From: Desulfomicrobium sp. ZS1
Lineage (GTDB): Bacteria; Desulfobacterota; Desulfovibrionia; Desulfovibrionales; Desulfomicrobiaceae
NCBI RefSeq assembly: GCF_024204645.1
Contig: NZ_CP100351.1
Span: 806,001-870,000 of the forward strand
Length of the DNA stretch: 64,000 nt
Direction of reading: 5' to 3'
Of the stretch, positions 1 through 64,000 are shown one piece after another. A program made the translations under genes and the position numbers. Each line of letters begins with the position of its first letter. The stretch's first letter is position 1. The notes below the pieces were generated by a model that saw only the letters and a list, made by a program, of their open reading frames with translations, was not told the DNA's origin and did not search any database.

Positions 1-83
1 CCGGCGCTTTTGCCCAGGGCGGGTATGTGCGCATTGATGAAACCCCATCCGGCCTGGTGGCGGTTTTGCGGAGCGTGGTATGA
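1..83 (+). CDS. 3' end of an upstream gene (partial, unknown product)
   Basis: An open frame enters from the window edge and reads about 26 codons (ending ...GLVAVLRSVV) to a TGA at 81-83. The stop overlaps the ATG of the next gene as ATGA, the usual mark of translational coupling, so this is probably the tail of a real gene in an operon with exonuclease III. Too little is present to name the family. Confidence 0.45.
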   Translation, partial: GAFAQGGYVRIDETPSGLVAVLRSVV

Positions 84-853
84 TCCTGCGCATGCATTCC
101 TGGAATGTGAATGGATTTCGGGCCGTCCTCGGCAAGGGTTTTCGCGACTGGCTCGATCGGGCCGCACCCGACGTGCTCGGGCTGCAGGAGGTCAAGGCCG
201 AGGAGGGACAGGTCGGCGGGGATCGCCTCTTTGGCGGCTATCACTGCTACTGGAACGCGGCGCGCAGCAAGAAGGGCTATTCCGGCACGGCCTGCTACAG
301 CCGTCTTGAGCCCTTGGCCGTGCAGCGGGGCCTGCCCGACACCCGCTTTCAGGGTGAGGGGCGGGTCATTCGCCTTGAGTTCGAGAAATTCCACTACTTC
401 AACATCTATTTTCCCAACGGCCAAATGAGTCAGGATCGTCTGGACTACAAGCTGGGCTTCTACGACGCATTTCTGGCGCACGCCCAGGAACTGCGACGGG
501 ATAAGCCCATCGTGGTCTGCGGGGATTTCAACACCGCCCACCGCGAAATCGATCTCAAGAACCCCAAGGCCAACGAGAAGACCTCCGGCTTTCTGCCCAT
601 TGAGCGGGCCTGGATGGACCGTTTCGTGGCGCACGGGTACGTGGATACTTTTCGCCACTGCCACGGGGATGTGGAGGACGCCTATTCGTGGTGGACGTAC
701 CGTTTCGGGGCCAGATCACGAAATGTGGGCTGGCGTATCGATTATTTTTTTGTTTCCGAGGAACTGAGCAGCGCGGTCAGGGACGCATGGATCGAGGCCG
801 ATGTGCCCGGTTCCGATCATTGCCCGGTGGGGCTGGCGCTTGAATTGCCATAA
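80..853 (+). CDS. xth: Exodeoxyribonuclease III (AP endonuclease family)
   Basis: 257 residues, normal for the family. It cleaves DNA at abasic sites and degrades 3' ends in base-excision repair. The start matches the fold (HSWNVNGFRA), followed by the metal-binding glutamate in LGLQEVKAEE, the central VVCGDFNTAH motif with Asp and Asn, and the C-terminal GSDHCPVGL with the catalytic Asp-His. The ATG at 80 has GGAG six bases upstream; an internal ATG at 92 is a possible alternative. It overlaps the stop of the preceding frame, so it is likely co-transcribed with it. Confidence 0.93.
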   Translation: MILRMHSWNVNGFRAVLGKGFRDWLDRAAPDVLGLQEVKAEEGQVGGDRLFGGYHCYWNAARSKKGYSGTACYSRLEPLAVQRGLPDTRFQGEGRVIRLEFEKFHYFNIYFPNGQMSQDRLDYKLGFYDAFLAHAQELRRDKPIVVCGDFNTAHREIDLKNPKANEKTSGFLPIERAWMDRFVAHGYVDTFRHCHGDVEDAYSWWTYRFGARSRNVGWRIDYFFVSEELSSAVRDAWIEADVPGSDHCPVGLALELP

Positions 854-889
854 CATGGTGGACAGCTCTTACGAGAAGGATGGACGCAG

Positions 890-1465
890 GTGAGTAAACG
901 TGACGAGATTTTGGCGGCGGCCCAGGCCCTTTTCGCCGAGTACGGCTACGCCGGCACGACCATGCGCATGATCGCCGAGCGTGCGGGGGTGGCGTTCGGG
1001 CTTGTGTCCCATTACTTCGGAAACAAGGAGAAGCTGTTTCTGGTGGCCGGGCATGAGATGATCGACGCCATGCTGCTGGGTATCAGGCGGGATATGGAGG
1101 CGGCCAATAACGGGCTGCAGGCCGTGGATATTTTCGTGAATTCCTATCTCTCCTACACCCTGGCCAACCGGGCGACCTTTCCCACCCTGATCCGCTGTTC
1201 GCCGTTCAGCGACGACAATCCGCATCTGGATCGCCAGAAGATCGGAGTGAAATTCGAGGAATTGATCAGGGAAATCGAGGTCAATCTGGAGCGCGGCATC
1301 GCCGACGGGACCATCGTCCAGGTTCCGGTCAAGGACTGCGCCCTCATGATCTATGCGGCCATGGTCGGGGCGGTGCGAACGGTTTTTCTCAGCCCCTTCG
1401 GCGAGCCGGGACTTTTCGAGGAAACCAGGCGTTTTATTCAGCGGTCGTTGCGCCGGGGTGATTGA
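890..1465 (+). CDS. TetR/AcrR family transcriptional regulator
   Basis: 191 residues. Residues 5-50 form the TetR helix-turn-helix (ILAAAQALFAEYGYAGTTMR, then GLVSHYFGNKEKLF). The rest is an all-helical ligand-binding domain with no recognisable ligand class. The start is GTG at 890 behind a GAGAAGGA ribosome site. It lies 36 bases after xth and could be read with it. No adjacent efflux pump or dehydrogenase points to its target. Confidence 0.88.
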   Translation: MSKRDEILAAAQALFAEYGYAGTTMRMIAERAGVAFGLVSHYFGNKEKLFLVAGHEMIDAMLLGIRRDMEAANNGLQAVDIFVNSYLSYTLANRATFPTLIRCSPFSDDNPHLDRQKIGVKFEELIREIEVNLERGIADGTIVQVPVKDCALMIYAAMVGAVRTVFLSPFGEPGLFEETRRFIQRSLRRGD

Positions 1466-1597
1466 GTAGGGGTGCGAAGCCTGTTTCAAGTCGATCGGAG
1501 CGGGCAGGAATCGTCCATCAGCCATGCAGCCTAACCCGTCGTGATCGGCTCCGCCCTGCGCGACGTGCGAATTCTGTGCAGGTTCAGGCGCCTGTGA

Positions 1598-2554
1598 TTA
1601 TCCGGCGAAATGTTTCCGCACCGAGCTGAAATTCCGGATGATCGCGTCCCACATGCCTAGGGCGTCTTCTCTGGCCTCGATTCGACAGGACATTTTGATC
1701 TGTATGTGCGGTTTTTGCGGATCCCCGCCTGCGCCTTCATATTCCCAGCAGGCCGTTAGCCGAGGGATGTCGGGGCAGTCCTTGTCCTTGGGTTGGAGGA
1801 TGTAAATCTCCTCCAAACCTTTCAAACCGGCCAGGACTTTTTCTCGTGAGCGCAAAATCTTCAGGTCGATCCGGTACTTGCTGGTCACCGGTTTGACGGC
1901 TTCCGTGATCCGGGGCGGGTCACAGGGATGAGCGAAAAGATGGGCGTCAAAGCGCAGGCGAATTCTGTGCAATGATTCGGACGGCGGACGTTCGAGGCTC
2001 ATGCCGGCTTGTTCGCTCCATGTTTTCAAGCCTTCGACTCTTCCTGCGGAGAAAAAAAAGCTGTCGGGCGGAACATGCTCGCTTCCGTGACGATACTTCC
2101 TGAAAAGGTTCAGGATCGGCCCGTTTACGGTCAGGCATGGCCCGCACGTGTCGAAGGGCCGGTTTTCTGTCAGGCACAGGATCACATCCGGCATGCCGAT
2201 GTAGACTTCAAGGTTGTGATCGGCCCTGCTGCCGTTGCAGCAGCGCAGCATGGCAGGAAACCCGCAGAGGTCGCTGACATCCGTTTCGTCCCATCGCTCA
2301 CGGACAGCCAGTCCCGTGATCTCGTTCGCTATTCCCGCTTTCGTCCCGAGCGATTCCTTGAGCGCGTCCAGGGTGCGCTTGGTATTGAGCCCAGGTTTCC
2401 AGGGAAACTCCTCGACGGCTATGCCGTTGATTTTGAACCATGTCGCGGAAAGTTCCATGCTTTCGTGTACGGGTAGCACGAATCGCCCCACGGGGCGCAT
2501 GATTACCGGGAAAGGCGGAAACTTCGGATCAGGGCTGGCAGCGTCGGTTATCAT
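1598..2554 (-). CDS. Tli4-like type VI lipase-immunity family protein (orphan)
   Basis: 318 residues from the ATG at 2554, which has GGAGGG nine bases upstream; an upstream TTG would add six residues. I see no signal peptide. The N-terminal VGRFVLPV element followed by a GI.VEE.PW segment resembles the Tli4 N-terminal domain. The C-terminal IQIKMSCRIE...ALGMWDAIIRNF resembles the end of the Tli4 C-terminal domain, where a conserved WDAI motif closes the fold. Tli4 proteins neutralise phospholipase effectors of type VI secretion. No Tle4 lipase, VgrG or PAAR gene is nearby, so it would be an orphan. The family call is by pattern recall and could be wrong. Confidence 0.45.
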   Translation of the reverse strand: MITDAASPDPKFPPFPVIMRPVGRFVLPVHESMELSATWFKINGIAVEEFPWKPGLNTKRTLDALKESLGTKAGIANEITGLAVRERWDETDVSDLCGFPAMLRCCNGSRADHNLEVYIGMPDVILCLTENRPFDTCGPCLTVNGPILNLFRKYRHGSEHVPPDSFFFSAGRVEGLKTWSEQAGMSLERPPSESLHRIRLRFDAHLFAHPCDPPRITEAVKPVTSKYRIDLKILRSREKVLAGLKGLEEIYILQPKDKDCPDIPRLTACWEYEGAGGDPQKPHIQIKMSCRIEAREDALGMWDAIIRNFSSVRKHFAG

Positions 2555-2572
2555 GAAATGGGGCCCTCCCAA

Positions 2573-2827
2573 AAATGATTGACACGCAGGATCGGGAAAA
2601 TCGGATGATTTGAATTCTGTCCCGATTTGGTGGCAAGATCAATCTCGAATTGGCAAGGATTTCTGCACTGCCTAGGTATGATATCGGACGCAGATGAAAA
2701 ATGCGCCAAAGATCGGTGTTCATCCCGCATGGGCGTAACCTGGGCTGGCTTTTCTCTTTGGCGGGCGGTCGTCGGAAAATTCAGCTTTCAGCGACGCACC
2801 CTCGGTCTGCCCAGGAGGTAATTTTGC
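2573..2827. other. Intergenic region
   Basis: 255 bases upstream of the Tli4-like gene and downstream of the DsrE-like gene, both on the minus strand. I found no gene, hairpin terminator or repeat in it. Confidence 0.5.
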
Positions 2828-3178
2828 CTAAAAATTGAAGACCCTGGATTCGGCGGCCAGGTCGATGAGGTGCGGAGCGCCGTCGAGCTGCATGTTCGGG
2901 AAGAAGCGGGCATCATCCATCTTCCGGTTCGTGGCGCAGGGCGTGCAGATCCCGATTTTGACCTCTTCTTGGACAAGATAGGGCAGATAGTCCCCCGGAC
3001 AATCGCCGGTCACGGTCTTTTGTCCGAGATCCCTGGTCGTGTCCGCCCAGAGCACCCCTTCGTCGATGAAGAACAGGTTCACATGGTGTCCCTTGGAGTG
3101 GGCGATGCGCGCGAACTGGAAACAGCGGGTCGCCGCTTCGTTGTCGTCCTTGCCGAGAATAAACAGGAATTTGGCCAT
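2828..3178 (-). CDS. DsrE-family sulfur-relay-like protein
   Basis: 116 residues from the ATG at 3178, which follows AAGGGGGG; a GTG 33 bases upstream is less likely. It begins MAKFLFILGKDD and has FARIAHSKGHHVNLFFIDEGV, the beta-alpha-beta pattern of DsrE/TusD proteins, then a GICTPCATNR segment with two cysteines (CTPC) where family members keep a reactive Cys. DsrE-like proteins handle persulfide sulfur or act as small accessory proteins; no dsr or tus genes are adjacent, so the substrate is unknown. Confidence 0.78.
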   Translation of the reverse strand: MAKFLFILGKDDNEAATRCFQFARIAHSKGHHVNLFFIDEGVLWADTTRDLGQKTVTGDCPGDYLPYLVQEEVKIGICTPCATNRKMDDARFFPNMQLDGAPHLIDLAAESRVFNF

Positions 3179-3339
3179 TTCATCCCCCCCCTTGTTCCGA
3201 ATGCGCTTCACTAGAATGCTTTATTCACAAAATCAATGTTTCCAGAGAAGGACTGTTTGGAAATTGTGGTTGATTGCGTGAGTCATTCGGTGTTGAGTGG
3301 AGACGTGATTGGTATTCCCAGACAGCTTTTCTTGGAGAA

Positions 3340-4764
<1,425 letters not shown>

Positions 4765-4774
4765 GGAGAAAAAC

Positions 4775-5872
4775 ATGGCTCTGGTCGTTCAGAAATACGG
4801 AGGCAGCAGCGTGGCCACCCCGGACAAGATCCGGGATCTGGCGCGGCGCATCGTGGCCCGGCACGAGAGCGGCGACAAGGTGGTCGTGGTGGTCTCGGCC
4901 ATGGGCAAGAGCACTGACGCTCTGGTCAGTCAGGCCCGGGAGCTGGCCCAAATCCCTGATCCTCGCGAAATGGACATGCTCGTGTCGGCCGGGGAGCGCA
5001 TCTCCATCGCCATGATGAGCATTGCCATAAACGGTATCAGGCCCGGTCTGGCAATGTCTTTCACCGGCTCGCAGATCGGACTGATCACCGACTGCAATCA
5101 CGGGGACGCACGGGTTCTGGAGGTCAAGGGCGACCGCCTGCGCGAAGCCCTGGATCAGGGTCGCATCGCCGTGGTGGCCGGTTTTCAGGGCGTGTCCACG
5201 ACACGGGAGATCACCACCCTTGGCCGGGGCGGCTCAGACACCACGGCCGTGGCAGTGGCGGCGGCCTTGGCGGCCGATGTGTGCGAGATCTATTCGGATG
5301 TGGACGGGGTCTACACCTCGGACCCGCGCCTTGCGCCCTCGGCCCGCCTTCTGGACACCGTGGACTACGAGACCATGCTTGAGATGTCCGCCGCCGGCGC
5401 CAAGGTTTTGAAGGACGACGCCGTGGAGTATGCTCGTCGTCTGGGAGTGCGCATCGCCGCCGGGTCGAGCAGTTCCGGTCTGATCGGGACCATCGTTTCC
5501 AGCGAGAACCTGAACCGCGACACCCTGCAGGCCATGGTCTACAATGACCGGCTACGCTGGGTTGCGTTTGGCGCCGGCGTGCCGTTGCCGCCGGACTGTC
5601 GCCTGTGCCAGTCTGTGGAGGGACGAAGCGTGGTGGTCGTGGACGAAAAGCACGCCGGGGCTATGGAAGGAGTTCCGTGCGTAAGTTTGTCTTTCATCGG
5701 TGCGCGCGTGGCTGCCCAGCGTGAGCGGGTCGGCGAGGTTCTGGCGCGACTGGAGGAAGTGGGAAACCGTGTCCTGGCCATCAGCAGCACGTCCTCGAAG
5801 TATGAGATTTTCCTTGAAGATCCGCTTCCACCGGCTCAGGTTTCCGCTATTCACGACATGCTTTTCGTCTGA
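4775..5872 (+). CDS. lysC: Aspartate kinase, short form
   Basis: 365 residues against about 405 for a typical monofunctional enzyme. It phosphorylates aspartate in the first step of the lysine, threonine and methionine pathway. It starts VVQKYGGSSVA after AAGGAG, keeps VVVVSAMGKSTD, TTLGRGGSDTTAVA and YSDVDGVYTSDPR. The catalytic domain is complete; the C-terminal regulatory region is short, with only one clear ACT-like segment (VSLSFIGARVAAQRERVGEVLARL). This could alter feedback control by lysine or threonine. A terminator follows directly. Confidence 0.92.
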   Translation: MALVVQKYGGSSVATPDKIRDLARRIVARHESGDKVVVVVSAMGKSTDALVSQARELAQIPDPREMDMLVSAGERISIAMMSIAINGIRPGLAMSFTGSQIGLITDCNHGDARVLEVKGDRLREALDQGRIAVVAGFQGVSTTREITTLGRGGSDTTAVAVAAALAADVCEIYSDVDGVYTSDPRLAPSARLLDTVDYETMLEMSAAGAKVLKDDAVEYARRLGVRIAAGSSSSGLIGTIVSSENLNRDTLQAMVYNDRLRWVAFGAGVPLPPDCRLCQSVEGRSVVVVDEKHAGAMEGVPCVSLSFIGARVAAQRERVGEVLARLEEVGNRVLAISSTSSKYEIFLEDPLPPAQVSAIHDMLFV

Positions 5873-5897
5873 AGTCAGAGGGATAGATAAGGAATTT

Positions 5898-5938
5898 GAC
5901 CCCGCGTCCAAATTTGGTCGCGGGGTCGTTTGTTTTTA
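5898..5938 (+). terminator. Rho-independent terminator after lysC
   Basis: GACCCCGCG (5898-5906) pairs with CGCGGGGTC (5919-5927) around a 12-base loop and is followed by GTTTGTTTTT. It ends on the stop codon of the convergent UspA gene. Confidence 0.85.
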
Positions 5939-6802
5939 ATGGCAGATCCACAAGGTCGCGGATTCGAGGTGCTTGAGTAAGTTCATGCTGACCGAGCCTA
6001 AGAGGTGCAAGGTCCTGCTTTCTCCCCGCCCCGTGCGTCCGGTGGCCAGGACTCCATATTCGCCTTCGCGGGCAACGCGCAGGATGGCTTCCGCGATGTT
6101 AGTGCATGTTGCGATCTTCTGATGAATGCGGCGGCCGGCAACGCCGTTTTCTTCGAGCATGCGCCTGGCCTGGGCGATGGCGTCGTCCGGGACTGTCGGA
6201 GACGAGCCGCAGGCCACGTGCAGCAAGGTGATTTCGTGTTCGGGGGCGTTGGCGAGCATGAAGCCGACATGGTCGGCGCAGCGTAGGCTGGCGGGAGAAC
6301 CGTCGGTGCAGAGCAGCACGCCGGGAGCGGGTTTTTCGTGACTGCGGCAGATCCACAGGGGGATTTCCATGGGCGTGGTGAAGACCTGTTTGCTTACGCT
6401 GTCGTCGATCAATTCTTCCAGACGCGACAAACCCCTGCGTCCCAGGGCGATGGCGTCGTAAACGCCGGTGATGCCTTCCTGGATGATGTCGTTGGCCGTG
6501 CCGAGCTGTTTGAAGGTGATCTTTTTGTGGATGTTGGCTTTGGGGAAATGCTTGCTCACCAGCAGCTCCTCGGCCCTGTCGAGGGCGGTCTGCGCCAGAC
6601 TCTTGGTCTGGGCTTCCCTGCGGCTCAAATTTCCGTAATCCTGGATGATCTCCGATTCGGTCAAGCCGGCCTTGGGGTTGGGGGCGACGTAGAGCAGGGT
6701 CAGGTGCAGTTTCTCTGCGCCGGCAAAGAAACCGGCGACGAAGCGCACGGCTTGCAGTGAGCTGGAGTCGTCGCTGACGGTCAGCAGAATATGTCTGTCC
6801 AT
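5936..6802 (-). CDS. Tandem universal stress protein (UspA-UspA)
   Basis: 288 residues from ATG 6802, behind AGGA at the right distance. Two UspA domains: about 1-145 (starts MDRHILLTVSDDS) and about 150-288 (starts GVLLCTDGSPASL). Each has an ATP-loop-like segment near its end: GRRGLSRLEELIDDSVSKQV in the first, TGRTGRGESR...GSVSMNLLKHLE in the second. Usp proteins are cytosolic stress and energy sensors. It stands alone on its strand. Confidence 0.88.
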   Translation of the reverse strand: MDRHILLTVSDDSSSLQAVRFVAGFFAGAEKLHLTLLYVAPNPKAGLTESEIIQDYGNLSRREAQTKSLAQTALDRAEELLVSKHFPKANIHKKITFKQLGTANDIIQEGITGVYDAIALGRRGLSRLEELIDDSVSKQVFTTPMEIPLWICRSHEKPAPGVLLCTDGSPASLRCADHVGFMLANAPEHEITLLHVACGSSPTVPDDAIAQARRMLEENGVAGRRIHQKIATCTNIAEAILRVAREGEYGVLATGRTGRGESRTLHLLGSVSMNLLKHLESATLWICH

Positions 6803-6894
6803 AGGTGATCCTCGCGCAGTGGGTTTAATACGCTGTAATGTAGAGCAAAGCACGGGGTCTTGCAATCGTGCGGACTAAATTTGCGTCTTTCGTG

Positions 6895-8988
6895 TTACTC
6901 CGCTCCGATTTGAACGAACGTTGTCTCTTTGTCCGTGACGTTGAAGGGAATCAGACGGACCAATACCCCATCGTTCTCGCGCTTGGGTTCAAGCAGCAGG
7001 TAGTTTCCAGGTTGCATGGCGCAAGCCAGGACGCCCCGGGTTTCCTTCCAGGGCAGGTCGTCGAGGGCGCGCAAATGCCCGTCTTCGATTCTGGTCACGC
7101 CAAAATCCTTCAAGGGCTGCACGTCTTTGCCGCCCGTGACGTGCAGAGCTCCGCTGGCCGGTGTGGCGGTCTGCATTTCCCAGAATTGCCAATCCGCTCC
7201 GTCAAAATACTCCACGCCGCCAAAATCGACTTCGCAGCGGGCCGGAACGCCCATGGTGCGCAAGGCTGCCGTGCCTAGTACCGCTTTGTCCGAATTCGAG
7301 GAGCAGAAACCGCCCTGAAGAGTCTGCAGCGGGGTCAGGGGCGGGCCGAAAAGGGTCTGCGGCAGAATGGGCAGGCTGTTGATGCGTTTCCGAATGGCTT
7401 GCATTTTCCTTTCAAGAGGCAGGGGAATGGATTTTTTCAGCCATGGATGCAGCTGAGCGCGCCAGGACGACCAGGGTTCAAGGTGCAGGCGAGGTGAAAG
7501 CACGTAGCGAGTGAAGGTCTCGTCGTCATAGGAAAGCCCGGCCTTAGCCGAAGCCTCTCTGGCGTCGACCGCAAGTTCGATGTCGCGGGGCAGGGTTTCG
7601 GGGTCGGCCTGCAGCAGGTCCTTGTCGTCGAGGCCGGTCATCAGGGGCACAATCCAGGGTGTGGCCGGGCCTTGCGGCTGCCGCAGCAGGCGCAGCCAAA
7701 GTGGCGCGCGCTCACCCGCCAGGGGCAGGCTTTCCTGCAGTGCGGCCGGCAGATCGCGCAGGAATGGTTCCCAGCGCCGGGCCCGCTCTTTTCGCAGCCG
7801 CGTGAGCTTCGGGCTGATGGTGGCTTCGAAGGCGTTTTGGGCTGAGCCCGGATGTGAAAACCTGACGGATTCGGGCAGCGCGCGGGGAGCGCCTGCCTGG
7901 AGGCGGACGCGCGTTTCGTCCATGTCCCGGGTGTCGAGCAGGGCCCAGGCGAGTCCGTCTTCAGCGGCGCATGACGCGAAAAAGATGCCGGGGCCGAGGA
8001 TGACCCTGGCCATGCCGTCGTCGTTGGTGACGGCCTTGGTCACGGGCCTGAATCCGCCCAGGGAATAGACGCTGAAGAAGACGTCTCGCCCAGGGGCTGG
8101 CTGATCATCCGCCAGACGCACGCTGACCTGAACCGTCGTGCCCCGTGTATAGGCGGCCGTATTGTCGAGCAGGGCGAAGCCGGTGCCGGTACGGTAGACT
8201 GACGGGTCCTCAGGTTGGCCAAAGGCATAGGCCACGACCTTGGCCATGCGCGGGGTTTGGGCCGCGAACCAGGTCTGGTTCAGAACGGAAAATTCGGTTC
8301 CGCTTTCCAGGAATTTCCAGCCGTCTTTTGTCCAAGCTTCGACCCAGGCATGGTTGCCGTCGGCGTGCTGCCACCACGGAACCATGGCTTGGCGCACGGG
8401 CAAGCCCACGGCACGGGCTGCCGCCAGGAAGAGGATATTGGTCTCCTCGCAGCGTCCGTATCCGGCGTCGAGGATGGACATGACGCCCAGATCGCGGCGG
8501 GAGGTGGAACGATATTCAGCCCTTTGCGCACACCACTCGCCCACGAGCGCAAGCGCCTCTTCCATGCTCCCGGCTGTGGCGCACAGTGGCGCCAGTTTTC
8601 TGAAAAGCATGGCCCGGTGGGGCTCGAAAGGCTCCTGGCTGGCGCGATGGGGAAGGACGTAGTGCAGAAATGTGTCCCAAGGCACGGTTTCGCCCCAGGG
8701 CATGGATGCACGCGCCAGGAAGGCGTAGTCCAGATTTTCGCTTAACTCGGCGGCGCTCATGGACAATCTGTCGGCCGGTGGCAGATTGTCGAGCAGAAAC
8801 CGGGCGGCGAGGGATTTGTCTGTGTCCCCGGAATACATCTGCTCGAAAGCGTTTAACTCACCGGCGTTGGGATTGGCGGCGTCGGTGATGGAGAGCTGCG
8901 TGGTGATGCCCGGACCCGGCTGCCGCCCCGCGCAGCCCCCAAGCACAACGATGAGAACGAGGAGTGTGATCAGTCGATTGGTATTCAT
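6895..8988 (-). CDS. Transglutaminase-domain lipoprotein
   Basis: 697 residues. The N-terminus is a lipoprotein signal (LIVVLGGC, Cys19), so it should be anchored to a membrane facing the periplasm. A transglutaminase-like core lies near 165-230: GRCEETNILF supplies the catalytic Cys and GNHAWVEAW the His. A Cys-containing segment near residue 580 (GGFCSSNSDKAVLG) followed by aromatic-rich sequence may be a second, degenerate copy. Such proteins act as proteases or in cell-wall or protein processing; the substrate is unknown. The promoter should lie in 8989-9087. Confidence 0.8.
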   Translation of the reverse strand: MNTNRLITLLVLIVVLGGCAGRQPGPGITTQLSITDAANPNAGELNAFEQMYSGDTDKSLAARFLLDNLPPADRLSMSAAELSENLDYAFLARASMPWGETVPWDTFLHYVLPHRASQEPFEPHRAMLFRKLAPLCATAGSMEEALALVGEWCAQRAEYRSTSRRDLGVMSILDAGYGRCEETNILFLAAARAVGLPVRQAMVPWWQHADGNHAWVEAWTKDGWKFLESGTEFSVLNQTWFAAQTPRMAKVVAYAFGQPEDPSVYRTGTGFALLDNTAAYTRGTTVQVSVRLADDQPAPGRDVFFSVYSLGGFRPVTKAVTNDDGMARVILGPGIFFASCAAEDGLAWALLDTRDMDETRVRLQAGAPRALPESVRFSHPGSAQNAFEATISPKLTRLRKERARRWEPFLRDLPAALQESLPLAGERAPLWLRLLRQPQGPATPWIVPLMTGLDDKDLLQADPETLPRDIELAVDAREASAKAGLSYDDETFTRYVLSPRLHLEPWSSWRAQLHPWLKKSIPLPLERKMQAIRKRINSLPILPQTLFGPPLTPLQTLQGGFCSSNSDKAVLGTAALRTMGVPARCEVDFGGVEYFDGADWQFWEMQTATPASGALHVTGGKDVQPLKDFGVTRIEDGHLRALDDLPWKETRGVLACAMQPGNYLLLEPKRENDGVLVRLIPFNVTDKETTFVQIGAE

Positions 8989-9087
8989 GTAATCAGTGTA
9001 GCGGGGGAAAGGAGACGCTGTCCAGAACGGTTTGGAGGTCTGATGCGCTGATTTTTATACGGATAGTGAGTATCCGGGAAGAAGATG

Positions 9088-9116
9088 GCGGCCTCCGGTA
9101 TGTCCCCGGAGGCCGC
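9088..9116 (-). terminator. Terminator of the cytochrome operon
   Basis: A perfect 11-bp stem: GCGGCCTCCGG (9088-9098) and CCGGAGGCCGC (9106-9116), loop 7 bases. On the minus strand it is followed by a pyrimidine-rich CATCTTCTTCC rather than a pure U-run. It lies 7 bases past the cytochrome stop. Confidence 0.75.
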
Positions 9117-9122
9117 ATTGTT

Positions 9123-11309
9123 TCAGGGTTCGGTGCGCCCTAGTGGCAGCTTGGTGAATCGTCCGCCGCTTAAGATCGGATCGTCCTTGTAGCCGAGGGC
9201 CTTGAAGTCGATGTAGTCGGTAACGCCGACCAGATCAGCCACGTCGCGGCCCTGGGAAACCATCTTGGCGAAGTCGGTGCCGGAGGCGGTCAGCTTCTTG
9301 AAGTCCACGTCCCGCCGGTCCTGATGGCAGCGGTCGCAGGTTTTTTCACCTTTGAGGCTCTCGTGGCACTGCACGCAAGACAGGGCCATATCCTTAGGCA
9401 TGACCTCATGCTTGATGCCCCAGTACATGTTGGTGCGCACCCATGTGTATTCCCCGCTGTAGGGCAAGCCGGCCGCCTTCATGCCGTCGACGAAGGCCTT
9501 CTGCCAGTCGAGGTTTTTCCAGTAGGCGGTGGTGTCGTCCGGTGACGTGGGATAGAGGTGGGGCACAAGCAGGTAGTTGTGCTTGGCGTCGGCGGGCTGG
9601 ATTCCGTCCATGAGCTTGAAGGGGAAGATCTTGGAGGAGGGGTCTTTCATGCTGCCGACCGGTGCCGTGATATTGGTCACGGGCAGGTTGCGGCGTTCTT
9701 CGGCGGACGGGTTTTCGCCGGGGGCAAAACCCGTGGCGTCGGGGGCGATGGCGTCGCCCAGAAGCAGGCGCTCCATGTAGCCGTTGTACCAAGCGTAGAC
9801 GGGCTTTTTGGATTCTTTCCACTCGAATTCGCCCTTCATCCAATTGTAGTCTTCTTCACCGGAGGCGTCCTTTACCGGCTGCCTGGATTTGTCGCCGGCC
9901 AGAGACCAGTCCCACCAGGTCTTGGTTGGCCTGCATTTGGAATAGATCGGCGTATGACAGGTATTGCAGGCCACGGTGTCGGTATGCTTGTTGAGATGGA
10001 AATCAAGCATGCTGTCCCCGAAGTGGGGTTTGTTTGTATGGCAGTCTTCGCAGGTGCGCGAACCCTCGGCCACGGGCAGGGATGTGCTGCGGCCCCTGAT
10101 CTTGTGGTTTACGGCCGCGTGGCAATCGGTACAGGCGAAGTCGTGTCCACCCATGTGCACGTCGCAGTTGCGTTCCGGGTAGCGCAGCACTTCGGACATG
10201 TCCGCGTGCTTGACGCCGTCCGCTCCGCCGCCTTGGAAATGACAGCTTCCGCAGGTGTTGCGGTTGGTATTGCCGACGTTTTCAGCCACGAACTTGAGGT
10301 CCACCTCGGGAGCGGGCATACCTGCCGCCGGCGGGGCCTTGTGGTAGCTGTCCGTCGTGTCGTGGCAGACCAGACAGTCGACCCTGGTCATGTCCGTGAA
10401 GTCGAAGGTCTCGTCCTTCCATCCGTAGCCCGCGTGGCACGAGGTGCAGCGAGGCCAGTTGGAGGGCAGGGCGATGCAGAAGTTGTTCATCGTGTCGGTG
10501 GCCTTGCCGCTCATGACTTTTTTCTGGCGTTCGACGGTATAGGGAGAAGGGCCTTTCCAGAGCCAGTGTGCGCTCTTGATCATGTCTTCCCCGGCTTTTT
10601 GATGGCAACGCAGACATTCCTGCGTGACCTGGATCGGGGTCGGATCGGCGGGGAGTTTCACCAGGTCCTTGTGGTCGGGCACGCGTTTGGCATGGCAGCC
10701 GACACAGTCGATGGGTCCTTTGTTCATTTCTTCGTGGCAGCCCATGCACTGCTGATGATACGCGGCCTTGAGGCCGATGCGTTCCGGGTGCGCGGGGTTG
10801 AAGGCCTCCTGATGGCAGGTGCGGCAGGCCACGGTTTCGGATAGCCGGTCGATCCCGGCGTCGGCTCCTTCGGGGCTGGCGTGATGGCACAGGGCGCAGT
10901 CGCCGCCCAGGCTGGCCGCGTGTTTGGAGTGCATGAAGCGGGCTGGCCCGTACAGGTTTTCAAAGGTGTTGACCAGAGGGCTGTCCAGAATCATGAGTGA
11001 ATACTTGATGTCGGCCACGCCCAGGCCCAGGTTCTTGAATCTGATCTGGCGCAGCTTGGGGTCCTCGCTTTTGACCTTGGCCACGAATTCGCGCGGGGTT
11101 TTGGCACGCGCCATGGCGGCGGCATGGTCAGGCGCTTCCCATCCTGCCGGTTTGGGATTGAGCGATGTGCGGATTTTTTGGACCGGGCCGATGGGTTTGG
11201 ATTGCTCCGGCGCGGTGGTGGCCGCGTGAGGCGCCAACAGCGCCACCGCCAGGATGATCGCCGCGCACAGCGTGGCCGGGATGAGTCGTGCTCGTCTGGA
11301 TGTCTTCAT
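9123..11309 (-). CDS. 13-haem cytochrome c: c3-like domain fused to an octahaem tetrathionate reductase-like domain
   Basis: 728 residues with a signal peptide (MKTSRRARLIPATLC, then a hydrophobic stretch to about 30), hence periplasmic. Thirteen CxxCH haem sites are visible, starting at residues 138, 162, 188, 202, 232, 288, 312, 353, 393, 420, 448, 645 and 658. The first four are clustered like class III cytochrome c3. The next eight, with CTSCHAGYGW, CLVCHD, CGSCHFQGGG, a VKHAD segment and CNTCHTPIYSK, follow the octahaem tetrathionate reductase pattern; the last is extra. It overlaps the NrfD-like gene upstream by 4 bases (ATGA). In vivo substrate is unknown: tetrathionate, nitrite or another sulfur/nitrogen oxide are all possible. 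Confidence 0.9.
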   Translation of the reverse strand: MKTSRRARLIPATLCAAIILAVALLAPHAATTAPEQSKPIGPVQKIRTSLNPKPAGWEAPDHAAAMARAKTPREFVAKVKSEDPKLRQIRFKNLGLGVADIKYSLMILDSPLVNTFENLYGPARFMHSKHAASLGGDCALCHHASPEGADAGIDRLSETVACRTCHQEAFNPAHPERIGLKAAYHQQCMGCHEEMNKGPIDCVGCHAKRVPDHKDLVKLPADPTPIQVTQECLRCHQKAGEDMIKSAHWLWKGPSPYTVERQKKVMSGKATDTMNNFCIALPSNWPRCTSCHAGYGWKDETFDFTDMTRVDCLVCHDTTDSYHKAPPAAGMPAPEVDLKFVAENVGNTNRNTCGSCHFQGGGADGVKHADMSEVLRYPERNCDVHMGGHDFACTDCHAAVNHKIRGRSTSLPVAEGSRTCEDCHTNKPHFGDSMLDFHLNKHTDTVACNTCHTPIYSKCRPTKTWWDWSLAGDKSRQPVKDASGEEDYNWMKGEFEWKESKKPVYAWYNGYMERLLLGDAIAPDATGFAPGENPSAEERRNLPVTNITAPVGSMKDPSSKIFPFKLMDGIQPADAKHNYLLVPHLYPTSPDDTTAYWKNLDWQKAFVDGMKAAGLPYSGEYTWVRTNMYWGIKHEVMPKDMALSCVQCHESLKGEKTCDRCHQDRRDVDFKKLTASGTDFAKMVSQGRDVADLVGVTDYIDFKALGYKDDPILSGGRFTKLPLGRTEP

Positions 11310-12469
11310 CGCGTCATCTCCTCCTGCTTGGGTGCGGACAGGACCGGCGCAAAGGTTACGAGCGTCCGGTACAGGAACATGATCGCCGCCACTGCTCCGG
11401 CCGTGACGAGAATTTCGCCGATGGACGGAAAATACGGGATTGTCCCGGTTTGCGGAGTGTAGGCTACCAGAAAGACGTTGACCCGGTTCAGGAGCACGCC
11501 GCCGACAATGAGCAGGGCGGCGAAGAAGAGTCTGCGCCGGGACCGCCGTACCGCCGGGAAGAGCAGCAAGGTCCAGGGCAGAATCACGCCCAGGCCCACT
11601 TCGGCCAGGAAACTGTTGGCCGCGAGTGTTCCGTCAAAGGCCAGGGACAGAACCCCTCGATGCAGAAGGTCCCACAGCTTGAGCGCCATGTACAGGCCCA
11701 GGGTAATGATGGTGAATCGTGACAGCGGGGCCAGGACCTCCATTTCACTGGACAGACCGAGGGACGTGGTGGCTAGGTTGGTCTCGACGATGACCATGGG
11801 ATACCCCACCGAGAAGGCCGAGAGCAGGAAGAGCAGGGGCAGAAATGGCGTGTACCAGAGCGCGTGGACCTTGGTCGGTGCGATGACCATGAGCGTGCCC
11901 AGGCTTGACTGGTGCATGCAGGACAGGACCACGCCGAGCACGATGAAGATCCACATAAAGGATGAGAGCTTGCGGTTGAACCAGCCCAGAACCTTTATTT
12001 TCGTGCCCCATTTTTCGGCCAGGATCGGGATCATCTCGATCCAGAGCACGCTCAAGTAGATCATGACGCACATGGCCACTTCAAAGAGGGCTGAATTGTA
12101 ATTGTGGAAGAACACGGGTTTCCAGATGGCCCAGGAGCGCCCGATATCGACAAAGACGGCGAAGGCGACAAAGGTGTAGCCCAGGGCGGCGGTCAAAAGC
12201 GCGGGTCTGGTCACGGCCTCGTAGGCGTGGCGGCCGAAGATGTGGGCCAGGGCGGCGGTGGTGAACCCTCCGGCGGCCAGGGCCACGCCGGATGCCACGT
12301 CCATACCGATCCAGATGCCCCATGGGTTGGTGTTGGAAAGGTTGGTGGCGTAGCCCAGGCCGAAGATGAAGCGGACCATGAGGGCCGCGCCTCCGGCCAG
12401 CATGAATGCGAGCAGGACCAGGACGCCCGGGGACCAGAAGGGACGGTCGATGGGTCGGGGATGGTGCAT
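11306..12469 (-). CDS. NrfD/PsrC/HybB-type quinone-interacting membrane subunit
   Basis: 387 residues, about 10 hydrophobic helices and no cofactor motifs. Starts near FWSPGVLVLLAFMLAGGAAL and contains NPWGIWIGMDVASGVALAAGG, typical of the NrfD/HybB family. These proteins bind (mena)quinol and pass electrons to a partner iron-sulfur subunit. It is 4 bases after the ferredoxin gene and overlaps the cytochrome gene, so the three products should form one membrane complex. Its arrangement with a HybA-type subunit matches the hydrogenase-2 module, but the catalytic partner here is a cytochrome. Confidence 0.9.
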   Translation of the reverse strand: MHHPRPIDRPFWSPGVLVLLAFMLAGGAALMVRFIFGLGYATNLSNTNPWGIWIGMDVASGVALAAGGFTTAALAHIFGRHAYEAVTRPALLTAALGYTFVAFAVFVDIGRSWAIWKPVFFHNYNSALFEVAMCVMIYLSVLWIEMIPILAEKWGTKIKVLGWFNRKLSSFMWIFIVLGVVLSCMHQSSLGTLMVIAPTKVHALWYTPFLPLLFLLSAFSVGYPMVIVETNLATTSLGLSSEMEVLAPLSRFTIITLGLYMALKLWDLLHRGVLSLAFDGTLAANSFLAEVGLGVILPWTLLLFPAVRRSRRRLFFAALLIVGGVLLNRVNVFLVAYTPQTGTIPYFPSIGEILVTAGAVAAIMFLYRTLVTFAPVLSAPKQEEMTR

Positions 12470-12473
12470 GAGC

Positions 12474-13370
12474 TTACTCCTTGTCCGGGTGTGATTTTTC
12501 GCCCGAGAGCATTTTCATGGTTAGGGCCAGCCCGCCGAAGAGCAGGGCCGGGGACCACAGGTAGCTGAACAGGGCATGCTGGATGGTTTCGCTGCGTCTG
12601 GGCAGGGGCTCAAGCGGCACGCGGGGGAATCCGAGTTTGGCGAAGGGGGTTCCTGCGACGTACAGCCAGCTTGTGCCACCGCCCTCGTGTTCGCCGTAGA
12701 TGTGGTTCTCGTAGCGGCTGGGGTCGTTATCGATGCGCTCCCGCGCCAGTTTCAGAAGCGTCGAACGCTTGCCGAAGGTGATGGCCTCGGTAGGACAGAT
12801 GGAGGCGCAGCCCGGCATCTTGCCGTCTTCGAGCCGCTCCAGGCAGAAGGTGCATTTGCGTACTTGCGGGGTGAGCGGGTTATGGAAATCGTAGGCCGGA
12901 ATTTCGAACGGGCAGGCGACCATGCAGTAGCGGCAGCCGATGCATTTGCCGACGTCGTAATGCACCGTTCCGTTTTCCTTCTTGGAGAGAGCGCCGGTGA
13001 CGCAGGCCGAGACGCAGGCCGGGTCCTGGCAATGCATGCACTGGATTTTGACGAAACTGGGTACCAGTTCGCCGCGTTCAGTGAGCTGGCCCGGATAATA
13101 GCGGTTCACGACCGTGTATGAGCCGGCCGTGGGGCGGCGTTTGGTGTCGAGCACGCGCATGTCCTCGAAGGATGTTTCGGGTTCGGGCAGCTTGTTGACC
13201 TGATTGCAGGCCAGTTCGCATTTGCGGCAGCCGATGCAGCGGGTCACGTCGACCAGACAGCCAAGCGGGTCTTCCGGTGCCTTGGATTCCCAAGCGTGGG
13301 CTGGCGTCGCAGCCATGGCGGCGATGCCCAGGCCGGCTGTTTTGAGGAATTGCCGACGAGCGATACTCAT
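12474..13370 (-). CDS. Tat-exported 4x[4Fe-4S] ferredoxin, HybA-like, with membrane anchor
   Basis: 298 residues. N-terminal twin-arginine signal [12 protein letters not shown]; cysteine groups for four [4Fe-4S] clusters: [31 protein letters not shown] and CTFCLERL...GCASICP. A C-terminal hydrophobic helix ([11 protein letters not shown]) suggests anchoring, as in HybA. Start chosen at ATG 13370 after AAGGAGGAGGT. First gene of the operon; it should carry electrons between the NrfD-like quinone subunit and the 13-haem cytochrome on the outer face of the inner membrane. Confidence 0.92.
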
Positions 13371-13431
13371 ACCTCCTCCTTTTTGCGAATGATGTCTCTT
13401 GGATGCCGAAGCGCGGGGGTTCTCTATTCTG

Positions 13432-13480
13432 AGAAAAACCTATACCCAAGGTTTGGTCTGGGCATCTTGATGGTCGTCAA
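13432..13480 (-). promoter_or_regulatory. Candidate class II FNR-type promoter for the cytochrome operon
   Basis: The minus strand has a -10-like TATAGG at 13444-13439, predicting transcription start near 13432. The FNR-type box at 13467-13480 is centred at 13473.5, 41.5 bases upstream of that start, the standard distance for FNR/Crp class II activation. Start point is inferred from the hexamer only. Confidence 0.5.
13467..13480. promoter_or_regulatory. FNR-type operator TTGATggtcGTCAA
   Basis: Matches the FNR consensus TTGAT-N4-ATCAA at 9 of 10 positions. It lies 18 bases before the GTG of the Crp/Fnr gene, where binding would block or limit that gene's own transcription, and upstream of the divergent ferredoxin gene. 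Confidence 0.65.
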
Positions 13481-13497
13481 GTTTTGGAGAGAGAATC

Positions 13498-14169
13498 GTG
13501 GAAATAATGCATGCGTTGGAAGAAATGAGCCTGCTGAAGGGTCTCACCTCTCAGGAGTTGACCGGACTGGCGCGGGGCGCGGTCTGGAAAACTTTCGCTT
13601 CCGGTGAATTCGTCTTTCATCAGGGCGATGAGGCCAGATATTTTTATGTGCTTTATTCGGGCATGCTCAAGCTTTTTCGCAGCACGGTCGATGGTCGGGA
13701 CCAAACCGTTTATCTGGTGGAAGAGGGCGATCCGTTTTGTCTGTGCTCCTTGTACGGGGCCGAGGTCCTGCCGGTCAGCGCGCTGACCATGACCGCCTGC
13801 GAGGTGGTCGCTTTTTCGAGGGAATGCATGGAGGAACAGTTACGCCGCTCTTCGCTGGTACTGCTCAACATCGTGCGGGTGCTCAACACCCGGCTCATGC
13901 ATTCGTATCAGATGATCGAGGACCTGGCCCTGCGCAGCATCCACCAGCGCGTGGCCTCCTTTCTACTGCATGCGGCCCGGGTCCGGGGCGGGGATTCGCT
14001 CCGCGTGACCCTTTCGGTCTCCCGGCAGGAGGTAGCCAAGATTCTGGGCACCACGCCGGAGACCATCTCCCGCGTCCTGGCGCGGCTGTGCCAGGACGGG
14101 CTGATCGAGGCCCGGGGACGCGAGATCGTCCTGCTCGATTACCAGGGCATGGTGGACGTGGCGGGGTAA
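13498..14169 (+). CDS. Crp/Fnr family transcriptional regulator
   Basis: 223 residues. cNMP-binding-type beta roll at about 15-115 (SGEFVFHQGDEARYFYVLYSG), dimer helix, then winged helix with VSRQEVAKILGTTPETISRVL. The recognition helix carries E-x-x-S-R, the FNR residues that read TTGA, and a TTGAT box lies in the shared promoter. It has no N-terminal cysteine cluster for an FNR-type [4Fe-4S], so the signal is probably haem- or small-molecule-borne; a CLC motif sits near residue 80. GTG start at 13498 after GGAGAGAG. Divergent from the cytochrome operon, its likely target. Confidence 0.88.
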   Translation: MEIMHALEEMSLLKGLTSQELTGLARGAVWKTFASGEFVFHQGDEARYFYVLYSGMLKLFRSTVDGRDQTVYLVEEGDPFCLCSLYGAEVLPVSALTMTACEVVAFSRECMEEQLRRSSLVLLNIVRVLNTRLMHSYQMIEDLALRSIHQRVASFLLHAARVRGGDSLRVTLSVSRQEVAKILGTTPETISRVLARLCQDGLIEARGREIVLLDYQGMVDVAG

Positions 14170-14306
14170 ATGCTTGAACCTGGGCCTGCTCGGATGTTTC
14201 ACGTTTTGGGCCTTAAATCCAACTGGACGCACCAGGGCGAGGCGGATACACAAAGGCGTTTTGTAGACGATCCACCCCAATTTCTTCAGCATTCCGGAAA
14301 CTTTTC

Positions 14307-15842
14307 GTGTCCACCAACCGAACCATCGCCAAGAACGCCTCCATCGTCTCCGGGGCCACCATGCTCAGCCGGGTGCTGGGGCTCGTGCGCGATTTGATCA
14401 TGGCCTATGCCCTGGGCGCGTCCGTGCTGGCCGACGCCTTTTTTGTCGCCTTTCGCGTGCCCAACCTGCTCAGAAGCCTCTTTGCTGAAGGATCCCTGAC
14501 CATGGCCTTCGTGCCCACCTTCGTCAAAATCCGGCAGAGCGAGGGGGACAGGGCCGCCTTTACCCTGGCCCGTTCCATCCAGTTCTGGCTAGTGGTCATT
14601 TTGGGCCTGCTTACGATTTTTGTTCTGCTTTTTCCCAAGGCCGTTACCCTGCTCATCGCCTCCGGTTTCGCGGCCAAGCGGCCCGAGCTTTTTGAACTGA
14701 CCGCGAGCCTGGTCCAGATCTGCTTTCCCTACATCCTGTTCATTTCCGGCGTGGCCCTGTGCATGGGCATTTTAAACAGCATGGGCCATTTTCTCCTCCC
14801 GGCTTTGGCTCCGTGCATCCTCAACATCGTACTCATCTGCGCGAGCCTCCTGGCCATCAAGGTTGGCGGGAACGTGGCCGTGTACCTAGCCTGGGGCGTG
14901 CTCGTGGCCGGGATCGGGCAGTGGCTTCTGCAACAGCCCATACTGCGCTCCAAAGGCTTTTCCTGGATCGGCCCGGTGCAGCCGACCGGCCCCGGCGTGC
15001 GCCGCATCGGCACGCTCATGCTGCCCACCATCCTGGGCTCGGCCGTGTACCAGATCAATATCCTCATCAGCACGGGCATGGCCTCCTTTCTGCCCGAGGG
15101 ATCCGTGTCGTACCTCTATTACGCGGACCGGCTCTTTCAGTTTCCTTTGGGCGTCTTCGGCGTGGCCGTGGGCGTGGCCACCCTGCCGTCGCTCTCCCTT
15201 TTGGCCGCGCCGGAGAAGCGCGCCGAGTTCAAGGACACCCTGGCCACCTCCCTGGGCCTGACCCTGTTCGTGAACCTGCCCGCCGCCGCAGGCCTGGCCG
15301 GATTGTCACTGCCGCTGGTCGATCTGCTCTTCGGGCGCGGGGCGTTCTCCGATGCCGCCGTGCACGGCACGGCCATGGCCCTGCTCGGCTACGTGGTCGG
15401 CCTGCCCGCATTTTCCAGCGTGCGCTCCCTGGCTTCGGCCTATTATGCGCTGGGCGACACCAAGACGCCCGTGCGCGTGGCCGTGGGCAGCCTGTGCGTC
15501 TTCGTGGTCGCGGGCTACGCGGGCATGCAGGTGCTCGGGCATGTGGGGCTGGCCCTGGCCTCGTCCGTATCGGCCTGGTTCAACGTCGTGCTGCTGGGAT
15601 TTTTTCTGCGGCGGCATTGCGGAGCGTGGTTCAGGGTCAACCGCGACATCGTCCTCTCCTTTGCCCTGAGCCTGGCCATGCTTTTCGGATGCTGGGCCAG
15701 CACCCGGCTCGGTCCGTTCTGTCTGCTCTTCATTCCCGTCTGGGCGCTGGCGTACATGGGCGCGGGATTCGCGCTGAACATAAGCCAGGCCAGGCTTTTC
15801 GCCGACGTGCTGGGGCGGCGGTTATGGCGTAAAAGGGCCTGA
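14307..15842 (+). CDS. murJ: Lipid II flippase MurJ
   Basis: 511 residues, 13-14 hydrophobic helices, MviN/MurJ family. Begins with IAKNASIVSGATMLSRVLGLVRD and has the conserved VPNLLRSLFAEGSL and SYLYYADRLFQFPLGVFGVA stretches. It moves lipid-linked peptidoglycan precursor across the inner membrane. Start GTG at 14307 with a weak GGAAAC site. Upstream 14170-14306 shows no gene. Confidence 0.94.
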   Translation: MSTNRTIAKNASIVSGATMLSRVLGLVRDLIMAYALGASVLADAFFVAFRVPNLLRSLFAEGSLTMAFVPTFVKIRQSEGDRAAFTLARSIQFWLVVILGLLTIFVLLFPKAVTLLIASGFAAKRPELFELTASLVQICFPYILFISGVALCMGILNSMGHFLLPALAPCILNIVLICASLLAIKVGGNVAVYLAWGVLVAGIGQWLLQQPILRSKGFSWIGPVQPTGPGVRRIGTLMLPTILGSAVYQINILISTGMASFLPEGSVSYLYYADRLFQFPLGVFGVAVGVATLPSLSLLAAPEKRAEFKDTLATSLGLTLFVNLPAAAGLAGLSLPLVDLLFGRGAFSDAAVHGTAMALLGYVVGLPAFSSVRSLASAYYALGDTKTPVRVAVGSLCVFVVAGYAGMQVLGHVGLALASSVSAWFNVVLLGFFLRRHCGAWFRVNRDIVLSFALSLAMLFGCWASTRLGPFCLLFIPVWALAYMGAGFALNISQARLFADVLGRRLWRKRA

Positions 15843-15917
15843 CTTGAACTGCGCGCTCTTTGACGTTAGGCTTGTCGCTTCCATCCAACACAAAAAAAAC
15901 AGCAGTGAGGACCACAT

Positions 15918-17141
15918 ATGATCCGCATCAATGAGAATTATACGAAGCTCAAGGCCTCCTATCTTTTCGCCGACATCGCCCGCCGTGTGAATGCCTTCCA
16001 GCAGGCAAGCCCCGACAAGAAGGTCATCCGCCTCGGTATCGGGGACGTGACCGAACCTTTGCCCGAAGCCGTGGTCGCAGCCTTTCATCAGGGCGTGGAC
16101 GAGATGGCCAGCGCTGGCACCTTTCGCGGCTACGGTCCGGAACAGGGCTATGACTTTCTGCGCGAACTGATCGCCAAAGAGGATTTTCAGTCGCGCGGCG
16201 CGGACATCGCCGCGGACGAGATCTTTGTCAGTGACGGGGCCAAGTGCGATACGGGCAACATCCAGGAACTTTTCGCCGGCGACATCCGCATCGCCATTCC
16301 CGATCCGGTCTATCCCGTCTACGTGGACACCAACGTCATGGCCGGACGTACCGGCGCCAACGTGGACGGCCGTTACGAAGGCCTGGTCTACCTCGACGGA
16401 ACTCGGGACAACGGATTTATTCCCGAACTGCCGGGCGAGCCCGTGGACTTGATCTATCTGTGCTATCCCAACAACCCTACAGGCGCGACCATCACCACGG
16501 CGCAGCTCAAAGCCTGGGTTGATTACGCCCGCGAGAACAAGGCGCTCATTCTTTTCGACGCCGCCTACGAGGCCTTCATTCGCGACCCTGAGCTGCCCAA
16601 ATCCATCTACGAGATCAAGGGTGCGCGCGAGGTGGCCATCGAGTTCCGCTCGCTGTCCAAGACCGCCGGTTTCACGGGCACGCGTCTGGCATTCACCGTG
16701 GTACCTAAGACCTGCATGGCCTATGACAACGAGGGCAACGCGCACAGCCTGCACGCCATGTGGAACCGCCGTCACACCACCAAATTCAACGGCGTGTCCT
16801 ATCCGGTGCAAAAAGCCGCGGCGGCCGTCTATTCGCCCGAGGGCAAGGCGCAGGCCAAGGCGCTGGTGGACCATTACCTGAACAATGCGTCCATTATCCG
16901 CAAGGAAATGACCCTGCTTGGCTATGACTGCGTGGGCGGGGAAAATTCACCGTATGTCTGGATCGACGGCAAGATGGGCTCGTGGGATTTTTTTGACATG
17001 CTCCTTGCCAAGGCCGCCGTGGTCTGCACTCCGGGGGCGGGCTTCGGAACCTGCGGGGAAGGCTACATCCGTATCTCCGCGTTCAACAGTCTGGCCAACG
17101 TCCAGGAAGCCATGGAGCGGCTGCGCTCCGTTTTGAAGTAG
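15918..17141 (+). CDS. dapL: LL-diaminopimelate aminotransferase
   Basis: 407 residues. PLP enzyme converting tetrahydrodipicolinate directly to LL-diaminopimelate, the short route to lysine and peptidoglycan. N-terminus [20 protein letters not shown] and [12 protein letters not shown] are characteristic of Dap[10 protein letters not shown] and [15 protein letters not shown] (PLP lysine) are present. RBS GTGAGGACCACAT precedes the ATG. Its stop is one base before the next ATG, so it is coupled to the methyltransferase. Confidence 0.95.
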
Positions 17142-17142
17142 G

Positions 17143-17949
17143 ATGACAGCTGCGGCCGTGGATCAGGCCCGGCGGAATTTTCCGCGCGGGCTCTCCCAGC
17201 CGGAGTCGGGTTTTCGTTTTTCTATGGACGCGCTGCTGCTGGCCGCTTTTGCCGGACGGGAGCAGGTGCGCGGCCGGGTCCTCGATCTGGGAACCGGATG
17301 CGGGGTGGTGGGGCTTGGATTGGCCCTTGACCACCCCGATTTTTTTGGGATTGGCCTGGACCTGAACCCGGACATGCTCCGGCATGCCCGCGAAAATGTC
17401 TGCCGTCTGGGTTTCGCGGAGAGCTTCGCCCTGCTCCGGGCCGACGCCTGCGGGCCCTGGGGGATTGCGCCCGAAAGCATGGATCTGGTGCTGTGCAATC
17501 CGCCGTACCGTGATCCGGGCCGGGGGCGGATCTGTCCGGACGAGGCCAAGACCCTGGCGCGTTTCGAGCGCCGGGCCGAGCTTGTGGATTTTGTCCGCGC
17601 CGCCGCGTATCTGCTGCGCAACCGCAAGAGCTGCGTCTTCATTCATCTGGCCGAGCGTGTCGATGAACTGCTGGACTTGCTGCGCGTCTCCCGGCTGCAG
17701 CCCAAGGAGGTGCTGTTCGTGCATCAGCGTCAGGATACAACGGCCCGGCTGGTGCTTGTGCGCAGTCTCAAGAACGGCGGACCGGGCCTGACGGTGCATC
17801 CGCCCCTGATTTTGCACGAGGGCCGGGGCAGTGAAACGCGCCTGAGTGCAGCGGCGCTGTCTTTTTGTCCGCGTCTGGCTTGCAACGCGGGCTCCAAAAA
17901 CAGGAATTCCCGCATAAATGGCGGGAATTCCGAAAGCTCGGGAACCTGA
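17143..17949 (+). CDS. TrmN6-like N6-adenine methyltransferase
   Basis: 268 residues. SAM-binding RVLDLGTGCGVVGLGLA and catalytic NPPYRDPG, the NPPY motif of amino-methyltransferases. N-terminal RGLSQPESGFRFSMDALLLAAF matches the TrmN6/YfiC group, which methylates A37 of tRNA-Val. The last 25 residues are low-complexity and coincide with a hairpin, so the natural C-terminus may have been extended. Starts one base after the dapL stop. Confidence 0.82.
   Translation: MTAAAVDQARRNFPRGLSQPESGFRFSMDALLLAAFAGREQVRGRVLDLGTGCGVVGLGLALDHPDFFGIGLDLNPDMLRHARENVCRLGFAESFALLRADACGPWGIAPESMDLVLCNPPYRDPGRGRICPDEAKTLARFERRAELVDFVRAAAYLLRNRKSCVFIHLAERVDELLDLLRVSRLQPKEVLFVHQRQDTTARLVLVRSLKNGGPGLTVHPPLILHEGRGSETRLSAAALSFCPRLACNAGSKNRNSRINGGNSESSGT
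17896..17931 (-). terminator. Minus-strand terminator inside the end of the methyltransferase gene
   Basis: GGAATTCCCGC (17903-17913) and GCGGGAATTCC (17921-17931) form a perfect 11-bp stem; on the minus strand it is followed by TGTTTTTGG. It would end transcription from the CBS-ACT/small-peptide pair. It is encoded within the sense-strand CDS of the converging gene. Confidence 0.65.
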
Positions 17950-17962
17950 CGGGGCGTAGACC

Positions 17963-18103
17963 TTATTTGCTCATGCGGCCGATAATGAAGGAAATGAGGG
18001 CTGTCGCGAAAAGCAGGCCAAGGACATAGTCCGTATCGAGAGCCGCTTGTAGGGTATTGGTGATTTCGACGAAAGTGTCCTTGATGGGATAATGCTCTTC
18101 CAT
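17963..18103 (-). CDS. 46-residue single-pass membrane peptide
   Basis: Begins MEEHYPIKDTFVEITN and ends with one hydrophobic helix (VLGLLFATALISFIIGR) and MSK. The ATG at 18103 has AGGAG six bases upstream, a good ribosome site. The order acidic head, amphipathic stretch, membrane helix, short basic tail suggests a small inner-membrane peptide. It lies 82 bases after the CBS-ACT gene with a hairpin between. No family recognised. Confidence 0.6.
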   Translation of the reverse strand: MEEHYPIKDTFVEITNTLQAALDTDYVLGLLFATALISFIIGRMSK

Positions 18104-18139
18104 GGGTGCTCCTGCCTGGGTGCTCCCGCCTACATGAAC

Positions 18140-18166
18140 AGGACCCGTGAAGACTCCACGGGTCCT
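18140..18166 (-). terminator. Hairpin between CBS-ACT gene and small membrane peptide
   Basis: AGGACCCGTG (18140-18149) and CACGGGTCCT (18157-18166), 10-bp perfect stem, 7-base loop, no strong U-run. Could be a partial terminator or an mRNA-stabilising hairpin. Confidence 0.5.
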
Positions 18167-18184
18167 GGGTAATGGCGGGCCGGT

Positions 18185-18850
18185 TTAGTTGATGTTGTCC
18201 CGGACCCAGAAGGTCAGGTTGTATTTTTCGGTCAAGTCTTTCTGCAATTCGTTCAGCGCGGATTTGTCCATGTCCATGATGCGGATGAAGACCTGACGAT
18301 AGCCCTTCTCGACCTTGTCGTAGGAGGTGAGGATGGAGCTGATGCGGGCCTTGTGTCCGCGGATGCAGTCAAGCACTTCCTTGAGGCTGCCTCGCTCGTC
18401 GGTCAGTTTGAGGCCGATCTGCACGCCTCCGTGGTAAATGCCGGTGATGCTCAAAAGGACGCTGTAGACCTCGTTCTGGGTCATGATCCCGACCAGTTCG
18501 TCCTTGTCGTTCAGGACGGGCAGGCCGGAAATTTTTTTGTCGTGCATGATGGCCGCGCACTTCACCACCGTGTCCGATTCCCGGATGGTGATGGGGCTCG
18601 GGGTCATGATGTTTTTGACCTTGATTTCGGAGAGCAGGTAGTAAAGCTCGTGCACGTCAAGGGTCGTGGCCTTGGAGGGCGAGGCTTCCTTCACGTCGCG
18701 GTCGCTGAGCATGCCCACGACTTTGCCCTTGTCGTCGACCACGGGCAAACGGCGGATGCCTTTTTCCTTCATCAGCTTGGCCGCCCGCATCATGGAGGTT
18801 TCGGGATCCACGGTGATAACGTCCTTGGTCATCCAATCTTTTATGATCAT
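18185..18850 (-). CDS. CBS-pair plus ACT domain protein (AcuB-like)
   Basis: 221 residues: two CBS motifs (about 1-60, MTKDVITVDPETSM; 75-135, NIMTPSPITIRESD) followed by an ACT-like domain (about 140-221). CBS pairs bind adenine nucleotides, ACT domains bind amino acids, so a cytosolic sensor is likely; AcuB relatives affect acetoin or acetyl metabolism. Good RBS (CCAAGGAG). A paralogue of the same architecture lies at 62183-62836. Confidence 0.82.
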   Translation of the reverse strand: MIIKDWMTKDVITVDPETSMMRAAKLMKEKGIRRLPVVDDKGKVVGMLSDRDVKEASPSKATTLDVHELYYLLSEIKVKNIMTPSPITIRESDTVVKCAAIMHDKKISGLPVLNDKDELVGIMTQNEVYSVLLSITGIYHGGVQIGLKLTDERGSLKEVLDCIRGHKARISSILTSYDKVEKGYRQVFIRIMDMDKSALNELQKDLTEKYNLTFWVRDNIN

Positions 18851-18957
18851 GTTATTTCTCCTTGGAGGCGGGATGTCCGCCTTGAAGCCGTGCTGCTTTC
18901 AAGGCAGTGAAAATTGCATGTAAGTTGCTCATGCCATAATATCTTTTCGGCATTCCG

Positions 18958-19770
18958 TCAAAGGCTCTCTGTCGAATTGTCCACAACTTTGGCATAGAGC
19001 TCGGGGCGGCGATGAGCCAGGGCCGGGATGTTTTGACGGATGACGGCAAGTTCGGCCAGGTCGACCGTGCCTGTGATTACGCCTTCTTGATCCGCGCTTG
19101 CCAGTGTGATTTCGCCGCCAGGCGTGACGAAAAGGGAGCGGCCGCCGAAGGGGAAGGCCCCCTGGTCGCCGGTCCGGTTCGCTCCCAGCAGGTAGCACTG
19201 GTTTTCCAGCGCCCGGGCCGCGCAGAGCGTCTGCCAGATGTCGATGCGCCTCTTCGGCCAGGCCGAAGCCAGCAGCATGGCCTGGCACCCGTGAAGGGCC
19301 TGCACCCGGTACAGTTCGGGAAAGCGCAGGTCGTAACACACGGAGAGACCGAAACGGACTCCCTCGAAATCGAAACAGACGATTTCGCTACCGGGGCTGA
19401 AGACTTCGGTTTCGTCGGCATCTACGGCCGTGAAGAGATGGATTTTGCGGTATCTGGCCAGTATGTCGCCGGTTGGTCCGAAGGCGACCAGCGCGTTGGC
19501 CAGTCCATCCGGCCCGGGCAGGCACACGCCGCAGACCAGACAGATTTCATGTTCCCGCGCCAGAGCCATCAGCTTGTCCCGAACCCGAGGCCACCAGTCT
19601 CGGCCGGCAAGGGCGATGGACGGCATGTCGTAGCCGAGGTCCGCAATTTCAGGGAAAAGCAGCAGGCGGCAGGATGCTTCGGCCCCCGCCTGGACCGCAA
19701 CGCTGATTTTGTCCAGATTGCCGCTGACATCTCCTGGAAGTCCGGATAGTTGAACTGCGGCGATTTTCAT
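18958..19770 (-). CDS. Carbon-nitrogen hydrolase (nitrilase superfamily)
   Basis: 270 residues. Catalytic triad visible: Glu in LLLFPEIADLGY, Lys in ARYRKIHLF, Cys in SVCYDLRFPELYR. The sequence resembles the omega-amidase/Nit2 branch, which releases ammonia from alpha-keto-acid amides, but the substrate cannot be set from sequence. Cytosolic; monocistronic. The 107 bases upstream hold only a small hairpin. Confidence 0.87.
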   Translation of the reverse strand: MKIAAVQLSGLPGDVSGNLDKISVAVQAGAEASCRLLLFPEIADLGYDMPSIALAGRDWWPRVRDKLMALAREHEICLVCGVCLPGPDGLANALVAFGPTGDILARYRKIHLFTAVDADETEVFSPGSEIVCFDFEGVRFGLSVCYDLRFPELYRVQALHGCQAMLLASAWPKRRIDIWQTLCAARALENQCYLLGANRTGDQGAFPFGGRSLFVTPGGEITLASADQEGVITGTVDLAELAVIRQNIPALAHRRPELYAKVVDNSTESL

Positions 19771-19814
19771 GTGATACCCCTTGTCCTAACACATCATGAA
19801 TTGTGAGGAAACAC

Positions 19815-20957
19815 ATGCCCGAGTTGCATCTTGATTGTCCAGCCGGGATCGCCGGCGACATGTTTTTGGCGGCCATGGCCGATCTGGGAGTGGATTTGTC
19901 TGCGCTGGAGTCTGCCTTCGCCCGGGCCGGGGTGGAGGTCGGGGTTGCGGCCCTGGACGCCCGGGACAAGGGCATACGGGGCAAGCGCCTGGAGATTCTT
20001 GCGCCTCATGTCCAGCCCATGCGCCATCTGGGCGAGCTGACCGCAATTGTTCGCGCACTGCCGTTTTCGGAGCGGGTCCGGAAGCGGTCCGAAGACGCCC
20101 TGACGCGCCTGGCCGAAGTGGAGGCCGGGGTGCATGGCTGCGCGGTGGCGGACGTCCATTTTCACGAGGTCGGGGCCGTGGACATCCTGGTCGATGTGGT
20201 CGGGGCGTTTTGGGCTCTGGAGACGCTGGGCATCAGCCGCGTGACCTGTTCCCGCCTGCCCTGGTTTTCCGGTACGGTGCGCTGCGCCCACGGGCTCATG
20301 CCCCTGCCCGCCCCGGCGACCACGGTTCTTTTGCAGGGCAAGCCCGTGTACCCGACGCAATTTGAAGGGGAGCTGATCACGCCCACCGGGGCCTTGCTGC
20401 TTGACAAGATGGTCGATGAATTCACGTCGGGTCCGACTGGCCGCCTTGAACGGACCGGATTGGGGCTTGGGACCATGGAACTGCCCACGGTCAACGGTCT
20501 GCGACTTTTGCTTTTGGCGGGCGAGGGGCCTGGACTGGAACGGATCATGGTGCTGGAGACCAATGTCGATCATCTCACCGGCGAGGAGATAGGCGGGGTT
20601 TTCGCAGTATTGCTTGATGCCGGGGCGCTCGATGTGCTTTTTCTGCCCGGAGTGATGAAGAAGAACCGGCCCGGTGGGCTGTTGCAGGTGCTCTGCAAAC
20701 CTGAGGATCTGGCCCGTATCCGCGACCTGACCTTTGCCCAGACCATGACCCTTGGTCTGCGCATGACCGAGACGACCCGGTCCGTGCTGCCCCGCGCCGC
20801 GTCCGTTCGGGCCACGCCCTGGGGAGAGGTGAGCGCCAAGGAGACGGAAATTGGAGGGCAGCGCTACGCCCGTCCCGAATTCGAGGCCCTGCAGGCCCTG
20901 GCCAAACGGACGGGTCGGTCCGTGGCCCAGTTACGCTACCTGTTGGGCGAGGAGTAA
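19815..20957 (+). CDS. larC: LarC-like nickel-pincer cofactor cyclometallase (LarC/DUF111 family)
   Basis: 380 residues from ATG 19815 after AGGAAAC. Starts LHLDCPAGIAGDMFLAAMADLG, contains DVHFHEVGAVDILVDVVG and VLETNVDHLTGEEIGGV, family signatures. LarC inserts nickel into the pincer cofactor of lactate racemase. No larA, larB or larE is in the window, so either they lie elsewhere or this copy serves another enzyme. Confidence 0.88.
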   Translation: MPELHLDCPAGIAGDMFLAAMADLGVDLSALESAFARAGVEVGVAALDARDKGIRGKRLEILAPHVQPMRHLGELTAIVRALPFSERVRKRSEDALTRLAEVEAGVHGCAVADVHFHEVGAVDILVDVVGAFWALETLGISRVTCSRLPWFSGTVRCAHGLMPLPAPATTVLLQGKPVYPTQFEGELITPTGALLLDKMVDEFTSGPTGRLERTGLGLGTMELPTVNGLRLLLLAGEGPGLERIMVLETNVDHLTGEEIGGVFAVLLDAGALDVLFLPGVMKKNRPGGLLQVLCKPEDLARIRDLTFAQTMTLGLRMTETTRSVLPRAASVRATPWGEVSAKETEIGGQRYARPEFEALQALAKRTGRSVAQLRYLLGEE

Positions 20958-21024
20958 TCGTCAGTCCGGCCGGTCTGTTCGGTCCGGCCCATGACGTTCT
21001 TTTAGCTGATCGCCAGCGTCCAGA

Positions 21025-21489
21025 TCAGTATCCCCGCCCGGTCAGCAGCCGGTCCAGCTGGTTGGCGAATTCCTGCCGATCCCTGGCGCCAAGGGCCGAC
21101 GGCCCGCCGGTCATGACTCCGCTGCCGCGCATCTCGTCCAGAAAATCGCGCATGGTCAGGCGGCTGCGGATATTGTCCGGCGTGAACAGTTCGCCCCGGG
21201 GGCTCAGGCCCAGGCCGCCTTTTTCAATGACCCCGGCGGCCAGCGGGATGTCGGTGGTGATGACCAGATCCCCGTTTCGCGCCTGCTCCACGATGGCCAG
21301 GTCCGCCTTGTCGAAGCCCGCGCCGACCTGCATGAAATCTATGAATTCCGATTTGGGGACGGGGAAGCGCGAGTTGGCCACCAGAATTAGGCGGATTTTG
21401 CGCCGTTCGGCCGCGCGGTAGAGGATGTCTTTGATGACTCTGGGGCAGGCGTCGGCGTCGACCCAGATGCGCATCGGTGTCTCGGCCAT
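21025..21489 (-). CDS. YaiI/YqxD family protein (DUF188)
   Basis: 154 residues. Starts [22 protein letters not shown] and has [13 protein letters not shown], a PIN-like acidic pattern. Function unproven, predicted nuclease-like fold. Its ATG is 3 bases after the stop of the U32 gene, so it is the last gene of a 3-gene operon. Confidence 0.88.
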
Positions 21490-21492
21490 GGG

Positions 21493-22746
21493 TCAGCCGG
21501 CCTGGCTGTTGTAGACGCCGGGGTGGTGGGCGCGCAGGAACATGCCCGCTTCAAGGCCCGGATAGGCGCAGCGCAGCATTACCCGCATCCCGCCGTGGAC
21601 CGTGGACAGGCGCTCGCCCTCGGCGTTTTCCACGCCATAGTCGCCCGCGCCCAGAACCGGGCGGCGCAAGCCGGGGAACAGGATTTCTAGTGGCGAGCCG
21701 GTCTCGAAGCGGTGCTTGACATCCATGATCCAACAGTCATCTCCGGCGGGCTCGACCAGCCTGCCCACGATGTTTTTGGTCAGGGATCTGGACAGGGCCG
21801 GAAGCAGGGTCACGGATTGAGGAGTGAAGAAGGCTGAAGTCAGGGGGCGGGTGGCCAATTGCTGCAATTCCTCCAAATAGAGTCCGGGGCGGAAGGTCCC
21901 GGCGGCGAGGTCGTCCAGGGCCGTGCGGTACACGTCCGTGACTTGGGCCAGGTAGGAGGGCGTCTTCATGCGGCCTTCGATCTTGAGGCTGGCCACGCCG
22001 TTTTTGCGGAACCAATTCACATATTTGATGAGGCAAAGGTCCTCGGCGGCCATGACCTGGCTGAACTCACCGTCGCACTGGATCTCCCAGGTGTCCTCGC
22101 CGGGGCGCAGGCGCTCTTCCAGCCGCACGGCCGTGACCTTGTAGTCGAAGCGGCAGGGGTGCGTGCATTGGCCCAGGTTGCCCGAGCGCCTGGTCAGGTG
22201 GGAGGAAAGCAGGCAGCGCCCTGACACGGCCATGCACATGGCTCCGTGCACGAAGACTTCGAACTCCAGATCCGGGACTTTTCGCACCATGGCACGGATG
22301 CGGGCGGCGCCCAGTTCGCGGGCCACGTTGACGCGGCGCGCGCCCAGGTCGCGCCAGAACGCGGCCGTGGCGGAATTGGAAGTGCTTACCTGGGTCGAGA
22401 CGTGGATCGGGATGTGCGGGACGCGTTTCATGGCCATGCTCATGATGCCGGGGTCGGCGATGATGAGCCCGTCCACGTCGATGCCTGCAAGCTCCTCCAG
22501 GTAGGTTTCCACGCCGGGCAGGTGCTCCTCCCAGGCCAGCAGGTTCAGGGTGAAATAGACTTTGGTTCCGCCAGCGTGGGCCAGCTTCACGGCGTCACGG
22601 AGCTGGGAAAAGGAGAAACCGTCGGTTTTGGCGCGTAGGCTAAGGGCCTGGCCGCCCAGATACACGGCGTCGGCTCCGTAGCGCAGGGCTGTGGTCAGTT
22701 TGTCCGGGCTGCCGACAGGGACGAGGAGTTCTGGTAGTGCGTGCAT
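21493..22746 (-). CDS. U32-family protein, TrhP/YegQ-type tRNA hydroxylation or peptidase-like
   Basis: 417 residues. N-terminal TIM-barrel (ELLVPVGSPDKLTTALRYGA) and the U32 signature EVFVHGAMCMAVSGRC followed by GNLGQCTHPCR. Cysteines in this region carry an iron-sulfur cluster in studied members. YegQ (TrhP) catalyses 5-hydroxyuridine formation at tRNA position 34 with prephenate; length and order fit TrhP better than the rRNA enzyme RlhA. Stop lies 3 bases before the PHP gene's downstream neighbour. Confidence 0.87.
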   Translation of the reverse strand: MHALPELLVPVGSPDKLTTALRYGADAVYLGGQALSLRAKTDGFSFSQLRDAVKLAHAGGTKVYFTLNLLAWEEHLPGVETYLEELAGIDVDGLIIADPGIMSMAMKRVPHIPIHVSTQVSTSNSATAAFWRDLGARRVNVARELGAARIRAMVRKVPDLEFEVFVHGAMCMAVSGRCLLSSHLTRRSGNLGQCTHPCRFDYKVTAVRLEERLRPGEDTWEIQCDGEFSQVMAAEDLCLIKYVNWFRKNGVASLKIEGRMKTPSYLAQVTDVYRTALDDLAAGTFRPGLYLEELQQLATRPLTSAFFTPQSVTLLPALSRSLTKNIVGRLVEPAGDDCWIMDVKHRFETGSPLEILFPGLRRPVLGAGDYGVENAEGERLSTVHGGMRVMLRCAYPGLEAGMFLRAHHPGVYNSQAG

Positions 22747-22749
22747 GAT

Positions 22750-23622
22750 TCAGGAGCAGAGCGGAAGTTGAAGGCCGAGCTTGCTGCGTGCTTCTTTCAT
22801 GCGCAGCACCAGCTCGTAGGATGGCCGCATGCCGCCCTTGCCGCGGCCCAGGGCGATGCCCCGCTTGTTGTCGCCATGAAAGTCCGAGCCCGCGCTCTGG
22901 AGCAGGTCCAGCTTGCGGCAGATGTTCGCGTAGAAATTTGTCTGGGCCTGAGTGTGCATGGAATAGAAGACCTCCATGCCGTCGAGTCCGAAGTCTTTGA
23001 GCTCGCGTAGCACATTTTCGGTCTCGTCTTTTTCGAGTTTCAAAGTGCAGGGATGGGCCAGGATGACCGTGGCCTGCTCGTCTTTGAGGAGCTCGATGGT
23101 CTGGCGGGGCGAGAGCTTTTCCTTGGGTGCGTAGCCCTTGGTCCCCGGTCGCAGCCAGTTCATGAATGCGTCCTGGAAATTGATGGCGAATCCTTTTTGC
23201 ACCAGCAGTTGCGCGAAATGGGGCCGGCCGATGGAGCCGCCGGTGGTGATGTTTTCCAGCTCGGCGCGGGTGATATCTACGCCGTAGGCGTTCAGGTTCG
23301 CGATGATGTTTTCATTGCGCGCCGTGCGCAGGACGCTCAGGTGGTCTAAGGTGGCCTGCAGGTGTTTCGGGTGCTGGGGCAGCCAGAGACCCAGCAGATG
23401 CATGCTGCCGCGTTCGAATTCAACGCTCAGTTCGCACCCTCCGATGACCTCCAGGTCGAGCTCGCGTCCGGCGGCGCAGGCTTCGGGCAGCCCGATGACC
23501 GTGTCGTGGTCGGTCAGAGCGATGGCTTTGAGGCGTGCCGCCACGGCCGCAGCAACAAGTTCCGCAGGGCTCAAGGTGCCATCGGAAGCGGTGGAGTGGG
23601 TGTGCAGATCTATTTCCGGCAT
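22750..23622 (-). CDS. PHP-domain phosphoesterase (RNase AM/YciV-like)
   Basis: 290 residues from ATG 23622 (MPEIDLHTHSTASDGTL); a TTG 63 bases upstream would extend it but gives no conserved residues. Metal ligands: DLHTHS, LTDHDT, and GSDFHG near the end. PHP proteins of this length hydrolyse 3',5'-nucleoside bisphosphates or trim rRNA 5' ends. First gene of the PHP-U32-YaiI operon. Confidence 0.87.
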   Translation of the reverse strand: MPEIDLHTHSTASDGTLSPAELVAAAVAARLKAIALTDHDTVIGLPEACAAGRELDLEVIGGCELSVEFERGSMHLLGLWLPQHPKHLQATLDHLSVLRTARNENIIANLNAYGVDITRAELENITTGGSIGRPHFAQLLVQKGFAINFQDAFMNWLRPGTKGYAPKEKLSPRQTIELLKDEQATVILAHPCTLKLEKDETENVLRELKDFGLDGMEVFYSMHTQAQTNFYANICRKLDLLQSAGSDFHGDNKRGIALGRGKGGMRPSYELVLRMKEARSKLGLQLPLCS

Positions 23623-23686
23623 AAGCTCATGGGTACGGTAGGGGCCGGGTGATGACAAGGTTATTTGCCTGGCCGGATCCGGCAAT

Positions 23687-23718
23687 AAAAAACGGCACGC
23701 GTCTTTAAACGCGTGCCG
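23687..23718 (-). terminator. Terminator of infA
   Basis: CGGCACGCGT (23693-23702) pairs with ACGCGTGCCG (23709-23718) and is followed on the minus strand by TTTTTT. Strong intrinsic terminator 19 bases past the infA stop. Confidence 0.92.
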
Positions 23719-23737
23719 GGAATTCTCGTCAGGGGGA

Positions 23738-23956
23738 TTATTTGAAGCGGTAGGTGATTCTGCCGCGGGTCAGGTCATAGGGAGAAAGCTCCAACTTGAC
23801 CCTGTCGCCGGGCAGGATTCGGATGTAAAACTTGCGCATCTTTCCGGAGATATGCCCGAGCACCTGATGGTTATTTTCCAGGCGAACCAGAAACATGGCA
23901 TTGGGCATGGCTTCCTCGACGACACCTTCAACTTCGATAGACTCTTCCTTGGCCAT
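23738..23956 (-). CDS. infA: Translation initiation factor IF-1
   Basis: 72 residues, standard length and sequence ([38 protein letters not shown]). S1/OB-fold protein that occupies the ribosomal A site during initiation. Monocistronic. Confidence 0.97.
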
Positions 23957-24237
23957 ATAAAACGGATACCTTCTCTGTTTACAGTAGTTTTTTGTTTAAA
24001 GACAGGACTCCATACCCGCTTGATTCATAAATGACAAGGCCGGATATCCTCTTGCAATGGATACGGCCTTGCGCAGGGCGGTCGACGCGCTTGTTCTGGG
24101 CTGAAATTTTGAGACTGGACGCGAAAGTGTGATGAATATTTTCCTCGAAAGATGGACGTCTTTGCGATACTGAAAAGTATGTAATCAGCTTCGTTTCGTA
24201 ATGACATGATTGTCTTTTCAAAAGGAATGGTTCCCGC

Positions 24238-26472
24238 ATGGCTTCCAGGAAATCCCTCTTCAGGCGGCTCTCTCTTTCTCTTGGTCTCTTGAGCACGGTC
24301 ATCATCCTTGTCGTTTCGACGCTGGTTTTCTTTTTTCTTTCGTGGCGGGTGGGCAATCAGATGCAGGAACGGGCCGAGAACACCATCACATTTTTGGCTC
24401 AGGCTCTGGAGACGCCGTTCTGGGCCTTGGACCGGGAAAGCGCGGCCGCAGTGGCAGAGGCTACGAGCATGGACGTCAACGTCGGGCTTCTGGAATTGCG
24501 GGACTCCCGGGGCGAGGAATGGTTTGGCTACAACACGGGCAATTCTCTCTTCATCATCCGCGAGGCCGAGGTCAGCCATGACGGGCAAGTTATCGGTTTT
24601 ATCCGTCTGGGCCTGGAGGATTCCGTTCGACAAAAGTCATTGGCCGGCATTGGTCTTGCCGGCGGCGGCATAGCGCTGCTTGTCATTATTGCGCAGTATT
24701 GCCTGGCCAAAAGGCTCCTGCGCCATTATTTCCAGCATCCTTTTGCGGCTTTGGATTCCCTGGTCGGTGCCTATGCCCGCGGGAATTACACTCAGGTCGA
24801 TCCCGGCGTTTACTATACGGAGTTCGAGCCGCTGGTGAATGCATTTTTGGGCATGGGGCAAACCATCGAACGGCAGGTGAGCACCCTGGCCGAGAGCGAA
24901 GAGAAATACCGGGTGATTTTTGATAATTCCCCTGTAGGAATCTTCCGCTCGACGCTGGATGGAGAGCTGCTGGAAGGCAATGTCGCCCTGGGGCACATGT
25001 TCGGCTATTCTTCCCGGGAAGACTTTTTGGCCTCCAACGGGCTTCGAGTCGAACCTGTCTATGCGGATTCTTCCGCTCGCGAGGCATATTTGCGGGAGCT
25101 TCTGGCTTCCCCGAAGGCTCTGAGCAGGGAGATGAAGTTCGTGCGCAAGGATGGTATGTATTTCGAGGGAGTGCTGACCGCGTCGATTCAGCAGGACGCG
25201 GATGGCCGTCCGGTTTTTTTGAACGGCGTGGTCGAGGATGTCAGCGCCCGCAAGCAGGCCGAGGAACGTCTGCGGCAGTCGGAAGAGAAGTTTTCGCGTC
25301 TGTTCAGGCTTTCGCCCGACGTCATCGTTGTCATGAATATGACTGAAGGGCGGATCGTCGACGTCAATGAGGCCTTCAGCCGCCTGACGGGCTTCGCCTA
25401 CCACGAGGCCGTGGGCAAGACCGCACAGGAGCTTGGCCTGTACACCGATCCTGCCATGCGCGAGTTTGTGCGGCGGCGTATGCAGACCACTGGGCAGATC
25501 GACAACGTCGATTTTTCTCTTGGCTGCAAGGACGGAAGAACCATCTCCTGTGTGCTTTCGAGCCAGTTGCTGACAGTGGGCGACGAGTCCTGCGTCATGG
25601 CCGTGCTGCGTGACGTGACGGAATTCAAGCGCATGCAGGAGCTCATGATCCAGAGCGAGAAAATGATCTCGGTCGGCGGCATCGCTGCGGGTGTGGCCCA
25701 CGAGATCAACAACCCGCTTGGCATCATCATGGTTAGCAGCCAGAATCTCGTGCAGAGAACGAGGCCTGATTTTCCCAAGAATATCGAGGTGGCCGAAAAT
25801 ATCGGTCTCGATATGAATCTGTTTGACCGGTACATGCAGGTCAGGGGCCTGTATGACTTCGTCAAAAACATCCAGGATGCGGCCGTGCGAGCCGCGGACA
25901 TCATCCGTCACATGCTTGATTTCAGCCGTCGCAGCGAATCACGGCGCACGACTTGCGATCTGCGCAGCGTCATCAAACGGGCCACGCATTTGGCGGGTAA
26001 TGATTTTGATCTCAAGAAAAGTTATGATTTCAAGCAAATAGAAATTTTCTGGGAGTGTGATGACAATTTTCCTGTCGTCAGTTGCACGGAAACCGAAATA
26101 GAACAGGTGTTTTTGAACCTGTTCCGAAATGCGGCCCAGGCCATGGCCTCGGCCCAGCCTCAGATCGTGGAGCCGCGCATCGTGGTGCGCATGAAGGCCG
26201 AGGCCGATCGCGTGGTGCTGGAGGTGGAGGACAACGGACCCGGCATGCCGCCCGAAGTGCAGCGCCGGGCCTTTGAGCCGTTTTTTACGACCAAGCCGCC
26301 GGGAGTGGGGACAGGCCTTGGCCTTTCCGTGTCCTATTTCATCATCACCCGCAGCCACGATGGGCAGATGCGGCTGGAATCGCGCCCGGGTCAGGGCACG
26401 CGTTTTATCATCGAACTTCCGCTCTCGGGGCCCGGCCCGCAAAAGGAGGACGAGTGCATTCACGACTCATGA
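24238..26472 (+). CDS. Membrane sensor histidine kinase with two PAS domains
   Basis: 744 residues. Membrane helices near 15-37 and 137-157 enclose a sensor of about 100 residues; a HAMP-like region follows; PAS domains near 224-340 and 345-465; H-box [11 protein letters not shown] with phosphorylated His488; then N-box ([10 protein letters not shown]), DNGPGMP and GTGLGLS of the ATPase domain. RBS AAAAGGAA before ATG. It overlaps the receiver gene by 19 bases, so they form a two-component pair. Signal unknown. Confidence 0.9.
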
Positions 26473-26828
26473 TCATCGATGACGAAGAGCATATCCGCAG
26501 CGCCCTGGCCTGTTTTCTGGAGGACTTTGAGGATTTTCACGTTCGGTCAGCGCATTCGGCGGAATTGGCCCTGCAGGAGTTGCAGCGGGAGCAGGCGGAT
26601 CTCTGTATTGTCGACATCCGCCTGCCGGCCATGAACGGACCGGAGTTCATTCGTGTTTGCCGGGAGCAGGGGCTCTGCCGTCACCATATCCTGCACACCG
26701 GCTCCACGGACTTTCGCCGTTATGTCGACATCGAAACGCTGGGAATGTGCGATGACGACGTGTTCCAGAAGCCCTGCGACAGCATGGTCATGCTGGAGCG
26801 GATTCGGAAGGTGCTACGCGAAAGTTGA
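26454..26828 (+). CDS. Single-domain response regulator
   Basis: 124 residues, receiver domain only: acidic [12 protein letters not shown], phospho-acceptor in CIVDIRLPAMNG, and FQKPCD with the conserved Lys. No output domain, so it acts by protein contact or in a phosphorelay. The GTG start lies inside the end of the kinase gene with AAAGGAGGA upstream. Confidence 0.88.
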   Translation: MHSRLMIIDDEEHIRSALACFLEDFEDFHVRSAHSAELALQELQREQADLCIVDIRLPAMNGPEFIRVCREQGLCRHHILHTGSTDFRRYVDIETLGMCDDDVFQKPCDSMVMLERIRKVLRES

Positions 26829-26883
26829 ACGTGAACCCTCTTTTTTGTTTCTGCATTTTTTTTCATTAATCCAGATAAATGCG

Positions 26884-28359
26884 TCATGTGCCGCAGAACG
26901 TCCGGTAACCCGTGTCAAGCAGGCCCGGTGCGCGGTAGGACGCGTGCTCAGGCCGGTCTTCATAGGGGCGGGACAGGGCGTTCAGAAGCCGTTTCACGGG
27001 CTCGAAGTCATTTCTGAGGGTTGCCGCTTCCAGCGCCTCCTCCACGCGGTGGTTGCGCGGTATGATCGCCGGGTTGTGCGCGCGCATGAGGGTGCGCGAC
27101 TGCTCAAGCGTCTCATGCTGCCGCGCCAGTCGCGCTTTCCATTGTTCCTGCCAGTGCAGAAAGCCGGGGTCGCGGAAGAATGACCCCTCGGGAGTTTCCC
27201 CGGTGAGGCCGCGCAGGGTCAGGGTATAGTCCGCGCCGTTGTCCTGCATGAGTTTCAGAAGATTTTGCGCCAGCGCCGCGTCATCGTCTTCGGCCGTGAA
27301 GAGGCCAAGCTTGGCCCGCATGCCCCGGGTCCAATGCCGTCTGAACAATGCCGGGACTTCTTCCAGGGCCTCCTGTGCCATCTGCGTGGCTTTTTCCTCT
27401 TTTTCATGCAGCAGCGGGAGCAGGGTTTCGGCCAGGCGGGTCAGGTTCCATTGGGTGATGGAGGGCTGGTTGCCGTAGGCATAGCGGCCGTCGCGGTCGA
27501 TGGAACTGAACACCGTGCCCGGGTCGTATGCGTTCATGAAGGCGCACGGCCCATAGTCGATGCTTTCGCCGCACAGGGCCATGTTGTCGGTGTTCATGAC
27601 CCCGTGGATGAAGCCGACATGCAGCCAACTGGTCACAAGTACGGCTTGACGCTCCATGACCGCGCGCAGCAGTTCAAGAAAAGGGTTTTTGGCCTCGGCA
27701 AGCTCCGGATAATGGCGGCGGATGGTGTATTCGGCCAGGATGCGCAGGTCGTCTGTCTTGCTGCGCGCCGCAAGGTACTCGAAGGTTCCGACGCGGATGT
27801 GGCTGCTCGCCACGCGGGTCAGCACGGCTCCCGCCTGGGTCGTTTCGCGATATACGGGTTCGCCGGTGGTCGCCACCGCGAGGCTGCGCGTGGTCGGGAT
27901 GCCGAGGGCGTGCATGGCCTCGCTGATGATGTATTCACGGAGCATGGGGCCAAGGGCCGCGCGCCCGTCGCCGCGCCGGGAAAAGGGGGTCTGGCCCGAG
28001 CCCTTGAGCTGGATGTCGAAACGTTCGCCGCTGGGCGTGATGTGTTCGCCCAGTAGGATGGCGCGTCCGTCGCCGAGCATGGTGAAGTGCCCGAATTGAT
28101 GCCCCGCGTAGGCTTGGGCGATGGGGTCCGCGCCTGCGGGGAGGCGGTTGCCAGTAAAAACGGCGGCACCGTCCGGGCCATCTAGGCTGGCCGCATCAAG
28201 TCCCAGGGACGCCGCCAGTTCGGGATTAAAGAGAGCAAGACCGGGTTTTTTCACCGGGGTGGGCCTTTGGCGCACGAAGAGCGATTCGGGCAGCAGGGCG
28301 TAGGTATTGTCGAAGTTCCAGCCTTGGCTGGCGAATGAATTGTGATCTTGAGGAAACAT
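26884..28359 (-). CDS. selO: Protein adenylyltransferase SelO (YdiU family)
   Basis: 491 residues. Pseudokinase that transfers AMP to Ser/Thr/Tyr of target proteins. Shows AGHQFGHFTMLGDGRA, DIQLKGSGQTPFSRRGDGRA, and GFIHGVMNTDNMA with YGPCAFMNAYDP (metal/catalytic loop). It ends FCGT then TGA; eukaryotic SelO has selenocysteine near the end, here the position is an ordinary Cys. Monocistronic, opposite strand to the kinase pair. Confidence 0.93.
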   Translation of the reverse strand: MFPQDHNSFASQGWNFDNTYALLPESLFVRQRPTPVKKPGLALFNPELAASLGLDAASLDGPDGAAVFTGNRLPAGADPIAQAYAGHQFGHFTMLGDGRAILLGEHITPSGERFDIQLKGSGQTPFSRRGDGRAALGPMLREYIISEAMHALGIPTTRSLAVATTGEPVYRETTQAGAVLTRVASSHIRVGTFEYLAARSKTDDLRILAEYTIRRHYPELAEAKNPFLELLRAVMERQAVLVTSWLHVGFIHGVMNTDNMALCGESIDYGPCAFMNAYDPGTVFSSIDRDGRYAYGNQPSITQWNLTRLAETLLPLLHEKEEKATQMAQEALEEVPALFRRHWTRGMRAKLGLFTAEDDDAALAQNLLKLMQDNGADYTLTLRGLTGETPEGSFFRDPGFLHWQEQWKARLARQHETLEQSRTLMRAHNPAIIPRNHRVEEALEAATLRNDFEPVKRLLNALSRPYEDRPEHASYRAPGLLDTGYRTFCGT

Positions 28360-28645
28360 GGCGCTCCAGTGGGCTTGGATGCAAAAATGGGGGGTGCTTT
28401 TGAGAGTGGTTACTATTTTTAGTCACGCATCGCAATGGCGACATCGCGGTGCGGGCTGGCAGGGAGCGTAAGAGAACGATTTTGCGGCAACGGCGCAGGT
28501 CCGTTGTGATCGAAAGCGTGGAGGATTGCGAAGCGAAAAAGGGGCTGGTCCGGTGGTTTCGGCCATGGAGGCCTGGGCGCTTCTCTGGCCGTGAAGAGAT
28601 GTCGCCTGTGTCCGGATTCGGGAGGACGTTTTTAAGCCGTCCGCC
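28360..28645. other. Intergenic region between selO and cheX
   Basis: 286 bases without a credible gene, repeat or terminator. It carries the selO promoter region. Confidence 0.4.
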
Positions 28646-29104
28646 CTAGTCGAAACAGAATTCCAGGGTGAATTTCCCGGCCTGACAGGAGAACGGGATG
28701 GCGATGGCCTGGGCCGAGGCGCGGTAGGAGATGGAGTGGTTGTCTCCCATGATGACCGACGGGGTAGATCCTTGCAGCTTGAGGCCCATGCTCACCATGC
28801 CGACTCGGGCATGACCGGAGATCATGTTCGTGATTTCGCCCATGGCATCCTGCACGTCCTGCACGACATCTTCGATGGCGTCTCCGAGCATGTGCCTGAC
28901 TATGTGAACGGCGGTATTTTTGTCGAAAGAGATGCAAAATGTCCCTTTTTTGTCTCCGGTGATGCCGATCAGCGCAGAGACGCAACCGCAGGCGATTTTG
29001 TCTTTTTTCACATAGGGAGGCCCGGCCACAACATCAAGAGCCGCAGTGGCGGAGAGTACATGCTTGGTTGCATTGATGAAAGGTTTGGCCAGGTCGGGGC
29101 TCAT
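28646..29104 (-). CDS. CheX/CheC-family chemotaxis phosphatase
   Basis: 152 residues. CheX proteins dephosphorylate CheY-P. The signature E-x-x-N is present in DAMGEITNMISGHA, with SPDLAKPFINATKHVLSATA at the N-terminus and SVIMGDNHSISYR later. Only one E-x-x-N is seen, as in CheX. Good RBS (CCAAGGAGTGATCA). No che operon adjacent. Confidence 0.85.
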   Translation of the reverse strand: MSPDLAKPFINATKHVLSATAALDVVAGPPYVKKDKIACGCVSALIGITGDKKGTFCISFDKNTAVHIVRHMLGDAIEDVVQDVQDAMGEITNMISGHARVGMVSMGLKLQGSTPSVIMGDNHSISYRASAQAIAIPFSCQAGKFTLEFCFD

Positions 29105-29798
29105 TGATCACTCCTTGGGTGATGAGAAATAGAAAATACTGTTCGCAGGCTGTGAAATATTCTACCTTGACCAACAGCCCTTTGTGCATCGTGTGTGAAG
29201 ACCAGCATTTCAATATTCAAAATTAAAATCTTAATACTTGTGAATGTCAATAAGTCTTTCTGTAAGACATTCGAATTGTAACATGGCTCCTTGTGCTGTG
29301 GGGAATTGTGGTGTCATACGGGAGGGCGAATCGTTGCAAAAACGCTCGTGGCTTTTTGCATGGCCGATTTGATATGCCGTAGGCGAGCTGCGCATTCTCA
29401 CGGCTTTGGCCTTGCGCATAAGAGTATTCAGTGGCGATCGCGAAATTCGTATGTCCGCAAGGAGGATTCTTGTCAGGGAGTATTGTGAAAAGTGGTGAGG
29501 CACTATTCAAAGCCCTTCTTGCGAACGTGTGTCCAGCATGGGCGTGATGGTCTATGTCCACCGTTTTTTCTCATAACGTCAGGGAGAGAATTTGATCCTC
29601 GGCTTAAGGCGTTAGGACTCTTGCGGTGGTCGTATCGTTTGCCGGAGATTATCGAGTATGAACCGGATTTGACTATCTCTTCTGGATTGTTATAACAAGC
29701 ACTTTCGGTTTTCAAGGTCGCCGCCGTCAGACAGTTGCTCGCGCTGTTTGCCAGGTACTCACGGCGGTTGTGAGCACTATTTTATGGAGGTTTACAGC
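29105..29798. other. 694-base intergenic region
   Basis: No reading frame with a ribosome site and family resemblance. Composition is more AT-rich than the flanks near 29200-29280. It holds the cheX promoter at the left and the PA2779-type gene's GGAGG site at the right. I see no clear RNA gene. Confidence 0.4.
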
Positions 29799-30197
29799 AT
29801 GAATCGACAAAAGTGGTTTTTCAATACGCAGGTGTGTTGGCCTATTCTGGTCGCCTATCTCTTCATCGCATTCATTCCTTCCAACGCCGATGCTTTCCTG
29901 GCGCAAAGCCGCCTTTCTTCGGGCGAGGTCATTACCGAGCGAAGCGCCGATATCGCTTCCATCCAGACCGCTCTGGAAAACAAGGTCGTGACCCAGAGAC
30001 TGGCGGATTACGGATTGACCCCGGATGAGGTGAACGCGAAGCTCGGTTCGCTCTCCGATGAGCAGTTGCACCAGTTGGCCAGCCTCTCAGGTGACGTGGG
30101 CGGCGGCATTGTCGGTGCGGTCATCGCCGTGCTGCTGGTCATTTTGCTGGTGGTCCTCATTCTGCACTTCAGCGGTAAGCGCATTGTCATCAGCTAG
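29799..30197 (+). CDS. PA2779-family small exported membrane protein
   Basis: 132 residues from ATG 29799 (GGAGG nine bases upstream). N-terminal hydrophobic helix or signal (ILVAYLFIAFIP, AFLAQSRL), a helical middle with LADYGLTPDEVNAKLGSLSDEQ, a GGG hinge and a C-terminal helix (IVGAVIAVLLVILLVVLIL). This layout matches proteins annotated PA2779 family, always beside a C39-like peptidase, as here. Function unknown. Overlaps the next gene. Confidence 0.78.
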   Translation: MNRQKWFFNTQVCWPILVAYLFIAFIPSNADAFLAQSRLSSGEVITERSADIASIQTALENKVVTQRLADYGLTPDEVNAKLGSLSDEQLHQLASLSGDVGGGIVGAVIAVLLVILLVVLILHFSGKRIVIS

Positions 30198-30729
30198 GCA
30201 GCGTTGTCTGCTGGGACTGATGGCGATGCTTGTGATGGTGGGGTGCGTCCAGCGCCCCGCTTTTCAGCCGGATCGGGAAATAACCGCCCGCACGGTGCGT
30301 CTGGAAGTTCCTTTTGTCCCCCAGACCCAAAGCAACGACTGTGGTCCGTCAGCCCTGTCCGCCGTGCTCGCGTTCCATGGCCGGGATGTGTCCATGGATG
30401 AGGTGACGCGACGCGTCTTCACCCCGGTGCTGGAGCGGACGCTGCTTTCGGACATGGAGAACTACGCCGGGTCGCTCGGCTTCTCGACCCGCTCCGGTCG
30501 CGGCGACCTGGCCCGGCTCAGGGGCTGGATCGACGCAGGCCATCCCGTTATCCTTATGCTCAACATGGGCGGAAGGATGTTCAGCCAAGGCCATTACGTG
30601 GTGGTGTATGGTCATGATCCGGACGGGTTCCTGATGCATATCGGGACCAGAGCAGAGATGTACCTGCCGGACCAGGCGCTGCTTGAGGGTTGGGAGCCCA
30701 TGAACCGTCTTTATCTTGTCGTGGAGTGA
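30184..30729 (+). CDS. PA2778-family C39-like cysteine peptidase lipoprotein
   Basis: 181 residues if started at TTG 30184 (basic n-region SSARQR, then a lipobox VMVGC); ATG 30220 is possible but leaves a short signal. Catalytic parts of a C39-like papain fold: SNDCGPSALSAVL (Cys), GHYVVVYG (His) and a following Asp. A lipid-anchored periplasmic peptidase is likely. In other bacteria this family is usually fused to TPR repeats; here the TPR part is the next gene. Confidence 0.8.
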   Translation: MSSARQRCLLGLMAMLVMVGCVQRPAFQPDREITARTVRLEVPFVPQTQSNDCGPSALSAVLAFHGRDVSMDEVTRRVFTPVLERTLLSDMENYAGSLGFSTRSGRGDLARLRGWIDAGHPVILMLNMGGRMFSQGHYVVVYGHDPDGFLMHIGTRAEMYLPDQALLEGWEPMNRLYLVVE

Positions 30730-30732
30730 ACC

Positions 30733-31293
30733 GTGCGTCGTGCATTCTTTCTTGTCTTCTTTTTGGCCCTTGCGCTGGCCGGTTGCGCCACGCCCCGGAT
30801 CGTCGTGCTTTCCGACCCGCTGGACGCCCGCGAACACAACGATCTGGGCGCTTCGTACGAGACCTCCGGAGAACTGGATCTGGCCCTCAAAGCTTATGAA
30901 ACGGCCGCAGCCAAGGATCGTTCCTGGGACCAGCCGCTTATCAATCTGGGTAACGTGCATTCGGCCCAAGGGGATTGGATGCAGGCGGCGGCCAGTTACC
31001 GGCAGGCCCTGAAACGCAATCCCGAAAACTCCGAGGCCATGAACAATCTGGCCTATGCGCTCGTGAACCTGGATGAGTCGCGCGAGGCCCTGGAATGGTC
31101 CTCCAAGGCCGTGCAGGCCGAGCCCGGCAACCCGCTCTTCCGGGCGACCCTGGCCCAGGCCTTGGCGGGAACCGGAGAAACGGAGACGGCGCTGGCACTC
31201 CTGGCCGAAACTCTGGAAATCCTCTCCGCCGGTGATCCCCTGCGTGAGAAGATAGCCGCTCTGCGCGACCAGATCGAAAACTCCGCCCCCTGA
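30733..31293 (+). CDS. TPR-repeat lipoprotein
   Basis: 186 residues. Lipoprotein signal ending ALAGC; at least three TPRs (NDLGASYETSGELDLALKAY, INLGNVHSAQGDWMQAAASY, NNLAYALVNLDESREALEW). Starts 3 bases after the peptidase stop, same operon. It corresponds to the C-terminal TPR half of fused PA2778 proteins, so the two products probably act as one unit. A terminator follows. Confidence 0.85.
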   Translation: MRRAFFLVFFLALALAGCATPRIVVLSDPLDAREHNDLGASYETSGELDLALKAYETAAAKDRSWDQPLINLGNVHSAQGDWMQAAASYRQALKRNPENSEAMNNLAYALVNLDESREALEWSSKAVQAEPGNPLFRATLAQALAGTGETETALALLAETLEILSAGDPLREKIAALRDQIENSAP

Positions 31294-31347
31294 GGCTGCG
31301 TCATGGGCGTTGCTGCCTGTGCCGGGCTGTATCTCTGATGGTTATAC

Positions 31348-31396
31348 GAAAACGCCGCCTTCTCCTTTCAAATGGAAGGCGGCGTTTTCTCGTTTT
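31348..31396 (+). terminator. Terminator after the PA2779/PA2778/TPR operon
   Basis: GAAAACGCCGCCTTC (31348-31362) pairs with GAAGGCGGCGTTTTC (31375-31389), then TCGTTTTT. Also palindromic enough to serve the convergent gene. Confidence 0.9.
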
Positions 31397-31412
31397 TGTC
31401 ATGCCTAACAGA

Positions 31413-31949
31413 CTAGAATGGCAGCTTGCCAAATCCGATGAGGTCATACGCGGGTACGAGCAGGCCGAGGAATGATAGAATAATAAGGAGTGCGCCCAAT
31501 GCCTTGGGTGACAGTTTTCCATACGTCACGGCCCAGACCGCGACCGTCAGCACCACAAAGGCAATCATCATGCAGCCAAGATAAAGACTCTTGCCGATGA
31601 ATGACGTTCCGTCGGGCTTGATGCCCCCGCCGGTGAAGTAAAAATACGCGGCAATGGCCAAAATGATCGCCATCATCAAGCTCAGGTTGCCCAGAGAGCG
31701 CAGGTCTTCGATTCCGTTCAGCATGCAGTACGAGATTGTAAGATACACAATGCCAAAGGGAATCAGCAATGTTGCTGTAAATGCGTCGCTCCCAAACAGA
31801 GGCGTTGCATGAATTATTCCGCCGATACACGTTATTATGCCCACGAAACCGGCAATCGCGCCGCAGGTTTTTGCATCCCCTTGGCCAAAGTAAAAGAGTC
31901 CGATCGGAAACCACAACATGGCAATTGTCACAAGCAGTACCAAAGTCAT
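31413..31949 (-). CDS. AmiS/UreI-like six-helix membrane protein
   Basis: 178 residues from ATG 31949 after GGAGGAAAAAGTA; an upstream start would add 12 residues. Six hydrophobic helices. A FGQGDAK segment after helix 1 and VPAYDLIGF in the last helix resemble AmiS/UreI channels for urea or short amides. No urease, amidase or nickel transporter gene is adjacent, so the substrate is uncertain. Family resemblance is moderate. Confidence 0.5.
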   Translation of the reverse strand: MTLVLLVTIAMLWFPIGLFYFGQGDAKTCGAIAGFVGIITCIGGIIHATPLFGSDAFTATLLIPFGIVYLTISYCMLNGIEDLRSLGNLSLMMAIILAIAAYFYFTGGGIKPDGTSFIGKSLYLGCMMIAFVVLTVAVWAVTYGKLSPKALGALLIILSFLGLLVPAYDLIGFGKLPF

Positions 31950-32448
31950 TACTTTTTCCTCCGTCGCTGAGATAAATTTCTCCAATCAAGACATGCTTGA
32001 AATTGAAAAAACATGAAAACGGCCTGATCATCGCAAGAGTGTAGTAGCCCTCCTTGTTGATTTTGAAGTAAAAATATATAACGAGTAGAATAATGCTAAC
32101 ATGCCATTACTATTCAATTAAATGGATTGAGCCAAAGAAGTCACCAATGAGCATGTCTGATTATGGTACTCTGAAACATAATCAAAGCTCATATTGAGCA
32201 AAACTGAGACCATAAACAATAATATTGCATCATATTGTGTGAATTTAAATAATATTGATGTGTAAAAAGTGTATGCAGATGAAATTTTCTTGAATTTAAC
32301 CAGTATTGATAAGACCTTAGTAGATGAAAACTGTGTGGAACATCATGAGGAATTATTTAATTATCCCTGCCTGTGCTTAGGATAATAGGTATAGTGATGG
32401 GTCATAATGTCTCGCGAGCGTGTCATTATTATACAAGGAGTATGAATT
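31950..32448. other. AT-rich intergenic region
   Basis: About 500 bases. The stretch 32040-32380 is far more AT-rich than the surrounding sequence and has no credible gene. It contains -10-like sequences upstream of the candidate small gene at 32449. Confidence 0.5.
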
Positions 32449-32628
32449 GTGAATCGTCCCAAATTTTTATGGGACGTTGGAGCGTGCACCTTGGTAATGG
32501 CAACCTCGGGCAGGTTGTCCTTTACTCGTTGGAGCATGAGCCTTTGGATTATGCCCTTTGAATCTGATTGGAAAATTTCAGCGCAGGAAAAGCGAAAAAC
32601 AGAGTGTGTCTATTGTGCCTCAAATTGA
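32449..32628 (+). CDS. Candidate 59-residue small protein or small RNA locus
   Basis: GTG at 32449 has AAGGAG nine bases upstream and reads 59 codons (begins MNRPKFLWDVGAC, ends CVYCAS) to a TGA; a strong terminator follows 18 bases later. Tryptophan-rich, one C-x-x-C near the end. Alternatively the unit is non-coding: an internal hairpin GTCCC-N10-GGGAC lies at 32456-32475. No homology recognised. Confidence 0.35.
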   Translation: MNRPKFLWDVGACTLVMATSGRLSFTRWSMSLWIMPFESDWKISAQEKRKTECVYCASN

Positions 32629-32646
32629 TTGAGCACGTTACAACTG

Positions 32647-32699
32647 CGCCCCGCGCCCTGGCTTTCCCGAGGACGGGGGACAGGACGCGGGGCGTTTTT
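32647..32699 (+). terminator. Strong terminator without an annotated upstream gene
   Basis: CGCCCCGCG (32647-32655) pairs with CGCGGGGCG (32686-32694), an inner CCTG/CAGG extends the stem, and TTTTT follows. It implies a plus-strand transcript ending here. Confidence 0.88.
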
Positions 32700-33025
32700 C
32701 AGGGATCGCGAATCAGTTTTGCGCGCTGCTGATCAGGCGACGTCGAGGCTGAAGGCCGCGTAGGCGACGATCTCGCCGCATGTCCGCAGTCACTTGACGG
32801 GCTCAGCTCCCGGCGGGTGCTGCGGGTGGTTCGTGAAGGCTGCGTGGTGCAGACTGCTGATGGTCGTTATGTCGGGAGTTTTTTCATCTCAGATATTCAT
32901 CGCATCTACCTTTTTTGACGCCATCCCGCGATGTCGTGTGTACTGCGTCCGCGCTATTTCTGCAGACGTAAAGTGCTGTTCCTTACAAGGGCAAACAGCG
33001 CGGCAGTGTTGGATCTGTTCGGGTC
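32700..33025. other. Intergenic region downstream of the chemoreceptor gene
   Basis: 326 bases with no gene I can support. A short minus-strand frame at 32736-32780 reads like a protein C-terminus but has no start; likely chance or a remnant. Confidence 0.4.
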
Positions 33026-34702
33026 TCAGGCCTTGAAATGCCCGACCAGCGTCTGCAGCTGTCCCGCCAGGTTGGTCAGATCCTCGACGTTGGTCCGTAG
33101 TTCGTGACAACCGGAGCGGATGTCCGAGGCCACCGCATCCACCCCGGCAATGTCGGTCGCGATTTTTCCGGAGGCGGAGGACATTTCCGAGGCCAGGGAG
33201 CTTGTGTCCTGTACTCCTCCCGTGGCTTCGGCGATGTTGGTGGCCAGTTCGCGAGTCACGGCGGATTGTTGCTCGATGGCCGCCGCGATGGTGGATACGA
33301 AGGTGCTCAATTCGTGGATGGCCAGTACGATTTTGTCCATGTCTGCCACGGCATTGCCCGCAGCGTTTTGGATACCGCTTATTTTGGCCTTGATGTCGTC
33401 AGTGGCGTCGGCGGTTTGTTTGGCCAATTCTTTGATTTCATTGGCGACTACTGCGAATCCGCGTCCGGCTTCGCCGGCCCGGGCGGCCTCGATGGTCGCA
33501 TTGAGAGCCAGTAGATTGGTTTGGGATGAGATGCCGGAGATGGCCTCTGTGACCTTGCCGATGTCCTGGGCGGAAGCGCCAAGGTCGCGCAGCAGGGCCG
33601 CGAAATTTTCCACCTGGCCCGAAAACTGGTCCGTGGTGGTGCGGGCGTGTTCGGTGTTTTCTGCGATCTCGGTGATGGTTGAGGTCATTTCTTCCGTGGC
33701 CGCCGCCACGCTGTCCAGGTTGGCGGAGGTCTGTTGCATGCTGGATGCAACGGCGATGGTGTCCTTGCTCAACTCGTCCGCCGCCGTCGTCGCGGTGGAA
33801 CTCTTTTCGGCCAGGGTATGCACGCTGCGCGTCGATGCCTCGCTGAAAGCGGTGAGGCTGCCCACGGATGCCGAGACCGTCTGTATCCCGGCGTTCAAGC
33901 TCTGGATAAGGTCGCGGGTGTTGCCGATCATGGTTTGGTACGAACGCGCCAGGTCGCCCAGTTCGTCGCCCCGGCGACGCATTTCTTCGGGCACTTGGCG
34001 GGAAAAGTCGCCTTGAGCCAGATGGTCCGTGAAGGTCACGCAGTCCTTGATGGGGCGGACCATGCCACGGGCGAAAAAGAGGATGCCGGGGATCATGGCT
34101 ACAGTGATGATGCCAAAAGACATCGCCATGCGCCAGAGCAACTCACGGGACATGGTGCTGACCTTGTCGATGGAGATATCGACGCCCAGCACCCCGTCCT
34201 GTCGCCCGTCGGCAGTGACGATGGGCGCGTAGGCGCTGAGGAACGTCCCCCACTGGTCCTCGTAGAATTCGTTTTCAACGGACGGTTCCGTCAACCCGTG
34301 TACGGCCTGCTGCATCAGTGGCGACACATCCTCGTAGACTTCGCCGATATGCGATTTGTCCTCCTCGCTTTCCTCCGCATCGCCGACAAAAATGACCGAC
34401 CCGTTTTCCCCTTTACGCACCGTATAGACAAAGTGGAGGTCCGAACTGTTGTCGCGAACGCGGCGCAATGCTTCAACCACCCGTGTGTACGCTTCCGAGT
34501 TTTCATCCTCGGGATTGGCCAGCATGGCATGATCTTCCACCGGGAGGCTCATGGCCCCAAGTGCCGCATAATCGCGAACCCTGGTGCGGATGCTTTCCAA
34601 TTGCTGGTTGTTGGCTGTGTGATAGGAAAGCAGGACCAGCAAAGCAGATCCGGCAACCCACAAGGAAAAGATGATGAGGACGAGCTTGTTTCTGATGTTC
34701 AT
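33026..34702 (-). CDS. Methyl-accepting chemotaxis protein
   Basis: 558 residues. Membrane helix 6-28, a periplasmic sensor of about 160 residues (cache-like: [29 protein letters not shown]), helix near 195-215, HAMP, then the signalling hairpin with [37 protein letters not shown] (tip region, quoted in part only). No C-terminal CheR-binding pentapeptide. Ligand unknown. Monocistronic. Confidence 0.93.
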
Positions 34703-34872
34703 GTGTGTGCTGCTTGCGTGGTTGAAAAGGGTATGGGGTATTGTTCTTTGAAATATGTGTTTTAGCTGCTTGAAGTTGCGATTTTGATGTTATTGAGACT
34801 TATTCTCTTTTATGAGAATTCATTTCAGTGCTCAATTTTACTAAATGTTAATTTTTAGCGGTTTCATACACA
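34703..34872. other. AT-rich promoter region of the chemoreceptor gene
   Basis: Low-GC stretch upstream of the MCP start. No gene seen. Confidence 0.35.
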
Positions 34873-35088
34873 GTGGAACTGGGTAAGGCAATTATTTTGT
34901 TGATAATGTATGACATAATGCCGGAGAAAAATTATTTTTGTGCGTTCTTGTATGACCTGAACGTTGCGACCAAGTGGGCGATGCCGTTTTGTTTATTTTG
35001 TGGTGCGGCGCCAAAAGATGAATTCGCTTCAAGGTTGAAAGAATTATTCTCGCTTTTGCCTGTCGAGATCATCAATGAGAATGGATAA
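34873..35088 (+). CDS. Small hypothetical protein with a CLFCG motif (possibly a remnant)
   Basis: Open from 34852 to a stop at 35088; possible starts GTG 34873 or ATG 34918, none with a good ribosome site. The C-terminal part (MPFCLFCGAAPKDEF, then LKELFSLLPVEIINENG) looks protein-like, with a C-x-x-C knuckle. It may be the surviving end of a decayed gene. Confidence 0.3.
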   Translation: MELGKAIILLIMYDIMPEKNYFCAFLYDLNVATKWAMPFCLFCGAAPKDEFASRLKELFSLLPVEIINENG

Positions 35089-35217
35089 TTTGGCATTGCC
35101 ACAGGATGTCACATGAAAGGCGGCATCTGGGAATTTTGTGCGGATAAGTCTGGGTAGGGGTGGAAGATGTTCTAAAAATTCAGGATTTTCGATTGATGCT
35201 TGTTTCTTGACCCTTGT

Positions 35218-35907
35218 TTAGTTCAGGTCGATTGTTTGGTTTTGGCCGGAGATGCTGACATCCTTCTGCGACACGAACCCGTCGCCCACGATTTTCACGG
35301 AATATTCGCCGCAGGGCAGGGACGTGTTCGCAAGGTCATGGGGCGAGACGTTCTTCATGAGAACCAGCCTGCCGGACCTGCGGTTCCGCACGGTTATGCA
35401 GACGGGCCGCATGGAGGAGAAGAGGACGCTGGACACCTCGCCGGAGGTTTTCGTCTTGATGGGGAAGCATTGTGGCGGGCCGCTTTCCGGCATGTCGCCG
35501 GGCACGGAGGGATACGGCGCGGCCACGTGGGGCAGGGCCTTTGATTGCGTCTTTTGACGCTGGATTTCGGCCGGGTCCGCCCCGAGGACTTCGATCTGGA
35601 TGATCTGCCACTGCCGGGACCGCTTCGCGGCCTTGAAACCGCCTTCGAATGTCTCGCCCTGGCCGGAAAAAGTGGTTTTGCGGATGGTCACCCGGTGTGT
35701 TTTGCCTTCATCGTTCTGCACGTGAATGACCGCCTGGAAGGGTGTCCTGACCGGCCCGCCGCTGACTCTTCCGCTGACCCGCACATCCGTCCCCTTCTGC
35801 CATGCATGGACATTGGAAAACGCATGCCCTTTGACCCGCCAGACGCCCTCGGCAGCGGCTACGGAGCAGAGAAGAAGGAAAAGGAGGGTGAAGCCGGCAT
35901 GTTTCAT
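35218..35907 (-). CDS. Exported protein of unknown function
   Basis: 229 residues from ATG 35907 (AGGA upstream); begins MKHAGFTLLFLLLCSVAAAEG, a signal peptide cleaved near AAA-EG. Mature part has beta-rich segments (VRVSGRVSGGP, FQAVIHVQNDEGK) and ends with QKDVSISGQNQTIDLN, suggesting one or two immunoglobulin-like beta-sandwiches. A proline-rich linker sits near residue 135. No family recognised. Confidence 0.65.
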   Translation of the reverse strand: MKHAGFTLLFLLLCSVAAAEGVWRVKGHAFSNVHAWQKGTDVRVSGRVSGGPVRTPFQAVIHVQNDEGKTHRVTIRKTTFSGQGETFEGGFKAAKRSRQWQIIQIEVLGADPAEIQRQKTQSKALPHVAAPYPSVPGDMPESGPPQCFPIKTKTSGEVSSVLFSSMRPVCITVRNRRSGRLVLMKNVSPHDLANTSLPCGEYSVKIVGDGFVSQKDVSISGQNQTIDLN

Positions 35908-36424
35908 CGGTGGCGATCCTGATGTTGATGTTGTGCGAGGGGCGGATCCTGAGATGTTTATGTTCTGGCCAAAAGAAGGTAGCGTGTTCCCTTCTGCGTG
36001 CATATCCGGACAGACCGGATTTTCATCATTTTTTGGGCGAGTAGATACTAAGCGACACGGTATGTTATGTAAACAGTGTTACGAATGCGATCGTGCCACC
36101 CTGCACTGTTGATGCGTCACTGTCATGGCGCAATACCATCCTGATTGAAATGATCAATATTATCCGGAACGGTCCAGCGCAATCACTACCCGGGAATATG
36201 CGGATGGAGTCAAAAAAATGAAGAAGTCGGGGCTTGTCGATGAGGTTATTCAAGGGTCATGACTGCTTTGATGAGGATGATCGTTGCAGTGCGGAAGTTT
36301 CGGACGAGTGGTGTGCGAGAAAGGGGAGCAATCCTCTCCGGATCCACTGAATTATTTCTTGACCGCGGTGCGTGGAAGGACGAAATTTATCCAGCTTTCC
36401 AACCGAACACGAGGTCTGCGCATC
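35908..36424. other. 517-base intergenic region upstream of rex
   Basis: Divergent promoter region between the exported protein and rex. A -35-like TTGACC lies at about 36359. I did not find a clear Rex operator or a gene. Confidence 0.4.
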
Positions 36425-37069
36425 ATGGCAAACACGAGAAAACGCCCCAAGGCCGACAAGAAGAATCTCATCATCCGCCGCATGTCCATCTACTTGCGTA
36501 CGCTGGATCATCTTCAGAACAAGGGCGTGAAAGTCATTTCGTCTGCGGACTTCGAGAGGATTGACGGCGTGACCCAGAGTTTGGTCCGTCGGGATTTCGC
36601 CGAGTTTGGCTCCTTCGGGGTCAGGGGGCTTGGCTACCATGTGCCGGAGTTGCGCGAGCAGATTGCCCGGATTATCGGGGCGGACCGGCACTGGAAGGTC
36701 GCCCTGATCGGTGCCGGGGGCCTGGGCAGCGTGCTCATGCATTCGGCGTCCTTCAAGAAGCGAAACCTCGAGGTGGTCCAGATTTTCGACCACGCCAGCG
36801 CCAGCGTGGGCACGTCCATCGAGGGCATTCCTGTTCACGGGATTGCCAATCTCGAACACGAGCTGGACGCAAGCCGCATCGATCTGGCCATCATCGCCGT
36901 CCCCCCGCCGGAAGTTCAAGGCGTCATCGACCGCCTTTCACAGATTGGTGTGCGCGGAGCCCTCTATTTCGCTTCCCGCTCGGTGCGGGTCCCGGAAAAC
37001 ATGGTGGTGCTGAACATGGACATCACCGTGGAACTCGGGGTGCTGACGTACCAGTTGCAGGAATCCTGA
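36425..37069 (+). CDS. rex: Redox-sensing transcriptional repressor Rex
   Basis: 214 residues from ATG 36425. N-terminal winged helix (RRMSIYLRTLDHLQNKGV, GVTQSLVRRDFAEFG) and a Rossmann domain with GAGGLGSVLMHS that binds NAD(H); C-terminal swapped helix. Rex is released from DNA when NADH is high; in sulfate reducers it controls energy-metabolism operons. Monocistronic. Confidence 0.94.
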   Translation: MANTRKRPKADKKNLIIRRMSIYLRTLDHLQNKGVKVISSADFERIDGVTQSLVRRDFAEFGSFGVRGLGYHVPELREQIARIIGADRHWKVALIGAGGLGSVLMHSASFKKRNLEVVQIFDHASASVGTSIEGIPVHGIANLEHELDASRIDLAIIAVPPPEVQGVIDRLSQIGVRGALYFASRSVRVPENMVVLNMDITVELGVLTYQLQES

Positions 37070-37252
37070 TCCATTGACCTGCCGATGGTGAGTGCATCGC
37101 AGGTGGCGGCATAAGGGGGGCTGTATTTCGATCCGACCTGGATGATTGCAATCGTGTCGGGCAGGGTTGAGTGCGAAGGGCCGCAAAATTGAGGGAGGGG
37201 GCCTGACTTGCAAGCTTCACGAAGACAGGCGGCACAAGCCCTCTGACCTTTC

Positions 37253-37912
37253 TCAAGCGAACATGCGGCCTGTTTTCTTGCGCTGCATGCGGCCCAGAAC
37301 CAGACCGAAAAGCAGGCTGGCGCCGACGACGCCCGCGCCGGTGAGGAACCAGCGGAACTGCGTGTCACCGCTCAGATCCCTGTTCTTCATCTCCAGGGCT
37401 TCCGCACGCTGCGCCGTTTCCGCCTGGAGCGCGAGGAGTTCGTCATGCGCTCTCTTCAAGTCCACATAGGCTTTTGATCCCTGTTCCAGTTCGGCATACC
37501 GCTGTTTCAAGGAGGCCAGCTCCGATTCGGCGCTGTTCAGGCGGTCCAGCAGGGCCTGGTTCTCGCCGGCAGTGGCGGAAGTCTTCTCGGTCATCTCGGC
37601 CATCTTGGCACGCAGGGTTTCATTCTCCTTGGCGAACCGCTCCACTTGCAGGGCGGCCGGAGCCGTCCTGGTCAGATACCGCGCCAGCACCCAGCCTTCC
37701 ACGCCGTCGCTCCGTACAAGGGACCAGTCCTTGTCGGTTCTGAGCACTTCCACAGGCGTGCTGGACGGCAGCATCTTCAGGATCTTGTTGCTATTGGTCG
37801 GTCCCGAGCGCAACGTTATCTCGAAAACGTCGGTCACGTAGGCGGGCTGCGCGTGAGCTACGCCCACGGCCAGCAACACCGCAATTATAACCAGCATCAC
37901 ACATCTTCTCAT
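37253..37912 (-). CDS. SH3 and anchor domain protein (TIGR04211-like)
   Basis: 219 residues from ATG 37912 (AAAGGGGATGAT upstream). Signal peptide, bacterial SH3 domain about 22-85 (ITLRSGPTNSNKILKMLPSST, GVEGWVLARYL), a coiled coil about 90-180, and a C-terminal membrane helix followed by RMQRKK. The layout matches the SH3-and-anchor family of Gram-negative bacteria, role in envelope unknown. Confidence 0.87.
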   Translation of the reverse strand: MRRCVMLVIIAVLLAVGVAHAQPAYVTDVFEITLRSGPTNSNKILKMLPSSTPVEVLRTDKDWSLVRSDGVEGWVLARYLTRTAPAALQVERFAKENETLRAKMAEMTEKTSATAGENQALLDRLNSAESELASLKQRYAELEQGSKAYVDLKRAHDELLALQAETAQRAEALEMKNRDLSGDTQFRWFLTGAGVVGASLLFGLVLGRMQRKKTGRMFA

Positions 37913-38154
37913 ATCATCCCCTTTCAGTTCACGGCCCGACAAGGCCACCTCTTTTATTGCCGTATAAGGTGACACGACTGTTCATCCCTGCCAGATCAGG
38001 CATACCGAGTCAAAAGGCATGAAAGCGATTCATCAGCAGGATCGAGGTCTGGAGAAGTTCTTCAGCACCTAGAAAAATCAGGTTGTTACAGCCTTGGACA
38101 GCCCTTCTGGCCAGCAAGTGCGTTTTTGTGTTTTCGAGTTGTGTTCCTGCTGGA

Positions 38155-39486
38155 TCAACTGCGCGGACCTGACAAACGTTTCACCGGATTGCCCATCACC
38201 AGGAACTCTTTGAACTCCTGAGATAGCCTGCCGTCCTGGGCGACGTCGTCCCAGAAATGTTCGGCTGCGCGCCGCACAGCGTCATATTCTTTCTCTGTTA
38301 CGACCCGCCGCTCCGGATGCTTCGGTACGAACGCATATGGAGTCAGCTCGCCGCCGCTTTTCGGAGCAAAGCCCATGGCGCACATGTCGTAGGCCGGAAG
38401 CAGGTTGAATCTGGCGCCATCAATGGCGAAGCTCAGATTGCCTAGGTGCATGTCCGTGTTGTTGATCAGTTTACCGAAGCACCACAGGCGTTCTGCGGTG
38501 GCGACATGTTCGTGGGCAATTCGCCCCGTGTCGCAGAGTCGCTGCAAAACGAGGGGCCAGTTGGAGCCCGCTCCGACAAACTCCGCGTCGATTGCTGCCA
38601 GCGAGACCATGGACATGCGCCCGTGCTCGCCTGTCCGGTCAAAACGCCGGGACTCCAGAAACAACCTGTTGCCCACTTCGAGGAGTCTTGCTTTCGCAGC
38701 CGGTAGGCCATGTTTGCGCAACGTCTCCAGCGCATGGAATTCCGTGATCATGATGTCGCGCCAGCGTCGTGCGATTTCCGTGTCGCCGGGCGGTGAAAAT
38801 TTGACGATGACGTGTTCGTTGCCGTGCTTGCTGAACACCGCGAATTTCGGCTGTTCGCCCCCGGCGGAAGATCCGGGAATGTCACCGGCCATGACTTTCT
38901 CCGCCATGTGGGCATACTCCGACTCATCAACGGCTAGCGGCTTTTTGCGTACGCGCAGCGCCGACTGCTCGCCGAATATCAGGTTGCCCGGCGGGTCATC
39001 CCCATTGGAAAGGAGAAACCTGCCGATATGCTCGGTGGTCCACCACTTCGGATCGGGCGGAAAGTCCGCGAAACGTTCATGCACTTCCCGGGCGATCTGC
39101 CGCCCCAGAAAACCCTGTGGCCCCATGTCGTAGAGAAAATAGGGGAGATCGTCGTACAGTCCGTCGCCGGATTCGCCCAGCAAGAGTGTGGGCGCGCCGG
39201 GAAGAGCTTCAACATAAAACCGCCCGCTGACCAGCGGCCGAATGTGCGCCGTTGTCGTGATGTTTCCATCGGCGTCGACCGTGAACAAGGGCAGTCTGTC
39301 GCCCCCGCCGAAAGCGTTTTTGGCCAGGTGATATATGGGCGTCCGGCCAGCGCGAATCGTGACAAGCCTGTCTGCCAGTTTCTGGAGCTGACGGGATACG
39401 GCAGCTTGCGACATCCCCGTCGCGGCCTGAATCTCCCTGGAGGACGCGGCTCCCTGTTCGAGAATTTCCGTCAGCGACAAGGGCAT
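38155..39486 (-). CDS. HipA-like kinase with N-terminal winged helix (YjjJ type)
   Basis: 443 residues. N-terminal MarR-like winged helix (SSREIQAATGMSQAAVSRQL) fused to a HipA kinase: SSAGGEQPKFAVF (nucleotide loop), NNTDMHLGNLSF (catalytic Asp/Asn) and LPAYDM (metal Asp). HipA toxins phosphorylate glutamyl-tRNA synthetase or other targets. There is no separate HipB antitoxin; the built-in DNA-binding domain could autoregulate, as in E. coli YjjJ. Upstream lies an unusually AT-rich patch. Confidence 0.87.
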   Translation of the reverse strand: MPLSLTEILEQGAASSREIQAATGMSQAAVSRQLQKLADRLVTIRAGRTPIYHLAKNAFGGGDRLPLFTVDADGNITTTAHIRPLVSGRFYVEALPGAPTLLLGESGDGLYDDLPYFLYDMGPQGFLGRQIAREVHERFADFPPDPKWWTTEHIGRFLLSNGDDPPGNLIFGEQSALRVRKKPLAVDESEYAHMAEKVMAGDIPGSSAGGEQPKFAVFSKHGNEHVIVKFSPPGDTEIARRWRDIMITEFHALETLRKHGLPAAKARLLEVGNRLFLESRRFDRTGEHGRMSMVSLAAIDAEFVGAGSNWPLVLQRLCDTGRIAHEHVATAERLWCFGKLINNTDMHLGNLSFAIDGARFNLLPAYDMCAMGFAPKSGGELTPYAFVPKHPERRVVTEKEYDAVRRAAEHFWDDVAQDGRLSQEFKEFLVMGNPVKRLSGPRS

Positions 39487-39518
39487 GTGGTTTCCTCGTA
39501 TTCAGATGTGGATAAGGT

Positions 39519-39625
39519 CATGAATAAAAATATGAATACTAGAGATATAAAAAAATGTTTTAAATTAGATAGATATAATTTTATTGACGATAATATGGAT
39601 AGATTATTGAATAATGAATATGGAT
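39519..39625. repeat. AT-rich promoter patch with repeated ATGAATA motifs
   Basis: Base composition drops sharply against flanks. ATGAATA occurs at 39521-39527 and again at 39532-39538, with further copies near 39612-39630. A 35-codon plus-strand frame exists here but is probably chance. It sits directly upstream of the HipA-like gene, where a self-binding operator would be expected. Confidence 0.4.
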
Positions 39626-39871
39626 GAATAGGGCTGTTGTCAAATGTGAATGATCGCAAGGGGAAAAGGGTGGGCTTGGCCGGGCGAGAGTGATGGGTGT
39701 GTTTATACTTCAAAGGGTTATCAAAAGGAAACCTGTTCGTTCACGATACAGACGGTCCATTCTCGCTCCCAGTGCCTCTTCGACGTCAGCCCCCGTGCAA
39801 GGACCAAAGGGGGCGGCCACGTATTTAAAAACTCCTCTGATGCTAACCACATCCAAGGTTTTATTATGATC

Positions 39872-41062
39872 TTACTCTGTCGGGCTCTGTTCGGCTTCAA
39901 AAAAAGCGCGGACGCGCCCCCGGCCGACAAGCCTTGAGAATTTTCTGTATTCGTTTGCCTTATATTGCACGCGGCCCGCGACGATAGAAACGTCGACATC
40001 GCACTCTTGGGCAAGTCGGATGACCGACTCCAAGGTTGCTGCTTGAGGGGCCGGGATGATCGAATTGAATGTTTCGGCCGGGATCGTCACGGCTTCCACC
40101 AATTCGTTCGCTTCGCGTTCGACCTTTTCCAAATCTTCCAGGTCAAGGAGATCGTCAGCCAAATAATCCTTCACATGATCGCATACAATGTGCGCCACTT
40201 CGTGCAAAAGGGTGAACCAAAAATAATCTTTTCGATCATAGCGCAAACTGAGACCGATGGCTGGGCGTCCGCCATCGATAACCACCACGCCTCCGTCAAC
40301 CTTCGATTTTTTGTAATGGGGAACGATGACGACGGGAATTCCACGATCTGCAAGATAGCGGATGGCCAATTGCATCCCGTTTTGCTTTTTAGACAGATGG
40401 GCAAGGTCGGACAGATCGGATCGACTTATCCCTTTGTATGGCTGCACTGGGAGATTGTCCTGTGCCCGTTTGGCTACTTCAACGAGCCAAGCCTTGATAG
40501 CGTAAGGGTCGCTTGCCGGACCCGGCCTGATTCCCTGCCTCAGCCTGGTCGAAGCGAAGTCCAGCCGCGCATCTCCGATAAGCCCTGCCACAAGCTCACG
40601 CGCCTTGCCCGCCAAGATCTTAAAAGTGGCTCGTAGGTATTTCTCTCCGAACAGGCCTCTCCGCGCCATTTCAACCAGAGGGAAGGCCTCCCAGTTTACA
40701 GATGACTCTTCGGTCGTCCCTCCAACCAGCGCTGTCAGGGGAATCTTGAGCTCATGGGAAAGAATCCGGATTTGGTTGACGGTCAGATCTTTGGATCCGT
40801 TCAGGATCTTTGAAACCGCACTCGCAGACCCAAGATATTTGGCCATATCTTTGGGGGTTAGATTGTTCTCTTCCATGAAGAGCTTCAGCACTTCCGACAC
40901 CGGGGCTTCCGGAATAGGGTAGTGCTGCTCTTCGTATTTTTCGACCAAAATCGCCAGCACTTCCAATTCATCAACTTCAGGCGATCCTTCGGGGGCCGAA
41001 ATAAGCTCTTCAATTCGAGCAAGTGCCTTCTCATAGTCCGCATGGTCACGGATAGGCTTCAT
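39872..41062 (-). CDS. HigA-type antitoxin fused to an ImmA/IrrE metallopeptidase
   Basis: 396 residues. Residues 1-115 resemble HigA: acidic N-terminus (DYEKALARIEELI) and a helix-turn-helix (LTPKDMAKYLGSASAVSKIL). Residues about 200-345 are an M78 peptidase with HEVAHIVCDH, supplying the zinc HExxH. The HigB-type toxin gene lies 12 bases upstream in the same operon. ImmA/IrrE peptidases cleave repressors, so the antitoxin may be self-cleaving or regulate another repressor. Confidence 0.85.
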   Translation of the reverse strand: MKPIRDHADYEKALARIEELISAPEGSPEVDELEVLAILVEKYEEQHYPIPEAPVSEVLKLFMEENNLTPKDMAKYLGSASAVSKILNGSKDLTVNQIRILSHELKIPLTALVGGTTEESSVNWEAFPLVEMARRGLFGEKYLRATFKILAGKARELVAGLIGDARLDFASTRLRQGIRPGPASDPYAIKAWLVEVAKRAQDNLPVQPYKGISRSDLSDLAHLSKKQNGMQLAIRYLADRGIPVVIVPHYKKSKVDGGVVVIDGGRPAIGLSLRYDRKDYFWFTLLHEVAHIVCDHVKDYLADDLLDLEDLEKVEREANELVEAVTIPAETFNSIIPAPQAATLESVIRLAQECDVDVSIVAGRVQYKANEYRKFSRLVGRGRVRAFFEAEQSPTE

Positions 41063-41074
41063 GGTCCCCGCCTC

Positions 41075-41389
41075 CTATTTTGAGTTGTCCACGGTATCGA
41101 CGTCTATGGGGTCGTACTCCGGATGATTGCCTACGAATTTTACGTAGACGACCTCTGCCGCATAATTGATGGACGTCACGATTCTGAGCTTATTGCCTGC
41201 GCAGTTGAAAACGACTCGCCCCCCTGGGCGGATGCTGGCGTTTCCAAAGGTAGCCTTCACATCCACGGGGGTTTTCCATTTCTGCCCTTTGGAGATCCTG
41301 TGCCAAGCGGACAATGGGTCTCGGGCATAGGCGTTTTCTGGTGTTCTTTCCCAATAGTCACGCAGCAATTTGATGGATATGACGTGCAT
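41075..41389 (-). CDS. HigB-type mRNA interferase toxin
   Basis: 104 residues, the E. coli HigB length. VISIKLLRDYWERTPE at the N-terminus, KATFGNASIRPGGRVVFNCAGNKLRIV and a final segment VKFVGNHPEYD give the RelE/HigB fold. Such toxins cut mRNA on the ribosome. It precedes its antitoxin, the HigBA order. Start ATG 41389. Confidence 0.85.
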   Translation of the reverse strand: MHVISIKLLRDYWERTPENAYARDPLSAWHRISKGQKWKTPVDVKATFGNASIRPGGRVVFNCAGNKLRIVTSINYAAEVVYVKFVGNHPEYDPIDVDTVDNSK

Positions 41390-41485
41390 ATAAATGACAT
41401 CTAGTTTTTGGATTCGTCACTGTCAATGTGTTATTTTCCAAAAAAGAAACGCTTTTAAGGATGCTACTCAAGCCTCGCGACGATC

Positions 41486-41516
41486 ATCAAAAACGCAAAG
41501 CTCTTCAAAATCTTTG
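41486..41516 (-). terminator. Minus-strand terminator, probably the original one for tRNA-Arg
   Basis: CGCAAAG (near 41491-41497) and CTTTGCG (near 41510-41516) with TTTTTG on the minus strand. The only minus-strand feature upstream is the tRNA-Arg fragment at 41662-41708, which suggests this ended the tRNA transcript before the island inserted. Confidence 0.5.
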
Positions 41517-42049
41517 CGTTCTACGCGTTATCTGAATTGAACATGGGGGTAATCGGCGCTAGGCTTTTGGGCGGTGAGCGAAATCAAGGTGCCGCGCTAG
41601 TTGGCGTGGGAAAAAAGAAAGGTTTCGGGTAGTCTGTAACTACGCGAAATCTTATTCAGATCTGGTGCCCCCACCATGACTCGAACATGGGCAAACCGGG
41701 ATTAGGAAGCACAAAAGCGCTTGTTGGTGGTCCGTGCGTCGCCGAATTTGCATCGCTTCGCGAAGAGCTAAACAGCACGCTTAATCACGAAAGGTGAGTC
41801 GAAAGGTGAGTCTTTTTGCGTGCGGTCATGTCGAGGTCGATTATCGACAACTGACCGTTTACACAAAATATTTTACCCCCCCCCCTCAAAAAAAAATGAC
41901 GGGTGTTCGTCAAATTTACTCAAGTCTACCGTGCTATCTTGACTTGTCCGGCTCTCAGCGTCTTGGCAACAGAAGCAAATAAGCATATTTCTTCGTAGGT
42001 CGTCTTATTTAACTGTTTTTCAAGATTCGTATGCATTTTTTGAGGTAAC
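41517..42049. other. Left island border region
   Basis: No gene. Contains the att repeat at 41662-41708, a tandem 12-base repeat gaaaggtgagtc x2 near 41789-41812, and a C-run then an A-run at 41876-41896. Confidence 0.45.
41662..41708. repeat. Left attachment repeat: 3' fragment of tRNA-Arg(CCU)
   Basis: 47 bases matching 55271-55317 with one mismatch (G for A at 41698). It covers the acceptor 3' side, T-arm and part of the anticodon arm, so it cannot fold as a tRNA. It marks one end of a 13.6 kb insertion. Confidence 0.9.
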
Positions 42050-43578
42050 ATGGATTCATCATCTGGGCACAGCCAACGTGTTGGATACGCCTTCCTGATT
42101 GAGCAGTATGGATTGCGTGTTTTGCCCAACTGGCACCGGTCCTCGGTTCGGGCCACGGGCGGTCTGCGCGCTGCGGTCCATGGTGATCGCGTGGAATCCG
42201 TGTATCCGCCGTCCTACTGGCCCGGCGATGGTCTGGGCAACCATCTGGAATTCGCTCTTAAGTACGATGGCGTCAATCCGGGCATCCTGGCGGCCCTGTT
42301 CGAGCAGGTACCAGGCAGCGAAGTCGCCGCATGGATCGCATCCAAACCCCAGGGAAAATACGCACGCAGGATCTGGTTCCTGTATGAATTCTTGACGGAC
42401 GCGCGGCTTCCTCTTCCGGATTTGACCTCGGGAAATTATATTCCGGTCCTGGAGCCGGAGCTCTATTACACCGTCCCGGGCAGGCGCGTGGCCCGTCAGC
42501 GCATCATCGACAACCAGCTCGGGGGGCGTCAGTTCTGTCCTCTCGTTCGCCGCACGGCAAAGCTCAAGGCAATGGAAGACATTGATCTGCGCGGTCGCTG
42601 CGAGGATGTCGTGGCCCCATACAGGACGGACCTGCTCCGCCGCGCCTTGAGCTATCTGTACACCAAGGAAACCAAATCCTCCTTCGAGATTGAGCAGGTC
42701 AAACCCAGCGCGTCCCGCACTGAAAAATTCATTGGATTGCTGGAATTGGCGGAACATCAGGATTTTTGTGACAAAGCCCATCTCATCGATGTGCAGAACC
42801 GCATTGTCGACCCTAGATTTCAGGACACCCTCACTACCGGAAAAACCAGAATTATGTCGGGCAATCCATTTCCTACCAGAAGCAGCTTGTTCACTACATC
42901 TGCCCCAGACCCACGGATCTTCCCACATTGATGGACGGTTTGTTTGCCGCCCATCGCATCATGCTGGACGGCGGTCTGCTCTCTGTGATCCATGCCGCCG
43001 TCGTGTCATACGGGTTTGTGTTCATACATCCCTTCGAGGACGGGAACGGCCGCATACATCGCTTTCTGATTCACAATATTTTCTTTCAGCGCGGCTTGGT
43101 CCCCAAGGGGCTCATGTTTCCCGTTTCCGCCGCTATGCTCAAGAATCCCGAACTGTACGAACAGTCCCTGGAAGCTTTCTCAACTCCGTTGTTACGCCTG
43201 ATCGATTACGATCTGGACGAAACCGGGCACATGACCGTGACCTCGGACGCCGGGGCCTTGTACCGCTACATCGACATGACGGCCCAGGCCGAAGCCTTGT
43301 ATGAATTCGTCATGCTCACCATCGAACACGAACTGGTGGAAGAACTGAACTTTCTGAACAACTACGACTCTACTAAACAATCTATCCAGAACATCATTGA
43401 TATGCCAGACCGCCTGATTGACCTGTTCATCCATTGCTGTCTGCAAAACAACGGACATCTTTCAGCCCGCAAGCGCGCCTCCCTTTTCGACTTTCTGACC
43501 GATGACGAGCTCAATCTCTTGGAACAGGCTTTCCGTGCCGGTTTTGCGCGCACCGAAGTGTCATCGCAAAACATTTAA
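42050..43578 (+). pseudogene. Frameshifted Fic-domain protein gene (Fic 1)
   Basis: Two frames, 42050-42931 and 42928-43578, together encode one Fic protein. After residue about 260 the first frame loses sense near 42830; the other frame then reads YRKNQNYVGQSISYQKQ and joins the second part. A one-base deletion around 42827-42835 explains it. The second part has a perfect HPFEDGNGRIHR AMP-transfer loop; the first has an inhibitory-helix-like SSFEIE. Normal RBS (GAGGTAAC). As it stands only a truncated, non-catalytic protein is made. It could be a sequencing error. Confidence 0.75.
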
Positions 43579-43809
43579 ACCGATGAATACCTTCATCCCA
43601 AGAACGTCATCCGAGAAAAAAGCATCATCTGTTGTGAGTGCGGAAAATCAATCAAAGTTTTGACGAAGCGCCATCTCGCGACTCACGGACTCACGTCGGA
43701 ACAGTATAGAGAAAAATATGACTACAAGAGGGGGTACTTCAGACGAATTGTTTCGGGACGAACAGCGGCATTTTTTGTATCACTCGGAGATATTGATACT
43801 GCGAATTGA
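43579..43809 (+). pseudogene. MucR/Ros zinc-finger regulator fragment
   Basis: Immediately after the Fic stop, the same frame continues with no start codon: IICCECGKSIKVLTKRHLATHGLTSEQYREKY, quoted in part, the C2H2-type MucR domain. The C-terminal part diverges, so it is a 5'-truncated remnant. Confidence 0.6.
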
Positions 43810-43952
43810 GACTTGGAAGGCAGAGTGGTCAACATGCAAACGATGCAGTCTTCTTCTGGGAGGGAGTTCAGTACTAGAGCCGTTCAGGCCTTTGAATTCT
43901 TTAGGTCTGTAAAAGGAAACGGCATGGTGAAGATGTCGCCACGCTTGGTCAC

Positions 43953-44432
43953 CTACCGCACTCCAGCTGCGAAATTCATCATACACATACGCGTAAGATC
44001 TTCTTCAGAGTCATCCTCCATGTCCTCCCACATTTCTTTGATCATTCTTTCTGAAATGCTTTCAAGAAGAGCTGCTGCCTGCCCCGAGGTAGGAAGAATC
44101 TCTAACGCCGCCTTTGCCTGGGCGTAAGCCTCGCAATATTGAGCAGTCATTGCTAGAGATTGGGCAAAGTTGAACCGCGTCTGAAATGTGCTGCCGTTCA
44201 CGTCGAGAGCCTGGACATAATATTTACGCACCGCGTCCTTGTCCTGCCGAAGGGCGCTGATCGCGCCCATGACATAAACGTAGTTGATCCAGTCAGCATC
44301 TTTAGATGTCACTGCGGTCTTTTCGAGGCGCGAAAGGGTGAATTCGTCAACGTCGCTTTGAGCGGCCCTGCTGGCGAGTTCGTTTAAAACTTTCGCGGCC
44401 ATGGATTCTTCTTGCGGAACATGTGGAGACAT
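43953..44432 (-). CDS. TPR-like helical protein of unknown function
   Basis: 159 residues, no signal peptide. Two helical pairs resemble TPRs (INYVYVMGAISALRQDKDAV; TRFNFAQSLAMTAQYCEAYA) and the end is strongly acidic (EMWEDMEDDSEED). ATG 44432 has a weak ribosome site; ATG 44402 is an alternative. Lies alone between a decayed region and the radical SAM gene. No family recognised. Confidence 0.55.
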   Translation of the reverse strand: MSPHVPQEESMAAKVLNELASRAAQSDVDEFTLSRLEKTAVTSKDADWINYVYVMGAISALRQDKDAVRKYYVQALDVNGSTFQTRFNFAQSLAMTAQYCEAYAQAKAALEILPTSGQAAALLESISERMIKEMWEDMEDDSEEDLTRMCMMNFAAGVR

Positions 44433-44705
44433 AGTCTTTAGCTATAACGCGGGACGATCTGAGTCAACGAAAGCCCTATCCCAGAGGACGATCACTTCTG
44501 CCGGCAGCAACGGAAAAACCTGAACTGTGGGAGAAATCCTCAAGAATTGAGTGCTCCGAAGTTTCCCGGCAGGTCGCTTACGTGCGCCAGAATGACGACG
44601 GGACGTGGAAGTTGTTACAGAATGAGGGTTCTGTCAAAAAAATAAATTATTCTAGATATATTTCTGTTTCAGCAACTTTTCTGGCAACCCCGAAAGACGA
44701 GTGAA
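44433..44705. other. Intergenic region in the island
   Basis: 273 bases, no gene I can support; AT-rich near 44640. Downstream of the radical SAM gene on the minus strand. Confidence 0.35.
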
Positions 44706-46085
44706 CTATGTTTGGATTTTTCGCAAACGGAAATATGCCTCGTCGAACCCCATCTCGCAAAGCTGTTCATACAATTGCGGACATACGCCTTTGGTGAGCA
44801 GCATCTGCAACATGATCAAACCATCGATATCATATTCTCCTGTATATAAAGGCGGAGCTTCGTCCGTGAGCCAGTAATCGTCGCTAATGAGCCCTTGATG
44901 TTTCGAAAGCTCATATAGGTCCGTCCCTGGCAGGATGGTGGTGATGCCGATGACTGGCATAGTTGCTGGTCGGATGGCATTCACTAGCCCCACGGTCTGC
45001 GCAATGGTTTCCGGTGTCTCCCCCGGATTGCCGACCATGAGAAAACAGCATGGCTCGATCCCGGCCTTGTGGGTCATCTCGAACGCATCGGCGACCTGAC
45101 GGACCGTAAAACGTTTATTGATCGCCTGCAGAATTTTCGGACTTCCCGACTCCACACCGTAATAGACCCGATAGCATCCGGCTCGGCGCATCCACCCCAG
45201 CAACTCCCCGTCCACGCAATCCACTCTAGTTTCGGCCATCCAAACAAGGTCCAGCCTGCGGTCGAGAATCTCTCTGCAGATCCCGATCGCCCTTTCGGGA
45301 CGAAGAGTAAAAAGATCGTCTGAGAAATAGACATGCCGCACACCGAAACTATCAACCAAGGCTTCGAGTTCATCGACAACGTTTCGGGGAGATCGGAACG
45401 CCCATCTTCCGTTGAAAAACCGGTTCACGGAACAGAATCGGCACGTGAAAGGACAGCCCCGGGAGGTTATGACGTGCGTCCCGATAAGGCCTTGATAACA
45501 CAAAGGTATTTCTGGAGATTTATACTGGGACAAGTCGAAAGATTCGTAGGATGGAAACGGAAAGGCATCCAGATCCTCGGTCCAGGCTCTGTGTGCAGAA
45601 GTGAGAGTGGTCTGTCCTTGGCGATAAGCGATACCTGGCACGTTCCGGAAATCTGCGCCACTTTCCAACGCAGTAGCCAAGTCTACTATGGCTGATTCGC
45701 CCTCTCCAATAACCACGACGTCAACACAGCCGCCGGATAAGACCTGGTCTGGAAAGAACGTGGCATGCGGCCCGCCCGCGATCACCGTGGCGCAAGGAAG
45801 TATCCTTCTGGTCAGGGAAGCCGTGCGCATGGCGTTCACCCGCCCGAAGGTGAAGAAACTGATTCCTACGACGTCGGCTCCCGACCCGGCCAATATTTCA
45901 GCTACCTCATCCCATCCGGCATCGTGCAGGTCCGCCATGTAGACGTCGAAACCCTCAGCGCGCAGAGCGGCTGCCAGGGAGGCAATACCCAACGGGACCC
46001 ATGTCTTGGGTGCCAGCATATCCTGCTCAAACGTCATGGGATTCATCATCCGCAGGCCTGGAGGAGCTAGGAGAAGGATTTTCAT
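44706..46085 (-). CDS. B12-binding radical SAM protein
   Basis: 459 residues. N-terminal cobalamin-binding domain with D52-x-H54-x-x-G57 (ADLHDAGWDEV); radical SAM CPFTCRFC at C211/C215/C218. RBS GAGGAACAATA. Such proteins methylate unreactive carbons or carry out other radical reactions. It follows the aldehyde oxidoreductase by 153 bases, and a hairpin in that gap suggests reduced read-through. The substrate is unknown; a role in modifying an island product is only a guess. Confidence 0.85.
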   Translation of the reverse strand: MKILLLAPPGLRMMNPMTFEQDMLAPKTWVPLGIASLAAALRAEGFDVYMADLHDAGWDEVAEILAGSGADVVGISFFTFGRVNAMRTASLTRRILPCATVIAGGPHATFFPDQVLSGGCVDVVVIGEGESAIVDLATALESGADFRNVPGIAYRQGQTTLTSAHRAWTEDLDAFPFPSYESFDLSQYKSPEIPLCYQGLIGTHVITSRGCPFTCRFCSVNRFFNGRWAFRSPRNVVDELEALVDSFGVRHVYFSDDLFTLRPERAIGICREILDRRLDLVWMAETRVDCVDGELLGWMRRAGCYRVYYGVESGSPKILQAINKRFTVRQVADAFEMTHKAGIEPCCFLMVGNPGETPETIAQTVGLVNAIRPATMPVIGITTILPGTDLYELSKHQGLISDDYWLTDEAPPLYTGEYDIDGLIMLQMLLTKGVCPQLYEQLCEMGFDEAYFRLRKIQT

Positions 46086-46096
46086 TATTGTTCCTC

Positions 46097-46127
46097 AAAA
46101 CAGCGCCGGGGAGCGTTGCTCCCCGGC
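46097..46127 (-). terminator. Strong hairpin between the AOR and radical SAM genes
   Basis: GCCGGGGAGC (46105-46114), loop GTT, GCTCCCCGGC (46118-46127): a perfect 10-bp stem. On the minus strand the sequence after it is GCTGTTTTGAGG. May act as a partial terminator or stability element. Confidence 0.6.
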
Positions 46128-46238
46128 CTGCCCATGACAACGTGGGGTTCGACCGAAAGCCCTTTGGGATCACAAATGATGCAATCGCCAGAATTCAACC
46201 TTTCCTGATGAAGGAGGACTCAGGCAGGTTTTTCTGAT

Positions 46239-48383
46239 TTAGGCCGGAAGCCGAAACCCTTTCGCTTCGAAGGCTTTCGCGACATCGCCCATGCCCAAGG
46301 CCTCAAGGCTGGATCGTTTCGGCAATCCGGTTTCCGTGTCCCACCCCATGTAGTTGTAATATTCCGTCTTAGCCAATTCGAAGTATCCTCGATTGAGTGG
46401 TGGGTGTGGATGCTCCGCCGGAGGATATGGAGGCAAGAGGCGACCTTCAGCAGGGGTGAAGAAATGATCCGGCAACTGATCATGCTCCTCGCGCAGATTG
46501 ACGGGCTTGCCTCCCCCCCATTCTAATGCGGTGATCAGCCTATGCATGTTCCAGATTCTGGCGGCCTTTTCGTTGAGCTTCTCCTGATTCATCTTTTCCC
46601 CTGTTACCAGTTCGAAGAGCTTGTACTCGGCCGAAACATCCCCGGTGTATTTTCTGTCCTCACGACCGCTGGTCATAATGGGGTATACCCAGTCGCAAAC
46701 CGTGATGCTGTCCTTGATACAGCCCCGCATATGGATAAACTTGGCCAATGCGGCGTGGGCCTGTGCCGACTTCTCGCCGTTCCATTTGATCGGAATGTCG
46801 CGCTCGCGCAAGATGTCGCTCAACCCGTTTTCCGCCACTTCTTCGCCCCAGATCGTCTTGGCCACAGGCAGAGCCTGGTCGAACTTCAACCCCGTCCATT
46901 CAAGAAGGTTGGTCATCGAATGCCGGTTCGGATCTCGATTCTCCACCGCGAAATTGATGGCCCAATAGTAACCGAAAGTACGCGGGTCATAATGGGCGGA
47001 CATGCCCCAACCGCCGTTACCGCCCACTACACCGCCCATGATTCCTTCCATGTTTTCAAAATGCATGACCCTAGCGGCCACGTCCTGAAGTCCCATGGCG
47101 CTGAGCTTGGCGGCAATGAGGTCCATGGCGCGACGGAAGCCCTCTGCGAAGCAGTCGCCCAAAAAACCATCCCTATAGGCTATCATATTCATCAGCGTTT
47201 CAAGCCCCTTGGTTCCGAGGTCACCCTTGGGCGGATAATGCCCCTTTTCCAGTCCAGACTGAATTTCAGCGGACACAAGTTTTAAATCGCGCAGATGCTG
47301 CAAGATATTCTTACCGTCTACGATTTCATCCTGCAGGAACCAAACGAACTGAATCATAGGGAACATCTCGAAGGTGTCGACTCCGAGCTTGTTGGCTAGC
47401 TGGTTGGCTAAAAAAGTAGATTTGTCCCTGTTGCCCATCCAGGAATAAAACCACTGCGTGCAACTCACCGCGCCCCCTCCCATGCCCGGAACATTCATGT
47501 AGGAATAACAGCCCTGCGGGCAGGCGTAGCATGATTGCGGCTTGACGTGATATTCGTTGAGCCAGGGTGCACAACTCTTGGTTTGGTCGAAACGCAGAGC
47601 CTGTTTGTTGATGTCTTTGGGATCAATGTGCTTCTCGGTCCAACTCAGAGGCCCAGTGGACAGCGGCGTGGAGCCAAGGGGGCCAGGTTGTATCTCGCGC
47701 ATGCTCTTGACGTATTTGAACAGTCCATCCTTGTCTGCGACTTTGACCCCGCCTGTACCGCGCACGCACACGGCCTTAAGATTCTTGGACCCCATGACGG
47801 CTCCGAATCCGCCTTGCCCTGCGGCATTTCCGATACGATGAATGATGGGAGATATGCGCACCAGCTTTTCCCCTGAAGGTCCGATTATCGCGATCTGCAC
47901 CTTTTCATCGCCAAGCTTTGCCTTAAGAGCGTCCTGCGCGGCGAAAGTATCCTGTCCCCAGATGAATCCTGCGTCCTCAATGGTGACAGAATCGTTGTTG
48001 ATACTTATGAACACGGGCTTTGGCGCCTTCCCCTGGATAATCAGAGCATCGTAGCCCGCGAATTTCAGTTCGGCCCCCCAGTACCCGCCGAAACCGCTGC
48101 GCGTGACCAGAGGATGCTTTGAGCCCGGTGCATAGACGTGTGGCGAAATTCCGATGACCTCCGAACGTCCCGTGGATGGAGCCAAGGTACCGGTCAATGG
48201 CCCTGTGGCGAAGACCAGACGGTTTTCCGGGCTGAAGGGTTCGGCGAGAGGCGCCTCGTCGAATACGACCTTGTAGCCAATTCCAATTCCACCGGTATAA
48301 TCAATGTACTTTTCCGTTTTTTCCTTGGTGATTTTGCCGGAACTCAAATCAACGCGTACGATGGTACCACTCCATCCGTTCAT
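46239..48383 (-). CDS. Tungsten-type aldehyde:ferredoxin oxidoreductase family enzyme (YdhV-like)
   Basis: 714 residues from ATG 48383 (AAGGAG eight bases upstream). AOR family: NGWSGTIVRVDLSSG, GPLTGTLAPSTGR (pterin binding), cluster cysteines C285/C288/C292 in CYACPQGC and a later Cys near 555 (TVCDWV). It oxidises an aldehyde, or reduces an acid, at a W- or Mo-bis-pterin with one [4Fe-4S]. At 714 residues it is longer than AOR (about 605) and nearer E. coli YdhV. No signal peptide. It lies 25 bases after a Tat-exported ferredoxin, a pairing like YdhY-YdhV. Confidence 0.9.
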   Translation of the reverse strand: MNGWSGTIVRVDLSSGKITKEKTEKYIDYTGGIGIGYKVVFDEAPLAEPFSPENRLVFATGPLTGTLAPSTGRSEVIGISPHVYAPGSKHPLVTRSGFGGYWGAELKFAGYDALIIQGKAPKPVFISINNDSVTIEDAGFIWGQDTFAAQDALKAKLGDEKVQIAIIGPSGEKLVRISPIIHRIGNAAGQGGFGAVMGSKNLKAVCVRGTGGVKVADKDGLFKYVKSMREIQPGPLGSTPLSTGPLSWTEKHIDPKDINKQALRFDQTKSCAPWLNEYHVKPQSCYACPQGCYSYMNVPGMGGGAVSCTQWFYSWMGNRDKSTFLANQLANKLGVDTFEMFPMIQFVWFLQDEIVDGKNILQHLRDLKLVSAEIQSGLEKGHYPPKGDLGTKGLETLMNMIAYRDGFLGDCFAEGFRRAMDLIAAKLSAMGLQDVAARVMHFENMEGIMGGVVGGNGGWGMSAHYDPRTFGYYWAINFAVENRDPNRHSMTNLLEWTGLKFDQALPVAKTIWGEEVAENGLSDILRERDIPIKWNGEKSAQAHAALAKFIHMRGCIKDSITVCDWVYPIMTSGREDRKYTGDVSAEYKLFELVTGEKMNQEKLNEKAARIWNMHRLITALEWGGGKPVNLREEHDQLPDHFFTPAEGRLLPPYPPAEHPHPPLNRGYFELAKTEYYNYMGWDTETGLPKRSSLEALGMGDVAKAFEAKGFRLPA

Positions 48384-48408
48384 AACAAGCACTCCTTGGT
48401 ATCGATGT

Positions 48409-49080
48409 TCATCTCAGGTCGACAAATGACAGGGCGTCCGCCGGACAATACTTCACGCATTGCGGATCCCCTCCGCAAAGGTCGCACTTCGAATAGACTC
48501 CGGTTTCCTCGTCCTTGACAATCTTGTCCCAGGGGCAGGCTGCGAAACACTCCCCGCATCCGGTGCATTTCTCAGGATCGATGATACGAGCGCCGGTCGC
48601 TTTGTCTAGCGTGAGAGCATCGTACGCACATGCGAGATAGCAATCGGCCATGTTGCATTGACGGCAAACGTCGGCCATGGCTGCGAACTTCGCGAGAGTT
48701 TTGGTTGGATCGTATTGAACGGTAATTCGACTCAGAGACGGTTGACATTGGCCGTCATGGCTCAGGGAGCAAACGATCTCGCAGGTGCGGCAACCAACGC
48801 AAAGGGTTGGATTAGTCGCCAGCCAAGCCTGGGAATTGGGGAGTTGGTCCGGAGTGATCTCACGGTTATAATGCTTGGGGTTGAAATTTTTGGGCGCGGC
48901 AACAGCCCCTTTGACTACTCCGGCTCCGATAACAGCCTGAATACCCAAAAGCTGGAGCATCTTACGACGACTCATCGGCCCTTGTCCCGTGGTCTTGCCG
49001 ACTTGGCAATCATCCTGCGGACTTTCGGTTTTTTGGCTCCCTAATAGATTCTGCCAGTGTTCACGAACTTTCTTGCTCAC
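48409..49080 (-). CDS. Tat-exported four-cluster ferredoxin partner of the AOR (YdhY-like)
   Basis: 223 residues from GTG 49080, preceded by AAGGAGGTTATC. The Tat signal SRRKMLQLLG begins unusually late, after 35 residues. Cysteine groups: CVGCRTCEIVC, CRQCNMADC, CTGCGECFAAC, CDLCGGDPQC: four [4Fe-4S] clusters. It likely exports with, and takes electrons from, the AOR as a hitchhiker, which lacks its own signal. First gene of the operon; candidate sigma-54 promoter 53 bases upstream. Confidence 0.88.
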   Translation of the reverse strand: MSKKVREHWQNLLGSQKTESPQDDCQVGKTTGQGPMSRRKMLQLLGIQAVIGAGVVKGAVAAPKNFNPKHYNREITPDQLPNSQAWLATNPTLCVGCRTCEIVCSLSHDGQCQPSLSRITVQYDPTKTLAKFAAMADVCRQCNMADCYLACAYDALTLDKATGARIIDPEKCTGCGECFAACPWDKIVKDEETGVYSKCDLCGGDPQCVKYCPADALSFVDLR

Positions 49081-49132
49081 GATAACCTCCTTTGCGGATG
49101 CGGACTTGTGCAGTCCCGTTTCCAGCCCTTTG

Positions 49133-49149
49133 AGCAAGATGAAGACCAT
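49133..49149 (-). promoter_or_regulatory. Candidate sigma-54 promoter for ferredoxin-AOR operon
   Basis: The minus strand reads ATGGTCTTCATCTTGCT: GG and GC exactly 10 bases apart, TGG at -24 and TTGCT at -12. Predicted start is about 40 bases before the GTG. The middle of the -24 element is poor, so this needs 5' mapping. Confidence 0.5.
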
Positions 49150-49290
49150 GTACTGAGCGACCGCTCCTTGACGACATTCTTCGCCAAGACAAATACAAAA
49201 TACAAATTATTTTCATGTAGTTACACAATCATACGCGACAGCAAGGAATAGACGCATTCGCCCTTTCCGAAAGCCGCCACGTGCTGATCG

Positions 49291-49337
49291 GGGTCAAAAT
49301 GACTCCTGCCGACATACTTGAAGGGTCACTGTGACCC
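49291..49337. promoter_or_regulatory. Two palindromic activator sites 32 bp apart (candidate UAS)
   Basis: Site A GGGTCAaaaTGACTC (49291-49305) and site B GGGTCActgTGACCC (49323-49337, perfect). Centres at 49298 and 49330, three helical turns. Location about 150-200 bases upstream of the -24/-12 candidate is typical for enhancers of NtrC-type regulators, one of which is encoded in the same island. Confidence 0.6.
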
Positions 49338-49736
49338 CCTGCGACAATCGCCTCATCCACGAAAGCGCTCAGTATTTGGAAAGCATCGTTTCTGACAATC
49401 GAGACATAATAAATCAAAACATCCAGAAATAATTGTATATTCAAAATAAAACTCATGTATTGATGCATAAAATGAAGAAAAATGCGATGACCATAAAGAT
49501 GGCGAATTGCCAAGAACGAACCACGGCAACCCTCTTCGGTGCTGAGGACGTTACGTCAATTCTCATGATAACAGGCTTGCTTTGCAGGACAAACTGATTG
49601 TAATGATTCACTGCTAGCACCAAGCCAGTTCCTGCTGCGCACGCGCGCTCTGTTCAGCCTGGATCCCAGCTGCCTAGTTGGATCGATATTTGTATTCGTA
49701 TCCGCGAATACTTCATGAAACCCGAGGAGACCTGCC
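49338..49736. other. Intergenic region between the UAS and the ADH gene
   Basis: 399 bases, AT-rich at 49400-49500, no gene. Contains one weak sigma-54-like site at 49678. Confidence 0.4.
49678..49694 (+). promoter_or_regulatory. Weak sigma-54-like site upstream of the ADH gene
   Basis: TTGGATCG-N4-TTGTA resembles the -24/-12 consensus but has GT instead of the almost invariant GC at -12. Confidence 0.22.
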
Positions 49737-50879
49737 GTGGATGCCTACAAGTTTACTATCCCTGAGATCATTTTTGGCCGAGGCAGTTTCAAGTATGCCG
49801 GAATCTGTGCGAGGCAGCTCGGCGCGTCGAAAATCTTTGTCGTCTCGGATCCCGGGGTGGAAAAGGCAGGATGGGTGGACAAACTTTTTGAGATTCTCCA
49901 GCAAGAGAATCTCGATTTTGTCTATTACAATGATGTCGTGCCCAATCCGCGCGACTACCAAGTCCACACCGGTGCCAAGTTTTACGAAGAAACGGGAGCG
50001 GATGTAATTCTGGCACTCGGGGGAGGCAGCACCATGGACGCCGCCAAAGGCATTGCGCTCGTGGTCAGCAACAAGGGAAACATAAGGGACTATGAAGGCG
50101 CGAACCACGTCAAGCACCCCCTCCCTCCCATGGTCTTCATCCCTTCGACTATCGGCAGCGAATCGAACATCTCCCAGTTCACGGTCATCACCGATGTCGA
50201 TCGCCGCATCAAGATGACCATTATAAGCCGCACGCTTGTCCCGAACATATCCATTTCCGATCCGACACTGCTTGGCACCTTGAACCGCGATCTTCTCATA
50301 GCCCCCGTATTTGATTCCCTGTCCCATGCTGTCGAATCGTTCGTATCTCCGTTGGCCAATCCATTTACCGAACTGCAGTCCAAGCGAGGACTCGACTTGC
50401 TCATCCGGCATTTCCGGCCCGCCCTGGAGGCTCTCCATTTGGACGACCTTGAGCAGCTGGCCATAGCCGGAACATGTTCCGGAATGGCCTTCACGAACGC
50501 TAGCGTGGGTCTGGGGCACGCGCTGGCCCACGCACTGGGAGGGATGTACGACGTTGTGCACGGCATCTCGCACGCCATGCTCCTCCCCAGCGTCATGCGA
50601 TATAATCTGCCCGTCTGCATGAGCAAAATGGCGATCATCGGCCGTATCATCACCGGAAAAACTTTTTCCACGGACGAAGCCACGGCGCAGGCGGGCATCG
50701 AGGCGCTTGAAGAGTTGCGAGCAGAGATCGGCATCCCGTCGCGGCTCAGGGATATCCTGCCGGACAATACCATGCTACCCACGGTTAGCCAGAACGCCGC
50801 AAAGGACATCTGTCTGCTCACCAACCCCCGCCCGGCCGACTGGAAGGACATCCTCAACATTTATTACGGAGCATGGTGA
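49737..50879 (+). CDS. Iron-containing alcohol dehydrogenase
   Basis: 380 residues, group III ADH. NAD-binding ALGGGSTMDAAKGIAL, and metal ligands in HAVESFVSPLANPF, LGHALAHALGGMYDVVHG. It oxidises a primary alcohol to an aldehyde, which the neighbouring AOR could take further to an acid. GTG 49737 after GAGGAGACC. Coupled to the kinase gene (stop TGA within GTGATGA). Confidence 0.93.
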   Translation: MDAYKFTIPEIIFGRGSFKYAGICARQLGASKIFVVSDPGVEKAGWVDKLFEILQQENLDFVYYNDVVPNPRDYQVHTGAKFYEETGADVILALGGGSTMDAAKGIALVVSNKGNIRDYEGANHVKHPLPPMVFIPSTIGSESNISQFTVITDVDRRIKMTIISRTLVPNISISDPTLLGTLNRDLLIAPVFDSLSHAVESFVSPLANPFTELQSKRGLDLLIRHFRPALEALHLDDLEQLAIAGTCSGMAFTNASVGLGHALAHALGGMYDVVHGISHAMLLPSVMRYNLPVCMSKMAIIGRIITGKTFSTDEATAQAGIEALEELRAEIGIPSRLRDILPDNTMLPTVSQNAAKDICLLTNPRPADWKDILNIYYGAW

Positions 50880-52084
50880 TGACCAATCACGCAGGCCTCG
50901 GAGACATCTGCGGAATCGAGACAATCAAGCTCGGTTTCTTCCGAGAGGTTCAACGCAAGATCATCGAACTCAAAAAATCCAACGCAAAGATTGAACAACG
51001 GCGACAAGAAACTCAGAACATCCTGGACGGTATTCCTGATGTAATGGTCGTTCTGTCCTTGAATTTTGAACTGCTTTCCGTAAACAAGGCATTCTATGAA
51101 ACATATGAAGGAGTCGAACCGGAAGGCCTGCACTGTTACCAAGTTTTCAAGGGGAGCGCCAAGCCCTGTTCACCCTGTGCCGTGACGCAAGCCCTGGAAA
51201 GTTCAACACATGTTGCGCGCGATCTGCAAACCCTCAACTGGCATGGAGAAAAACGCCAGATAGAATGCACGGCCTCGGTGATGTGCAACGCCGACAACAC
51301 GCCGACCAGAATCCTGCTGCTCCAACGTGACGTGACTCTCGAAAAACAGTTCCAAGTGAAATATTTTCAGGCCGAGAGAATGGCCACCATCGGCATCCTG
51401 GCCGAAGGGGTGGCGCACGAGATCAACAACCCCCTGACCGGAATTGGAGGCTTTGCCGAGGCTCTGACCCTGAAACTCGACGAATTGCGCGAAATCGCCG
51501 CTATGTGCAACAAAAACGACATCATCGCGGATTTCGAGGAATATCTTCAGACTATTCTGAAGGAATGCCAACGGTGTTCCGATATCGTGCAGAATCTGCT
51601 CACCTTCGGCCATCGCGAAATCAACTTTCACACAGCCGTCAACCTCAACGACGTGATCCGCAACTCCACCAAACTGCTTCATCCCAGATTGAGCCGTCTG
51701 CCTCGTGACATCATGACCCTTGATCTTGCTCTGGACGAAGCCGTCGTGCTCGGGCACCCTGGAGAACTCATGCAGGTTGTGCTCAATCTTGTACTGAACG
51801 CACTTCACGCTATTCAGGATTCCGGGCGGATCACCGTCAGCACGATGCTCAGGGATAACATGGTGATTCTCAAGGTCAGCGATACCGGCATCGGTGTGCC
51901 GGAAAAATATCTCCACAAGCTCTTCGAACCGTTTTTCACCACAAAGCCGCCTGGACAAGGAACCGGGATCGGTCTCTCCACCTGCTACAACATCATTGTG
52001 AAACATGGGGGGTATATCTCTGTGGAAAGTGAACCGGGCAAAGGGGCAACGTTTGAGGTGATCCTGCCATATCATTTCGATTAG
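50879..52084 (+). CDS. Cytosolic PAS histidine kinase
   Basis: 401 residues from ATG 50879 (GGAG seven bases upstream); ATG 50873 is in frame. No membrane helix. PAS about 40-165 (DGIPDVMVVLSLNFELLSVN) with CxxxxKPCSPC cysteines that could hold a cofactor or metal; H-box [15 protein letters not shown] (His near 180); ATPase motifs NLVLNALHAI, DTGIGVP, GTGIGLS. Sits between ADH and the sigma-54 regulator, its partner. Confidence 0.9.
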   Translation: MTNHAGLGDICGIETIKLGFFREVQRKIIELKKSNAKIEQRRQETQNILDGIPDVMVVLSLNFELLSVNKAFYETYEGVEPEGLHCYQVFKGSAKPCSPCAVTQALESSTHVARDLQTLNWHGEKRQIECTASVMCNADNTPTRILLLQRDVTLEKQFQVKYFQAERMATIGILAEGVAHEINNPLTGIGGFAEALTLKLDELREIAAMCNKNDIIADFEEYLQTILKECQRCSDIVQNLLTFGHREINFHTAVNLNDVIRNSTKLLHPRLSRLPRDIMTLDLALDEAVVLGHPGELMQVVLNLVLNALHAIQDSGRITVSTMLRDNMVILKVSDTGIGVPEKYLHKLFEPFFTTKPPGQGTGIGLSTCYNIIVKHGGYISVESEPGKGATFEVILPYHFD

Positions 52085-52095
52085 GACCACGCACC

Positions 52096-53448
52096 ATGTA
52101 CACAACAGGCGCCATCAATCTTCTCGTTGTAGACGACGAATCATCAATCTGCCGCCTTGCCGAAAAAGAACTGGCCACGGCCAGCCGGATGGTGACGACG
52201 GCGAACACCGCTCGCGAAGCCGTGGCCATCAGCGAAAAACAGGATTTTGACGTCGTCGTGCTGGATGTACGTTTACCCGATGGACACGGACTCACCCTCC
52301 TCGAACAATTTCGAAACTCTCTGCCGGATGCGGAAGTGGTCATGATAACCGGATATTCGGAGGTCAGCGTTGCCGTCGAGGCCATGAAAATGGGAGCTTA
52401 CGATTATGTCACCAAGCCTTTCACCCTGGAAAAGATCAAGCTGGTCATCGAAAAAGCCTACCAAGCTTCGATATTGCGGAGAGAAAATCGCATCCTGCGC
52501 ACATCGACCTCCCAAAAACCAATGCGCACACTTATCGGCCATTCCTTGGCCATGCAGCGGGTCGGTTACCTGATCGACAAGGTGGCAAGAACCAAGGCGC
52601 CGGTACTGATTACGGGGGAAAGCGGAGTCGGAAAAGATGTCGTGGCCAATGCCGTCCACGATAATAGCGCGTGTGCCGGAAAGAAGCTGGTCGTCAAAAA
52701 CTGTGGAACTTTCAACAAGGATCTCCTTCGCAGTGAACTATTCGGCTATCGGAAAGGAGCTTTTACTGGAGCCATGGAATCACAGGACGGCCTGCTGTCT
52801 CTGGCGAACAATGGTTCACTCTTCCTAGACGAAGTAGGGGAGTTGCCTCTGGACGTTCAGTCGATGCTGTTACGAGTTCTGGAAACACAAAAGTACAGAC
52901 GCGTGGGTGACACCGAAGAACGCAGCGTCAACATCCGCTTCCTGTTTGCGACGAACCGGGATTTGGCCAAAGAGGTAGAAGCGAGACGATTCAACGAGGC
53001 ACTCTACCACAGGCTCAACATCTTCCGCATAGAGATCCCTCCCCTTCGCGAACGAAAAGAGGACATCCCAGTACTCACGGAATATTTCCTTGGACATCTG
53101 CATCCCGAAATTTCGCCCTACAAGATTTCCAAACGCGCCTCGGAATGCTTCATGGCCTACCGTTGGCCAGGAAATGTCCGCGAACTGCGGAACGTCATTG
53201 AAAGAGCCATCATTCTTTCCGACAACGAACTTCTCACGGCCCATTCGCTCCCGCCGGAAATTATCGAGAGCGAGGGAGAAAACAATGAATGCGATGCGGA
53301 ATACTTAACGATGGAACAAAACGAAAAAGAGCTAATTCTTCGGGTACTCAACATTGTCGGAAACAATCGCAATCAAGCTTCGAAAATGTTACATATTGGC
53401 CGTAAAACACTCTACAGAAAAATGCGTAAATTCAATATCCCAGGATAA
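52096..53448 (+). CDS. Sigma-54-dependent response regulator (NtrC family)
   Basis: 450 residues: receiver with phospho-acceptor D57 (VVVLDVRLPDGHG), AAA+ domain with GESGVGKDVVA (Walker A) and the GAFTGA loop that contacts sigma-54, then a Fis-type helix-turn-helix (NRNQASKMLHIGRKTLYRKM). Eleven bases after the kinase. Its likely targets are the ADH and AOR operons in the same island, consistent with the paired palindromes at 49291-49337. Confidence 0.93.
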   Translation: MYTTGAINLLVVDDESSICRLAEKELATASRMVTTANTAREAVAISEKQDFDVVVLDVRLPDGHGLTLLEQFRNSLPDAEVVMITGYSEVSVAVEAMKMGAYDYVTKPFTLEKIKLVIEKAYQASILRRENRILRTSTSQKPMRTLIGHSLAMQRVGYLIDKVARTKAPVLITGESGVGKDVVANAVHDNSACAGKKLVVKNCGTFNKDLLRSELFGYRKGAFTGAMESQDGLLSLANNGSLFLDEVGELPLDVQSMLLRVLETQKYRRVGDTEERSVNIRFLFATNRDLAKEVEARRFNEALYHRLNIFRIEIPPLRERKEDIPVLTEYFLGHLHPEISPYKISKRASECFMAYRWPGNVRELRNVIERAIILSDNELLTAHSLPPEIIESEGENNECDAEYLTMEQNEKELILRVLNIVGNNRNQASKMLHIGRKTLYRKMRKFNIPG

Positions 53449-53472
53449 TTGAAAGGACAGCTTGAGGGGAGG

Positions 53473-53616
53473 GTGTCCGGAATTTGTATATCAGCAACCA
53501 ATCCGGCTCTATATGGAGACAGGGAAAAGTTCCTGGCGGTTGGCATGGATGAATATATAGCTAAGCCCATAGGAAAGGGGGTTCTTCAACAGACATTGAA
53601 ACGAATAGCCCGCTGA
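53473..53616 (+). pseudogene. C-terminal half of a receiver domain
   Basis: GTG with AGGGGAGG reads 47 codons: ISATNPALYGDREKFLAVGMDEYIAKPI..., the last half of a receiver domain with the conserved Lys. The phospho-acceptor half is missing. Remnant of a hybrid kinase or regulator. Confidence 0.6.
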
Positions 53617-53734
53617 ATGGGCTCCAGAGGCACAAAATCGTCAAACTTGAGACTGCGTTACGCCAAATCAAATCACACAATAGCCTTGATGTTTCCATGG
53701 CTCTTTTTAGTTCACGATCTGTCCGTTCTTTTCC
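53617..53734. other. Short intergenic region
   Basis: No gene or repeat seen. Confidence 0.3.
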
Positions 53735-53881
53735 TTAATATTTGCGCATCGCGTTTTTCATAATCGCCTGCTTGAGCATACGGTTTTTTTCCTGCCGTTG
53801 CGTAAGTGTCGACAGCTCTGCGTCCGAGTCCGAGAAGATTTCGACGAAGTCGGTTTGTTCGGGGCGGGGTGGGAGTATGGC
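53735..53881 (-). pseudogene. HsdS C-terminal remnant (type I restriction specificity subunit)
   Basis: Continues in the same frame after the Fic 2 stop: AILPPRPEQTDFVEIF..., then a basic coiled-coil end RQEKNRMLKQAIMKNAMRKY (last residues) and stop. The LPPxxEQ motif followed by a helical tail is the hallmark of HsdS conserved regions. No start codon and no target-recognition domain. Confidence 0.5.
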
Positions 53882-54772
53882 TTATGCGGGTCGGTTGAGC
53901 GTTGGCGGGATGAAACCTTTCTCGGACAGCGCGTGGATGATGCCGCGCAACAGAAAACTGTTGCTGAAGCCCAGAGTGTACTGTCGTGCACCTTCCTTGA
54001 TCGGCAGCAACATTTTGCGCTCGACCAGCTTCCTGATCTGATACGTGCGTTGTGCCGATGTCATGCCCGGCATGGCAGGGCTCAGGTCTGAAGCCTTGGT
54101 GATGCCCGTTCGCGCTCCAATCTGAAGAATACGCGCTTCGGCCATGGTGATCAGTTCGCGTTCACGGGCAAAGGCAATGGCGGGCAGCAGTATGTTATCG
54201 GCCAGATAGGTGAAATCAGTCAGCCGATCCACCTTGCGCAATTCATCCAGTATGCCCTGCAGCACATAGATGCACCACGTTTCCAGACCGGCCGGAGTCC
54301 CGGCGTCGGCTTTTTCCAGCATGGCGTAATAGCGGTCACGGTCATTGCAGAACACAGCAGTCGGATTGAGTACCCGCCCTCCGGCCTGGACGTTGAAGCC
54401 GTATTTGATCAGCAGCGAGTACGTCAGCAGGCGCACCACACGTCCGTTGCCGTTGCCGAAGGGGTGTATCCAGCCGAAACGATGATGGGCCAGCGCCACC
54501 TTGATCAGATCGTATTTGGGTGGATGGTTTTCGTTGATGAAGGGCACCAGTTCCTGCATGTACTGCGGCACCAGCAGGAACTCCGGAGGCAGATGTTCCG
54601 ACCGTGCGATTCTGGCCTGTCGACAGCGGTATGCACCGGGCGTGGCGTCGCCCTCGCGTTCCAGACTGCCGACCGTGAGGGCATGCAGTTCGCGGACGAA
54701 ATGTTCCGTCAGCAAATGGCCCTGTTGGACGCTTTCTTCGATGTAGGCCATGGCGGCCTCGATGTTGCCCAT
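53882..54772 (-). CDS. Fic 2 catalytic part, separated by a stop codon from its N-terminal helix
   Basis: 296 residues. [12 protein letters not shown] is the AMP-transfer loop of Fic enzymes; a winged helix follows ([19 protein letters not shown]). Its ATG directly follows the TAA that ends the upstream part (TAAATG), in the same frame. Downstream the frame runs into the HsdS remnant. If reinitiation works, this is a Fic enzyme without its inhibitory helix; if not, it is a pseudogene. Confidence 0.6.
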
Positions 54773-55042
54773 TTACCGCAGCTGGTCGGAGGAAAGCTCC
54801 CGGGAACCTTCCAGCTTGCTTTCCACGTAATCGGCCAGGGTGGTGTGATTGCCCTCGATGCGGGCCGAACCCAGACTTTCGAGCATGTGGAAGACATGCT
54901 TGAGCTGAAAAAACACCGGAGCAGGCGTGGTGCCGACTAAGTCAAGACGGCGCAGGTGTTCCAGCTCCGTCAGAACATCCACCAGCGGGGAGTCAAACGC
55001 TGGGTTGAGCAAGCTCAAATCATAATGGCGAAATGGAGGCAT
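54773..55042 (-). CDS. Fic 2 N-terminal part with inhibitory motif
   Basis: 89 residues, starting [17 protein letters not shown]. Contains SARIEGN, the (S/T)xxxE(G/N) helix that blocks ATP binding in class II Fic proteins. A TAA at 54773-54775 interrupts what should be one 386-residue protein, probably from a sense codon such as GAA. ATG 55042. Confidence 0.6.
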
Positions 55043-55210
55043 GTTGAAATGCTCACGCTGCTATCTTGAATTTTTAGCTTTTATTATAAAAAACAGAATG
55101 TTAGCTCAAGTGTTAGGTTTGAGTATCTTTAATGACGAATTTTGGCATGTTGAATCCATGCCGAAAAAACACTGACAGAAGTTGACCTGCCGGGAAACTT
55201 CGAACCACGC
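55043..55210. other. Short intergenic region upstream of Fic 2
   Basis: Right-hand end of the island cargo. No integrase gene or fragment was recognised here. Confidence 0.35.
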
Positions 55211-55263
55211 AAAACAAAAGCGGTTTACAGTTCTCGGGTGTGTCCGAAAAACTGCAAACCGCT
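55211..55263 (-). terminator. Terminator after tRNA-Arg, supplied by the island
   Basis: AGCGGTTTACAG (55219-55230) pairs with CTGCAAACCGCT (55252-55263) with one mismatch, then TTTGTTTT on the minus strand. It lies just past the CCA end. Confidence 0.75.
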
Positions 55264-55270
55264 GTTTGTG

Positions 55271-55317
55271 CTGGTGCCCCCACCATGACTCGAACATGGG
55301 CAAACCAGGATTAGGAA
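55271..55317. repeat. Right attachment repeat within tRNA-Arg(CCU)
   Basis: 47 bases repeated at 41662-41708 with one mismatch. Part of the intact tRNA gene, so integration kept the tRNA functional. Confidence 0.9.
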
Positions 55318-55349
55318 TCCTGTGCTCTATCCACCTGAGCTATGGGGGC
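55272..55349 (-). tRNA. tRNA-Arg(CCU)
   Basis: 78 bases with encoded CCA. Acceptor GCCCCCA/TGGGGGC, D-arm GCTC/GAGC, anticodon stem CAGGA/TCCTG with loop TTCCTAA (anticodon CCT), T-arm CCATG/CATGG with TTCGAGT. Reads AGG codons. Insertion site of the island to its left. Confidence 0.93.
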
Positions 55350-55572
55350 GGTCCGTTGTGGAGCAAACTCATTAGGCGAGGAGGGGGGTAAAATCAAGCA
55401 AATTTCATTCTTGAAAATTCTCTTCGGGGCGATTTCCTTCAAAGCGGGGGCTCTTTCTTGGGGGAGGGCAGGAACGCGTTGAACATCCGCGTGGCTTTGT
55501 GTATTCTTGTTATGTCGCTTGGTTTCTCATTTCGGGAAAGGCGCGCCAACGAATCATAACGGGTGAAAATCG

Positions 55573-56934
55573 ATGGGTACATACGTTGCTGCTTCTGAGC
55601 CGGGTCAGGATACCTACGGGGCCACGATCTTCGATTACGCCCTGGCCGGGGGCAAATTCGTGGCTTTGACCGACGACACGGTCTTTGTGGAGTTGATCAA
55701 GTCGGTTCTGTATCACAGCATGGGGTTGTCGCGAAAGTCCTTCCATCATTTTACCCGGCTCGACGACCTCTTCGAGCTCCTGCACCAGGACTCCCAGGCC
55801 CGTTTCATCATCTGTCTTGAGCGTCGCGCGGCGGAGGCGGACATGTCGCAGATCATGGAGCGCATCATGCGTCTGTGCCCCGGCGCGGGGATCATTGTCC
55901 TGACCCAGGAGGTGGACCAGTACACCACGGCGCTCCTGGTGGAGCAGGGCGCGCACAACATCATCACCAAGCCCATTTCCGTAGTCTCATTCAGCGAGAA
56001 GCTGGCCTTCACCATCGCCCCCCAGGGCAAGCTCAGCAAGCTCATCGAAAAGGGCAAGAAGCTGCTCGAAGCCGGTGGCTGGGGCGAGGCCCTGCTTGTG
56101 GCCGACGACATTTTAAAGCAAAAGCCGGACAGCGCGGTGGGGCACATGATCAAGGGCGACGCCTATCTGGGCCTCGAGATGCCCGTCCGGGCCGAAGAGA
56201 TGTACCAGCGGGCCGTGAAGAACGCGGAATTGTATCTGGCTCCGCTCAAGCGTCTGGCCGCGCTCTACGAGCAGGCCGGGGACGCCGGGAAGCAGCTTGA
56301 ATGTTTGCGCCGCCTCAACGAGATCAGCCCTCTCAATACGCAACGCATCCTGCACATCGGGGAACTTGAGATCGCCCGCGGCAATACCGCCGTGGCGGAG
56401 GAAATGTTCCAGAACGTGATGCGCCTGGCGCAGCGGGAGGCGGATGAATTTCTTTCCAATCTGTCGAGCCGGATCGCCGACATCTGCGCCAGTCGCGATC
56501 CGGACATGGCCATCCATTATTCCAAAAAAGCCCTCGATTTGCGGGGCGACAATATCACTGCGGCGGACATTGCCACCGTCAACATCCTGGGCATTTCGCT
56601 GCGCAAGCAGGGTAAATGGCGAGAGGCCATTGCCGAGTACCTGCGCGTGCTGGCCGTTGTGCCCGGCAGCGCGAGCCTGCTCTATAACATGGCCATGGCC
56701 TATAGCGAAGGCGGGGAGGCCAAGAAGGCCTTGAACGCTCTGCAGAAAGCCCTGAAGATCGATCCCGAGCTGCCCGCCTCGGGCAAGAACGTGGCCTTCA
56801 ATATCGGCACGATATTTCAGAAGGCTGGTCAAAACGGGACGCAGTTTTTCAAAAAGGCCTACGAACAGGATCCCAACGACAAGGTTCTCTGGGCGGCGCT
56901 GAAGCGCTCCCAGGCCCTGCACGAGCGCAACTGA
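55573..56934 (+). CDS. Receiver-like plus TPR protein
   Basis: 453 residues. Residues about 20-150 resemble a receiver ([31 protein letters not shown]) but the phospho-acceptor Asp is replaced near ICLER, so it is probably degenerate. Residues 165-440 hold at least six TPRs ([40 protein letters not shown]). A scaffold or signalling adaptor is likely; partner unknown. ATG 55573. Confidence 0.82.
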
Positions 56935-56990
56935 CCGGTCGCTTCGGGTCCGTTCGGCAGGCTGCTTTTTTCCATACACAAGGAGTATTC

Positions 56991-58634
56991 ATGGCTGTCC
57001 ATCCTCTTGCCGGCGCATCCGTGCCGGAATCCATGCGCATAAATGTCCCCCGACTTATATCCGACTACTACACCCTGGCTCCGGACCCTTCGCAGGCGGA
57101 TCAGCTTGTGGCCTTCGGCACTTCCGGGCATCGGGGCTGCGCCTTCAAGGCCTCCTTCAACGAACCCCATATTTTGGCCATCACCCAGGCCGTGTGCGAG
57201 TACCGAGCTTCCAAGGGCATCGACGGGCCACTGTTCGTGGGCATGGACCCCCACGCCCTGTCCGAACCGGCCCTGCGCACGGTGCTGGAGGTTCTGGCGG
57301 CGGCCGGCGCGGACTGTCGTTTTCAGCAGGGCTTCGGCTATACTCCGACGCCGGTCATTTCCCACGCCATACTGACCTACAATCGTGGCCGCGTTTCCGG
57401 ATTGGCCGACGGCCTGGTCATCACCCCGTCGCACAATCCGCCCGAGGATGGCGGCATCAAGTACAATCCGCCCCACGGCGGCCCCGCCGGTACAGACGTT
57501 ACCGGCTGGATCGAGAAGAGGGCCAACGCCCTGCTCGAAACCCCCGGCGCGGTGCCGCGCATACCGCTGGCCCGGGCGCTGCGGCAGGGGTTGTGCCGGG
57601 AGCATGATTTCATCCGTCCCTATGTCCTTGATCTGGAAAACGCCATCGACATGCAGGCCATCCGCAACTCGGGTATCAGCATCGGCGTGGATCCGCTGGG
57701 CGGAGCGGGGCTGCCGTTCTGGGAGCCCATCGCCGAGCACTACGGGCTCGATATCACGGTGGTCAGCACGGTCGTCGATCCGGCTTTCATGTTCATGAGT
57801 CTGGACAAGGACGGCAAGATTCGCATGGACTGTTCCTCTGCCCATGCCATGGCCAAGCTCATCGCCATGAAGGATTCCTTTTCCATCGCTTTTGCCAACG
57901 ACCCCGACGCCGACAGGCATGGCATCGTCACCGCCGGGCACGGGCTCATGAATCCCAATCATTATATTTCCGTGGCCATCGATTACCTGCTCGCGCACCG
58001 TCCGGGCTGGCCGGTTGCGGCGCAGGTGGGCAAGACCCTGGTCACCAGTTCCATGGTCGACCGCGTGGTGGCAGCACATGGGCGCGGCGTGCGGGAAGTG
58101 CCGGTGGGCTTCAAATGGTTCGTGGATGACCTTTTGGCCGGGACGTGCTGTTTCGGCGGCGAGGAGAGCGCGGGCGCGTCCTTCCTGCGCCGCAATGGCG
58201 AGGTCTGGACCACGGACAAGGACGGGATTCTTTTGAATTTGCTCGCCGCCGAGATCACCGCCGTGACTGGCAAGGATCCCGGAGACATCTACAAGGAACT
58301 GGAGTCGCGTCACGGCAGCCCGATTTACGAGCGCCTGCAGGCTCCGGCCGGCATGGCCCAGAAGAAGCTGCTCTCGTCGCTCTCGCCTGAACAGGTGACT
58401 TCCTCCGAGCTTGCGGGCGAGCCCATCCTGGCCAAGATCACCCATGCCCCGGGCAACGGCGCGGCCATCGGCGGACTGAAGGTGGTCACCAAAAACGGCT
58501 GGTTCGCTGCCCGGCCCTCTGGCACGGAGGACATGTACAAGATCTACGTGGAAAGCTTTCTGGGCCGGGACCATCTGGAGCGCATCAAGACCGAGGCTCA
58601 GGATATGGTCGACGGGGTGCTCACGGGGGTGTGA
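56991..58634 (+). CDS. pgm: Phosphoglucomutase (alpha-D-glucose phosphate-specific)
   Basis: 547 residues. Interconverts glucose-1-P and glucose-6-P. Active-site serine loop [16 protein letters not shown], metal loop NDPDADRHG, sugar-binding GGEESAGAS and phosphate-binding [10 protein letters not shown] all present. RBS AAGGAGTATTC. A terminator follows. Confidence 0.95.
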
Positions 58635-58664
58635 GACCGCTCAGAGTCGCAAGCCCTGCGTGAG

Positions 58665-58703
58665 GAAAAAGCCCGCCATCCGCTGCCGGAGGACGGGCTT
58701 TTT
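58665..58703 (+). terminator. Terminator after pgm
   Basis: AAAAAGCCCG (58666-58675) pairs with CGGGCTTTTT (58694-58703). Confidence 0.9.
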
Positions 58704-58737
58704 CAAATTGTGAGCAGCGGTTTTCAAGACGAAAGGC

Positions 58738-58863
58738 ATGGATTCCCGCCTGCGCGGGAATGACCAGGATGTGCCCCGTCAGTGCGGAGTGCCCTCCGTC
58801 AGGCCAGAAGAACGCATCACTTTCGTCACGTCTCTTGTCATTCCCGCGCAGGCGGGAATCCAT
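58738..58863. repeat. REP-like inverted pair (REPIN-type)
   Basis: A 27-base unit at 58738-58764 is repeated in exact inverted form at 58837-58863, 72 bases apart. Each unit is itself a hairpin around CCCGCCTGCGCGGG. Extragenic, between converging genes, as REP elements usually are. Confidence 0.8.
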
Positions 58864-58890
58864 CCGTAGCCCGTATCCAGACGCGGCATC

Positions 58891-58923
58891 AAAAACGCCC
58901 GCCATCGTTTCCGAAAGCGGGCG
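58891..58923 (-). terminator. Terminator of hypA-hypB operon
   Basis: CGCCCGC (58896-58902) and GCGGGCG (58917-58923), with TTTTT on the minus strand. Confidence 0.82.
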
Positions 58924-58944
58924 TCGTACCGTCATTATTGAAAA

Positions 58945-59601
58945 TTACTTTTTCTTCTTGGCCCGTTCCCGGCGCAGCCAGTCGTACCAGGCATCCATGC
59001 CCTGGCCGGTGGTGGCGGAGAGGGCGAATATCTCGATGTCTTTGTTGATGGAGCGGGCAAATCCGCTGGCGCGGTCCAGGTCGAAATTGACGTAGGGCAA
59101 CAGGTCGATCTTATTTAAGATCATGACCTTGGATTCGGCAAAGATGAAGGGATATTTTTCGGGCTTGTCGTCGCCCTCGGTCACGCTCAGGATGGTGACC
59201 TTGTAGTCTTCGCCCACGCTGAATTCCGCCGGACAGACCAGGTTGCCCACGTTTTCGACGACGAGGATGTCGATGCCGTCCACGCCCATCTTTTCCGTGG
59301 CGTCACGGACCATGGTGCTGTCGAGGTGGCAGCCGCCCGCGGTGTTGATCTGCACGGCGCGAGCCCCGGTGGCGGCCACGCGGCGGGCGTCGTTCTCGGT
59401 CTGGCAGTCGCCTTCGATGACGGCCATGTTGAATTCTTCCTTCAGGTCGGTCAGCGTGCGCTCCAGCAGGGAGGTCTTGCCCGATCCCGGCGAACTCATC
59501 AGATTGAGGGTCAGGATGCCTTGCGCGCTGAGCCGGGCGTTCAGTTCGGCCGCGACGACGTCATTGGCCTCAAGGATGTTTCGTACCACATCGACTTTCA
59601 T
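58945..59601 (-). CDS. hypB: Hydrogenase nickel incorporation GTPase HypB
   Basis: 218 residues from ATG 59601 (GGAGGAAAGC). P-loop SSPGSGKTSLLE, Mg Asp in EGDCQTENDARRV, NKIDLLPY for guanine. It lacks the histidine-rich nickel-storing N-terminus of some HypB proteins. GTP hydrolysis drives Ni transfer to hydrogenase with HypA, the gene just upstream. Confidence 0.94.
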   Translation of the reverse strand: MKVDVVRNILEANDVVAAELNARLSAQGILTLNLMSSPGSGKTSLLERTLTDLKEEFNMAVIEGDCQTENDARRVAATGARAVQINTAGGCHLDSTMVRDATEKMGVDGIDILVVENVGNLVCPAEFSVGEDYKVTILSVTEGDDKPEKYPFIFAESKVMILNKIDLLPYVNFDLDRASGFARSINKDIEIFALSATTGQGMDAWYDWLRRERAKKKK

Positions 59602-59614
59602 GCTTTCCTCCACG

Positions 59615-59968
59615 TTATTCGGCTTGGATGTTATCAATGTAGAGTTCACGGCCGGAGATGATCTCATGCCCCAATTCCGTAGTGCATTGCGGGCAGGGCA
59701 TGATGACGCGTTCTTCCAGGCTGGGGCTGAATTCGTGGCCGCACTGGCGGCAGCGCACGACCATGGGCATGACCTGCGTCTCCATCTTTGCTCCGGCAAA
59801 GGGGGTGTTCATGGTCAGCATTTCAAAGCAGGTTTCAAGAGCTTCAGGAACGATGGCCGAGATCTGGCCATAGACAATTTTGAACGAGTGCAGTTTCGTA
59901 AGGCCATGTTTGGCCATTTCTTCACCGATGATCTTGATCAGGCTTTCGGCGATGGACAGTTCGTGCAT
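59615..59968 (-). CDS. hypA: Hydrogenase nickel chaperone HypA
   Basis: 117 residues from ATG 59968 (GGAGTCAAC). Nickel site MHELSIAES and the zinc pair VRCRQCGHEF...MPCPQC. Thirteen bases before hypB. No hydrogenase structural gene is in the window. Confidence 0.94.
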   Translation of the reverse strand: MHELSIAESLIKIIGEEMAKHGLTKLHSFKIVYGQISAIVPEALETCFEMLTMNTPFAGAKMETQVMPMVVRCRQCGHEFSPSLEERVIMPCPQCTTELGHEIISGRELYIDNIQAE

Positions 59969-59984
59969 GTTGACTCCGTTAGGC

Positions 59985-60314
59985 TTATGAGCGGCGCTCC
60001 GTTGCGTAAGCCGTGTCCAGGGCATTGTCCAGAGCAATGCTGGATCGCGTCAGCGTTCCGCCTGAGAGAGTGCAACGGTACATCTCCCAGTCCTGGTGGT
60101 TGATGATGTCGATGACGCCGCGCACATTCGGGTCGACGAGGCGCAGCAGAGCTTCAAGATCGCTGTCCACGTCAATGAAGACGCCTTCATGTACGAAGTC
60201 CAGCACTTGTCCGCTGATCTCGCATTCATAGGCGGATAAAAACGCAAGGCAATTTTTCAATTGATTCTCATCCAGTCCGGCCAGATGGCCGTAAACGCGA
60301 AAGTCGTGAGGCAT
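59985..60314 (-). CDS. Hypothetical protein upstream of hypA
   Basis: 109 residues, acidic, no signal or membrane segment. Starts MPHDFRVYGHLAGLDENQL and has VHEGVFIDVDSDLEALL. AAGGACTATCGC before ATG. Sixteen bases upstream of hypA, so co-transcribed; a link with nickel or hydrogenase maturation is an inference from position only. Confidence 0.72.
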   Translation of the reverse strand: MPHDFRVYGHLAGLDENQLKNCLAFLSAYECEISGQVLDFVHEGVFIDVDSDLEALLRLVDPNVRGVIDIINHQDWEMYRCTLSGGTLTRSSIALDNALDTAYATERRS

Positions 60315-60332
60315 GCGATAGTCCTTAGGGGG

Positions 60333-62051
60333 TCAGTCGGGAAGAATAAAGCAGGTGTAGCCTTCATGAGAGAGGACAGATACGAGGAATGGATCGGAAA
60401 AACGCCGGTCCAATATGGCGATTTTTCCTGTCCCGCCGGACACAGTCCAGGCCGGAACCTGCACCGCGATGCGATTTTGCGCTCCTTCGTACCAGGCGGC
60501 CTGGATCATGCCCTGGCGCAACAAATCCTTGTGGCGCAAGAGCTGCAGCAGTGAGTTGAGCGTGTCGGGCATGGTCTGGCCGAAGGTCTTTTCGGGATTG
60601 CTCGGGTTCATGGCCCGGATGATTTCCAGGTGCGTGGCCACGGGAACGTAGATGGAGTCGCGAGCCCGTGACGGCAGGCGGGAAAGTTCGTTGTATGCAT
60701 CCAGTTCAATGATCTTGACCTGCGCCTCATCAAGCACTTCGTGCAGTCCCTGGGGCAAAGGCGGTGAGTCCGGAGTCTGTCTGGACCAGATCATGTGAAT
60801 GCGTTTTTGGCCGCCGCGTTCCATGATGGCCATTTGTGGAGACAAGAGGGTCACGCCGACGCCGTTGCGTGAAAGTACCAGTTCCTTGCCCGCGCCCCAG
60901 AGACGAAAATGTTTCGGAAAAGTGGACGAGAGTTTTTCCAGTACTTCCTGCAGGCTCCAGCGGGGTGAGATGGTGCAGACCTTCATGCCCAATTTGTTGG
61001 CGTTTCCGATCCACTGGGCGTTTTTGGGCACGGGACAGAAGAGGATCTTGTCTCCCCAGGGCGCATCCAGGAGCGGGGTTTCGGACATTTTGACGACCAG
61101 CCATTCCGAGCCTGGCAGGGGAAACATGCTTTCGTCCCCCGGCAAGAATTTGAAACGCATTTGTTCCAGCACGGTTTTGACGAACGGCAGGCCGGATACG
61201 GGCGTGCGTTTTTTTTCTGCGGTGGCGTTTGTTGCGCCGGATTGTCCGATGCTGTCCGCGCTCCCTGCACTGTCCGAAGAAGCCGGGGGCGTTATGGGCA
61301 GCACGGCCGCTGGCGCTTGCCCAGGCTCTGGTGCTGAAGGCTCAGGCTGCTTTTGCAGGGGCTGGATCGGGGCGGGGGCGCTCCGCGCGGAGGTGCTCCG
61401 GGCGGGGGCCGTCTGGCTGGGTGCTGCGGTTTGCGTCACGACAGTTTGTTCAGATTTTGGGGCCCGCTGCGCAGCAGGCGCAGGACTCGGGACAGGCGCC
61501 ATGACTTTTTCCGCTTGGTTTGTGACCGGCAGGATGATCTCCTGTCCGACGCGCAAGGTGTTGGTGTTCGGAACCTCTGGATTGAGTTCGAGGAACAGGT
61601 CCAGATATTGGCTGTAGATCAAGCTGTTCGGCACCCCTTGCGCCTTGAGGATCTGGATCAGTGTATCTCCCGTGCGCACGACGTAGGGCGTTTTTGCGTA
61701 TGATTTCGGCGCCGCCAAGGGCGGGGGGCGTCTGATGCCGGTGTCGGCGGCGGAGGACGCTTCGGGGATCTGGATGACCTGCCCCGGCATCAGCCGGTTG
61801 ATGTCCGGGATGTGCGGGTTCAGAGCTGTGATGTCCGGCAGGATGCGTTGAATTTGCGTGGCGGAGTAGCCTTTTGATTCCAGTATCTTGTAGAGCCATT
61901 CGCCCTGTTTGACGATATGCTTGTCGCCGGTTTTTTGCTCAACGCGGATATTTTTTTCAAAGAAAAGGCGCAGCGGTTTTTCTGAAAATCCCGGCTTGGT
62001 TATGCTTGTCAGGAAGCATAGAGCAAGAATAAGAAGAACTGCACGTCTCAT
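60333..62051 (-). CDS. LysM-domain exported protein
   Basis: 572 residues from ATG 62051. Signal peptide (RAVLLILALCFLTSITKPGFS), LysM domains about 42-95 (HIVKQGEWLYKILESKGYSATQIQ) and 125-175 (YVVRTGDTLIQILKAQGVPNSLIY), a Pro/Ala/Ser-rich linker, then a 270-residue C-terminal domain I do not recognise. LysM binds peptidoglycan. 18 bases upstream of the hypA-upstream gene. Confidence 0.83.
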   Translation of the reverse strand: MRRAVLLILALCFLTSITKPGFSEKPLRLFFEKNIRVEQKTGDKHIVKQGEWLYKILESKGYSATQIQRILPDITALNPHIPDINRLMPGQVIQIPEASSAADTGIRRPPPLAAPKSYAKTPYVVRTGDTLIQILKAQGVPNSLIYSQYLDLFLELNPEVPNTNTLRVGQEIILPVTNQAEKVMAPVPSPAPAAQRAPKSEQTVVTQTAAPSQTAPARSTSARSAPAPIQPLQKQPEPSAPEPGQAPAAVLPITPPASSDSAGSADSIGQSGATNATAEKKRTPVSGLPFVKTVLEQMRFKFLPGDESMFPLPGSEWLVVKMSETPLLDAPWGDKILFCPVPKNAQWIGNANKLGMKVCTISPRWSLQEVLEKLSSTFPKHFRLWGAGKELVLSRNGVGVTLLSPQMAIMERGGQKRIHMIWSRQTPDSPPLPQGLHEVLDEAQVKIIELDAYNELSRLPSRARDSIYVPVATHLEIIRAMNPSNPEKTFGQTMPDTLNSLLQLLRHKDLLRQGMIQAAWYEGAQNRIAVQVPAWTVSGGTGKIAILDRRFSDPFLVSVLSHEGYTCFILPD

Positions 62052-62182
62052 AGTTTTCAAGCGGACCTGTTTTTAGGGACGGTTATTTCCGGTAATGGAA
62101 CCAAGGATATAGCAAAAAGGATGAAGGCTGTCACTGCACTTTACGTAAAGGGATTCACCCGAACGACTCAAAGGAGATTATC

Positions 62183-62836
62183 ATGTATGTAGGCCTTGCC
62201 ATGGACAGACACGTCCCCACCATCACTTCCGATACGCTGATTATCAAAGCGGATCGCATGATGGAGGAGAATAGACTATGGATTTTACTTGTTGTTGAAG
62301 ACGGCAAGCTCAAGGGATATGTGGCTAAAGAAGATATCCGGGCTGCGTTGCCATCCGGTGCAACAACATTCAGCAAGCATGAAATTAATTATCTCTTGTC
62401 CAGAATGACGGTAAAAGAGCTGGTGCGAAGCTCAATGCCCACGGTGACTCCTGAAACGGAAATCGAAGTTGCGGCAAAAATTATGCATGACAAGGATCTG
62501 GCCGGTCTGGCCGTGGTCGACACGAAAAGCCGACTCAAAGGCTACATCAGCCGGGGTTCCATGCTGGCCGTGCTGGTGGAGGAAATGGGCCTGGAGCTTG
62601 GCGGCTACCGTATCGTCATCGAAGCTGAGGATCGCAAGGGCCTTATGGCCGAGATCAGCAGGCTTTTTTTCGATCTGGGCGTGAACATTCTGTCCACGTC
62701 AACTTTTTTTCGTGGCAACCAACGTTTGCTGGTCTTTCGTGTGCGCACCGACGATTCCGAAGGCCTTGAGCGCGTGCTGACGGACAAAGGATACAAGATC
62801 GCAGGGCCGGAGCGTTTTGAGCAGGAATGGTCGTAG
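62183..62836 (+). CDS. CBS-pair plus ACT domain protein, second copy
   Basis: 217 residues with the same order as the 18185-18850 gene: CBS 1 (MDRHVPTITSDTLIIKADRM), CBS 2 (SSMPTVTPETEIEVAAKIMHD), ACT (RKGLMAEISRLFFDLGVNIL). AAGGAG before ATG. Ligand unknown. Monocistronic, terminator downstream. Confidence 0.83.
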   Translation: MYVGLAMDRHVPTITSDTLIIKADRMMEENRLWILLVVEDGKLKGYVAKEDIRAALPSGATTFSKHEINYLLSRMTVKELVRSSMPTVTPETEIEVAAKIMHDKDLAGLAVVDTKSRLKGYISRGSMLAVLVEEMGLELGGYRIVIEAEDRKGLMAEISRLFFDLGVNILSTSTFFRGNQRLLVFRVRTDDSEGLERVLTDKGYKIAGPERFEQEWS

Positions 62837-62870
62837 TTCCTTTTTTTGCTGAGATTTGATTCGAACATAA

Positions 62871-62917
62871 GCGAAACCGGCCATGAACAAGATGTTTGTG
62901 GCCGATTTCGTTTTTTT
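62871..62917 (+). terminator. Terminator after the second CBS-ACT gene
   Basis: GCGAAACCGGCCA and TGGCCGATTTCG pair with one mismatch around a 15-base loop, followed by TTTTTTT. Confidence 0.82.
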
Positions 62918-62936
62918 GGTCCGGAGGACAGGACTG

Positions 62937-63251
62937 TTATTTGATGTACGAGCAGCAGTAGTCGGTCACTGCCAGGATTTTTAGGGAAAATCTGGCGTTG
63001 GCCGGAACTTCGAAAGCCATGCCGCCGCTGATGTGTTTCCAGGCCGTTTCGCCGGGCAGGAGTATTTCCAGTTCGCCGGACAGGATCTCCATCAGTTCTT
63101 TTTCGGCAGTCCCGAATTCGTAGTCCCCGGGCAGCATGATGCCTAGGGTTTTTTTGGATCCGTCGGGAAAAACAAGGGTGCGGCTGGTGACCTTGCCGTC
63201 AAAATAGACGTTGGCTTTCTTGAGCACGGTGACGTTTGCAAATTCAGTCAT
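62937..63251 (-). CDS. ppnP: Pyrimidine/purine nucleoside phosphorylase PpnP
   Basis: 104 residues from ATG 63251. Cupin fold, DUF1255/YaiE family: [50 protein letters not shown]. Cleaves nucleosides with phosphate. Monocistronic. Confidence 0.92.
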
Positions 63252-63350
63252 GAGTGTTCTCGCTGCGGGGTTGGGGTGCGTGTTCGATGCTGCCTTGCAG
63301 CGCATCGCTTCCTGGATTGCGTCAACTTTGCGGCCGGGCGCGCATGATTG

Positions 63351-63372
63351 AAAAGGCCCGCGCGGGCCTTTT
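63351..63372 (-). terminator. Terminator of the M23 peptidase gene
   Basis: AAAAGGCCCGC GCGGGCCTTTT: a perfect palindrome abutting the stop codon. Confidence 0.85.
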
Positions 63373-63373
63373 C

Positions 63374-64000
63374 TCACTCCAGCTTGGAGGTGATGTTGTG
63401 GTCGATCCACTGCGCGTCCCACCATTCGATGGGCTGCACCTCGATGCCGGAAATCAGCATGCCGAAGTGCAGGTGGTCTCCGCCGGCCATGCCCGTGGCA
63501 CCGGTCTTGCCGAGAACCTGTCCGCGCTGGATCATATCCCCTTTCTGCACATGGATTTCGCTCAGGTGCGAATACAAGGATTGCAGTCCGAATCCGTGGT
63601 CGATGACGACCACGTTGCCATAGATGCCCATGAATTCGGCCAGGATGATGCGCCCGGTGTTGCCGGCCGGAACGGGGGAGGCCGCGAGGGAGGCGAGGTC
63701 CACTCCGAGATGGGTCTGGTTGTCCACGGCCTTGCCGTCATACTTGTAGGTGCGGTTGTCGGCGAAGGCCGCCATGGGCGCGCTGTTGGGCAGGCGGATG
63801 AACGTGCCGTCCCAGAGCTTCTGGGGCACGGTGTCCTTGCCGAGCTGGACCAGGGAAGCGACGTTTTTGGCGCGAAGCTCGGAGTTGACTTTGAGGAAAA
63901 TGTCTATGGGCGACGTGGCATCGGGATAGAGGTCCGCGAACTGTCCCATTTTGGATTGCAGAAAATTGTCGGAGATATTGATGTCGTCATGTCTGAATTT
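63374..64000 (-). CDS. M23-family peptidase, C-terminal part (cut by window end)
   Basis: About 209 residues in the window; the frame is open to base 64000, so the start lies outside. LytM-type zinc motif HLGVDLAS and GGDHLHFGM, the H-x-D and H-x-H ligands, plus [20 protein letters not shown]. Periplasmic peptidoglycan endopeptidase or an amidase activator. Confidence 0.9.

Follow-up and report, generated by a model that had tools for sequence, protein, structure and literature searches.

What does a cytochrome with thirteen haem-binding motifs do when it is encoded beside a ferredoxin and a membrane subunit that resemble those of hydrogenase-2? The gene in question lies in a 64,000-nucleotide stretch of the genome of the sulfate-reducing Desulfomicrobium sp. 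ZS1 (here, the window). An earlier interpretation of this DNA made from the letters alone (hereafter, the sequence-only reading) had proposed a membrane complex that links menaquinone to the reduction of sulfur or nitrogen oxides, or runs in the reverse direction. Here, we analyse the cytochrome, its operon and its relatives (loci numbered L), and propose a function for the complex.

The cytochrome and its operon

The CxxCH motifs start at residues 138, 162, 188, 202, 232, 288, 312, 353, 393, 420, 448, 645 and 658 of a 728-residue ORF; no other frame in the window has more than one. When the protein was shuffled with its composition kept, the mean count was 0.057 and the highest 2 in 2000 shuffles. 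The sequence-only reading had counted the same thirteen and divided them as 4 + 8 + 1. These counts hold and the order can be refined: four motifs belong to a class III cytochrome c3 domain (138-206) and seven consecutive ones to an octahaem tetrathionate reductase (OTR) domain (232-452), followed by a motif-free stretch of about 190 residues, the eighth OTR motif at 645 and the extra one at 658 directly behind it. Coordinates are collected in Table 1.

Table 1. Features of the c3-OTR locus, in window coordinates
Feature	Position	Strand	Remarks
c3-OTR, periplasmic 13-haem cytochrome	9123..11309	-	728 aa; N-terminal signal peptide read from sequence
13th haem site, residues 658-662	9324..9338	-	in 28/28 c3-OTR and 0/18 plain OTR aligned
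OTR domain, residues 210-650	9360..10682	-	eight haems; TIGR04315
Lys367	10209..10211	-	column of residue 153, 1sp3 chain; Lys in 46/46 aligned
TGC codon of Cys278	10476..10478	-	column of residue 64, 1sp3 chain
Class III cytochrome c3 domain, residues 103-209	10683..11003	-	four haems; distal His 127, 130, 143, 185
NrfD/HybB/HmcC-type membrane subunit	11306..12469	-	387 aa; HybB R89, Y99, E148, H184 columns conserved
HybA/HmcB-type ferredoxin	12474..13370	-	Tat motif RRQFLK; C-terminal hydrophobic stretch
TTGATGGTCGTCAA inverted repeat, CRP/FNR-type operator	13467..13480	.	between divergent genes; similar sites in L005, L147, L007
CRP/FNR-family regulator gene	13498..14169	+	transcribed divergently from operon

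Both domain assignments of the sequence-only reading were borne out. All four CxxCH and all four distal histidines of the c3 domain are kept in 28 of 28 aligned proteins with the same c3-OTR fusion. The TmcA model scored 66.3 bits across residues 122-206 (under its cut-off of 114), and fold comparison gave Z 5.3-8.4 to c3, NhcA and HmcA chains, values that are modest alone and agree with the sequence matches. The OTR domain scored 483.9 bits against TIGR04315 (cut-off 375) and matched the sequence of Shewanella oneidensis OTR (1sp3) at E 3.2e-109, with all eight CxxCH of 1sp3 aligned to its own. Superposition on OTR, named by the sequence-only reading as a test that could refute it, placed 420 of 436 residues of the predicted model on 1sp3 (Z 36.3, 2.2 A), as a comparison of the protein fold with haems absent from the model. 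Cys278 aligns with Cys64 of the 1sp3 chain, which we take to lie beside haem 2, presumably the active-site haem of OTR, and Lys367 aligns with residue 153, which we assume to be the lysine ligand in that chain. Lys367 would thus serve the active-site haem as its axial ligand; lysine ligation in OTR has been described (PMC12285233).

The three genes are ordered HybA/HmcB-type ferredoxin, NrfD/HybB/HmcC-type membrane subunit and c3-OTR on the minus strand, the first two being the neighbours that had been named from the sequence. The ferredoxin scored 267.4 bits against the HybA model (cut-off 263) and 16 of its 17 cysteines lie in four cluster motifs; the membrane subunit reached 315.2 bits against HybB, below the cut-off of 450. 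E. coli HybC and HybO gave no match at E 1e-3 in the 574 frames of at least 60 aa of the whole window, hence no Hyb-type hydrogenase is encoded there, as had also been supposed. With the HybB cut-off missed as well, we rejected the locus as a hydrogenase module or member of Hydrogenase-2. Membership of the Hmc complex was rejected on scores below all cut-offs: HmcB 340.2 (cut-off 420), HmcC 250.3 (550) and 16-haem HmcA 65.7 bits (400). The divergent CRP/FNR-family gene encodes the probable regulator of the operon.

The c3-OTR family and its gene neighbourhoods

The c3-OTR fusion is a real, conserved family, which the sequence-only reading had not recognised: 48 genes were seen. The related-locus set comprised the nearest 80 of 147 and is hence biased towards the window; in 395 genomes drawn evenly from the phylum there were 77 matches, 14 of the c3 type and 63 plain OTRs. 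In five genomes (L134, L135, L136, L138 and L158) the NrfD subunit and c3-OTR form one polypeptide, and both subunits therefore belong to one complex. The part of the earlier proposal that called for a membrane-bound, quinone-linked complex thus stands; the reaction and its direction, which it had left as alternatives, are weighed below. The claim that the fusion is not a standard described enzyme fits our literature search, in which no paper on a c3-OTR-NrfD complex was found, though a selenoprotein form of TIGR04315 (WP_331457571.1, annotated in GenBank) is already tabled in a 2026 review (PMC13188914).

The HybA-type gene adjoins c3-OTR in 40 of 46 loci, five of the other six being at contig ends. 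All 43 membrane subunits compared keep the columns of HybB R89, Y99, E148 and H184, residues whose replacement makes E. coli oxidise less H2 (PMC8076601). Clustering of the ORFs around 47 loci returned HybA, NrfD, c3-OTR and a sigma-54 activator (28 loci) as recurrent; the remaining clusters were smaller or consisted of ORFs that overlap these genes. The activator lies divergently within 2.5 kb in 25 of the 40 loci with HybA. A simple sigma-54 promoter pattern upstream of HybA was set aside, since just 2 of 40 loci had a match.

A PhsA/PsrA-like molybdoenzyme gene adjoins the fused NrfD-c3-OTR gene in four of the five genomes (that of L138 reached 560 bits, with the PhsA cut-off at 694), with rhodanese genes near three of those four. 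Such sulfur-related neighbours were seen in the fused clade only, and none near the window. At L010, a c3-OTR gene without HybA or NrfD adjoins a gene for Hcp (hydroxylamine reductase). Around the plain OTRs L149-L151, no HybA or NrfD match was present in the 8-11 kb surrounding each.

Cysteine and probable selenocysteine at column 278

The column of Cys278 alternates between cysteine and TGA, a switch absent from the sequence-only reading. Across the 48 c3-OTR genes it holds TGA in 30, Cys in 17 (the window included) and Thr in one, the fused L158; the reading of this column leaves out L064, L152 and L153, and the frames of L037 and L038 are broken. A similarity search with the window yielded 34 c3-OTR loci, 30 of which have the TGA. 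An invariant bSECIS-like hairpin follows the TGA in each of the 30 genes, so that the in-frame TGA and hairpin together mark these relatives, by sequence, as candidate selenoprotein genes in which Sec would be inserted at the TGA. The window gene has TGC at codon 278 and no hairpin, and is a Cys form. The same switch occurs in plain OTRs, with two unrelated hairpins: one of the two is present in 45 of all 45 TGA genes and neither in any of 92 Cys/Thr genes. All 6 hairpin columns have frozen codons, and none of the 193 other conserved degenerate columns does. Sec and Cys forms cannot be told apart by folding energy alone (means of -13.0 kcal/mol for 30 Sec c3-OTRs, -15.3 for five Cys c3-OTRs and -13.8 for 46 plain OTRs); the argument for Sec comes from the fixed hairpin together with the frozen codons.

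A tRNA-Sec of at least 65 bits was present in 22 of the 30 TGA genomes and in the window's own genome; only matches at this level were counted because weak ones occur in all 14 control genomes and exceed the family cut-off in five of these genomes. In the even draw, 30 of 63 plain matches have one TGA, its column having been checked in 15 of these, and none of the 14 c3-type matches has a TGA, which is likely due to sampling.

On the tree, at least six Cys/Sec changes are required, as expected for a residue under selection for reactivity, and the Cys278 column is probably that of the residue doing the chemistry. The plain Sec OTRs L149-L151 are sisters of the c3-OTRs. This was a quick search with SH-aLRT support only, no bootstrap, and holds 41 of the 48 c3-OTRs; L020 was taken as a c3-OTR though its contig begins inside the gene, and if it is plain, the tree has two architecture changes.

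Proposed function and comparison with known systems

We propose, with a probability of roughly 0.45, that the three genes encode one membrane complex that draws on menaquinol to reduce S-S compounds in the periplasm, Cys/Sec278 being the nucleophile. The NrfD/HybB-type subunit would oxidise menaquinol, and the HybA-type subunit would carry electrons over its four iron-sulfur clusters to the four c3-domain haems, from which the haems of the OTR domain would conduct them to the putative active-site haem 2 (CxxCH 288-292, Lys367 ligand). There, Cys278, or Sec in many relatives, would attack an S-S bond in a small sulfur compound, for example tetrathionate, thiosulfate or polysulfide, and the part of the substrate held as a Cys/Sec adduct would then be reduced by the haem. 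We infer that the Cys form of the window and the Sec forms share this chemistry. Shewanella OTR is described as reducing tetrathionate (PMC4911364, PMC5146829), and the haem enzyme TsdA as having a Cys S-thiosulfonate intermediate (PMC5146829). The sulfur context of the fused clade was counted towards S-S chemistry; counted against it were its restriction to that clade, the Thr of L158, the Hcp-linked L010, the even draw and, in the window clade, a CRP/FNR regulator and site that would suit nitrosative stress.

A serious rival, though on balance an unlikely one, is that the same complex reduces nitrite, hydroxylamine or NO, in respiration or detoxification, while Cys/Sec278 protects or tunes the haem site. 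The Hcp gene beside L010 would suit it, but is found at one locus only. The repeat TTGA-N6-TCAA lies upstream of HybA in 4 of 4 loci bearing the CRP-type gene (the window, L005, L147 and L007) and in just 1 of 37 other HybA loci, a few of which (e.g. L034) have little upstream DNA; most other loci have the sigma-54 activator instead. The regulator has Pro in its PETISR motif, where the CRP motif presumably places residue 180. Both features recall HcpR, in which Ser/Pro replaces the Arg180 of CRP and whose site consensus, atTTGAccnnggTCAAat, is close to the repeat, itself like one class of HcpR sites (PMC545781), but NCBIfam puts the regulator nearest FtrB and FixK, below cut-offs, and not HcpR. 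OTR itself reduces nitrite and hydroxylamine in vitro (PMC4911364, PMC10949509), which also counted against the S-S reading. The presence of Cys/Sec278 argues the other way. To our knowledge, other haem nitrite reductases do without a catalytic Cys or Sec.

It is rather improbable that electrons flow in reverse and reach menaquinone by way of c3-OTR and HybA from a reduced donor in the periplasm, be it a sulfur compound or TpI c3 that hydrogenase or formate dehydrogenase supplies. The complexes of HybB, NhcC and QrcD (Hyd-2, Nhc and Qrc) reduce quinone (PMC8076601), which was counted against a quinol-oxidising direction, and the partners resemble HmcB and HmcC and the c3 domain those of NhcA and HmcA; however, the OTR domain has kept its substrate-site columns (Cys278, Lys367 and eight haems), which would be superfluous in a pure c3:quinone reductase.

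There is only a small chance that the OTR domain serves just to conduct electrons, or that it reduces selenite, tellurite or metals, with Cys/Sec278 as redox relay or metal ligand. Many multihaem proteins are conduits, L158 lacks the Cys, and Cys382 and Cys459, which co-occur in 24 of 28 c3-OTRs, are a possible disulfide or metal pair; MccA, for comparison, has a copper site. Sec at a single column, exchanged repeatedly with Cys on the tree, speaks against this, such switching being typical of catalytic residues in selenoproteins. Finally, the TGA codons are very improbable as real stops in pseudogenes or between two separate proteins: eight of 30 TGA genomes lack a tRNA-Sec over the cut-off and Sec is read from sequence, but these eight are metagenome drafts by title, codon and hairpin go together in every TGA gene with frozen codons confined to the hairpin, read-through yields 13 haem motifs in all c3-OTR genes except truncated or frame-broken ones, and GenBank annotates a Sec form (PMC13188914).

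Beyond the preferred S-S reading, it is conceivable, at somewhat less than even odds, that this is a widespread quinone-linked multihaem family in which Sec acts directly at a lysine-ligated haem, together with its iron, on a sulfur or nitrogen substrate. We know of no active site in nature in which a selenol and haem iron act jointly. The window gene, a Cys form, can be compared with its close Sec sisters. The repeated switch and the two unrelated hairpins single out a key residue and offer natural Cys/Sec pairs in an enzyme whose cellular role has been called unclear with regard to nitrite and hydroxylamine (PMC10949509). The NrfD fusions mean that such cytochromes can form part of a quinone-reactive, possibly proton-moving complex, and bear on the use of other acceptors by sulfate reducers. 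Gene calling with TGA as a stop splits the Sec c3-OTR genes in two.

Among known systems, the MccA-MccC-MccD sulfite reductase, like the complex proposed here, draws on quinol and joins an octahaem cytochrome to Fe-S and NrfD-type subunits (PMC8076601), but has no c3 domain, and no MccA-named model was among the profile matches of the window. The selenoprotein WP_331457571.1 is of the same OTR family and is listed as a Sec form, the window gene itself being a Cys form; its table entry carries no Sec motif (PMC13188914). Desulfovibrio Ohc (octahaem OhcA, Fe-S OhcB, haem-b OhcC; PMC4641369) also joins an octahaem cytochrome to Fe-S and membrane subunits, and the sigma-54 activator beside many c3-OTR relatives is a further likeness. 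Membership of Ohc was nevertheless rejected, since that complex is defined by OhcC whereas the membrane subunit of the window is of the NrfD type and not a cytochrome b, and a c3 domain is added. The second OTR of the same genome (L002), with a b561-type subunit, resembles Ohc more than the window complex does. In Nhc and Hmc, Fe-S and NrfD-type subunits accompany a cytochrome of nine and sixteen haems, respectively, and these complexes share with the window a c3-type domain and HmcB- and HmcC-like partners; the window proteins score below the Hmc cut-offs, and the window cytochrome has OTR where those of Nhc and Hmc have further c3 domains. Shewanella oneidensis OTR (1sp3, TIGR04315) shares the eight CxxCH, the fold and the columns of residues 64 and 153, whereas the OTR of the window follows a c3 domain and comes with a 13th haem, a C-terminal extension and genes for a membrane module.

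Operon organisation and domain structure

All 13 CxxCH sites put forward in the sequence-only reading were recovered in one ORF, far above the number in shuffled residues of the same ORF (mean 0.057, maximum 2; 2000 shuffles), and no second reading frame with two CxxCH was present in any frame of the window. The proposed HybA-type and HybB/NrfD-type neighbours were identified on the same strand, and the absence of a hydrogenase was borne out in that E. coli HybC and HybO had no match anywhere in the window. A transglutaminase-like gene downstream of the operon also occurs near the operon in the related loci L005 and L147; no link to the complex was seen.

Features of the window operon and of related loci
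Feature	Location	Strand	Remarks
Transglutaminase-like gene	window 6895-8988	-	downstream of operon
c3-OTR	window 9123-11309	-	728 aa, 13 CxxCH
NrfD-family membrane protein	window 11306-12469	-	upstream of c3-OTR; 4-base overlap with it
Four-cluster Tat ferredoxin	window 12474-13370	-	4 bases from NrfD-family gene
CRP/FNR-family regulator	window 13498-14169		divergent from operon
Hcp (hydroxylamine reductase)	L010:4053-5699		directly upstream of a Sec c3-OTR without HybA/NrfD beside it
Plain OTR (L002)	G000:C1:1504071-1505339		own genome; 8 haems, C-terminal hydrophobic helix

Residues 224-651 matched TIGR04315 (483.9 bits; cut-off 375). Residues 122-206 aligned with the c3 model TmcA (model positions 43-124 of 125) at 66.3 bits, below its equivalog cut-off of 114. 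The best solved relative by sequence was Shewanella OTR 1sp3 (E 3.2e-109). An AlphaFold2 model built from 46 sequences (mean pLDDT 79.4, pTM 0.82) superposed on 420 of the 436 residues of 1sp3 (Z 36.3, 2.2 Å), a match of protein fold only as the model contains no haems, and its residues 83-210 resembled the c3-type domains of NhcA, HmcA and c3 (Z 5.3-8.4). Both the c3 and OTR assignments thus stood, as did, for the protein fold, the expected superposition on OTR.

Conservation was assessed on 28 c3-OTRs and 18 plain OTRs, i.e. those without the c3 domain. The c3 distal His 127, 130, 143 and 185 and the 13th haem site were kept in 28/28 c3-OTRs, the latter in 0/18 plain OTRs. Lys367 and Cys278 (reading Sec as Cys), which by alignment count correspond to residues 153 and 64 of the 1sp3 chain, were present in all 46 sequences and Asp364 in 35; Cys382 and Cys459 occurred in 24 of the 28 c3-OTRs, both being missing in the four NrfD-fused members of the set.

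The c3-OTR family and its probable selenocysteine forms

A scan of genome contigs yielded 147 relatives, the best 80 comprising 34 of c3-OTR type and 46 plain OTRs; with further genomes, 48 c3-OTR genes including the window's were seen. Around the Cys column, every gene read there differed in its DNA from all the others. The 41 c3-OTRs placed in a 121-row tree formed one clade, the architecture requiring one change if L020 is counted as c3-OTR. Leaving aside the window and L158, a HybA-type gene accompanied 40 of the 46 c3-OTR loci; five of the remaining six start at a contig end and L010 truly lacks the module. In five genomes (L134, L135, L136, L138, L158) the NrfD subunit, c3 and OTR form a single frame of 1080-1106 aa, with one CxxxCH (CGMNCH) plus 12 CxxCH in four; such fusion is natural proof that the NrfD subunit and c3-OTR associate. 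Exchanges of E. coli HybB R89, Y99, E148 and H184 are reported to lower H2 oxidation (PMC8076601), and these columns were kept in 43/43 aligned membrane subunits.

Among the best 80 of 147, TGA breaks the frame at exactly the Cys278 column in 30 of 34 c3-OTR loci, and the hairpin GCAACGAG(G/T)CTCGTTGC starts 13 bases past TGA in all 30. In 28 of these (L037 and L038, with broken frames, were left out), a single codon was used in 6/6 hairpin columns vs 0/193 other degenerate conserved-residue columns. Across 136 genes read at the column, all 44 with TGA carried one of two unrelated hairpins, and neither was present in the other 92, of which 91 have Cys and one has Thr; L038, outside this reading, is a 45th TGA gene with the hairpin. 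TGA occupies the same column in plain OTRs L107, L111, L112, L117, L118, L121, L123, L125, L128, L130-L132 and L149-L151; the second hairpin (core GGTGCAG(G/T)TGCACC) was found in 13 plain OTRs and the first in two, which suggests separate origins of Sec use. The Thr of the fused L158 possibly denotes an altered activity. In plain OTR L083, whose genome has no tRNA-Sec above cut-off, one CxxCH has its first Cys replaced by TGA; the gene is probably broken or the codon an error.

On the tree, Cys and Sec must have been exchanged six times or more, and twice or more for c3 rows alone, gain being indistinguishable from loss. The window sits in a Cys clade of five adjoining a clade of 25, all Sec except L006 (support 95, quick tree). 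It retains Cys although its host, judging from a tRNA-Sec in its own genome (86.3 bits), could make Sec; among the best 80 of 147, tRNA-Sec was found in 22/30 TGA genomes and 4/4 other Cys c3-OTR genomes.

Candidate activity and gene neighbourhoods

We favour, at a probability of about 0.45, a complex in which menaquinol would drive reduction of an S-S substrate with Cys/Sec278 as nucleophile. The grounds are an analogy with TsdA, in which Cys is reported to form an S-thiosulfonate (PMC5146829), and the Sec switch, which suits a nucleophilic or redox-active residue. A PhsA/PsrA-like molybdoenzyme adjoins the fused gene in L134, L135, L136 and L138, a different molybdopterin enzyme lies near that of L158, and rhodanese genes are close by in L134, L135 and L138.

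Of 40 loci with HybA, 25 have a divergent sigma-54 activator upstream. The window, L005, L147 and L007 carry a CRP/FNR regulator instead; TTGA-N6-TCAA precedes HybA in all four vs 1/37 others with HybA. The similarity of this site to one HcpR consensus (PMC545781), together with the hcp gene adjoining the L010 c3-OTR, points to a nitrogen-oxide substrate, a serious rival reading that we consider less likely.

Comparison with known systems

The OTR, c3, HybA and NrfD parts are each already known. The sequence-only reading took the fusion not to be a standard described enzyme, and searches of open-licence PMC papers, where few subscription journals are covered, showed no account of it, of its complex with NrfD or of the column that holds Sec or Cys; a Sec form of TIGR04315 is, however, already listed in the table of a 2026 review, marked GenBank annotated and without motif there (PMC13188914). 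The second OTR of the own genome, L002, is 46% identical to the window OTR part and has a cytochrome b561-type gene alongside. The name Ohc, for the octahaem cytochrome complex of Desulfovibrio, reportedly goes back to a comparative study of sulfate reducers published in 2011. The ohc genes have a divergent sigma-54 activator arrangement similar to that of the c3-OTR loci (PMC4641369), and the Ohc layout is closer to the plain OTR and b561-type gene of L002.
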